Part shown: positions 1-34,459 of the stretch, one piece after another
Numbering within the stretch: the stretch's first letter is position 1
How the letters are laid out: each line of letters starts with the position of its first letter
From: a virus
Virus record (IMG/VR): IMGVR_UViG_3300038701_003554
Coordinates: 1-34,459 of that record
Direction: 5' to 3' (one strand)
Length of the DNA stretch: 34,459 nucleotides
The notes under the pieces: model-generated
Told to the model about the DNA's origin: nothing
The model's input: the letters and a program-made list of their open reading frames with translations, nothing else
Database searches by the model: none
Program-made: the position numbers and the translations under genes

Positions 1-9
1 AAGGAAGAA

Positions 10-19
10 CGGTGGGGTA
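10..19. repeat. left copy of 10-bp terminal repeat (candidate cos overhang)
   Basis: CGGTGGGGTA here is identical to positions 34441-34450. Nine bases (AAGGAAGAA, purine only) lie between it and the window start. The bases flanking the two copies differ, so the match is exactly 10 bp. It is best read as the cohesive end of the virion DNA. HK97-group phages are known for 10-base 3' overhangs. Confidence 0.65.
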
Positions 20-71
20 GTCGCGTGTGTACGGCCGCGAAATTAAAAACAAAAAGTGAAATTAAAAGTTT

Positions 72-95
72 AAGGCGAAAATGAAAAGAAAATGA
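72..95 (+). promoter_or_regulatory. four-codon leader ORF (MKRK) coupled to TerS start
   Basis: AAGG at 72-75 is well placed for an ATG at 81, which opens a reading frame of only four codons (M-K-R-K). Its TGA at 93-95 overlaps the TerS ATG at 92-94. TerS has no good ribosome binding site at normal spacing, so ribosomes may load on the mini-ORF and restart at TerS. This is an inference from spacing. Confidence 0.4.
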
Positions 96-583
96 CCAGG
101 GGCAGAAAACCAAATCCAGCTAATGTTGTTGCCCTTCGTGGTAACGCTGGAAAACGCTCTACACCTAAAGAAAATGTAAATGTGGATTGTCCAAAAAAAG
201 CACCGGCAGCGCCAACATATTTGAAAGACATTGCGCGAAAAGAATGGCGAAGAATTGCGCCTGAATTAGTAAAAAACGGCATCTTATCCATACTCGATTA
301 CCCCATCTTAGAGGCTTATTGTACTGCTTATGCCGATATGGTCGATGCGCAAAAAGCGATCGATGATGATGGTCGATATTATGAATCAGAAACAAAAGAT
401 GGAAGTAAAATTAAACGAAAGCATCCGGCTGTTGCTGACCTAAGTGAGTCGATCAAATTACTTAGATCTCTTGGAAGTGAATTAGGACTTACACCTGCTT
501 CACGGTCAAGAGTAAGTGGATCTAAAAAAGATGAGGGTAGTGCGTTGGGGAAATTCTTGAACAATGGCAAAAAGAAAAAGTGA
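92..583 (+). CDS. terS: terminase small subunit, P27 family
   Basis: DNA-recognition subunit of the packaging motor, which binds near cos and hands DNA to the large subunit. The 163-residue protein has the P27-family pattern: a basic start with GRKPNP and a VVALRGNAGKR-like segment, a helical core with YLKDIARKEWRRIAPEL, then ILSILDYPILEAYCTAYADM, and a late segment with LGSELGLTPASRSRV. The length is typical. It overlaps TerL by 20 bases and follows the cos region and the HNH gene across the genome ends, the usual HK97-type order. The ATG lacks a strong ribosome binding site and may depend on the four-codon leader ORF just upstream. Confidence 0.9.
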   Translation: MTRGRKPNPANVVALRGNAGKRSTPKENVNVDCPKKAPAAPTYLKDIARKEWRRIAPELVKNGILSILDYPILEAYCTAYADMVDAQKAIDDDGRYYESETKDGSKIKRKHPAVADLSESIKLLRSLGSELGLTPASRSRVSGSKKDEGSALGKFLNNGKKKK

Positions 584-2228
584 TCATCCTACCACTGATT
601 ATGCAAAGAAAGTGGTGGCCGGAAAAATACCGGCAGGTGAATTACTCAAGTTTGCATGCCAACGCCATATTGATGATTTAAAACACGGAAAAAAACGCAG
701 CGGTATTTATTTTGATGAAGCTGCTGCTGATCACGCAATAAATTTCTTTGGCTTTTTAAAACATTCAAAAGGTGAATGGGCTGGAAGAGTATTTGAACTT
801 GAGCCGTGGCAAATATTTATTGTTGGTTCGCTCTTTGGTTGGATGCGAAGCGATGGGTTAAGACGGTTTAGAACGGCGTATAATGAAGTGCCGCGTAAGA
901 ACGGCAAGTCAACTTTAGCACCCGGCATCGCCCTTTATCTGATGCTTGCTGATGGTGAAGAAGGTGCCGAGGTTTACTCAGTTGCGACTAAAAAAGACCA
1001 GGCTAAAATTGTTTGGACAGAAGGAAAGCGGATGGTGCAATCATCCGAAGACCTTAGAGAATTTGTGGATGTATTTTCAAACAATATTAGTGTTGAAGAT
1101 ACAAATTCAAAATTTGAACCACTTGGCGCTGATGAAAACACACTGGATGGTTTGAATCCACATGGTGTGATAAGTGACGAACTACATGCGCATAAAACGC
1201 GTGGTGTGGTTGATGTAATGGAAACGGCAACAGGTGCCAGGCGTGAACCTCTTACGTTTGAAATTACCACTGCCGGTTATAATCGCCACAGCATTTGCTA
1301 CGAACATCATGAATACAGCAAGAAGGTGTTGCAAGGTATTGTGGTTGATGATTCATGGTTTGCATTTATTTGTTCCATCGATAAAGACGATGATTGGACG
1401 GATCCCGCGGTGTGGGCAAAGGCAAACCCGAACTATAATGTGTCGGTCAAACCTGATGATTTAGCAAGAACCTGTGACAAGGCAAAGCAAATGCCTGCCG
1501 CGCAGAACGCATTTAAGCGTTTGCGTTTGAATGTTTGGACGGAACAAGCCGATAGATGGCTTGATATGTCACTATGGGATAGTTGCAAAGGTCGTGTTTA
1601 CCCGGATCTATTAAAAGGCGAAACCTGTTATGGCGGTTTAGATCTGGCAAGTAGAGAAGATATCGCTGCATTGGCGCTCTTTTTTCCTGAAATATGTGCA
1701 TTAATTTGCCGTTTTTGGGTGCCAGAAGAAACCGTTAATCGAAGATCAAAGAATAGCGATATTCCTTATGATCTTTGGGTGAAGAAGGGGCATTTAAAAG
1801 CCACTGAAGGTGATGTGATTGATTTTGATGTGATTCGCAATGACATCAAAGAGCTTTATGAAAATTATAACATTGAAGAACTGGCGTATGACCGGTGGAA
1901 TGCAACACAGTTGACCACGCAATTAGAAGGTGATGGTTTGACGATGGTTCCATTTGGTCAGGGCTTTGCCAGTATGTCGGCACCGACAAAATCATTAAGT
2001 GCATATGTTAGAAGTAAAGAATTATGCCACGGCGGTAATCCGGTGCTTAGATGGATGGCCAGTAATGTGGCAGTAAGGCAGGATCCGGCAGGAAACTTAA
2101 AGCCGGATAAATCAAAATCAAATGAAAAGATTGACGGTATTGTGGCAAGTGTCATGGCGATTGGCCGTGCTGAACTTCATGGCACCAACCGTTCAATTTA
2201 TGAAGATCGAGGTTTATTGATATTATGA
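564..2228 (+). CDS. terL: terminase large subunit, HK97-type (Terminase_1)
   Basis: Packaging ATPase and nuclease that cuts concatemers at cos and drives DNA into the prohead. An adenine-binding region (FELEPWQIFI, about residues 77-86) precedes a Walker A-like loop (VPRKNGKST, about 109-117) and a Walker B segment ending in acidic residues (GVISDELH, about 201-208). The C-terminal RNase H-like nuclease has the expected acidic positions in GGLDLASREDIAAL, ELAYDRWNA and the late DGIVASVMAIGRAEL. At 554 residues it is full length. It overlaps TerS by 20 bases and the portal gene by ATGA, so the three are probably translationally coupled. Confidence 0.95.
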   Translation: MAKRKSDHPTTDYAKKVVAGKIPAGELLKFACQRHIDDLKHGKKRSGIYFDEAAADHAINFFGFLKHSKGEWAGRVFELEPWQIFIVGSLFGWMRSDGLRRFRTAYNEVPRKNGKSTLAPGIALYLMLADGEEGAEVYSVATKKDQAKIVWTEGKRMVQSSEDLREFVDVFSNNISVEDTNSKFEPLGADENTLDGLNPHGVISDELHAHKTRGVVDVMETATGARREPLTFEITTAGYNRHSICYEHHEYSKKVLQGIVVDDSWFAFICSIDKDDDWTDPAVWAKANPNYNVSVKPDDLARTCDKAKQMPAAQNAFKRLRLNVWTEQADRWLDMSLWDSCKGRVYPDLLKGETCYGGLDLASREDIAALALFFPEICALICRFWVPEETVNRRSKNSDIPYDLWVKKGHLKATEGDVIDFDVIRNDIKELYENYNIEELAYDRWNATQLTTQLEGDGLTMVPFGQGFASMSAPTKSLSAYVRSKELCHGGNPVLRWMASNVAVRQDPAGNLKPDKSKSNEKIDGIVASVMAIGRAELHGTNRSIYEDRGLLIL

Positions 2229-3454
2229 AATGGTGGCCTTTTTCATCAAAGCGATCTTCATCAGTCAGTATTGGGCATCCAAAAGATAAGGCGCTTCAAT
2301 GGTTCTTTGGTGCTAAAAACACAGCTTCTGGTGTTCGGGTTGATGCCGAAACAGTGATGCGTTTAAATGCTGTACATGCATGCGTGCGGGTTTTATCAGA
2401 AGATATCTCAACATTGCCGATCAGCCTGTTTCGTGAAAGGAGAGATGGAAGTAAACAGAAAATAAAGAACCATGCGGTAAAAGCGGTTCTGAGAAAACCA
2501 AATAAATCTCAAACGCGCGTGAAGTTTCTTTCGATGATGCTAGGGCATTTCCTTTTAAGGGGGAATGCTTATGCAGAAAAGATTTATCTAAAAAATGGCA
2601 AGGTTAGTGAGTTAATACCGCTTCACCCAGATCGTGTAACACCATTTTGGGCGCCCGATCAAACAGTGGCGTATGCTTATCGTGATAAAGACGATAGTGA
2701 GCGTATTATTTTAAATCATGAAATGCACCATTTCTCTGATTTATCCAGTGATATCTTGTTGGGTGAATCGCGCATAGATACAGCAAGGGAGGCATTAGGC
2801 CATGCGATGGCCACAGAAGAATATGGAGCGCGTATTTTCTCAAATGGTGCAGTACCAGGTGCGGTATTAAAGCACCCAGCAAAGTTATCTAAAGATGCGT
2901 CAGATAGAATTATCAAGTCATGGGAAGATAGGCATTCTGGTGTTAGTAAGTCTCACCGCCCTGCAATACTTGAAGAGGGGATGTCATACGAAAAAATTGG
3001 TATTACTGCACAGGATGCGCAGTTCTTAGAAAGTAGAAAATTTAACCGCTCAGAAATTTGCGGAATTTTCCGTGTACCGCCACATAAAATTGCGGATCTT
3101 GATCGTTCAACATTTTCTAATATTGAGCATCAGTCGATAAATTATGTATCAGATGCAATTCGCCCCATTGTGGTGAATTGGGAAGAACAGTTAGCACGGG
3201 ATTTGTTAAGCGATAGCGAACTTGAGAAGGACTATTATTTTTCATTCAACCTTGAGGGCTTGCTGCGTGGTGATATTAAAACTCGCTATGAAGCTTATGC
3301 TATTGGCCGCGATCGCGGTTGGCTTAATGCTGATGATATTCGTGAAAAAGAAGATATGAATCCGCTGCCAGATGGCCAGGGGAAGATCTATCTAGTGCCG
3401 CTTAATATGGTGCCAGCTGATCAGGTCGCCAATGGCGGTGAAACAGATCTATAG
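2225..3454 (+). CDS. phage portal protein, HK97 family
   Basis: Forms the dodecameric ring at the capsid vertex through which DNA enters and leaves. The 409-residue sequence has HK97-family landmarks: AVHACVRVLSEDISTLPISLFRE near residue 50, LRGNAYAEKIYLKNGKVSELIPLHPDRV near 110-140, and the crown/stem region containing SRKFNRSEICGIFRVPPHKIADLDRSTFSNIE near 275-300. The C-terminus has GWLNADDIREKEDMNPLPDGQGKIYLVPLNM, also typical. The start overlaps the TerL stop (ATGA), and the prohead protease gene follows 35 bases later. Confidence 0.95.
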   Translation: MKWWPFSSKRSSSVSIGHPKDKALQWFFGAKNTASGVRVDAETVMRLNAVHACVRVLSEDISTLPISLFRERRDGSKQKIKNHAVKAVLRKPNKSQTRVKFLSMMLGHFLLRGNAYAEKIYLKNGKVSELIPLHPDRVTPFWAPDQTVAYAYRDKDDSERIILNHEMHHFSDLSSDILLGESRIDTAREALGHAMATEEYGARIFSNGAVPGAVLKHPAKLSKDASDRIIKSWEDRHSGVSKSHRPAILEEGMSYEKIGITAQDAQFLESRKFNRSEICGIFRVPPHKIADLDRSTFSNIEHQSINYVSDAIRPIVVNWEEQLARDLLSDSELEKDYYFSFNLEGLLRGDIKTRYEAYAIGRDRGWLNADDIREKEDMNPLPDGQGKIYLVPLNMVPADQVANGGETDL

Positions 3455-3489
3455 AAAATAGAAGAACCACAACAAACGGGAAGTGAATC

Positions 3490-4086
3490 ATGAAACATTT
3501 AGAGCGCCGGCATTTTGTCGTGCAGGATCTTGAAGTAAGAAATAGCGAAGAAAGCGGTACAAAAATTGTTGGTCACGCAGCGGTGTTTAATTCTTTAAGT
3601 GAAGATCTAGGCGGTTTTAGAGAAAAAATCGAACCAGGTGCGTTTAAAGAGTCGATTAAAACGGCAGATGTAAGAGCGCTATTTAATCACGATCCGAATT
3701 TTGTATTAGGCAGAACCTTAGCAGGAACATTAAGTCTTTCTGAAGATGATAAAGGATTGGCGATTGAAATTACCCCGCCAGATACACAAGCGGCGCGTGA
3801 TTTAATGACATCAATGCAGCGTGGCGATATCTCGCAAATGTCATTTGGTTTTAGAACCAAAACCGATCGATGGGAAACTATTGATGGTGAAGATGTACGC
3901 ACCTTAGTGGAAGTGGATATTTTTGATGTATCGCCTGTTACCTATCCGGCTTATGCAGAAACGGATGCCGCCGTGCGTTCAATGAATAGCTGGAAAGAAA
4001 AATCAGAGAATAAAGATAAAGACGAATTAAGAGAAATTGAGCTTGATGCGGCTAAACGTAAAATAAAGCTGGTAAAGCTCTATTAA
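3490..4086 (+). CDS. HK97-family prohead protease
   Basis: Serine protease that removes the scaffold-like N-terminal arm of the capsid protein during maturation. The 198-residue protein shows the family sequence: GHAAVFNSLSEDLGGFREKIEPGAF, a candidate catalytic His in ALFNHDPNFVLGRT (about His67), and a candidate Ser in GDISQMSFGFR (about Ser118). VDIFDVSPVTYPAYAETDA follows. The tail after residue 160 is highly charged and probably interacts with the prohead interior. ATG at 3490 follows a GGGAAG-like site. It is separated from the capsid gene by a structured 136-base spacer. Confidence 0.93.
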   Translation: MKHLERRHFVVQDLEVRNSEESGTKIVGHAAVFNSLSEDLGGFREKIEPGAFKESIKTADVRALFNHDPNFVLGRTLAGTLSLSEDDKGLAIEITPPDTQAARDLMTSMQRGDISQMSFGFRTKTDRWETIDGEDVRTLVEVDIFDVSPVTYPAYAETDAAVRSMNSWKEKSENKDKDELREIELDAAKRKIKLVKLY

Positions 4087-4090
4087 GAAT

Positions 4091-4160
4091 TAACAGGCAG
4101 GTTGCGAATAGCAAACGACCACCATTGTTGGGTGTTCGTAACCACTGCCCATGCCTGTTA
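4091..4160 (+). other. structured intergenic element upstream of capsid gene
   Basis: A perfect 9-bp inverted repeat (TAACAGGCA at 4091-4099 and TGCCTGTTA at 4152-4160) encloses about 52 bases that can form two smaller hairpins, one around 4100-4120 and one around 4130-4143. There is no T-run after the outer stem, so it does not look like an intrinsic terminator. It may be an mRNA processing or stability element that sets the protease-to-capsid ratio, but this is an inference. Confidence 0.45.
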
Positions 4161-4222
4161 CCACCTTTTCAATCGCGGGCAACACCATTTTAACCTAATT
4201 CCTAATGTTTAAGGAGAATACA

Positions 4223-5437
4223 ATGTCTAGAATTAACGAACTGCGTACTAAACGCCATGAAAGGGTGACTGCGCTTGAAGATATCTCAGCTTCGGCCGAG
4301 AAGGAAAAGCGTAATTTCACCGCTGAAGAGTCAAAAAAGTGGAACGAGCATTTTGATGAAGCAGAAAAACTAAAGCATCAAATTGAGTGTGAAGAAAAGC
4401 GTGAAGCACTTAGCCGTGAAATGGCTTCAAAAGCGTCAAAAGATCCTGAAAATCGTTCTGATAATAAAGACGATGTGGAAACGCGTGCTGCAAAACAGCT
4501 AGAAGGTTTCCGTAAATGGATTGCTAGTGGCCGTATTGCTGGTGAAGATAGTCAAGAATTCCGTGCATTGCAGGGTGATATTGATGCGCAAGGTGGATTC
4601 TTGGTTGCGCCAGAACAGTTTGTAACTGATTTGATCAAGGAAGTGGATGATATTGTTTCGATTCGTAAACTTGCAACGGTATTTAGTGTGCCAAACGCCG
4701 ATAGTTTAGGTGCGCCATCCCTTGATAATGATCCTGCTGATGCAGATTGGACTGCTGAAATTAAAACCGGTTCAGAAGATGGCGCTATGTCGTTTGGTAA
4801 GCGTTCGTTAAAGCCACATCCAGTTGCAAAGCGTATTAAGGCATCTAATACACTTATTCGTAAAAGCGTGCTACCCGTTGAGCGTATCATTCGCCAACGA
4901 ATGGGGTACAAGTTTGCAGTGACAGAAGAAAAAGCCTTCTTGACTGGTAACGGTGCTAACCAGCCTCTTGGTTTGTTCACAGCAAGTGCTAATGGTATTT
5001 CAACTGGCCGTGATATTAGCACTGGTAACAGTACAACGGCTATTACCTGGAACGGTTTGATGGAAGCGATGTATGGCGTGAAAGATCAATATCGTAACAA
5101 CGGCACATGGTTGTTCCACCGTGATGGATTGAAGCAAATTGCTAAAATTTTAGACGCTAACAACTTGCCAATCTTTAATCTACGCGATGGTGAAATCAAT
5201 GGTCGCCCTTATATCAGTTCTGAATATGTGCCTAGCACATTCACTGCAAGTTCTTATGTGGGAATGTTTGGTGATTTCAAGAATTACTGGATTGCTGATG
5301 CACTTGATATGCGCTTGCAACGCCTTGATGAACTTTATGCAGAAACCAACCAAACTGGTTTCATTGGCCGCAAAGAAACGGATGGTATGCCGGTGCTTGA
5401 AGAAGCATTCGCACGCGTACAGCTAGCTGCCTCCTAA
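4223..5437 (+). CDS. major capsid protein, HK97 family
   Basis: Main shell protein. Of the 404 residues, the first hundred or so are charged and coiled-coil-like (TAEESKKWNEHFDEAEKLKHQIE), matching the delta/scaffold domain that the upstream protease removes. The HK97 fold region begins near GFRKWIASGR and contains LVAPEQFVTDLIKEVDDIVSIRKLATVF, the TGNGANQPLGLFT loop, WLFHRDGLKQIAKI, and FGDFKNYWIADALDMRLQRLDELYA. The ATG at 4223 was chosen over one 18 bases upstream because AAGGAG at 4211-4216 sits at ideal spacing. A hairpin terminator follows. Confidence 0.95.
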   Translation: MSRINELRTKRHERVTALEDISASAEKEKRNFTAEESKKWNEHFDEAEKLKHQIECEEKREALSREMASKASKDPENRSDNKDDVETRAAKQLEGFRKWIASGRIAGEDSQEFRALQGDIDAQGGFLVAPEQFVTDLIKEVDDIVSIRKLATVFSVPNADSLGAPSLDNDPADADWTAEIKTGSEDGAMSFGKRSLKPHPVAKRIKASNTLIRKSVLPVERIIRQRMGYKFAVTEEKAFLTGNGANQPLGLFTASANGISTGRDISTGNSTTAITWNGLMEAMYGVKDQYRNNGTWLFHRDGLKQIAKILDANNLPIFNLRDGEINGRPYISSEYVPSTFTASSYVGMFGDFKNYWIADALDMRLQRLDELYAETNQTGFIGRKETDGMPVLEEAFARVQLAAS

Positions 5438-5439
5438 TC

Positions 5440-5466
5440 AATAAGGGGGCGCTTGCCCCCTTATTT
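5440..5466 (+). terminator. hairpin terminator after capsid gene
   Basis: A perfect 11-bp stem (5440-5450 with 5455-5465), GC-rich at its top, has a GCTT loop and is followed by TTATTTCT. The T-run is interrupted, so termination may be partial and reduce expression of downstream head genes relative to capsid. Confidence 0.7.
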
Positions 5467-5516
5467 CTCAACTTACATTTTACCCTAAAATTAACATTCC
5501 TTATGGAGTAAAGATC

Positions 5517-5963
5517 ATGAATTTACTAAATAATATTGAGTTTGTAGAAGTGCTTGCGCCAGTTACTGCTGGTTCAAGTATTGATTCAGACAGTGACATT
5601 ATTGATATGTCAGGCTTTGATGGTGTGGTGTTTGTCACGCCAATTACCGATAGTGTAGCAACCGGTGTAGCAACATTAAATGTTGAACAAAATAGTGCCA
5701 ATTCTGGTTCTGGCATGGCAGCTTTATCGGGTGCCACTGCTACCGTTACCAGTGCAAGCAACGATGATGTTAATGGTCAGCTATTGATTGTTGATGTGTA
5801 TCGCCCTGAAGAGCGTTATTTGCGCGCAAACCTCACCAGTGCTACAGCGAATATTGCTTATGGCAACACTATTGCTATGAAATATAAATCAAGCAAAGCG
5901 CCTGTTGCGCAAGGTGCTACGGTGGCTGCATCAACATTAGTGGTTAGCCCAAACGAAGCGTAA
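5517..5963 (+). CDS. putative head decoration or accessory structural protein
   Basis: A 148-residue protein rich in Ser, Thr, Ala and Val with no charged clusters. I recognise no named family with certainty. The sequence looks all-beta: it opens with NNIEFVEVLAPVTAGSSIDSDSDIIDMSGFDGVVFVTPI, and later has VDVYRPEERYLRANLTSATANIAYGNTIAM. Its place between the capsid gene and the head-tail connector genes, bounded by hairpin terminators on both sides, fits a capsid-associated protein made in large amounts. A ribosome binding site (GGAG) lies about 10 bases before the ATG. Confidence 0.5.
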   Translation: MNLLNNIEFVEVLAPVTAGSSIDSDSDIIDMSGFDGVVFVTPITDSVATGVATLNVEQNSANSGSGMAALSGATATVTSASNDDVNGQLLIVDVYRPEERYLRANLTSATANIAYGNTIAMKYKSSKAPVAQGATVAASTLVVSPNEA

Positions 5964-5984
5964 TTTAATTACGTTATTATTTAC

Positions 5985-6013
5985 AAAGGGGGGCGATTTC
6001 GCTCCCCTTTTTT
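5985..6013 (+). terminator. hairpin terminator
   Basis: A GC-rich stem around 5988-6007 (GGGGGGCG paired with CGCTCCCC, one G-T pair) is preceded by AAA and followed by a run of six T. This is a good intrinsic terminator shape. It separates the putative decoration gene from the next head genes. Confidence 0.75.
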
Positions 6014-6042
6014 AGTTGAAAACGACAGATGGAGTAAGTGCA

Positions 6043-6435
6043 ATGCGCGTGAAATTAAGAACAACATTAGCAAATGCTAAAGGGTGTTTTAGATCGGGTG
6101 AATTTATTGATTCAGAAAATAATGGTTTTTCAAAGAAAGAATTAAAAGCCCTTGTTGATGGTGGTTATGCAGTTTGTGCTAAACAAGGCTATGAAACTGC
6201 AAAAGCAAAACCAGCAGCAGAAAACGCAGCTGTTACTGCAAATGAAGATGGTGAAGGGGGCAAAAAGTCAGAAACTGGTAAAGAAGGCGATGATGAAAAT
6301 TCAGCTAAAGAAACCGGTGGATTCACATTAAAGCATGTTGGCAACGGCTACTATGATGTGTTGGATGAAAAAGGCGAAGTCGCTACTGATAAGCCACTTA
6401 AAAAATCAGAAGCAGAAGCGTTAATCGCGGGTTAA
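6043..6435 (+). CDS. hypothetical head-region protein, acidic linker
   Basis: A 130-residue protein I do not recognise. The first 45 residues (LRTTLANAKGCFRSGEFIDS, then KKELKALVDGGYAVCAK) look like a small fold in which a Cys and a short helix precede GGYA. The middle is a low-complexity Ala/Glu/Lys/Gly linker. The last 40 residues (FTLKHVGNGYYDVLDEKGE) resemble a small beta module with a KSEAEALI helix. The ATG at 6043 follows GGAG at 6031-6034, so it is preferred over an ATG 27 bases upstream. Its position suggests a head or head-tail accessory role. Confidence 0.6.
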   Translation: MRVKLRTTLANAKGCFRSGEFIDSENNGFSKKELKALVDGGYAVCAKQGYETAKAKPAAENAAVTANEDGEGGKKSETGKEGDDENSAKETGGFTLKHVGNGYYDVLDEKGEVATDKPLKKSEAEALIAG

Positions 6436-6441
6436 TCATCT

Positions 6442-7026
6442 ATGCCATATGCACTTGTTACACCACCGGCGGTGGAACCGATCAGTACAGCAGATGCAAA
6501 AGCGCATCTGCGTGTGGTTGATAGCGATGATGACACTTATATTGATTCGTTAATTGTTGCAGCGCGGCAATATGCAGAAAACTTTACCAGACGTAAACTT
6601 ATTACTCAAACATGGGATGTTGTTTGGGATGCGTTTCCTGAGTTCAATTGTGCGCCCATCGTGCCACCATTTCCACGTTTGCAGTCTGTTACATCTATCA
6701 CATACAAAAATGAATCAGGTGCTACCGTCACGTGGGATAGTAGTCTTTATAGAGTTGATACTTTTTCGGAACCAGCACGTATTACGCCGGTGTTTGATGG
6801 TTCTTACCCTTCAACACAAGCAGTGATTAATGCAGTCACAGCACGTATCGTTGTTGGTTACGGTGATGCAGCGACTGATGTACCACAGGAAATAATTCAA
6901 GCAATGTTGATGCATATTGGTCATTTATATGAGCATCGTGAATCACACACGCAAGGTTCGCCCGTAACGACAGTGCCGATGGCAACTGATTCGCTTTTAT
7001 ATCCTTATCGTGATTTTAGGTTTTAG
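6442..7026 (+). CDS. head-tail connector protein, gp6-like
   Basis: Adaptor ring protein that binds below the portal. The N-terminal 60 residues (PISTADAKAHLRVVDSDDDTYIDSLIVAARQYAENFTRRKL) are the classic helical gp6-like/QLRG start. A beta insert follows (FPRLQSVTSITYKNESG, then YRVDTFSEPARI), and the C-terminus returns to helices (VPQEIIQAMLMHIGHLYEHRE). The 194-residue length fits connectors with the inserted domain. It is followed immediately by the head closure gene, the usual order. Confidence 0.85.
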   Translation: MPYALVTPPAVEPISTADAKAHLRVVDSDDDTYIDSLIVAARQYAENFTRRKLITQTWDVVWDAFPEFNCAPIVPPFPRLQSVTSITYKNESGATVTWDSSLYRVDTFSEPARITPVFDGSYPSTQAVINAVTARIVVGYGDAATDVPQEIIQAMLMHIGHLYEHRESHTQGSPVTTVPMATDSLLYPYRDFRF

Positions 7027-7028
7027 TG

Positions 7029-7346
7029 ATGCAAGCAGGAAAACTTGATCGAAAGATTGTGATTCAAGAATCAACACAAGGCCAAACTGCCGCCGGTGAA
7101 GTAACGAATAGTATTTCTACGCATGCCACGGTATGGGCAAACGTTCGGCAAGTAGCTGGGCGTGAACCTTTTCGTGGTGAGCGTGAGATTGCGCAAGCGG
7201 ATACGATTTTTAAAATAAGATATCTTTCAACGGTCACGCCGAAAATGCAGATTTCTTATAACGGGCTTATTTACAATATTATTTCTATCAATGAATTAGG
7301 CCGCCGCGAGGCGATGGAAATTATGACACAAGTAACGGTGGCGTGA
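7029..7346 (+). CDS. head closure / head-tail joining protein
   Basis: A 105-residue protein of the phage head-tail joining family (SPP1 gp16-like). It begins MQAGKLDRKIVIQE, has the central strand pattern ATVWANVRQVAGREPFRGEREIAQADTIFKIRY, and ends with YNGLIYNIISINELGRREAMEIMTQV. These proteins plug the connector and receive the tail. The ATG at 7029 directly follows the connector stop; a GTG just before it is also possible. Confidence 0.85.
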   Translation: MQAGKLDRKIVIQESTQGQTAAGEVTNSISTHATVWANVRQVAGREPFRGEREIAQADTIFKIRYLSTVTPKMQISYNGLIYNIISINELGRREAMEIMTQVTVA

Positions 7347-7570
7347 TGGGAAAAGGCATTGTTCATGTATCGCTACCATTGGTGCAAACGGCAATATTTA
7401 AGAATGCCGTTAAGGTTATTTCCGCCGAGTTAAAAGAGAATGGTGAAATTGCCTTTGTGATTGAAAGTGAGGCGCTACCAAAGAGTAACGAAGCGCCGTT
7501 GTTGAACATGCTATGCCAAGAAATAACACTGACTGATTACATTATAGAGGGTTTTGAAGATGCCAGTTGA
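7346..7570 (+). CDS. small hypothetical protein in head-tail module
   Basis: A 74-residue protein I do not recognise. It begins GKGIVHVSLPLVQTAIFKNAVKVISAELKENGEIAFVIES and looks mixed alpha/beta with no transmembrane segment. Its ATG shares a base with the stop of the head closure gene and its end overlaps the gp10-like gene by 11 bases, so it is embedded in a tightly coupled translation unit. That coupling supports it being real. Confidence 0.6.
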   Translation: MGKGIVHVSLPLVQTAIFKNAVKVISAELKENGEIAFVIESEALPKSNEAPLLNMLCQEITLTDYIIEGFEDAS

Positions 7571-7991
7571 AAGTAAATTTCAATTAAAAGGCGCTCAACA
7601 ACTCGAACGAACATTAAATGAATTACCAAAGAACCTGGCACGTAATGTATTGCGTGGCGGTGTGCGTGCAGCTGCTAAAGTAATGCAAACATCGGCAAAG
7701 CAAAAAGTGCCGGTGGATGATGGTGATTTACGTGATGGCATCATTATCAAAGAAGATCGTTTATCGCCTGATTCAGTGACCATGCAAGTGGGAACACGTA
7801 AGGGCATTGGCTATGCGCATTTGGTTGAATTTGGCAGTGTGAAAATGCGTGCGCAGCCATTCTTGCGACCAGCATTGGATGAAAATGCAGAAAATATTTT
7901 TAAGGTCATGGGAAACAGCATGGCCAAATCATTAGCGCGGCAAGCAAAGCGTGCGGCGGGCAAGTTTTCTAAATCCGGTTTTAATAAATGA
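7560..7991 (+). CDS. HK97 gp10-like tail-completion protein
   Basis: Protein of the HK97-gp10 family, which helps join tail to head. The 143 residues include LKGAQQLERTLNELPKNLARNVLRGGVRAAAKVMQTSAKQKVPVDDGDLRDGI, then VGTRKGIGYAHLVEFGS and the near-invariant QPFLRPALDENAE. The ATG at 7560 is preferred over an in-frame TTG six bases upstream, with GAGG about 10 bases before it. The gene overlaps the next start by four bases. Confidence 0.88.
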   Translation: MPVESKFQLKGAQQLERTLNELPKNLARNVLRGGVRAAAKVMQTSAKQKVPVDDGDLRDGIIIKEDRLSPDSVTMQVGTRKGIGYAHLVEFGSVKMRAQPFLRPALDENAENIFKVMGNSMAKSLARQAKRAAGKFSKSGFNK

Positions 7992-8392
7992 CAGATATTG
8001 CAGATGCGTTGAAAACACGCATGACAAACTACAGTGCCTTAAACACTGTGGTGAATGGTCGTGCCTATTACGGAAAGCTACCGCAAGAGGTCAGCAACCC
8101 ATGCATTAATTATTTTCAAGTGTCATCGGTGCCGGTGTCATCGATGGGTAGTGATCATTCACTCACACGCGCACGATTCCAATTTAATGTTTGGGCTGCA
8201 ACTTATACCGGAACAAACGGCGTACGATCGGTTGTTAAATTATTAAAAGCAGCACTGGCGCGATATCGCCAGGCAAGCAACCCGGTCATTCAAGACATCA
8301 TGATCTTGGAAGGCGGCCGCGACCTGTACGAGCCAGATTTTAAACTGGTGGGGTCTACTCTCGATTTTGAAGTCACTTATGAGGAAGAATAA
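7988..8392 (+). CDS. tail completion protein, DUF3168 (gp17-like)
   Basis: A 134-residue DUF3168-type protein (SPP1 gp17/HK97 gp10-adjacent position) that caps the tail tube. Recognisable pieces are MTDIADALKTRMTNYSAL, GRAYYGKLPQEVSNPCINYFQVSS, ARFQFNVWAATYTGTNGVRSVVKLLKAAL, and the C-terminal strand pair ending STLDFEVTYEE. It overlaps the gp10-like gene by ATGA and is followed by the first tail tube gene two bases later. Confidence 0.85.
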   Translation: MTDIADALKTRMTNYSALNTVVNGRAYYGKLPQEVSNPCINYFQVSSVPVSSMGSDHSLTRARFQFNVWAATYTGTNGVRSVVKLLKAALARYRQASNPVIQDIMILEGGRDLYEPDFKLVGSTLDFEVTYEEE

Positions 8393-8394
8393 TT

Positions 8395-9111
8395 ATGGGT
8401 ATTCAAACACTCAGTAATCAAAAGATATGGTTAGGTGGTTATGATATAACCGGATCTGCTAATGCACTGGCGCTTAATAATGATATTGAAGCACAAGGCG
8501 CCACCACGCTTGGAAATGACACGCTCGTTAATGTGGCGGGCGTTAGTGCGGTGGCCGCATCCATTGAAGGCTATGTGGATACAGCTATTGATCCCGGTTT
8601 TCTATTTTCTAACGTTGGTAATAATGATGACGTACTGAGCTTTGCCGATGCAGCGGCGGAAGGAAGTGTCGCGTACTTCTTTAAGGCGCTTCAAGCATCT
8701 TACAATATTGGTGGCCAAGTTGGTGAATTACATGGCTTTAGCGTGGAAGCTAATGGTGCCGGTCGCCTGATTCGCGGAAATATTTTAGCCAATCAAGAAG
8801 ATGTGACAGCGAGTGGCAATAGTTCCGCGCAACAGCTTGGTGCGGCAAGTGCTTCACAAAAAATATGGGTAGCACTTCATGTGTTGGAAGCGTCAGCAGC
8901 AGATACGCTCGATGTTGTCATTGAAAGTGATGCCTCTAACTCATTCGCCGGCAGTGAAACATCACGTATTACGTTTGATCAAATGAACGCCGTTGGTAGC
9001 CAATTCAAAATACTTGATGGCGCAGTCACTGATACGTGGTGGCGATCAGATTTCACGATCGCCGGCACTGATCCCTCTTTTTCATTCATCGTTTTAATGG
9101 GCATTCTATAA
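8395..9111 (+). CDS. tail tube protein A (larger paralogue)
   Basis: A 238-residue structural protein. Residues 5-60 (LSNQKIWLGGYDITGSANAL, then a segment with EAQGATTLGNDT) align by eye with the start of the next gene product (LTNAFVSIGGNDISDHVSS, then EAQDATAMGDGT). This suggests a duplicated tail-tube fold. It is longer because of a middle region (roughly residues 85-190) with an extra module containing GSVAYFFKALQASYNIGGQVGELHGFSVEANG. It probably forms part of the tail tube or decorates it. SD-like GAGGAAG lies upstream. Confidence 0.7.
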   Translation: MGIQTLSNQKIWLGGYDITGSANALALNNDIEAQGATTLGNDTLVNVAGVSAVAASIEGYVDTAIDPGFLFSNVGNNDDVLSFADAAAEGSVAYFFKALQASYNIGGQVGELHGFSVEANGAGRLIRGNILANQEDVTASGNSSAQQLGAASASQKIWVALHVLEASAADTLDVVIESDASNSFAGSETSRITFDQMNAVGSQFKILDGAVTDTWWRSDFTIAGTDPSFSFIVLMGIL

Positions 9112-9123
9112 GGAGAACATGCT

Positions 9124-9537
9124 ATGCCAGTACAGGTTTTAACAAATGCATTTGTCAGCATTGGTGGCAATGATATTAGTGATCACGTTAGTAGCGTGGC
9201 ACTTGCTTATGATGTGGAAGCACAAGATGCTACCGCAATGGGTGATGGTACTCGAATCAATCTTGGTGGTTTAAAAAGCTGGTCAATGGAAGTTGAATTT
9301 AACCAGGATTTTGCCAATAGCGCAGAAGATGATGTGGTGTGGGCAATGGCTGATGCAAAGGTGGCAGTCGCCTGTATCATTCGTCAAGATGCGGGTAGTG
9401 TTAGCACAAGTAACCCCAATTACTCAGGGTCAGGATTGATCACTAACTATTCACCATTTGGCAATAGTGTAGGTGATACGGCAAAAGCATCGCTTTCGAT
9501 TGTATCAGCTGGCACGCTCACTCGTGCAGAAAGTTAA
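9124..9537 (+). CDS. tail tube protein B (major tail protein)
   Basis: A 137-residue major tail protein candidate, with the tube-forming beta fold pattern LTNAFVSIGGNDISDHVSSVALAYDVEAQDATAMGDG, WSMEVEFNQDFANSAEDDVVW and YSGSGLITNYSPFGNSVGDTAKASLSI. It follows its larger relative, with AAGGAG upstream, and precedes the tail assembly chaperone. These are the usual neighbours of the tube gene. Confidence 0.82.
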   Translation: MPVQVLTNAFVSIGGNDISDHVSSVALAYDVEAQDATAMGDGTRINLGGLKSWSMEVEFNQDFANSAEDDVVWAMADAKVAVACIIRQDAGSVSTSNPNYSGSGLITNYSPFGNSVGDTAKASLSIVSAGTLTRAES

Positions 9538-9610
9538 TTAATTAACTTATTCCGATTTTATGTAACGTTGCTTTGGCTGCGTTTTTTTATGTCTAAATTT
9601 AGGATACACC

Positions 9611-9961
9611 ATGACTAAACAAACTGCCTTGCTCACTAAGGAGCAAATTCTTTCCGTAGATGATCTTCCATCTGAAATTATTGATGTGCCTGAATGGGGT
9701 GGGAAAGTCAAAGTAAGATCGCTAACCGGCCTTGAACGTGATGGATTGGAGTTTCAAATCTCTCAACAAAAGGTACGTAACATTAGGGCGCTTTTTGTAT
9801 CGCTCTCAGTGATCGATGAAACGGGAAATAACCTTTTTACCGAAGATGAAGCAAGTGTTTTGGGTAAGAAAAATTCGCGGGCGCTTGATCGAATTTTCAA
9901 TGCAGCGCAGCGTCTTTCAAAACTGGAAAGCGATAGCGAAGAAGAACTGGAAAAAAACTGA
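9611..9961 (+). CDS. tail assembly chaperone, unshifted form (gpG-like)
   Basis: A 116-residue chaperone that coats the tape measure protein before tube polymerisation. It opens with KEQILSVDDLPSEIIDVPEWGGKVKVRSLTGLERDGLEF, a common start for this group, and has an acidic end (KLESDSEEELEKN). The stop codon immediately follows a slippery A AAA AAC heptamer. Most ribosomes should terminate here, and a minority should shift into the extension that follows, as for lambda G and GT. Confidence 0.88.
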   Translation: MTKQTALLTKEQILSVDDLPSEIIDVPEWGGKVKVRSLTGLERDGLEFQISQQKVRNIRALFVSLSVIDETGNNLFTEDEASVLGKKNSRALDRIFNAAQRLSKLESDSEEELEKN

Positions 9962-9980
9962 TCCGGCGGCCTAGCCGCCG
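9952..9980 (+). promoter_or_regulatory. programmed -1 frameshift signal
   Basis: Slippery heptamer A-AAA-AAC occupies 9952-9958 in the chaperone frame and is followed at once by TGA. After a 5-base spacer comes a perfect 7-bp hairpin, CGGCGGC (9964-9970) with GCCGCCG (9974-9980) and a CTA triloop. This is the canonical arrangement for -1 slippage. Shifting by -1 opens a 67-codon extension. Confidence 0.92.
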
Positions 9981-10161
9981 TTTCTATTTTGATCTAGCAC
10001 TCAAGCTGGGCATGACCGTGCGTGAAATGCTCTCGCGTATGGATAGTGCTGAAATTTCTGAATGGCGTGCCTATTTCAAACTAAACCACAAAGAAGCAAC
10101 AGAAGAAGCACAGAGGCAAAGTTTAATTGCCAGGGCTGAATCAAATTTGAGAAAGAGGTAA
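9958..10161 (+). CDS. tail assembly chaperone frameshift extension (DUF4035/gpT-like)
   Basis: A 67-codon -1-frame extension of the chaperone, reached only by slippage, giving a fusion of about 183 residues. It reads LIRRPSRRFYFDLALKLGMT then VREMLSRMDSAEISEWRAYF, matching the DUF4035 pattern found in gpT-type domains. The extension is thought to bind the tail tube protein while the common N-terminus binds the tape measure. An internal ATG exists at the start of MTVREML, but there is no ribosome binding site for it. Confidence 0.88.
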   Translation: MIRRPSRRFYFDLALKLGMTVREMLSRMDSAEISEWRAYFKLNHKEATEEAQRQSLIARAESNLRKR

Positions 10162-10167
10162 ACGAAA

Positions 10168-12045
10168 ATGGTAGTAAAAATCGGTACCATTTCCGCTGAT
10201 TTGACAGCCAACAGTGCTTCTTTTACTAAAAATATCAATAAGGCGGAAAAGAGCTTAAAATCAAGTTCTACCAAGATGAACCGCTTTCTAGGTAACGTAA
10301 ATCGTGGTTTTGCACGCACTAAAGGTGCTGTATCTGGCCTTGCAGGGAGCTTGCTAAATCTTCCGGCTGGTGTTGGGGTGGCTGCCGGTGCTGCTGGGCT
10401 AGGGCTACTTATAAAAAGCTCGATTGAAGCTGCGGATGCGATTGCTAAAACGTCTGATTCAATTGGTATTTCTACTTCCAAATTGCAAGAATATCGATTT
10501 GCCGCAAGTCAATCTGGCGTAAGCACTGAGGCATTTGATAAGGCCATGCAAGGCTTTGCTAAACGCGTGGGTGAAGCGCAAGCCGGCACAGGCTCGTTAA
10601 TCACGGTATTAAAGAAAGTAGATCCATCGCTCCTGGCTAACATACAAAATGCCAAATCCACCGATGAAGCTTATCGCTTGATGACGGAAGCGATCGCTAA
10701 CACCGAAGATGCCACATTAAAAGCAGCCCTTGCCAATGCTGCTTTTGGCCGTACCGGTGTGGAGATGGTGAACCTAATGAATCAAGGCGTTGCAGGGCTG
10801 GATTCATTTTCTGCCAAAGCGCGCGAACTTGGTTTGGTCATTGACGAATCACTATTACGAAATTCCGAAAAAGCCAACGATCAGTTGGATATTCTTTCCC
10901 GTGTATTAAGCACTAAAGTCACCGCAGCGGTGGTAGAACTTGCACCTGAAATCAGCAAGCTTACGCAGTCGTTCATTGACTTTATACCAAAGGTAACCGA
11001 AGCATTAAAATGGGTGAATGCGCTTGGCACGGGTCTAGGTAATTTCTTTGGTGCTGCGCGTGACGGTTTCACCACTATGGGGATTGTTGCCAGTGAAGCG
11101 TTAGGTGTGATTAGTGATGATGTTGCTGCGGATGCCTTACTGGAAATGGAAAATAGAGCCAAGGGCATTGCTAATGAATTTGAGCGCGCCAAAACAAATG
11201 CTGAAGCAGTGACGGGAAGTTTACCCGCACCGGCTTCTTCTGGTGGTGGGTTAGATTTGGAAGGTATCAAAAAACAGCAAGAATTGATGCAGCGTGGCGA
11301 GTCTATTGCGCAATCTGTACGCACGCCACTGGAAACGTATCAAGATAATATTTCTGAGCTAAATGAACTGCAAGCGCAGGGTGCAATCACGCAGGATATT
11401 TATAATCGTGCTGTGGAACAAGCTGGCTTGGCGCTCGATATGCAAGCAGAAAAACAACAGAAAGTTGCCGCTACCGGTAATGATCTAAAAGGAGTGATTG
11501 AGAGTGTTTCTAATCAAGCAATTAACGGCCAAATTAGTTCGTGGAAAGATCTTGGTAATGTGGCAGTTGATGTGCTTCAAAACATCATCCAGCAGCAGCT
11601 TAATGCGCAAAGTGTATTAGGTGGAAGCGGCGGCGGTGGGCTTGGTGGTTTATTAAGTGCCGGTTTAAGCGCTGCGGGCAGTTTCTTTGGATTTGGTGGT
11701 TTTGGTGGTGCTTCTGGTACAAGTGTGATGAGTACCACGGGCATTCCTGGATTTGCACGCGGTGGATCTTTCACGGTGGGAGGAAGGCAAGGCACCGACA
11801 ATGTGCCGGTTTCATTTATGGCATCGGCGGGTGAAAGAGTGACAGTTGAAACGCCAGCACAACAACGTAGTGGTGGTGGCGGTGGATCTAGTGTGGTTTA
11901 CAACATCGATGCGCGTGGCGCAGAAGCCGGTGTGGAACATCGCATCATGGATGCATTAAAGCGTGTGGATTCCTCTATCGAAGGTCGCGCAGTCAAAGCC
12001 GTGCAAAATAAGAACCTTCGCAGCCCTTCATTTTTAAGAGCATAG
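10168..12045 (+). CDS. tape measure protein
   Basis: Sets tail length and leaves the tube during injection. It has 625 residues. The N-terminus (VVKIGTISADLTANSASFTKNINKAEKSLKSSSTKM) is the usual lambda-H-like start, followed by a hydrophobic Gly/Ala-rich stretch near residues 60-85. A helical middle contains LQEYRFAASQSGVSTEAFDKAM. Near residue 490 there is a glycine-rich linker, and near 530 the FARGGSFTVGGRQGTDNVPV motif often seen at the C-terminus. By the usual rule of about 1.5 angstrom per residue the tail would be near 90-95 nm. It lies directly after the frameshifted chaperone. Confidence 0.93.
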   Translation: MVVKIGTISADLTANSASFTKNINKAEKSLKSSSTKMNRFLGNVNRGFARTKGAVSGLAGSLLNLPAGVGVAAGAAGLGLLIKSSIEAADAIAKTSDSIGISTSKLQEYRFAASQSGVSTEAFDKAMQGFAKRVGEAQAGTGSLITVLKKVDPSLLANIQNAKSTDEAYRLMTEAIANTEDATLKAALANAAFGRTGVEMVNLMNQGVAGLDSFSAKARELGLVIDESLLRNSEKANDQLDILSRVLSTKVTAAVVELAPEISKLTQSFIDFIPKVTEALKWVNALGTGLGNFFGAARDGFTTMGIVASEALGVISDDVAADALLEMENRAKGIANEFERAKTNAEAVTGSLPAPASSGGGLDLEGIKKQQELMQRGESIAQSVRTPLETYQDNISELNELQAQGAITQDIYNRAVEQAGLALDMQAEKQQKVAATGNDLKGVIESVSNQAINGQISSWKDLGNVAVDVLQNIIQQQLNAQSVLGGSGGGGLGGLLSAGLSAAGSFFGFGGFGGASGTSVMSTTGIPGFARGGSFTVGGRQGTDNVPVSFMASAGERVTVETPAQQRSGGGGGSSVVYNIDARGAEAGVEHRIMDALKRVDSSIEGRAVKAVQNKNLRSPSFLRA

Positions 12046-12046
12046 T

Positions 12047-12667
12047 ATGGCAATTACCTATCCATTAGCACTCCCAACAGTGGTGGGAATAAAGAATATT
12101 GTGATCGCACCAAAATCTGTTGTGGCTGCTTCGCGCAGTCCATTTACCGGTGAACAGCAAATTCAAAAACACCCTGGTCAGTGGTTGGAAGCACAAGTGA
12201 CATTGCCTTTAATGACGCGTGCAGAAGCAGAAGAGTGGTTTTCTTTCTTTTTAAAGCTAGATGGAAAATATGGCACGTTCTTGATGGGAGATCCGGCAGG
12301 GGAAACCGCACGCGGTATCGCCACCGGCACTCCTTTAGTCAATGGCGCAAGCCAGACCGGAAATGAACTAATCACCGATGGATGGACGGCCAATCAAACC
12401 GGTATTTTAAAAGCGGGCGATTGGATTCAACTTGGATCTGGTGCTGCTTCCCGGCTTTATAAAAACTTGATTGATATCAATAGCGATGGATCCGGCAATG
12501 CAACACTCACCTTGTGGCCGAACCTGCGCAGTTCACCCGGTGATAATGACCCACTTACGATATCATCTGCAAAGGGAAGATGGCGTTTAACAGAAAATAG
12601 CGTGCCTTTTTCTATCAATGAGGCAGTGCATTATGAAACATCATTTAATTGTGTTGAGGCGATTTAA
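12047..12667 (+). CDS. minor tail protein (distal tail region)
   Basis: A 206-residue protein in the position of lambda M/L-type minor tail genes. It contains SPFTGEQQIQKHPGQWLEAQVTLPLMTRAEAEEWFSFFLKLDGKYGTFLMGDP, a pattern common to siphovirus distal-tail proteins. After that come a beta module (WTANQTGILKAGDWIQLGSG) and a final WRLTENSVPFSINEAVHYETSF. It starts one base after the tape measure stop and overlaps the next gene by one base. Baseplate or tip assembly is likely, but the exact role is unknown. Confidence 0.75.
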   Translation: MAITYPLALPTVVGIKNIVIAPKSVVAASRSPFTGEQQIQKHPGQWLEAQVTLPLMTRAEAEEWFSFFLKLDGKYGTFLMGDPAGETARGIATGTPLVNGASQTGNELITDGWTANQTGILKAGDWIQLGSGAASRLYKNLIDINSDGSGNATLTLWPNLRSSPGDNDPLTISSAKGRWRLTENSVPFSINEAVHYETSFNCVEAI

Positions 12668-13227
12668 TGGCGCGAGATCTAACCAGTGGCATGGCTGCGG
12701 AAGTTACGGCCGAAGCACTGATGCCGATTATATTGGTAAAGCTTGAGTTTGATTCGGGTGATTTCAATTTATGGAATGGCATTGGGGAAATTGTTTACGA
12801 AAGTGAAACCTACAATGGTGCCGGCAACCTGATTGCTATTAGTGACATTGCAGAAACACAAGTGCTGGAAGCAGCTGGTTTAACCATATCACTAAGCGGT
12901 GTGCCATCCGCCATTTTAAGTTATGCCCTTAGTGAAGATTATCAAGGCCGGCCAGCTAATGTTTGGTTTGCGGCGTTAAATACCAGCTTTAATTTGATTA
13001 CGGATCCATACCAACATTTTAAAGGTGCCATTGACACAATGAGCATCGATGAAGGCGCGGACAACGCGAATATCTCACTTTCGATTGAAAATGATTTAAT
13101 CGATTTTCGCCGCCCCATTATTCGCAATTGGACACCGGAAGATCAAGCCATCACCTATCCAGGCGATACAGCTTTTGATTTTGCGGCAAGTTTACAAAAT
13201 AAAGAAATTGTATGGGGTCAAACCTGA
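12667..13227 (+). CDS. minor tail protein, tip-proximal (DUF2163-like region)
   Basis: A 186-residue minor tail protein with VKLEFDSGDFNLWNGIGEIVYESETYNGAGNLIAISDIAETQVLEAAGLTISLSG, YQGRPANVWFAALN, and IDFRRPIIRNWTPEDQAITYPGDTAFDFAASLQNKEIVWG. The last segment is typical of tail proteins encoded just before an NlpC/P60-like or DUF6950 gene. I place it near DUF2163-type proteins by pattern only. Its stop overlaps the start of the next gene (TGATG). Confidence 0.7.
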   Translation: MARDLTSGMAAEVTAEALMPIILVKLEFDSGDFNLWNGIGEIVYESETYNGAGNLIAISDIAETQVLEAAGLTISLSGVPSAILSYALSEDYQGRPANVWFAALNTSFNLITDPYQHFKGAIDTMSIDEGADNANISLSIENDLIDFRRPIIRNWTPEDQAITYPGDTAFDFAASLQNKEIVWGQT

Positions 13228-13655
13228 TGCGCTTAGATGATTGGCAACAAAGACTTGGTGAAGTGATTCGTGCAGCTGCGGGAAAACCATTTCAATGGGG
13301 AGCGCATGATTGTGCGCTCTTTGCATGTGATGCGGTGCTAGCGATGACAGGCAAGGATCCGGCCGCAAGCTTTAGGGGTAAATATAAAACCAAGCGCGGT
13401 GCCTATGGTGCTTTAAAGCGTTTTGCCGGCGGTGGATTAAAAGAAACATTTGCCAAACTTGCGGATCAATTTGGTTTCATCCAATTGGATAATGCGGCAT
13501 TCGCCAAGCGTGGTGATGTTGTGTTGTTGGATACGCCAGAGGGTGATGCGCTGGCGGTGGTCGATCTCACCGGTCGCCATTGCTTGGTGGTGAGCGAAAA
13601 AGGATTAATTACCAAACCACTTTCAGATGCAACATGTGCGTGGGCGATTGAATAA
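13227..13655 (+). CDS. DUF6950-like tail protein (NlpC/P60-like fold)
   Basis: A 142-residue protein with the DUF6950 pattern: LDDWQQRLGEVIRAAAGKPFQWGAHDCALFACDAVLAMTG, then DPAASFRGKYKTKRGAYGALKRFAGGGL. It ends with GDVVLLDTPEGDALAVVDLTGRHCLVVSEKGL. HDCALFACDAV resembles the Cys-centred active site of papain-like tail peptidases that thin peptidoglycan during entry. The Cys in GAHDCA and the His in GRHCLVV could be catalytic. I chose the ATG at 13227 because it is coupled to the upstream stop; an in-frame ATG at 13212 is less likely. Peptidase activity is an inference. Confidence 0.75.
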   Translation: MRLDDWQQRLGEVIRAAAGKPFQWGAHDCALFACDAVLAMTGKDPAASFRGKYKTKRGAYGALKRFAGGGLKETFAKLADQFGFIQLDNAAFAKRGDVVLLDTPEGDALAVVDLTGRHCLVVSEKGLITKPLSDATCAWAIE

Positions 13656-16600
13656 TGCCAGCTGCTATTCCTATTATTATTGCTGCTGCTACTTCAGCGG
13701 CGGGTGCCGCACTCGCTGGTGCCACACTTGCTTCAACCCTCGCAATTGCTGCACTCAGTGCGGCGGCCACATTCTTAACATCCGCACTTGCCCCAAAGCA
13801 AAAAACCCCACAGTTTGATTTTAGGGCAGAGGGAAGTTCGAGGACGATTCAAGTCAAAGAATCATCGACCGAATGGCGCGTAGTATATGGTGAAGCACGT
13901 ATTGCTGGTGCGATCAAATTTTGGGAAACGACTGATAGCAATAAATACCACCATGTTGTTATTCTGCTAGCAGCACATGAATGCCAAGAAATTGGCACGA
14001 TCTATTTTAACGGTGAGCCGATTAATAGCGATCAATTGGATGGATCTGGCAATGTTACCAGTGGCAAATATTCTGGCAAGGCGCGCATTAAGAAGCATCT
14101 TGGTACGGCCGACCAAGCGGCCGATAGTGATTTAATCAATGACGTTTCGATTGTCGATAGCAACTTTCGCTTTCGTGGCCATACGTATTTATATATTCGC
14201 TTTGAAGCTGATACGGAAACATTTCCCACCGGGTTGCCGTTGGTGGAAGCTGAAATTAAGGGGATTAAAACCTACGATACGCGCACCGATACGACTTATT
14301 GGACACCCAATCCTGCCTTGTGTGTTCGTGATTTTTTCACCGATACAAGCGGCTATGGAGTGGGCAGCACAGCGGCTCGCATTAATGATAGTTATGTGAC
14401 ATCGGAAGCCAATATCTGTGATGAATTTGTGGCTACTAGACCTGTTTTGCAGGTGGTAGATAATGTTAGCACTGGTGATGATTATTTAGCGATCGAAGGT
14501 GATGTGCTTCAGTTGCAAACCGGTGATCGTGTGGAAGTAGTAGAAGGCACCAACCTTCTTACCTATTCGGAAGATTTTTCACATGGTAATTGGAATAAGG
14601 CCAATGTTGCCGTTACAGCAAACAGTACAGAAGCACCTGATGGCAATACAACAGCTGACACATTAACGACCAATCCAGCCAGCAGAAATGCATGTCGGGC
14701 GCGTCAATTTAAAAGCCTGTCTCTTGGTGCTTCATACACGGCTAACATTAATATGAAGGCAGGAACAGCAAACGGCTTTATCAGCCTTGATAATGGCGGT
14801 AGCACGGTTTATGGCTATGTGAAAGCCACGTTAACCGGCAATGGATCTGTATCCGTTAACGGCACCAATATATCCGCTACCATCGTAAAAGGTGATTTAG
14901 AGGGTTGGTATCGTGTTTCACTCACATGGTCAGTCACGACTGTTGCTAACTTCTACGTTAGCTACGGTGTGTGGGATGGCGGTAGTGATTCAAGTAACTA
15001 TCCAGGTGCCGAGCCTGGCGAAACCGTTATTGTTTGGGGAGCGCAGCACCAGCCAGGGCTTACCTATGGTGCCTATATCGTTACCACTTCATCAACGGTT
15101 AGCGGCACATTGCCAACAGGCATTAGCGCATCTACTAATTACTACGTGATTTGCCGCCATCGTGAAGCAGGTGAAAGCGGCGAGGTTCAAGTGCAACTGG
15201 CCAGCAGTTACACCAATGCACTAGCTGGCACGGCAATTGATATTACGGCCGCTGGATCCGGCACGCACACGGTGACGAAAAATGCCGAACCGCGCTATAC
15301 CTGTAATGGTGTGCTTTACATTAATAAAGAATGGAACGAGCTTATCTTGCCGTTGCTTTCGAGCATGGGTGGTTCGTTCTTTCCGGTGGGTAGTCAATGG
15401 GTGATGTTGGCAGCAGCGTATCGCACACCAACCATTTCATACGATGAATCGGACTTGCGCGATCGCATTACCGTGCAGACGCGCCATAGTCGCAGCAAGC
15501 GTTTTAATAGTGTGCGCGGCCAATATGTATCGCCACTTAATTACGGCCAGCCAACGGATTATCCAGTGGTGTCGGTTGCCTCCTACGTCACGGCCGATGG
15601 CAGCGATGTGATTTATGAGCAATTTGATACGCCGTTCACTTCGCGTTCTAACACTGCGCAACGATTGGCGCGTATTAAGATTGAGCAACATCGCCGAGAA
15701 TTAACCGCAGAAGCAAAATTAAAGATTACCGGTATGCAATCGCAAGCCGGTGATGTGATCCAATTTAGCAATACGCGTTTTGGATGGTCAAATAAAACCT
15801 TTGATGTGGTAAGCCATGCATTGCTTGGCTTTGAAGATGAAAGCGGGGATCCTGCATGGGGCTGTGATCTGACCTTGCGTGAAACGGATGCGAGTGTTTA
15901 TACCTTCACTTCATCCAGCGATGAAGCAACAGTCGCGCCAGCACCAACGACAACACTACCAGAAGCAAGCACGGTGATTGCACCCACTAATTTGACGTTG
16001 GCCAGTGGCACGGCGCATCTTTATCGCAAAATTGATGGCACAGTGGTAACACGGCTTTATGCTAGCTGGACAGCATCGGTTGATTTTTATGTGCGCGGCT
16101 ATGAAGTGCAAGTGAAGCGCAATGCTGATAGCGAATGGGAACCAGCCACCAGCCCGGCCGATCAAACATTTGTGTATATTTGGGATGTGGAAGATGGTGT
16201 GAGTTATGATGTGCGCGTGCGTGCGATTAATTCATTAGGTGTTCGATCCGCCTGGTTAACCGTGACCGGCCACACCGTGGTAGGTAAAACCACGCCGCCA
16301 TCGGATGTGGCAAATTTTAGCGCCCAGCAAAACGGCAATGTGGTTAATTTCCGTTGGACGCAAGTGAGCGATGCAGATCTTTCCGGTTATGAAATCCGCT
16401 ATGCTAATCAAGGTGCTTTTGTATGGGAAGATGCCACGCCATTAACTAAAGTTACCAAAGGAACGTTGGTGACCAATGGCGCGGTTCCACCTGGTGCGCA
16501 AACGGTGGGCGTGAAAGCGGTGGATACTAGTGGCAATGAATCCACCACCGCCACCACTTTTGATATTACCGTGCGTAATACCAATGATGTGATTACACAA

Positions 16601-19075
16601 GTGGTGCAGCATCCACGTTGGCCTGGCTTTAAAGATAATTTGATTGTGCATGATGTTTCCGGCCGCCTGGTACCACTTAGCACCGACAGTGATGCGACCG
16701 GCAATAATTTTGATGTGTTTGATAATTTCGTTTTAAACCCGGAAGCCACTTGCTGTTATGAAGCATTAGAAATTGATTTGGGCTTTGATGCGGATGAAGT
16801 GCGTGTGTATGCGCAGCCGCTTACCGCTGCTGCTGGTGTGGGTGAAACCGGCAATGCCGATGTGCAGCTGGCCATTGCGTATGATGAAGCACTGATGCCG
16901 CGCCCGTTGGTGCTAACGAATCATACGCTGTTTGATGAAATGGTTTTTAGGCGTGAAGGAAATAACTCTACATTTTTTGATTCATTACTAATACTGGTGA
17001 CTGCTGCTGAAAATATTCTACGTTGGGAGTATTTAGCCAATGGCTATTCAGGATTGTTGATTGAAGATGATGGTGAGAACCTTGTCGAGCAAAGTGAGGA
17101 TATATCTTCTAGCTATTGGTCATCAACATTTCATGCAAGTGTTAGCCTAAATACGCATATTGCACCAGATGGAAAACAAACAGCTGATACATTTCACCGC
17201 ACGCGTACCGCCGCATGTTATCGTGGTAAGCAGTTCAGTAAATCGGCGGAAAATATTCAATACACTGGTTCTGTCTTTATCGATCGATCTGCTGGCATTG
17301 GTGATTATGTAGCGATAAGATTTCAAGGTTCCTATCCAGGAAGAGCAGATTTTATTTATCGAAAATCGACAAATACGATTGTTACAACGGCAAGTTACTC
17401 AGGGTTTTCAGGACTCTCGTATAAAATAAAAAACGTTAACGGTAATTTTGTTCGGTTAGAACTCACTTTTACTACCGATACCCACACCGCTGTTACTTAT
17501 TTCTTTTCGGCGAATAGCAATGGGGTTGCGCTTGATGGCACGGATGTGATTACAAATGCAAGTGCAGTGTTTTGGGGCTTTCAACTAGATTTGGGAGCAT
17601 ATGCCAGGTCTTACAAAGCAACAAACGGTAGCACGGGAAGTACATCAAAAGATGTGCTACAAATTACCGCTGCTGATCCTGATAGTACGAATCTAATAGA
17701 GGCCGCTAACAACTTTACGGCTGGCTCGTGGACTTCTGTTGGAGGCTCAACGGCCACGCTACTTGCTGGCACAAAAACAATTAAATCCTTTGGCCTAGAT
17801 GTTACATTAAAGCGCTACAGTATTGATAGCCAGGGTGCGAGTTGGCATCGCGTTCAGAATGCAGAAAATGTGACTAGTGGTACGATCTATTCTGCTACAT
17901 TAATATATGAAGATTCTGGCACATCAGGAAAGTTGCGAATCATATTAAGAAATGATGACGGTGCTACAGAAAGCGCGATATCTGGAAGTATAGGGTCTGT
18001 TAGCGTATCTGCAAGCACATCCGGATCCGTTAGTATCATTAGTGAAACTGAAATTGCAGAAGGTGTCTATCAGTTATTATTTACCTATACGCCTAATTTT
18101 ACCGGATCATTTAGATATGGCGTTGGGGCGGATAGCTCCACCATTGGCGAAACGGTCGTTGTGCTTGCTTCGCAATTTGAAGAAGCTAGCGCACCATCAC
18201 GACTGATTGTGACATCTGGCACAGCGCTTAATAGGCCTTATACTGCACGGTCGTGGTTTAATATCACCGAATTTGCAGTGTTGATTGAGGCTGTTTATCT
18301 GGGGGAATTGGACACATCTACCGGCCGGCGTTTATTTGAAATTAGTAACGGCGCTAGTTCGGTTCAAAGAGCCGGTGTTGGCATCTTGAGTGGCGGTAAC
18401 TTGGGAGCTTATACCGTTAAAGATGATGTGGTGGTTTCTGCTATTACAGGTCAAGCCAGCCCTGCTGCTGACACGGTTTATCGTGTTGCTGCCTCATTTA
18501 AGCAAAATAGTTTCAAAGTGTGCGTGAATGGTGGCACGGTTGGTAAAGATACCAGCGGTGATATGCCGACTGACCTTACTACCATCACCATTGGTAATGC
18601 TGGATTATTAAATTATCCAGGTGATGTGTTGATACGTTCAGTTAAGCTCTATCCGGTGGAATTCACCGATGCACAAATGCAAAGCAGCACCGCGGCCGGA
18701 GGTGATGCACCAGATGGCTTTGTGGATTGGTCGGTGGGATCTGTTGATGCGCGTTATATACGCCAGCGCTTAAAGCTTGATAACACCAGCACGGTTGGCT
18801 TCATTGAAGAACATACCGCCATTGCGGATGCAACAGACCGACTTGAAAAAACCGGAGTAGTAACGATTAGCGCTAGTGGCAGCACTATCACTTATGCAGA
18901 TTATGGCATCGAACAATTTCACCTGGTGCCAGATGTGCAAGTGACAGTGAATGGTGGCAGCGCTCTAACGCCTACTTATGAAAATGTCACAACTACCAGT
19001 GTGGATATCCACGTCTTTAACAGTGCCGGCACAGAAGTGGGCGGCGATGTAAGTATTACGTTTAGCGGAGTTTAA
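13655..19075 (+). CDS. tail tip attachment protein (J-like) with inserted jelly-roll modules
   Basis: An 1806-residue central tip protein. Order: hydrophobic Ala-rich N-terminus (residues 1-45); J-like core with WRVVYGEARIAGAIKFWE and RPVLQVVDNVSTGDD; a first jelly-roll-like module (about 298-480, starting NLLTYSEDFSHGNW); and resumed core with SGTLPTGISASTNYYVICRH and WVMLAAAYRTPTISYDESDL. Two FN3-like domains follow (about 775-873 and 883-973). Then come second and third jelly-roll modules (about 1140-1328, NLVEQSEDISSSYW; about 1344-1528, NLIEAANNFTAGSW) and a LamG/concanavalin-like domain (about 1530-1680). The sugar-binding-type modules suggest receptor contact. The three jelly-roll copies are divergent. 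The tail fibre gene follows directly. Confidence 0.88.
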   Translation: MPAAIPIIIAAATSAAGAALAGATLASTLAIAALSAAATFLTSALAPKQKTPQFDFRAEGSSRTIQVKESSTEWRVVYGEARIAGAIKFWETTDSNKYHHVVILLAAHECQEIGTIYFNGEPINSDQLDGSGNVTSGKYSGKARIKKHLGTADQAADSDLINDVSIVDSNFRFRGHTYLYIRFEADTETFPTGLPLVEAEIKGIKTYDTRTDTTYWTPNPALCVRDFFTDTSGYGVGSTAARINDSYVTSEANICDEFVATRPVLQVVDNVSTGDDYLAIEGDVLQLQTGDRVEVVEGTNLLTYSEDFSHGNWNKANVAVTANSTEAPDGNTTADTLTTNPASRNACRARQFKSLSLGASYTANINMKAGTANGFISLDNGGSTVYGYVKATLTGNGSVSVNGTNISATIVKGDLEGWYRVSLTWSVTTVANFYVSYGVWDGGSDSSNYPGAEPGETVIVWGAQHQPGLTYGAYIVTTSSTVSGTLPTGISASTNYYVICRHREAGESGEVQVQLASSYTNALAGTAIDITAAGSGTHTVTKNAEPRYTCNGVLYINKEWNELILPLLSSMGGSFFPVGSQWVMLAAAYRTPTISYDESDLRDRITVQTRHSRSKRFNSVRGQYVSPLNYGQPTDYPVVSVASYVTADGSDVIYEQFDTPFTSRSNTAQRLARIKIEQHRRELTAEAKLKITGMQSQAGDVIQFSNTRFGWSNKTFDVVSHALLGFEDESGDPAWGCDLTLRETDASVYTFTSSSDEATVAPAPTTTLPEASTVIAPTNLTLASGTAHLYRKIDGTVVTRLYASWTASVDFYVRGYEVQVKRNADSEWEPATSPADQTFVYIWDVEDGVSYDVRVRAINSLGVRSAWLTVTGHTVVGKTTPPSDVANFSAQQNGNVVNFRWTQVSDADLSGYEIRYANQGAFVWEDATPLTKVTKGTLVTNGAVPPGAQTVGVKAVDTSGNESTTATTFDITVRNTNDVITQVVQHPRWPGFKDNLIVHDVSGRLVPLSTDSDATGNNFDVFDNFVLNPEATCCYEALEIDLGFDADEVRVYAQPLTAAAGVGETGNADVQLAIAYDEALMPRPLVLTNHTLFDEMVFRREGNNSTFFDSLLILVTAAENILRWEYLANGYSGLLIEDDGENLVEQSEDISSSYWSSTFHASVSLNTHIAPDGKQTADTFHRTRTAACYRGKQFSKSAENIQYTGSVFIDRSAGIGDYVAIRFQGSYPGRADFIYRKSTNTIVTTASYSGFSGLSYKIKNVNGNFVRLELTFTTDTHTAVTYFFSANSNGVALDGTDVITNASAVFWGFQLDLGAYARSYKATNGSTGSTSKDVLQITAADPDSTNLIEAANNFTAGSWTSVGGSTATLLAGTKTIKSFGLDVTLKRYSIDSQGASWHRVQNAENVTSGTIYSATLIYEDSGTSGKLRIILRNDDGATESAISGSIGSVSVSASTSGSVSIISETEIAEGVYQLLFTYTPNFTGSFRYGVGADSSTIGETVVVLASQFEEASAPSRLIVTSGTALNRPYTARSWFNITEFAVLIEAVYLGELDTSTGRRLFEISNGASSVQRAGVGILSGGNLGAYTVKDDVVVSAITGQASPAADTVYRVAASFKQNSFKVCVNGGTVGKDTSGDMPTDLTTITIGNAGLLNYPGDVLIRSVKLYPVEFTDAQMQSSTAAGGDAPDGFVDWSVGSVDARYIRQRLKLDNTSTVGFIEEHTAIADATDRLEKTGVVTISASGSTITYADYGIEQFHLVPDVQVTVNGGSALTPTYENVTTTSVDIHVFNSAGTEVGGDVSITFSGV

Positions 19076-19078
19076 TCA

Positions 19079-20281
19079 ATGACAGCCCATCCTTTTACGC
19101 AACCTGACAACACTAGCCAGGACGGAACGAGCTATAAAAATAATCTGGATAACGCCATTGCGATGATGAATCGCATCGCTGGTGGGTTTGCACCACAAGC
19201 GCAAGATACGCCTAATATGACGGTGCAAATTGGAGCCGGTTTCATTCCGGCCGTGGGTGCGTTGCCAACCGAAGTGGTGGCACAAAATAGTAGCGCTATC
19301 ACTGCACCTTCCACGAATCCACGTAAAGATATCGTTTATATTGATCAAGCCACCGGTACGATCGGCGTTGCCACCGGCACAGAGGCGGCCAGCCCTTCTG
19401 ATCCATCTATTTCAGCAGATAAGGTGGCGATTGCGCGCATCAACCTAACCACTAGCACCACTGAAATTACCAATGCAGATCTGGATGATATTCGTAATTT
19501 GCAGTTCTTAGGGCTATTAGAAGCAGCATTGACCTTTAGTGGCAACAATACGTTTTCTGGTGCCAACACCCACAGTGGCAATAATACGTTTTCAGGCACT
19601 AATTCATTTTCCGATACACTTACTGCCAGCAGCTCGCTTAATGTTACTGGTAAACTTAGAACGGTGCGTGATGCGTCTACGTTAACCATTGCTACAGGCG
19701 CAATTACCGCGACCGATAGCTTTCATATGGTGGATACGGAATCGAGTGCGGCCACAGATGACCTTGATACTATTAATGGGGGTGTGAGTGGGTATCAACT
19801 TGTTCTGCGAATCCTTACAGACGCACGTAATGTAGTTATTAAGCACAATACGGGTAATATCTTAACGCCAGATGGCGAAGATATCACCCTTGATACCAAC
19901 GAAGAAATTATTACGCTTGTTTATGATGATGGGCATGCTGCGTGGTTGGTAAAGTCACAAGGAAATACTGCTAGCAAGTCCTACGTTGATAATTTATTGG
20001 ATGTTACAAAGAGCCTTGGCACAAATGGCTATCTAACCTTAATAGGTGATGTGATTCTGCAATGGGGACGTTACACTGGCGGCGCTAATGGAGTTTCGGT
20101 TTCATTTCCTACTACATTTACAACAGTTTATGCAGCTCTTGCCGTGGCAAATGATTCTGCTAACCAAGCAGAATTTGTAACCGTGACCAATATAAGCACT
20201 ACCCAAATATCGGTTGATCAATTTGACCGAAACACAGGAAACCCAGGTACAAATTTTTACTGGTTCGCAATAGGAGTTTAA
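19079..20281 (+). CDS. tail fibre protein with gp53-like C-terminal domain
   Basis: A 400-residue fibre or receptor-binding protein. The N-terminal 130 residues (DNTSQDGTSYKNNLDNAIAMMNRIAGGFAPQA, then DKVAIARINLT) look like the attachment region. A repeat block of six-residue units (TFSGNN, TFSGAN, THSGNN, TFSGTN, SFSDTL; about residues 153-180) probably forms a triple beta-helix shaft. The C-terminus (LTLIGDVILQWGRYTG, then NFYWFAIGV) has the Q-W-G and final aromatic-W/F-I/A-I-G features of gp53-like fibre tips. It is followed by its likely chaperone. Confidence 0.85.
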   Translation: MTAHPFTQPDNTSQDGTSYKNNLDNAIAMMNRIAGGFAPQAQDTPNMTVQIGAGFIPAVGALPTEVVAQNSSAITAPSTNPRKDIVYIDQATGTIGVATGTEAASPSDPSISADKVAIARINLTTSTTEITNADLDDIRNLQFLGLLEAALTFSGNNTFSGANTHSGNNTFSGTNSFSDTLTASSSLNVTGKLRTVRDASTLTIATGAITATDSFHMVDTESSAATDDLDTINGGVSGYQLVLRILTDARNVVIKHNTGNILTPDGEDITLDTNEEIITLVYDDGHAAWLVKSQGNTASKSYVDNLLDVTKSLGTNGYLTLIGDVILQWGRYTGGANGVSVSFPTTFTTVYAALAVANDSANQAEFVTVTNISTTQISVDQFDRNTGNPGTNFYWFAIGV

Positions 20282-20282
20282 A

Positions 20283-20669
20283 ATGCTTTCTACTAAAAAA
20301 TACGCTCTATTTGATAAAAATGGATACCCACTTTCTTTTTACACAGAAGAGAGACATAAAGGGAAAATACCCAAAGGTGCCGTTGAAATAAATGTAGAAC
20401 ATTGGTTGGATTTTATAAACAACCCGGCACACCGCAAGTGGAATGGATCTAAGCCCGTTAAGTGTGATGCAAAGTCAAATATCACATGGGAAAAAATAAG
20501 ACAGATACGGAATACAAGGCTTGGTGCATGTGATTGGGTGGTTCTGCCTGATGTTGAAATGACAAAACCGAAGAAGATAATGTGGCTAGATTACCGCCAG
20601 AAACTACGTGATCTACCTAAAAGTTTTGAGAGGCCACAAGATGTGGTTTGGCCGCCAAGCCCAAAATGA
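20283..20669 (+). CDS. tail fibre assembly chaperone-like protein
   Basis: A 128-residue protein with the phage tail assembly chaperone C-terminal signature: IRQIRNTRLGACDWVVLPDV, then WLDYRQKLRDLPKSFERPQDVVWPPSP. The N-terminus (YALFDKNGYPLSFYTEERH) is also seen in fibre-linked proteins. The single-base gap after the fibre gene suggests it folds or trimerises that fibre. Confidence 0.8.
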   Translation: MLSTKKYALFDKNGYPLSFYTEERHKGKIPKGAVEINVEHWLDFINNPAHRKWNGSKPVKCDAKSNITWEKIRQIRNTRLGACDWVVLPDVEMTKPKKIMWLDYRQKLRDLPKSFERPQDVVWPPSPK

Positions 20670-20680
20670 GGTTGTATTGG

Positions 20681-20709
20681 TTGATTATTTTCGCTTTTTA
20701 AGCTAGTAA
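20681..20709 (+). promoter_or_regulatory. candidate moron promoter
   Basis: TTGATT (20681-20686), a 17-base spacer, then TAGTAA (20704-20709) make a plausible sigma-70 promoter directly upstream of the acyltransferase, inside an otherwise contiguous late region. A TTTGGAG ribosome binding site precedes the ATG at 20733. It would allow expression from the prophage. Confidence 0.5.
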
Positions 20710-20732
20710 AATGCACTTCATTTGGAGTTAGC

Positions 20733-21719
20733 ATGACCAAAAACAGATATTATGCACTAGATGCGTGGCGAGGCATAGCGGCACTCTTTATAGTGCTGTT
20801 GCATAAGTCGCATATTTTTGTTCCTGAACTGGCCGAGGAAAGGTTTGTAAAGAATACATTTCTTTTTGTGGATTTCTTTTTTGTGCTTTCGGGTTTTGTT
20901 ATAGCACACACTTATCAGCAAAGACTTTTGATAGGCGAGGTTGTACTAACTAATTTCGTGTGGCGTAGGTTTTTAAGGCTATGGCCTTTGCATATATTCA
21001 CAATGTTCTTAATAATTTTATATGAGTTGGATTTTGAGCTTCTGAAGTTTATACATCAGTTTTTCCTGCTGCATGCAGTGGTGTTCTCTGGTAATTTTAT
21101 AGGGTGGAATGATCCTAGTTGGTCAATCAGCGCAGAGTTTTACACCTACTTGATATTTGGAGTCTTGTTCCTGAGTTGCAAACCAAATAGTGTTCTTTTG
21201 ATACTTGCTTCTTTGGCAATTTGTATCGGCATTGCGGTTTATAGTAAAACTGGTGACCAATTACTTGGGATTAATACTACAGGCAAGTTTGGTTTATTGC
21301 GTTGCATTGCTGGTTTTGCAATGGGCGTGCTTCTATTTAACACTTTATCCAAGGTACATAGTTTGCTTGAAAGGGTTCCGGCGAACATTCTTGAGATTAC
21401 CGTAATTGCAGCTTTAATATTGTTTATAACCTATCTTGGGCAGGGGCGAATAAGCGTGATAGCGCCATTCTTTTTCTTTTGGTTTGTGGCTGTTTTCTCT
21501 ATGCAACGTGGTTCTATTAGCCAAATATTTGGTAGTTATCCCTTCCAGTTACTGGGAGTTCTTTCCTATAGTATTTATATGACACATATCTTTGTAATGA
21601 GTATACTGGGTGAATTACTTCCAGAAGGTATTTTTCCATTGCTGGCCGGTGTTTGTGGCGTAATAGTATTTTCGTACCTAACTCATAGATTCATAGAAAC
21701 ACCTTTTTATAAACGGTGA
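20733..21719 (+). CDS. acyltransferase 3 family membrane protein (OafA-like)
   Basis: A 328-residue multi-pass inner-membrane acyltransferase. The start (NRYYALDAWRGIAALFIVLLHKSHIF) has the R-G-x-A-A and His positions of acyltransferase-3 enzymes. LFVDFFFVLSGFVIAHTY and RRFLRLWPLHIFTMF follow, then about eight more hydrophobic helices, ending with a TM segment and SYLTHRFIETPFYKR. These enzymes O-acetylate surface polysaccharides, so lysogenic conversion that masks the phage receptor is likely. It has its own promoter-like sequence and terminator, is more AT-rich than the tail genes, and has no role in morphogenesis, so it is a typical moron. Confidence 0.85.
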   Translation: MTKNRYYALDAWRGIAALFIVLLHKSHIFVPELAEERFVKNTFLFVDFFFVLSGFVIAHTYQQRLLIGEVVLTNFVWRRFLRLWPLHIFTMFLIILYELDFELLKFIHQFFLLHAVVFSGNFIGWNDPSWSISAEFYTYLIFGVLFLSCKPNSVLLILASLAICIGIAVYSKTGDQLLGINTTGKFGLLRCIAGFAMGVLLFNTLSKVHSLLERVPANILEITVIAALILFITYLGQGRISVIAPFFFFWFVAVFSMQRGSISQIFGSYPFQLLGVLSYSIYMTHIFVMSILGELLPEGIFPLLAGVCGVIVFSYLTHRFIETPFYKR

Positions 21720-21743
21720 TTGCAACGCCATTATTAAATCAAG

Positions 21744-21772
21744 CCCCGCATGAGTAATCAGCGGGGTTTTTT
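21744..21772 (+). terminator. intrinsic terminator after acyltransferase
   Basis: CCCCGC (21744-21749) pairs with GCGGGG (21761-21766), followed by TTTTTT. The loop is 11 bases. This is a strong intrinsic terminator that closes the acyltransferase unit. Confidence 0.85.
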
Positions 21773-21807
21773 ATTGCCTAAAACTCAACAATAGGAAGGA
21801 ACTGTTT

Positions 21808-22041
21808 ATGAAACCATTTAGTGAGGCCGATCTGCGGCGTATCGTAAAGGAGGGCTGCACCGAAGCCCTTACTACTGCCGGTATTGATACCGCTAACCCA
21901 AAAGAAGCACAAGCGGACATGCTACATTTACGAAGGCATCGAAAAGGGTGCGACATCGTGAAAAGGCACACACTCACCACTATCGTAGGAACGGCAGTTG
22001 TTGGTTTCATTTACACAATAGTAGAATCTTTTAAGAGGTAG
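21808..22041 (+). CDS. small one-TM protein of lysis region
   Basis: A 77-residue protein: a soluble N-terminus (PFSEADLRRIVKEGCTEALTTAGIDTANPKEAQADMLHLRRHRKGCDIVKRH) and one C-terminal membrane helix (TLTTIVGTAVVGFIYTIVESF). The layout resembles small membrane proteins found just before lysis genes in alphaproteobacterial phages. It may act as a holin partner or antiholin, but I cannot assign it. A good ribosome binding site (AGGAAGGA) precedes the ATG. Confidence 0.6.
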   Translation: MKPFSEADLRRIVKEGCTEALTTAGIDTANPKEAQADMLHLRRHRKGCDIVKRHTLTTIVGTAVVGFIYTIVESFKR

Positions 22042-22044
22042 GCC

Positions 22045-22464
22045 ATGAGGCATGCTACACTTTTGCGCTATTTCCAGAATGTAAACGCTACGCTTGGTGT
22101 TTTCAATTTACAAATGCCAAATGCCCCTTTGTTTTGGACAATTGAGCGCCCCTGGCTAAATAACAAAGTAGGTGAAAGTTGCATACCGGAAGGGCGTTAT
22201 ATAGTGAAGCCATTTTCTGGCATGAAATATAAAGATGTCTATGAAGTGACTAATGTAGAAGGGCGCACTGCTATTTTGATTCATACAGCAAATAAAGCGG
22301 ATCAATTACAGGGCTGTATCGCGCCAGGTCTTTCCACCGGATATATGGGAAACGTGATGGCCGTGATGAACTCACAAGCCGCGCTTAATAAAATTATCAC
22401 ATTATTAGATTATGAGCCTTTTACGCTGGATGTGATTGGCGGTTCAAACAATTGGGGGCAATGA
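22045..22464 (+). CDS. DUF5675 family protein, lysis-region enzyme candidate
   Basis: A 139-residue protein matching DUF5675 by pattern: LGVFNLQMPNAPLFWTIERPW, SCIPEGRYIVKPF, and AILIHTANKADQLQGCIAPG. The H-x(n)-G-C arrangement resembles the catalytic His and Cys of L,D-transpeptidase (YkuD) folds, which act on peptidoglycan. It lies between a one-TM protein and the holin, where the endolysin is expected, and no other endolysin is recognisable in the window. Function as the lysis enzyme is an inference. It overlaps the holin start. Confidence 0.78.
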   Translation: MRHATLLRYFQNVNATLGVFNLQMPNAPLFWTIERPWLNNKVGESCIPEGRYIVKPFSGMKYKDVYEVTNVEGRTAILIHTANKADQLQGCIAPGLSTGYMGNVMAVMNSQAALNKIITLLDYEPFTLDVIGGSNNWGQ

Positions 22465-22904
22465 TGCTTAATCTCTTTGGAAAAATATTTGGTACAGAAA
22501 AGGCGATCACTTCCACTATTGATACAGTAACAAAAGGGCTGGATGCACTTGTTTATACCGATCAGGAAAAAGACGAGCATAAAGCCAAGTTCTTTGAGAA
22601 AAGCTCACAAGTGCTTATTGATTGGATGGAAGCATCGCAAGGTCATCGGCTGGCTAGGCGCGTGATAGCACTCTCAATTACTTTTGTGTGGTTGTTCATG
22701 TTTATAGTTTCATCACTACTTAATGTAGTTTCTGTTTGGGTTGCTGATCCGGCTAGGTTTCAAAAATCAGCGGAAATCATCGGCGGCGATGCAGACTCTA
22801 TGCAAGGCGCAGTGCTGTTAATTTTATCTTTCTATTTTGCCGCCCCACATATTGGTGAAATTATCAAACCTGCTATTGAAAAATTTAGTAAAGGTACAAA
22901 ATGA
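22461..22904 (+). CDS. holin, 3TM family (GTA-type)
   Basis: A 147-residue membrane protein of the holin class found with gene transfer agents. Hydrophobic segments are seen at RRVIALSITFVWLFMFIVSSLLNVVSVWV and MQGAVLLILSFYFAAPHIGEIIKPAIEKF, with a charged Lys-rich end. It would permeabilise the inner membrane at lysis. The start is one of two adjacent ATGs (22461 or 22464) overlapping the DUF5675 stop, with a GGGGG stretch as the ribosome binding site. Confidence 0.85.
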   Translation: MMLNLFGKIFGTEKAITSTIDTVTKGLDALVYTDQEKDEHKAKFFEKSSQVLIDWMEASQGHRLARRVIALSITFVWLFMFIVSSLLNVVSVWVADPARFQKSAEIIGGDADSMQGAVLLILSFYFAAPHIGEIIKPAIEKFSKGTK

Positions 22905-23017
22905 AGCCAATTTCACACTACATACCAAGCATTCCAAAGTGGATAAACAGAAAAACGATTGCCCGTGCATTTGCGTTGCTGGCAATCGTTTTCGCTGGGC
23001 TTGCAATATTTAGTTAG
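22901..23017 (+). CDS. 38-residue membrane peptide overlapping holin end
   Basis: A short frame starting at ATGA with the holin stop. It encodes 38 residues: a basic segment (PKWINRKTIARAF) and one hydrophobic helix (ALLAIVFAGLAIF). The coupling and the positive-then-hydrophobic layout favour a real peptide. However, a perfect 12-bp inverted repeat that looks like a terminator lies inside it, and the next gene is convergent, so expression may be low. It could be a lysis accessory. Confidence 0.45.
   Translation: MKPISHYIPSIPKWINRKTIARAFALLAIVFAGLAIFS
22952..22992. terminator. bidirectional terminator-like hairpin
   Basis: AAAACGATTGCC (22952-22963) and GGCAATCGTTTT (22981-22992) are perfect 12-bp complements around a 17-base loop. 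The A-tract and T-tract flanks suit termination in both directions. It sits where the rightward lysis genes meet the leftward MazG/protease genes. Confidence 0.65.
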
Positions 23018-23544
23018 AATTTCTTCCCACCGGCCGCTGCGCGGTTTGCGGGTTTGTGATCTGCGCGCTTGGCATTGAACGCTATTTTTTCATCGATGGC
23101 ACCTTGAAGATCTAGATCAAAGCGAAGTGCATATCTTGAGGCAGTGGCTAGTGCCAGTTCATAGAAATTTGAACATACGTTGGTTACCATATCATAAAGT
23201 AGGGCGGCGCGATTATCACCAGAGGCAATATCATCTGATTCTGCATACATAAGATAGCCTTCTTGATCAAACGCTCTTTTTGTTCCACCTAGAAAATCAC
23301 ACACACGGATTACAAAATCCGCCAATTCAACTTCTTCCATCTTGCGATGTGGTAGCTTGTCATCCATAAGATCTTTGCGCAAACCTTCCATAGCTTCGGC
23401 CAGTTCACTGATGATTAGCATCTTTAGTTGCTTCTGGTTGCGCTTTAGCGGCTCACCGGTGTTGATATCATGCCACCAACCACCAGCCTTTGCAGCGCCG
23501 TGGCATGTTTCAATAAGGGCTGGTACATCGAGTTTGTATGTCAT
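23014..23544 (-). CDS. MazG-like nucleotide pyrophosphohydrolase
   Basis: A 176-residue protein with a MazG-type helical core: KMLIISELAEAMEGLRKDL then MEEVELADFVIRVCDFLGG, giving the E-x(2-3)-E and E-x(2-3)-D metal-binding pattern. Members hydrolyse (d)NTPs to monophosphates; phage versions can adjust nucleotide or alarmone pools. The rest (residues 85-165) is helical and less conserved. AAGGAAAC precedes the ATG. It is the second gene of a leftward pair with the lipoprotein protease, separated by 10 bases. Confidence 0.78.
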   Translation of the reverse strand: MTYKLDVPALIETCHGAAKAGGWWHDINTGEPLKRNQKQLKMLIISELAEAMEGLRKDLMDDKLPHRKMEEVELADFVIRVCDFLGGTKRAFDQEGYLMYAESDDIASGDNRAALLYDMVTNVCSNFYELALATASRYALRFDLDLQGAIDEKIAFNAKRADHKPANRAAAGGKKF

Positions 23545-23554
23545 TTTGTTTCCT

Positions 23555-24136
23555 TTATTTAGGTTGGTTGTTATGTGAGTTGACGTAAGCCTGGTATGCC
23601 GGATCCCCCATTTTCTTAATTTTAAAGATGGGGTGATCTGGTGATAGTGTAGTTTGCTTTACTTTTACAGTTATAAATTGTGTCGGCCGGTAATATTCAT
23701 TATCCAGATACCAAATATCACCGTTTTCTTCCGTCACTTCTAGAATTGCATGTAAGATATTGTTCTTATTTTTGCCAATGCGTAATTTTAGCTGATCACG
23801 GCCGTAGCCATTATTGAGCAAAATAGCCCTTTTTAAAATGGCCAGATCTTCGCAATCACCTTTACCACGTGCGATCGTTTCTTCTGGTTTCTGCCAATAA
23901 TCACCATCATCTGCTTTATATTGGATCCTTTCTTGTACCCATCGATGTGCTTGTTCGGCGATTGAATGATTATCCCATGATGTTTGGAGTGTTATATTGC
24001 GGTAATCAGAGATTCTTTGAGGCTGTGAAACAGTGCATGCGCTTAAAGACAAAATAGCGCACACTAATAAAGCCGCGTGACGTGTGCGTGACGTAACTTT
24101 ATAGATAATTCTGCATTTAGATGCAAAATTATGCAA
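23555..24136 (-). CDS. BTLCP/LapG-like periplasmic cysteine protease, putative lipoprotein
   Basis: A transglutaminase-like cysteine protease, about 193 residues if it starts at TTG 24136. A signal segment (RHAALLVCAILSLSAC) ends in a lipobox, L-S-A-C, so it should be lipidated and face the periplasm. The triad positions are Cys in ARGKGDCEDLAILKRA, His in NNILHAILEV and Asp in WYLDNEYYRPTQ, matching BTLCP/LapG proteins, which cleave large surface adhesins. The open frame runs further upstream but would cross attP and translate the tRNA copy, so those starts are unlikely. No clear ribosome binding site is seen for the TTG. Function as an adhesin protease is an inference. Confidence 0.75.
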   Translation of the reverse strand: MHNFASKCRIIYKVTSRTRHAALLVCAILSLSACTVSQPQRISDYRNITLQTSWDNHSIAEQAHRWVQERIQYKADDGDYWQKPEETIARGKGDCEDLAILKRAILLNNGYGRDQLKLRIGKNKNNILHAILEVTEENGDIWYLDNEYYRPTQFITVKVKQTTLSPDHPIFKIKKMGDPAYQAYVNSHNNQPK

Positions 24137-24208
24137 AAGACGGCCTAGAAAGTTAGGCGCAATTTGCTTTGAATTTCTTTTGTAATGCCCAGTGGAAGCG
24201 GAAGTCAG

Positions 24209-24253
24209 TGGTGCCGGATATCGGATTCGAACTGATGACCTACCGCTTACAAG
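24209..24253 (-). other. attP core: 3' half of tRNA-Thr(UGU)
   Basis: On the minus strand this runs from a Thr anticodon loop (CTTGTAA) through the 3' anticodon stem (GCGGT), variable loop, T-arm (TTCGAAT) and acceptor strand to ATCCGGCACCA. It resembles the 3' half of known tRNA-Thr genes. The bases upstream (TGCCC) cannot pair with GCGGT, so the tRNA is not complete and identity probably ends at the anticodon loop. This is what is expected of an attP that restores the host tRNA on integration. Confidence 0.82.
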
Positions 24254-24307
24254 GGGCATGCTCAAATTGAACATGAACACCTCTGTAATTAGCTTCTACC
24301 CTTAATT

Positions 24308-25519
24308 TTAGTCTTTCTTGTTTTCCCTGTCAATTAGGTTGCGTGTCATTTCCGTGACATGAGATGCACTTTTTGACATTGCATCCTTTATTTCACTTTC
24401 TACTAAATGAACATATTTTTGTGTAGTCTTAACATCTGAATGACCAAGTAAATTCTTGGCTGCAATCAGGTTTCCTGTTGTTCTCAATGCGTCTGTTGCA
24501 GCAGTGTGTCTTATCAAGTGTGTTAGCTGCCCACGCTGCTTCTTAATGCCTGCCTTTTCCATGGATGCAATAAAAGCTTTTTTATGATCGCCTAAAGGAA
24601 CTCGTTTCTGGCTTCTGTTGATATAGGTAAACACCTCGCCTTTACTATCACAACCGCGCTTAACACCGGCCGCAAGCAGAACATTTAAAACTTCATCAGA
24701 AATAGGAAGTCGTATTACTTTCTGATTACGGTCTTTTCTACTTGTTTTTACAGAAAATGATATCGTCATACTATCCCAACAAATATCCTCTTTCCTCAAA
24801 TTCTTAACATTTCCCCACCTCAACCCCATAAGCCGTTGCAATAGCACAGGAAGCTTCAAATAGTCAGGCAATGTATTAAAGTATATGATTTGCTTTTCTG
24901 GTGATATTGAAGCCTCAAGTGATCGGCATGGTTTCAATACTTTAACAACTTGTTTTATGTCTGCGCTGGAAGACTGCACACCAAGAACATCTTTTGCATA
25001 TCGATTGATTGCGGAAAACACATAAATTTCTTTTTTAATTGAAGAATCACTCACACACCTTGCATTTTCTTTGGGCTTCTTATTCTTTGCATTATGCGCT
25101 ACTACTTTGCAGGTTCTACGATATTCAATATATTGCCGAATGTGAAAATCTTCTACCATTTCAAGGCTTACTGCTGAACCTAAGATCTTTTCTAGAAATT
25201 CACCTAAATAAACCATAGAACGAATCACATTGTCTTTGTTAACAATTTGTGAGCCGTTTGTTTTCCAATAACTGTTGAACACTTTTTCTAAGTTAACCGA
25301 AGGCCGTTTATTGAAGTATTTACCTTCTAAAACTTGATTCCTGATATTAGCAACTTGTCTTTCTGCAAACTCAAGATCGCTTGTCTCAAGGCATTTTCGT
25401 ACACGTGGAATACCTTTAATGTTGATATCGCAATGATAATATTCAGAATCTGGTCGAACAATAACACCAGAACCTTTGCGTGGTTTTGCTAACTTTAATT
25501 TAGTATACTTTCTTTCCAT
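24308..25519 (-). CDS. int: tyrosine recombinase, phage integrase
   Basis: A 403-residue site-specific recombinase. Arm-binding and core-binding N-terminal regions are followed by a catalytic domain with Arg in QRLMGLRWGNVKNL, Lys in VKTSRKDRNQKV, H-x-x-R in LTHLIRHTAATDAL, His in AKNLLGHSDVKTTQ and the nucleophile Tyr in KYVHLVE. All catalytic positions are present. It ends next to attP in a tRNA-Thr copy and overlaps the excisionase gene by 25 bases. It is the last gene of a leftward operon and probably integrates the phage into the host tRNA-Thr gene. Confidence 0.92.
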   Translation of the reverse strand: MERKYTKLKLAKPRKGSGVIVRPDSEYYHCDINIKGIPRVRKCLETSDLEFAERQVANIRNQVLEGKYFNKRPSVNLEKVFNSYWKTNGSQIVNKDNVIRSMVYLGEFLEKILGSAVSLEMVEDFHIRQYIEYRRTCKVVAHNAKNKKPKENARCVSDSSIKKEIYVFSAINRYAKDVLGVQSSSADIKQVVKVLKPCRSLEASISPEKQIIYFNTLPDYLKLPVLLQRLMGLRWGNVKNLRKEDICWDSMTISFSVKTSRKDRNQKVIRLPISDEVLNVLLAAGVKRGCDSKGEVFTYINRSQKRVPLGDHKKAFIASMEKAGIKKQRGQLTHLIRHTAATDALRTTGNLIAAKNLLGHSDVKTTQKYVHLVESEIKDAMSKSASHVTEMTRNLIDRENKKD

Positions 25520-25803
25520 TTTATTCTTCCGAATTCCGATACTGTACCTGCACTATGCGCAATTAAATCGACATTAATATTCATTTTTTCATTGTTGAGG
25601 TGTTTTGGTACTTTAGTTTTTCTGTATTTATATTCTTCTAAATGCTGAACTTGGTAAAACTTTCTTACAGGATTGGGGGTAAAACAAATATCCTCTTTAA
25701 TTTGACTCCATGCGCCACGCCCGATTTTTAAATATTTCATAGCCTCTTCTGCTGTGAGAAGATCTGTTGGCCGTAAATCTTGAAAATTTATTTCTTTTTC
25801 CAC
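25495..25803 (-). CDS. xis: excisionase-like DNA-binding protein
   Basis: A 102-residue protein with an excisionase/MerR-like winged helix: DLLTAEEAMKYLKIGRGAWSQIKEDICFTPNPVRKFYQVQHLEEYKYRK. It begins at GTG with a near-perfect AAGGAGGG site, and its C-terminus overlaps the integrase start by 25 bases. Position and overlap argue that it directs Int toward excision. The C-terminal 40 residues are not recognisable. Confidence 0.75.
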   Translation of the reverse strand: MEKEINFQDLRPTDLLTAEEAMKYLKIGRGAWSQIKEDICFTPNPVRKFYQVQHLEEYKYRKTKVPKHLNNEKMNINVDLIAHSAGTVSEFGRIKWKESILN

Positions 25804-25805
25804 TG

Positions 25806-26159
25806 CTATCCCTCCTTAGAAAGTCCATCTACAAAGTTATGCACCAGCCGTAGCTGGCCTTTTTTTAATCCACTGGCTGCACGCGCGAGAGCCATGCATT
25901 GCCGTTGTTTCTCTGTTGGGATCATGTCTTTAATGTCTTCATCAAAGAAAGCAGATATAGGCATGTTGCAAAATTTTGCAACGGCACATAATTTTCCAGC
26001 AGATATCCGGTTAAGGCCGCGCTCATATTTCTGAATCTGTTGAAATGAAACGCCCAACTCTTCGCCAAGTCTTTCTTGTGATATTCCACATTGTGAACGA
26101 ATTTCACGAATCCGCTTCCCCACGCTTAAATCGATATTCTTGATAGATAATTTTTTCAT
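25806..26159 (-). CDS. XRE-family regulator in leftward operon
   Basis: A 117-residue helix-turn-helix protein: VGKRIREIRSQCGISQERLGEELGVSFQQIQKYERGLNRISAGKLCAVAKF is a Cro/C1-type HTH. The C-terminus (PTEKQRQCMALARAASGLKKGQLRLVHNFVDGL) is helical and typical of alphaproteobacterial XRE proteins. ATG 26159 was chosen because AAGAGG lies 9 bases upstream and the HTH would be N-terminal; longer upstream extensions look random. It lies between small membrane-protein genes and xis, so it may control excision or lysogeny timing. Confidence 0.82.
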   Translation of the reverse strand: MKKLSIKNIDLSVGKRIREIRSQCGISQERLGEELGVSFQQIQKYERGLNRISAGKLCAVAKFCNMPISAFFDEDIKDMIPTEKQRQCMALARAASGLKKGQLRLVHNFVDGLSKEG

Positions 26160-26238
26160 TAGTTTAAGCCTCTTATATAACAGCTTTCTTCGTCCAAGCG
26201 CATCCATGTTAGAACTGCAATGGTGCGCCAATAATTCA

Positions 26239-26595
26239 TCACCCGATTGCACCTGCATTATCGGCCAATTCTTCATTTTCATTATGCTCGTGGTTATAGT
26301 ATTTGGTTTGCAGTTCCGAAAACTTGATATCTTTGAAGCGTAATTCATGTTCTTGCTGATTAATAAGACTGCGTGCAACCTGGCATCGCGTTCTTAGGAA
26401 TTTATTTGATTCGATTAGCGAATCTATAATGACCATGCATTTACCAATAGTGTATAAGCAGAACGTTAACAATAATGCGCTTATGCCCAGCGATAAGTTT
26501 TCCAGATAAAATTGCACAGCCGCAATGATAAGCTGGAAAACAGCTATTGTATAAGGTATGTACCACGGCTGTATTTTCTTTAAGTAATTAAACAT
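26239..26595 (-). CDS. two-TM membrane protein with coiled-coil tail
   Basis: A 118-residue protein: two hydrophobic helices (WYIPYTIAVFQLIIAAVQFYL and LGISALLLTFCLYTIGKCMVII) with a charged, probably coiled-coil, C-terminus (LRTRCQVARSLINQQEHELRFKDIKFSELQTK). I do not recognise it. The start follows GGAGGG at good spacing within the end of the upstream GapR-fusion gene, so the two are probably coupled. A role in superinfection exclusion or membrane tethering is possible, but nothing shows it directly. Confidence 0.65.
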   Translation of the reverse strand: MFNYLKKIQPWYIPYTIAVFQLIIAAVQFYLENLSLGISALLLTFCLYTIGKCMVIIDSLIESNKFLRTRCQVARSLINQQEHELRFKDIKFSELQTKYYNHEHNENEELADNAGAIG

Positions 26596-26599
26596 GGTA

Positions 26600-27097
26600 T
26601 TAGCCCTCCTTTTTGATGGTGCGAACACCTGCAAAATTTGCAGCCGTGATTACTAAATTCTTTTCCATTTCATCAATAAGATTGGCCGCGCGATTGTATC
26701 CAATTTTAAGGTGACGCTGGACAAAGCTAGTGGTGGCTTTATTTTCTTCTCTAACCAGTTCAACCGCCTTTTGATAAAGTGGATCAGGCTGTTCTGGTTT
26801 TTCGCCACTATCTTCTTTTTTCTTTTCGATATACTCTTCAAGAGGTGTTAGAGGAGTCATGCCAAGAGCTTTCTTATAGGTATCAAGTAAGTAATCTTGT
26901 TCTTCTGCGTCAGAAGCATCCATTTTACGGATTTTTAAAATCTCGCGCATGGTTTTAGTATCAAAGCCATTGCCTTTGGCTTCGGCAAACACCTCTTTGA
27001 TATTTTGCGCAATATCTCCTTTTTCTTCTTCAAGGCGCTCTATGCGTTCAATATAGCTGCGTAAATATTCACCTGAAACGCCACCAACATTGACCAT
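26600..27097 (-). CDS. GapR (DUF2312) domain fused to FtsK gamma winged-helix domain
   Basis: A 165-residue protein with two recognisable DNA-binding parts. Residues about 6-80 match GapR: GEYLRSYIERIERLEEEKGD, IKEVFAEAKGNGFDTKTMRE and LKIRKMDASDAEEQDYLLDTYKKALGM; GapR binds overtwisted, AT-rich DNA in alphaproteobacteria. After a charged linker (EKKKEDSGEKPEQ), residues about 106-163 match FtsK gamma: DPLYQKAVELVREENKATTS, VQRHLKIGYNRAANLIDEME and a final GVRTI. Gamma domains read KOPS sites and activate XerD. AGGGG precedes the ATG. It lies in the operon with xis and int. The combined function is unknown. Confidence 0.88.
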   Translation of the reverse strand: MVNVGGVSGEYLRSYIERIERLEEEKGDIAQNIKEVFAEAKGNGFDTKTMREILKIRKMDASDAEEQDYLLDTYKKALGMTPLTPLEEYIEKKKEDSGEKPEQPDPLYQKAVELVREENKATTSFVQRHLKIGYNRAANLIDEMEKNLVITAANFAGVRTIKKEG

Positions 27098-27126
27098 TGT
27101 ATTTCCCCTTAATTGATTAAATAAAA

Positions 27127-27486
27127 TTAGTGTTTGGAACTGTTGTTTATGCCAGCCTCATATGCCTTGCGAAGCGCTTCTTGAATGCAGGAAACATGCA
27201 CCTGGTGAAAGTCTTTTTGGTTTGGATCTAAAGACTCGATAAACATTTCTTCTTTTGCGATTTTCTCAAAAAGAACATCTTCTTCTTTGAGGGTTGAATT
27301 TACTTCATCGATACCCGTCATCTTGCGCACCATTTCTTGTAAATGCATGGTTGATGTAATATCGATCGCTTGAAATTCATCCGCGTGCTTATTGATGTCA
27401 TCAGCTGTTTTTTTGATATCACGCATGTATGCCGCGCGCCTAAAATTACAGATCTTTGTTTCTATAGGATGCGTTTTAGTTTGCAT
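27127..27486 (-). CDS. hypothetical helical protein of leftward operon
   Basis: A 119-residue soluble, charged and mostly helical protein with no family I recognise. Features are KICNFRRAAYMRDIKKTADDINKHADEF, EMVRKMTGIDEVNSTLKEEDVLFEKI and DFHQVHVSCIQEALRKAYEAG. The ATG at 27486 follows GGGAGG at ideal distance, which is the best ribosome binding site in this operon. It overlaps the end of the upstream membrane-protein gene by 25 bases. Confidence 0.65.
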   Translation of the reverse strand: MQTKTHPIETKICNFRRAAYMRDIKKTADDINKHADEFQAIDITSTMHLQEMVRKMTGIDEVNSTLKEEDVLFEKIAKEEMFIESLDPNQKDFHQVHVSCIQEALRKAYEAGINNSSKH

Positions 27487-27713
27487 GATCTTTCCTCCCA
27501 TTTTCTAATTATTGAAAACATCACTGGGCTACAAAGCGCTGCAAAAAGCACGAAAGCTGCAACAATTGCAATGGTAATCACAACCGTTGCTGCAAATTCA
27601 TCTTCGCGCAGAATTTTTCCTAAGTATGGCAGCCACCATTCCACATACAAAATGACTGCAAATGTGCCAGATATAGTTAAAAATTCTAAAAGTCCTTTTA
27701 CAAAACGATGCAT
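27462..27713 (-). CDS. small two-TM membrane protein, first gene of leftward operon
   Basis: An 83-residue membrane protein: basic start (HRFVKGLL), helix 1 (EFLTISGTFAVILYVEWWLPYLG), a short charged loop (ILREDEF), helix 2 (AATVVITIAIVAAFVLFAALCSPVMF) and a basic tail. No family recognised. GGGGAAG precedes the ATG at 27713; an ATG 21 bases upstream is less well supported. Being first after the operator-controlled leftward promoter, it should be among the earliest products on induction. Confidence 0.62.
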   Translation of the reverse strand: MHRFVKGLLEFLTISGTFAVILYVEWWLPYLGKILREDEFAATVVITIAIVAAFVLFAALCSPVMFSIIRKWEERSCKLKRIL

Positions 27714-27751
27714 ATTGCTTCCCCTAAGTTGCATTGCCCTACAACTCAGAG

Positions 27752-27770
27752 TGTATACTTTAAGTAGACG
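27752..27770. promoter_or_regulatory. operator OL2 (19 bp)
   Basis: TGTAT-ACTTTAAGT-AGACG matches the five-site consensus TGTCY-N9-AGACA and has a perfectly palindromic 9-base core. It covers the -10 element of the leftward promoter. Confidence 0.75.
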
Positions 27771-27779
27771 TTAGGTCAA
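27752..27779 (-). promoter_or_regulatory. leftward early promoter (PL-like)
   Basis: On the minus strand TTGACC (27774-27779) is followed after 16 bases by TATACA (27752-27757). It would drive the operon from the two-TM protein through int. One operator overlaps the spacer and -10 and another lies just upstream, so the phage repressor should block it. Confidence 0.7.
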
Positions 27780-27787
27780 GATAAAAA

Positions 27788-27806
27788 TGTCTACTTTTAA
27801 TAGACT
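27788..27806. promoter_or_regulatory. operator OL1 (19 bp)
   Basis: TGTCT-ACTTTTAAT-AGACT; its reverse complement is AGTCT-ATTAAAAGT-AGACA, identical to the right-hand site at 28933 through the 9-base core and the distal half-site. It lies just upstream of the leftward -35. Confidence 0.78.
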
Positions 27807-27886
27807 CTTTTCGGAATATGCGATAAATGGCAGAAAACTAAAGGTTGCCGCCATTGGTGTTTTGTATTATTCGTTAATGTGTAAGG

Positions 27887-28046
27887 GCTTCAACACCCAC
27901 GTTCCGGTTTGGTATGCCGACAGTAATACCCGTTTTCCCTTGATGTATTCCATATGTCGGGGGTGCGGTGTTATGTTCAGGTGAAAACTAAAAGCGCCGC
28001 GACTGTGAACGCAGTTGTTGAACCCCCCGATACCAATTCGGCGCGG
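27887..28046 (+). ncRNA. candidate structured RNA beside the immunity region
   Basis: Several complementary segments are packed here: AACACCCAC (27892-27900) with GTG-C-GGTGTT (27963-27972); GGTAT with ATACC (27911-27930); TCGGGGG (27957-27963) with CCCCCGA (28024-28030); TTGGTAT (27909-27915) with ATACCAA (28030-28036); and GCGCCG (27994-27999) with CGGCGC (28039-28044). Some are mutually exclusive, as in switching or antisense RNAs. The position near the repressor recalls the P4 CI and P1 C4 immunity RNAs, but I cannot confirm homology. Strand and ends are uncertain. Confidence 0.35.
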
Positions 28047-28207
28047 AAAACGTATATTTTCCCTAAAAAACTGAGTTGCAAAAACATTAACATTTTAAGG
28101 TTTAACCCCTGAATGTTAGTTTATAGAACTAAAAAGTGATATTTATTATCATTTTAGTTTAAATTCTAAGGCTATCGGCTTGTAGGGGTTGACTTTTGTT
28201 TTAAAAA

Positions 28208-28226
28208 GTGCAACTGATAATTGCAC
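28208..28226. promoter_or_regulatory. inverted repeat, possible operator
   Basis: GTGCAA-CTGATAA-TTGCAC is a perfect 6-bp dyad with a 7-base centre, 26 bases before the ATG at 28252. It differs from the 19-bp repressor operators, so it may be bound by another regulator or form a small hairpin in the leader. Confidence 0.4.
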
Positions 28227-28251
28227 ATAAGAACGATGCAAGGATATCATC

Positions 28252-28476
28252 ATGAATGAATTTGCTGAAGGTCGCGATTGCGTCCAACCGTTTACTGCAC
28301 CTAATGTTCGGAGGCTAAAAGAAGAAATGCCCAGGGCGTGGAAAATAAGAGCGCTAGCGTGGCACCCTTGCAAAGAACGTATAAACTGCTTAATAGATGA
28401 AAATGAGCAGTTTCTGTCATGTAGTGACTTCAAGTCTTGTAGAACACTCAAGAAATTATTTGTTGATAACATCTAG
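28252..28476 (+). CDS. hypothetical protein convergent with repressor
   Basis: A 74-residue basic, Cys-containing protein with no family recognised. It includes FTAPNVRRLKEEMPRAWKIRALAWHPCKERINCLIDENEQFLSCSDF. An AAGGA site lies before the ATG. The gene runs toward the repressor gene and their 3' ends overlap by 21 bases, so the two may interfere by antisense transcription. It lies where lysogeny-associated accessory genes often lie in lambdoid maps. Confidence 0.5.
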   Translation: MNEFAEGRDCVQPFTAPNVRRLKEEMPRAWKIRALAWHPCKERINCLIDENEQFLSCSDFKSCRTLKKLFVDNI

Positions 28477-28863
28477 TTTATTTTGCATATCAAAGAATTC
28501 ATCCAGTTTTTCCTTCCATTGAGTAGGCTTGCTTCTGGAAAAATCGGAGCAAAATTTGATAGCGGCCGCTTTTTGCTTATAATGCGCTTTCCTTAGCGAA
28601 GGGTGTTGATCAACATACGCTAATATTTCAGCTAACACGTCTATATCAAATTCATGTGCCTTTCCTGGCTCTTTCCAGTCATCTGGCAGAAGTTCGTCTG
28701 GATAAATGTTCATAGCATCAGCCAATTTTTTTACGTTATGAAGGGTTTGGCCTTTTCCTGCTTGAATATTATTCAGCTGGGCTTTTGATAGGCCGGTGAG
28801 TTCTATGAGCTTCTCAATTGTGAAGCCTAATTTCGTTCTGCATTCTTTCAGTTTTATAAACAT
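28456..28863 (-). CDS. CI-like XRE-family repressor
   Basis: A 135-residue regulator with an N-terminal HTH (FIKLKECRTKLGFTIEKLIELTGLSKAQLNNIQAGKGQTLHNVKKLADAM) and a helical C-terminus with no S24/LexA peptidase motif. Induction therefore would not follow the usual RecA self-cleavage route. It is divergent from a Cro-like gene, with three 19-bp operators between them and two more at the leftward promoter. ATG 28863 has no ribosome binding site and lies only about 8 bases after a TATACA -10-like element, so its message may be leaderless, as for lambda cI from PRM. Confidence 0.8.
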   Translation of the reverse strand: MFIKLKECRTKLGFTIEKLIELTGLSKAQLNNIQAGKGQTLHNVKKLADAMNIYPDELLPDDWKEPGKAHEFDIDVLAEILAYVDQHPSLRKAHYKQKAAAIKFCSDFSRSKPTQWKEKLDEFFDMQNKLDVINK

Positions 28864-28871
28864 ATCTAATC

Positions 28872-28890
28872 TGTATACAAAAAGTGGACA
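28872..28890. promoter_or_regulatory. operator OR site a (19 bp)
   Basis: TGTAT-ACAAAAAGT-GGACA, the copy closest to the repressor start. It overlaps the putative PRM -10 on the minus strand, so occupancy here should repress the repressor gene. Confidence 0.72.
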
Positions 28891-28900
28891 TAAAATAAGT
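28872..28900 (-). promoter_or_regulatory. candidate repressor maintenance promoter (PRM-like)
   Basis: On the minus strand TATACA (28872-28877) is a good -10, but the hexamer 17 bases upstream (ACTTAT) is a poor -35. This weak promoter would need activation by repressor bound at the neighbouring operator, as in lambda PRM. The predicted start is within a few bases of the repressor ATG. Confidence 0.38.
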
Positions 28901-28916
28901 CCTAAAAAAGTAGACA
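28898..28916. promoter_or_regulatory. operator OR site b (19 bp)
   Basis: AGTCC-TAAAAAAGT-AGACA, the central copy, placed 26 bases from site a and 35 from site c, between the two divergent promoters. Confidence 0.75.
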
Positions 28917-28925
28917 ATAATACTA

Positions 28926-28955
28926 TTGACATTGTCCATTAAAAGTAGACATAAT
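28926..28955 (+). promoter_or_regulatory. rightward early promoter (PR-like)
   Basis: A perfect -35, TTGACA (28926-28931), and CATAAT (28950-28955) with an 18-base spacer. Operator site c fills the spacer. The predicted start, near 28962, leaves about four bases before the Cro-like ATG at 28966, so the first message is nearly leaderless. Confidence 0.8.
28933..28951. promoter_or_regulatory. operator OR site c (19 bp)
   Basis: TGTCC-ATTAAAAGT-AGACA, the best dyad of the right-hand set, placed in the spacer of the rightward promoter so that binding should block RNA polymerase. Confidence 0.8.
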
Positions 28956-28965
28956 GTTTTTCATT

Positions 28966-29196
28966 ATGACATTAGCATTATGGATAAAACAAAAAGAATT
29001 GACGGTAACTGAATTCGCACGCAAAGCGAAATTAGCACGCTCTCATGTCTATTCGATCTTTGAAGGCAAGAAAGTAGGCAAGAAAGCAATTAATAATGTT
29101 TCCAACGCCACAAATGGCGAAGTTGACCTTAGAAAAAAGCCGACTGTTATTTCTTCAAAAGAAGCGAACCCTAATGCAAATAATATTCTCTCTTAA
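28966..29196 (+). CDS. Cro-like HTH protein
   Basis: A 76-residue protein with a compact helix-turn-helix (TLALWIKQKELTVTEFARKAKLARSHVYSIFEGKKVGKKAINNVSNATNGEV) and a short polar tail. It is divergent from the repressor and is the first gene after the strong rightward promoter, the position of Cro. ATG 28966 was chosen because the upstream ATG at 28954 lies inside the -10 element. It lacks a ribosome binding site, in keeping with a leaderless message. Confidence 0.75.
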   Translation: MTLALWIKQKELTVTEFARKAKLARSHVYSIFEGKKVGKKAINNVSNATNGEVDLRKKPTVISSKEANPNANNILS

Positions 29197-29224
29197 ATGT
29201 ATCTCCGCGAGGGGTCATAAGAGA
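29189..29224 (+). other. hairpin overlapping Cro-like stop
   Basis: TCTCTTA (29189-29195) pairs with TAAGAGA (29218-29224), enclosing a smaller CTC/GAG hairpin. It is followed by A rather than T residues, so it is probably not a terminator. It may affect read-through or stability between the Cro-like gene and the replication genes. Confidence 0.3.
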
Positions 29225-29275
29225 AAAACGGCAGAATGTCAAGGATTGTAGCAAAATGTGTCTTGGGGAACGGTA

Positions 29276-29533
29276 ATGCACATAGGAAGAAGGCAGGGAA
29301 CCGGAATCAAAAAACACCAAAGATTGGTGTTTACTTCCGTGGAACAAAAACACATCGAAGACCTAAAGTCGCAACTAATCGCGGCGCATAAACAAATCAA
29401 AGTTTTACAGAGCGATAATATCGATTTGGGAAAAAAATATGATGCACTAGCTGAGAGGCATGCGCAGAAATTATCTGAGTGGGGGCGCAAGCGAATTGTG
29501 CCTGAATATCAACCTAGCACTTTGCGTAAATGA
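29276..29533 (+). CDS. small coiled-coil protein of early region
   Basis: An 85-residue hypothetical protein. The middle (FTSVEQKHIEDLKSQLIAAHKQIKVLQSDNIDLGKKYDALAERHAQKLSEW) has heptad-like spacing typical of a coiled coil, with basic ends. ATG 29276 follows GGGGA. It is co-oriented with and lies 22 bases before the DUF1376 replication gene, so it may assist replication, but nothing identifies it. Confidence 0.55.
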   Translation: MHIGRRQGTGIKKHQRLVFTSVEQKHIEDLKSQLIAAHKQIKVLQSDNIDLGKKYDALAERHAQKLSEWGRKRIVPEYQPSTLRK

Positions 29534-29555
29534 TCAACATCCGGGGGAAGCGGAA

Positions 29556-30254
29556 ATGAAAGACGATAAATCGCCCACCGCATGGATGCCGACCATGACT
29601 GGTGAATATTTAAAAGAAACAATGCACTTTACCGAAGCAGAAGAGCATGGCGCATATTTTTTGTTGTGTCTTAGTTATTGGACAAACGAGTGCAACTTAC
29701 CTACAGACGAAAAATCATTACGTAAGATTGCAAAACTTTCTGCACATAAATGGAAAAAAATTTCTCAAATAATTCTGAAAAATTTTTCTATTAGCGAATC
29801 AAAAATTTCACACCAAAGGCTCGATTCGGAATATGCCGATGCGATCCGAAAGCGGCAGGAAGCAACAGAAAAAGGCCGTGCCGGAGCAAAGGCGAGGTGG
29901 GGCGATAAAGGATGCAGCGGCAATGCACAAGCATTGCATGAGCAATGCCCCTCATCCTCACCCTCACCAAATGAGTTTAATAACTCCCCCTTACCCCCTC
30001 ATGATGTGGATAACTCAGCGCGTGGTCATAACGGCCAGCAAAGTAGAGTTTTAAAACATTTTGATGTGATTGAGTTATTGAGTGATCGCGAAATCGATCA
30101 GGCAAAGGAGGGTATTAAATTTCTCGATCTGGATTGGCATGAAATGACTAGGCAGTTTAACCAGTGGATTATCAATGATCCCACTAAAAAACCAACTAGA
30201 AACCCGATGAACGCGCTACTTGGTTTTGCCAAAGGGAAAGTGAATCAACATTAG
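29556..30254 (+). CDS. DUF1376/YdaU-like replication protein
   Basis: A 232-residue protein. Residues about 8-95 are DUF1376: WMPTMTGEYLKETMHFTEAEEHGAYFLLCLSYW and LPTDEKSLRKIAKLSAHKWKKISQIIL, with a basic segment KGRAGAKARWG. Then a low-complexity Ser/Pro/Asn linker, and a C-terminal part with FLDLDWHEMTRQFNQWIINDPTKKPTRNPMNALLGFAKGK. This two-part layout is known from phage replication initiation proteins. It is the only replication protein I recognise, so the phage must use host helicase and polymerase. The ATG at 29556 follows GGGGGAAGCGG; an upstream frame extension has no support. Confidence 0.8.
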   Translation: MKDDKSPTAWMPTMTGEYLKETMHFTEAEEHGAYFLLCLSYWTNECNLPTDEKSLRKIAKLSAHKWKKISQIILKNFSISESKISHQRLDSEYADAIRKRQEATEKGRAGAKARWGDKGCSGNAQALHEQCPSSSPSPNEFNNSPLPPHDVDNSARGHNGQQSRVLKHFDVIELLSDREIDQAKEGIKFLDLDWHEMTRQFNQWIINDPTKKPTRNPMNALLGFAKGKVNQH

Positions 30255-30263
30255 GAGTGGATA

Positions 30264-30497
30264 ATGGAAAAACAAAAAAAAGAGCAATGTTGCAGTAAGC
30301 GTGGCTGCATGAAACCAGCTCAGCTTGAGGTGTATGTTTCTTGCATTGCGCCGGACTTATCAGAAATTGTGCAGTTTCCACATCCGGTGATTCCGTATCT
30401 TTGCCTGGATCACGCCAAGATGATTGATGATCATCCGCTGCATAAACCAACGATTCTTTACAAGCCGATCAAACAGAAGGAGGAAGCACTGTCATGA
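30264..30497 (+). CDS. small Cys-rich protein, possible zinc site
   Basis: A 77-residue protein with a CCSKRGC cluster near the N-terminus, further Cys in VSCIAP, and CLDH later. The set of Cys and His residues could bind zinc. No family recognised. TAGGAG lies ahead of the ATG, and its end overlaps the next gene by ATGA, so the pair is translated together. Similar small proteins are common beside replication genes. Confidence 0.6.
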   Translation: MEKQKKEQCCSKRGCMKPAQLEVYVSCIAPDLSEIVQFPHPVIPYLCLDHAKMIDDHPLHKPTILYKPIKQKEEALS

Positions 30498-30955
30498 AAA
30501 GAAACTGGAGCGTTGAAGATGTTACCGACCGGTTAGAGCAAGCATTTAAAACCTTGCGCAATATGCCGGATAAGGAAAGGCGGTTTCTATCAGCCAGAAG
30601 TAATTGGCCAGACTATGTGCGAAAATATTATGAAGGGGGTATTGATTACAAATCAGTGCCTAAAATTAGACTCGTTCCATCGGCAGAAGATATCACAAAA
30701 ATGGATGAAGCGTTGGAATGGTTGCGCTGGATTACTAAATGCCGTCATCGTGACACGGCAACATTAGGGCGCATTGTATGGGCGCGTGCAGAAGGATTTT
30801 CTTGGCGTGAAATATCGTGGATGTGTACCCCTGAAAGAGACCGTAAACATAACCGGAAAACCATTTCGCATGTGACCTGTGTGGGTTGGTACAAGATCGG
30901 AATTGTGTACATCACTGATCGTTTAAATCGAACTAATGCAAAAAAGAGGAGCTAA
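30494..30955 (+). CDS. DUF6362-like protein
   Basis: A 153-residue protein with a pattern I associate with DUF6362: WSVEDVTDRLEQAFKTLRNMPDKERRFLSARSNWPDYVRKYYE, then MDEALEWLRWITKCRHRDTATLGRIVWARAEGFSWREISWMC. The second half looks like a sigma-70-region-4-type or HTH fold (GFSWREISWM), so a transcription-regulatory role is possible. It overlaps the Cys-rich gene by ATGA. After it lie about 130 bases without a gene before the second recombinase, including an AGGAGGAG without a matching start. Confidence 0.65.
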   Translation: MKRNWSVEDVTDRLEQAFKTLRNMPDKERRFLSARSNWPDYVRKYYEGGIDYKSVPKIRLVPSAEDITKMDEALEWLRWITKCRHRDTATLGRIVWARAEGFSWREISWMCTPERDRKHNRKTISHVTCVGWYKIGIVYITDRLNRTNAKKRS

Positions 30956-31088
30956 AGCATAGTCTTTAGTTTTGGGCTATTTGCCCATCATATTCCTAAC
31001 AATACAGAACACAGAAGGAGGAGCGCAGAAACCCTAGACAGTCAATGAAAGTAGTTACAGTTCTGTTACGGTTTCAAAGCAAAAAAAT

Positions 31089-32123
31089 ATGGCCACATTT
31101 GTTAAGCGAAAACGCCGGGGGAAGGATGTTATTTGCGCGACAATTAGGATTGCCGGCTACCCAACTGAAAGTGCCACATTCACCAAAAAGCGTGCGGCCG
31201 TTGAATGGGCAACTGAAATAGAAAATGAAATGCGAATGGGTAGGTATTTGAAAAACAGCATTGCCAAGCAACGTAGTTTTTCAGAAATGATCGATCGCTA
31301 TATCGAATTGGTGCTGTTTACCAAATCGAGCAAAAAGAGATTTATTCAGCAGCAACATGTGCAGCTGCTTTGGTGGAAAAAACATTTAGGAGAACACACC
31401 TTGTTTAACGTTACCAGTTCAGAAATTGTGCAGTGCAGGGATATCTTGCGAAAGACACGCGCACCAGGAACGGTGAACTGTTATCTGGCGGTGTTGTCGC
31501 ATGTGTATAGCAAGGCATGTAAGGAATGGAAGTGGTTAAATGTTAACCCGATGGATGATGTGGAAAAGTTCAAAGAGCCACGCGGCATTGTGCGCTTTCT
31601 TTCTGATAAAGAATTGGATCGCTTATTACGTGCTCTTGAAAACAGCAATAACGACATTGCTAAAATGGTGGTGATGTTGTCGCTTTCCACTGGTGCCAGA
31701 AAATCAGAAGTGACCGGTTTGAAATGGGAAGATTACGATGCCGATCGAAACATCATCATTGTGCAAGAAACCAAAAACGGTGAACGCCGGCAACTGCCAC
31801 TGCACGGAAAATGCAGAGAGTGGTTCAAGGCATATGCTAAAGGGCGCAACAGGGGTGGATACGTCTTTCCATCCAAATATAAACGCCAGCCATACGATGT
31901 GGATCGAGCATGGAGAAAGATCGTAAAGGCTGCCAGGCTGCGTGATTTTCGCTTCCACGATTTACGCCATACGGCAGCTAGTTTCATGGCGATGCAGAAT
32001 GTTCCTACCACTACGATTGCAGAAGTGTTGGGGCATAAAACATTAGCGATGGTGAAGCGCTATGCCCACCTTTCAGAAGGGCATGTGAGCGATGCAGTAA
32101 AGAAAATGAATAGTAAAATTTAA
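31089..32123 (+). CDS. second tyrosine recombinase
   Basis: A 344-residue integrase-family enzyme, distinct from the one next to attP. The N-terminus (KRKRRGKDVICATIRIAGYP) is an arm-binding-like domain. The catalytic domain has Arg in LSTGARKSEVTGL, Lys in VQETKNGERRQLPL, H-x-x-R in RFHDLRHTAASFM, His in LGHKTLAMV and Tyr in KRYAHLSEGH, all in place, so it should be active. No tRNA copy or excisionase is nearby. Its ATG has only an A-rich leader; a strong AGGAGGAG is about 65 bases upstream. Roles could include genome dimer resolution or an alternative att site. Confidence 0.85.
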   Translation: MATFVKRKRRGKDVICATIRIAGYPTESATFTKKRAAVEWATEIENEMRMGRYLKNSIAKQRSFSEMIDRYIELVLFTKSSKKRFIQQQHVQLLWWKKHLGEHTLFNVTSSEIVQCRDILRKTRAPGTVNCYLAVLSHVYSKACKEWKWLNVNPMDDVEKFKEPRGIVRFLSDKELDRLLRALENSNNDIAKMVVMLSLSTGARKSEVTGLKWEDYDADRNIIIVQETKNGERRQLPLHGKCREWFKAYAKGRNRGGYVFPSKYKRQPYDVDRAWRKIVKAARLRDFRFHDLRHTAASFMAMQNVPTTTIAEVLGHKTLAMVKRYAHLSEGHVSDAVKKMNSKI

Positions 32124-32139
32124 TCAAAGTGAGGTTGTT

Positions 32140-32580
32140 ATGGATCATTTTGGAATTGGAAATGCAATAAAAGGTATGACATTTGCTTATTTTCAGCAAT
32201 CGCGGCGAACTGGCAGAACTATGTCAATTGTAGAGAGTGTTAAAGATGGAGATAGGATTGTTTTTACTAATCGCCTTGAGGCAAAGCGGGTTGAACGCTT
32301 ATGTAAAGAGCGTGGTGTAAAAATTAGATGTATTGTTGTTTCTCCATTCAATCCTACTGGTCTGATGCGCGATGGCATTAGTCATGGCCGTACTATCTTT
32401 GATCATGATTGGGTTAAGGAGTTTTACTTTAATGCCATTCACAGAGCCGAAAAAGAGCTTGATACATTGGAGCGTGAAACTAGTGGTTATGGTGTTAAAC
32501 ATCGAGAAACTAAGCGCCAAGCGGAAGAGAATCAGAGGTGGGGTTATTACTCTGAAGCAGCAAATCTAGATAAATTCTAA
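32140..32580 (+). CDS. hypothetical phage protein
   Basis: A 146-residue protein I do not assign. SRRTGRTMSIVESVKDGDRIVFTNRLEAKRVERLCKERGVKIRCIVVSPFNP followed by ISHGRTIFDHDWVKEFYFNAIHRAEKELDTLE suggests a small alpha/beta nucleotide- or nucleic-acid-binding fold. Similar short proteins occur in packaging-proximal regions of tailed phages. TGAGG lies at 7-8 bases from the ATG. It starts 16 bases after the second recombinase. Confidence 0.6.
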   Translation: MDHFGIGNAIKGMTFAYFQQSRRTGRTMSIVESVKDGDRIVFTNRLEAKRVERLCKERGVKIRCIVVSPFNPTGLMRDGISHGRTIFDHDWVKEFYFNAIHRAEKELDTLERETSGYGVKHRETKRQAEENQRWGYYSEAANLDKF

Positions 32581-32692
32581 AGCGTTACTAGCGACACGAA
32601 TGTTGTGAGTAGCAAAGTGGCAACTTTTCTGGCTAAATTAGCTGCTTTGTATTAGTATGCTGTCTCTCATAATAAAAAGGAACATAAGTAAA

Positions 32693-33406
32693 ATGAGAGT
32701 TACCGAGAAAATTAGGCTGATAGGCAGCATAGCGACTGAAATGGCTGACCGTTATACTATCGTGCAAATGAAAATTTTCTTCAAAGAGTTTAGTGTTGAA
32801 TTTCAGTTTGATCAACAAAGTTACAGCTCTTATGCGGAAGCGGTTTTTGATAATATTAAAGACCTTACTCCTAAAGTTCTAAAGAAGATTGCAGATGAGT
32901 TAGATCTATCAACAGAAATTATATTAACCGAACCCCCAGCTAATTGGGAAGAGAAAGACACAGTCAAAGCATTTATTAGTCACACTTCAAAAGATAAGGA
33001 GACTGCGGCAAAAATAAGGGAGTATTTAAAGCCATTTAATATAGATGGTTTTGTCGCTCACGAAGATATTGTTCCATCAAAAGAGTGGCAAGTAGAAATA
33101 GAAAAGGCACTAAAAACGATGGATTTCTTTATTTCAGTTCATACTGAAGGCTTTAAGGAAAGTATATGGTGCCAACAAGAGGTTGGATTCGCAGCATGTC
33201 GAAATGTGGTAATTATACCTATAAAATTTAAAGAAGATCCAACAGGTTTTATTGGAAAGATCCATGCTATCGTTAGAGGTAAAAAGAATGCCCCGCAAGT
33301 GATAGATGCAATATTAGACATTCTTAGAGAAGATAAAAGAACAGCTTCAATGTATAATGAAAGGATAGACCCACACTATACCGAGTACCATGAATTACCT
33401 TTTTAG
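32693..33406 (+). CDS. TIR-domain protein
   Basis: A 237-residue protein. The N-terminal 85 residues (EKIRLIGSIATEMADRYTIVQMKIFFKEF) are helical and unrecognised. The rest is a TIR domain: KAFISHTSKDKETAAKIREYL, a BB-loop-like region GFVAHEDIVPSKEW, DFFISVHTEGFKES, and the W-C-x-x-E motif (WCQQEVGFA) with the Glu of NAD-consuming TIRs. It is AT-rich compared with the tail genes and is followed by two terminators, as expected for an acquired cargo gene. Prophage-encoded defence against other phages is the likely role, by inference. ATG 32693 has an AAAGGA site; an ATG 36 bases upstream is possible. Confidence 0.85.
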   Translation: MRVTEKIRLIGSIATEMADRYTIVQMKIFFKEFSVEFQFDQQSYSSYAEAVFDNIKDLTPKVLKKIADELDLSTEIILTEPPANWEEKDTVKAFISHTSKDKETAAKIREYLKPFNIDGFVAHEDIVPSKEWQVEIEKALKTMDFFISVHTEGFKESIWCQQEVGFAACRNVVIIPIKFKEDPTGFIGKIHAIVRGKKNAPQVIDAILDILREDKRTASMYNERIDPHYTEYHELPF

Positions 33407-33505
33407 AAATAAATAAAAATTAAACTTTACAAACTTAACAAAAAGTGGCATCATTTTTCATAAGCTGAGAGCATCAACGCTTAAAGCCCAAAACTGCTTA
33501 AAACA

Positions 33506-33539
33506 CCTCGCAAAGATTTATATCTTGCGGGGTTTTTTT
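33506..33539 (+). terminator. intrinsic terminator
   Basis: CCTCGCAAAGAT (33506-33517) pairs with ATCTTGCGGGG (33522-33532), with one bulge and a short loop, followed by seven T. It closes the early rightward unit after the TIR gene. Confidence 0.85.
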
Positions 33540-33586
33540 ATGCCTGTTTTATAGAATTATAAAATAGAATCCGATCCCCTGGATAC

Positions 33587-33620
33587 GGCGGTGGCTGCTA
33601 AGTGCAGCCCCGCCTTTTTT
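33587..33620 (+). terminator. second intrinsic terminator
   Basis: GGCGG-T-GGCTGC (33587-33598) pairs with GCAGCC-CCGCC (33604-33614) around TAAGT, followed by TTTTTT. This very stable stem has one bulged base. With the first terminator it isolates the early region from the packaging end. Confidence 0.88.
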
Positions 33621-33631
33621 ATTGGTAGGTT

Positions 33632-34018
33632 ATGCGCCCTTATCCTGTACAAGAAATAAAGAATCTTGATGGTGAAGTTGTCATTACACAAGCAGCACAG
33701 AATAGAGGACATGCAATAGAGTTGTTGGTTGCTGCTGGTCGTACTGACTTTACCAATCTTAATTTGGCGGGTGTTGATTTTCGCGGCCGTGGTCTTGCTG
33801 GTGCGGACTTCACAGGAAGTAAACTAAATGGTTGCGATATGCGAGGCACGAAACGTGAAGGTGCTAAGTTTGATAATACAGATATCACGCGCACCAGCGG
33901 CCTTGAAGAGATTGTGGCAGAGCGTGCAGCAATCATTTGGTCAGGGCTTGACTTGTCATCAGAAGAAAGTGTGAGTGTGCAGTATGCCGTGGAAGTCGAA
34001 GAAGCCGTGCAAAGCTAG
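33632..34018 (+). CDS. pentapeptide-repeat protein
   Basis: A 128-residue protein. Residues about 38-92 show tandem A(D/N)LXX-like units: FTNLNLAGVDFRGRGLAGADF and TGSKLNGCDMRGTKREGAKFDNTDI, roughly nine five-residue coils, flanked by helical ends. Such repeats form a right-handed square helix that can mimic DNA. The role here is unknown. The ATG follows a weak TAGGT site directly after the second terminator. Its end overlaps the HNH gene. Confidence 0.72.
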   Translation: MRPYPVQEIKNLDGEVVITQAAQNRGHAIELLVAAGRTDFTNLNLAGVDFRGRGLAGADFTGSKLNGCDMRGTKREGAKFDNTDITRTSGLEEIVAERAAIIWSGLDLSSEESVSVQYAVEVEEAVQS

Positions 34019-34367
34019 AGATTGCCCAGGCTTAACCCATACCAACTATTGCGATGATCATAAACATCTTGAGCATCAGAGGAAGGAAGGCCATCGAGGG
34101 CGCGGCAGTTCCACCAAGCGTGGTTATGGATATGCATGGCAGAAGCTGCGCAAATATGTGCTGGCACATCAGCCTGTATGTAAAGGTTTAGATGGTGATT
34201 ATTGCGGTAGACCGGCGCAGGAAGTTGATCACATTGTTCCACTCAGTGAAGGTGGAACGAACGATTTAGATAACCTTCAGGGCTTGTGTAAGTCGTGCCA
34301 CTCAAAGAAAACTGCACGGGATGACGGCTCGTTTGGACGTGCTAAGAAGCAACGAAACATCGATTAA
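33984..34367 (+). CDS. HNH endonuclease, packaging-associated
   Basis: A 127-residue HNH nuclease of the type encoded just before TerS in HK97-like phages, where it helps the terminase cut cos. Zinc-binding Cys pairs are visible, and the HNH core is EVDHIVPLSEGGTNDLDNLQGLCKSCHSKKT. The conserved SKKTARDDGSFG end is also typical. The ATG at 33984 is preferred over a GTG nine bases before it. It overlaps the pentapeptide gene by 35 bases and is followed by the cos region. Confidence 0.9.
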   Translation: MPWKSKKPCKARDCPGLTHTNYCDDHKHLEHQRKEGHRGRGSSTKRGYGYAWQKLRKYVLAHQPVCKGLDGDYCGRPAQEVDHIVPLSEGGTNDLDNLQGLCKSCHSKKTARDDGSFGRAKKQRNID

Positions 34368-34459
34368 AAGCAATGATAATAACGGTCTATTTCAGTAGGG
34401 GTAGGGGGTATCAAATCTCTACAGCCTTTTGACTCTAGACCGGTGGGGTATCCTTTTTC
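34368..34459. other. right cos-proximal region
   Basis: G-rich tracts (TAGGGGTAGGGGGTAT near 34397) precede ATCAAATCTCTACAGC and then CTAGACCGGTGGGGTA. As I remember it, a G-rich stretch, a CAAATCTCT-like segment and a GACCG/GGGG motif recur next to cos in HK97-type phages with P27 TerS. The last nine bases, TCCTTTTTC, are pyrimidine only and may not be phage sequence. Confidence 0.6.
34441..34450. repeat. right copy of 10-bp terminal repeat (candidate cos overhang)
   Basis: CGGTGGGGTA, identical to positions 10-19 and also nine bases from its window end. See the left copy. Confidence 0.65.

Follow-up and report, generated by a model that had tools for sequence, protein, structure and literature searches.

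A phage-encoded single-gene TIR protein with an SSB-like C-terminal tip conserved among its close homologues

To our knowledge, triggers are known for only a few single-gene bacterial TIR proteins and TIR systems. That of Thoeris is a capsid protein. SpbK, from the Bacillus subtilis element ICEBs1, is like the protein reported here in being a single gene on a mobile element that encodes an N-terminal domain and a TIR NADase with a conserved Glu; SpbK acts through direct binding of its N-terminal domain to the portal protein YonE (PMC11984713, PMC12847820), and composite active sites form on clustering (PMC12847820). Bacterial effectors with death-like or effector-associated domains carry a small helical, death-fold-like domain ahead of TIR, in the order of MyD88 (PMC8195603), as is predicted for the protein reported here. 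A further point of comparison is SSB, whose C-terminal tip (DDDIPF in Escherichia coli) mediates docking to over 14 partners, the partner pocket reading the carboxylate of the terminal Phe (PMC5872125). SSB triggers Retron-Eco8 (PMC12887533) and, reportedly, AbpAB (PMC10732053), which already places this area of phage biology under immune watch.

The phage protein analyzed here differs from each of these. Its N-terminal domain has no detectable relation to that of SpbK, the hosts are different, and it ends in an SSB-like tip, of which the available SpbK text reports none (PMC11984713, PMC12847820); the PADLOC spbK profile matches weakly (3.3e-05) and only over residues 42 to 117, around the start of TIR. 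The TIR domain is related by profile to Thoeris ThsB/ThcB4, but the N-terminal domain is different, the score is below the curated cut-off, and a cyclase role is not indicated; a ThsA-type effector is not a conserved neighbor in ~20 loci, and the two genes adjoining the TIR gene match no such family. With bacterial SSB (PF00436) the protein shares the DD[IL]PF-type tip, its free Phe carboxylate, and the flexible linker before it. In contrast to SSB, the tip sits on a TIR protein without an OB fold (PF00436 matched none of nine members). Unlike the death-like domain effectors (PMC8195603), no STAND, MoxR, or vWA partner was seen and there is one domain copy per genome, the likeness resting on the predicted fold and not on a sequence link to bDLD1-3. 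Retron-Eco8 and AbpAB, also linked to SSB, respond to phage SSB; the available text on them reports no SSB-mimicking tail. A known named system was also considered and set aside, since the Pfam, PHROGs, NCBIfam, and PADLOC matches are at the TIR level only.

The window, i.e., the whole stretch of DNA analyzed, is a 34.5-kb virus record (34,459 nucleotides) and is the genome of a temperate phage. The small and large terminase subunits come first at the left end, with portal, head-maturation protease, and head genes also on the left; tail genes, two integrases, and a repressor region are found elsewhere. The two tyrosine integrases are different (24308 to 25519, minus strand, PF00589, 3.9e-14; 31089 to 32123, plus strand, 1.7e-34). 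An O-acetyltransferase gene follows the tail genes (20733 to 21719; phrog_3333, 4.7e-45), with a likely role in surface modification, and near the middle integrase lie genes for a MazG-type pyrophosphatase-like protein (23014 to 23544, minus strand) and a short FtsK-like protein (26600 to 27097, minus strand). The order at the right end is integrase, a 146-aa open reading frame (ORF), the TIR gene, a pentapeptide-repeat protein gene (33632 to 34018), and an HNH endonuclease gene that overlaps the latter. The features around the TIR gene are as follows:

31089 to 32123, plus strand: tyrosine integrase upstream of the TIR gene (PF00589, 1.7e-34)
32140 to 32580, plus strand: 146-aa ORF between integrase and TIR gene, no family match, not conserved with TIR elsewhere
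32677 to 32682, plus strand: AAGGAA, Shine-Dalgarno-like sequence 10 nt 5′ of the ATG at 32693
32693 to 33406, plus strand: TIR gene, 237 aa (translation, Pfam TIR_2 at 2.3e-16, full-length homologues)
33505 to 33539, plus strand: intrinsic terminator 3′ of the TIR gene (fold −18.7 kcal/mol, z = −4.5)
33587 to 33618, plus strand: second terminator-like hairpin with a T run (consensus scan, core stem 33593 to 33609)

An earlier note, written from the sequence, had assigned the gene a cargo position before two terminators. This description stands: the integrase lies upstream, the first downstream hairpin folds with a z of −4.5, and a second site was found by a consensus scan whose site count in the TIR region is no higher than in shuffles. 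The gene is also AT-rich, as expected for cargo, its GC content of 35.6% (43% for the window) falling in the lowest 2% of equal-sized windows. Position and low GC thus fit a cargo gene. A close phage relative (L007) has a portal protein 87% identical to that of the window, and its 22-kb record stops short of the TIR region.

The start of the TIR gene was set at the ATG at 32693 because AAGGAA precedes it and homologues begin at the same Met; an alternative, longer ORF of the same gene starts at 32657. The encoded protein divides as follows:

32693 to 32947, plus strand: N-terminal helical domain, residues 1 to 85, death-fold-like in prediction (AlphaFold2 models, homologue conservation)
32960 to 33331, plus strand: TIR domain, residues 90 to 213 (Pfam and structure match)
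33179 to 33181, plus strand: codon of Glu163, putative NADase catalytic residue of W-C-Q-Q-E (invariant in nine homologues)
33383 to 33403, plus strand: C-terminal tip EYHELPF, residues 231 to 237, SSB-Ct-like ([IL]PF invariant in 17/17; pLDDT under 50, free tail)

Both the proposed TIR identity and the catalytic-type Glu in W-C-x-x-E were borne out. Pfam TIR_2 (PF13676) matches residues 94 to 193 (E = 2.3e-16; 60.8 bits against a cut-off of 28), and there are profile matches to AbTIR and BtTir. The AlphaFold2 model, built from an alignment of only nine sequences with a mean pLDDT of 83.6, has four helices in its N-terminal domain, followed by the TIR domain and, at the C terminus, a disordered tip, and its TIR part is nearest to NADase TIRs (SPARTA, Z 16.2; SARM1, Z 15.0; AbTir, Z 13.6). 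Nine homologues show no variation at W159, Q162, or E163 of the motif W159-C-Q-Q-E163. Membership of this family makes NADase activity likely. A nucleoside deoxyribosyltransferase identity was rejected: the fold is common to TIR, yet the sequence profiles and the W-x-x-x-E motif favor TIR.

The first 85 or so residues are helical in the AlphaFold2 model, as had been anticipated (helices at residues 3 to 20, 23 to 31, 47 to 55, and 60 to 69). The profile search of this domain suggested in the earlier note returned no convincing Pfam, NCBIfam, or PADLOC family match, and a sequence search against the PDB found nothing. "Unrecognized" is thus correct as regards known families, but the domain is no singleton: its conservation extends to homologues from two phyla, and it defines a wider family, the members of which show 25 to 35% identity to the window's domain. 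Modeled alone (pLDDT 76), the domain has almost exclusively death-fold structural neighbors, with FADD DD (Z 6.9) and ankyrin DD (6.5 and 6.1) as the nearest solved folds among the best VIA-align matches, MyD88/IRAK DD and TRADD at 5.0 each, and caspase-8 DED and Apaf-1 CARD lower. These Z values, up to 6.9 and thus under 8, fall short of the range in which the tool is confident for helical bundles, and with scores this weak for a small helical bundle we grade the predicted death-fold as likely. If this is right, the domain order would be that of MyD88, death-fold then TIR, and the domain would serve in assembly and not as a ligand sensor. The sensor role previously proposed for it would then be less apt, as the prediction, with its weak Z, resembles a death-fold assembly domain and no obvious sensor. 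Each of 12 genomes carries a single copy of the domain, and no homotypic partner with the same domain was found in them.

Homologues sharing the N-terminal domain occur in two phyla, Pseudomonadota and Bacteroidota, on plasmids, in prophages, on viral contigs, and in restriction loci. Full-length relatives were found in Devosia, Novosphingobium, Salinarimonas, a Bacteroidota MAG, and further genomes, as well as on Klebsiella plasmids. The Devosia homologue lies within a prophage-like region whose head-maturation protease is related to that of the window; homologues detected by alignment scan on viral contigs adjoin a gpA-type terminase, a P4-type primase, and an integrase. At two loci (L080 and L085) the SSB-tipped TIR gene lies inside a type I restriction operon, between hsdS and hsdR, and at another (L081) it adjoins an Eco57I-type methylase. 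Some family members adjoin housekeeping genes, with no defense signs there. No relatives were detected in 50,697 phage records or in E. coli genomes. No partner gene is conserved across ~20 homologous loci, distant loci having no common neighbor, which supports the single-gene status suggested in the earlier note and indicates that the protein probably works alone.

The SSB-like C-terminal tip, absent from the earlier note, is the most informative feature of the protein. All 17 intact close homologues end in [I/L]-P-F (Ile in 11, Leu in 6), and 16 have an acidic residue at −4 or −5, the typical tip being DD[I/L]PF. Asp or Glu occupies position −4 in 88% of the members and −5 in the same proportion (Asp in 13/17 and 14/17, respectively). 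The linker before the tip varies in length and sequence, positions −12 to −24 being variable. Owing to their common descent, these are not 17 independent events; they do, however, form 11 clusters at ~70% identity with a median pairwise identity of 42%, so that the tip has persisted through the divergence of most of the protein. EYHELPF, the tip encoded in the window, is not as acidic as DDDIPF and is a weaker match than the tips of most relatives, and the Novosphingobium tip, VSAIPF, has no acid, whereas a Salinarimonas homologue (L004) carries the exact DDDIPF.

Two apparent exceptions are damaged genes. A transposase gene splits one of them (L039); in the other (L034) the frame is broken, and LDDEIPF, identical to the SSB tip of that genome, lies just past the break, in another frame on the same strand. 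The broken L034 gene is on the reverse strand, at about 1266 to 1511. More distant members lack the tip (L018 and L019, from Actinobacteria, and L072). Among the 1,761 ORFs of the loci, 25 end in [ILV]PF, and all but one belong to this TIR family, including the detached tail of L034; an [IL]PF ending occurs in 1 of ~1,725 other ORFs examined and in none of ~19 unrelated complete TIR_2 proteins sampled. A search of 12 genomes with the exact DNA pattern GAYGAY(ATN/CTN)CCNTTYTRA gave 13 matches, mostly in SSB genes plus three of these TIR genes, and none with the reversed pattern as a control; the matches in L097 and L102 yielded no ORF of at least 30 aa. In 9 of 10 genomes, all but that of Devosia, the tip has the same residue at the Ile/Leu position as the SSB of that genome, an agreement that follows phylogeny.

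Similar endings are also found on other proteins. L024 (7626 to 8648) and L041 encode TIR proteins with a different N-terminal domain, marked by a DNW(N/S)GG motif, and end in VDDLPF; together with L075 they are TIRs of different N-terminal domain ending in DDLPF or DDNTPF. L035, L073, and L020 have an N-terminal domain similar to that of this group and no tip, and a non-TIR hypothetical gene on a Megaira plasmid (L020, 8056 to 8532) ends in DDLIPF. A tree of the TIR domains did not separate one from several origins of the tip. Its presence on TIRs with different N-terminal domains raises the possibility of a targeting module that can be transferred.

Taken together, a solo, defense-type TIR NADase with a tip that mimics SSB is the reading we put forward, at about even chances as a whole. 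Its parts differ in strength. A role in defense is plausible by family and likely; the strong sequence identity with a well-studied SSB peptide makes binding of the tip to SSB-interacting proteins somewhat probable; and a contribution of this contact to sensing is a tentative suggestion. The protein would consist of three modules: a death-fold-like domain for assembly at the N terminus, a TIR NADase, and a flexible C terminus that copies the SSB tip. The tip would dock in the SSB-tip pocket of at least one SSB-interacting protein, candidates being ExoI, RecO, PriA, the Pol III chi subunit, primase, or a phage equivalent, and would thereby place the TIR protein at replication or repair complexes. 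An infecting phage that disturbs, displaces, or over-recruits that machinery would cause the bound TIR proteins to cluster, upon which the N-terminal and TIR domains would self-assemble into composite active sites; the NAD+ would be destroyed and the infection stopped abortively, protecting the host of the prophage.

Other explanations account for parts of these data. The N-terminal domain, and not the tip, could directly bind a phage structural protein and so cluster the TIRs, as SpbK does with the portal YonE (PMC11984713, PMC12847820), with the tip as an accessory or localization signal. The diversity of the N-terminal domain among members would suit such a role, but the tip, which varies least within the C-terminal region, would be left unexplained and the spbK profile match is weak; we regard this reading as rather unlikely. 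Alternatively, the tail could be a switch in which the tip binds the protein's own N-terminal domain or a neighboring subunit and keeps the protein inactive until SSB tips massed on phage single-stranded DNA displace it and free TIR. The tendency of the tip to match the host SSB and the role of SSB as a known trigger of other defense systems are consistent with this. Docking of the tip on its own protein was not seen in the AlphaFold2 monomer, where residues 233 to 237 are left undocked with a pLDDT under 50, and we regard a switch as improbable.

A signaling TIR (cyclase) of a split Thoeris-like system, with the effector elsewhere in the host, is more doubtful still: the TIR region does resemble ThsB/ThcB4 profiles, but ThcB4 scores 46.2 bits against a cut-off of 220, the TIR residues alone match, and there is no conserved effector gene nearby in ~20 loci. 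Equally remote is a function other than defense, in which the phage TIR and SSB mimicry act on host NAD or replication during lytic growth. The gene is indeed located in a phage genome and such a tip could sequester SSB-interacting proteins; against this, homologues are also carried by plasmids and chromosomes and lie within type I restriction operons, and the gene is AT-rich and placed as cargo would be, with the integrase ahead of it and the terminators behind.

We found no description of an SSB-tipped TIR protein in the open-access full-text literature. As to how single-gene TIR proteins sense infection, the conserved SSB tip points to a specific class of partner and makes the question testable by one three-residue deletion. 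It is possible, and we propose it tentatively, that a TIR NADase tethered by SSB-tail mimicry guards replication and repair proteins, so that one mobile gene senses many unrelated phages. If true, immune proteins would be able to borrow the cell's own replication docking code, and sensing through the effect of a phage on the replication machinery would be a new mode of immune sensing.
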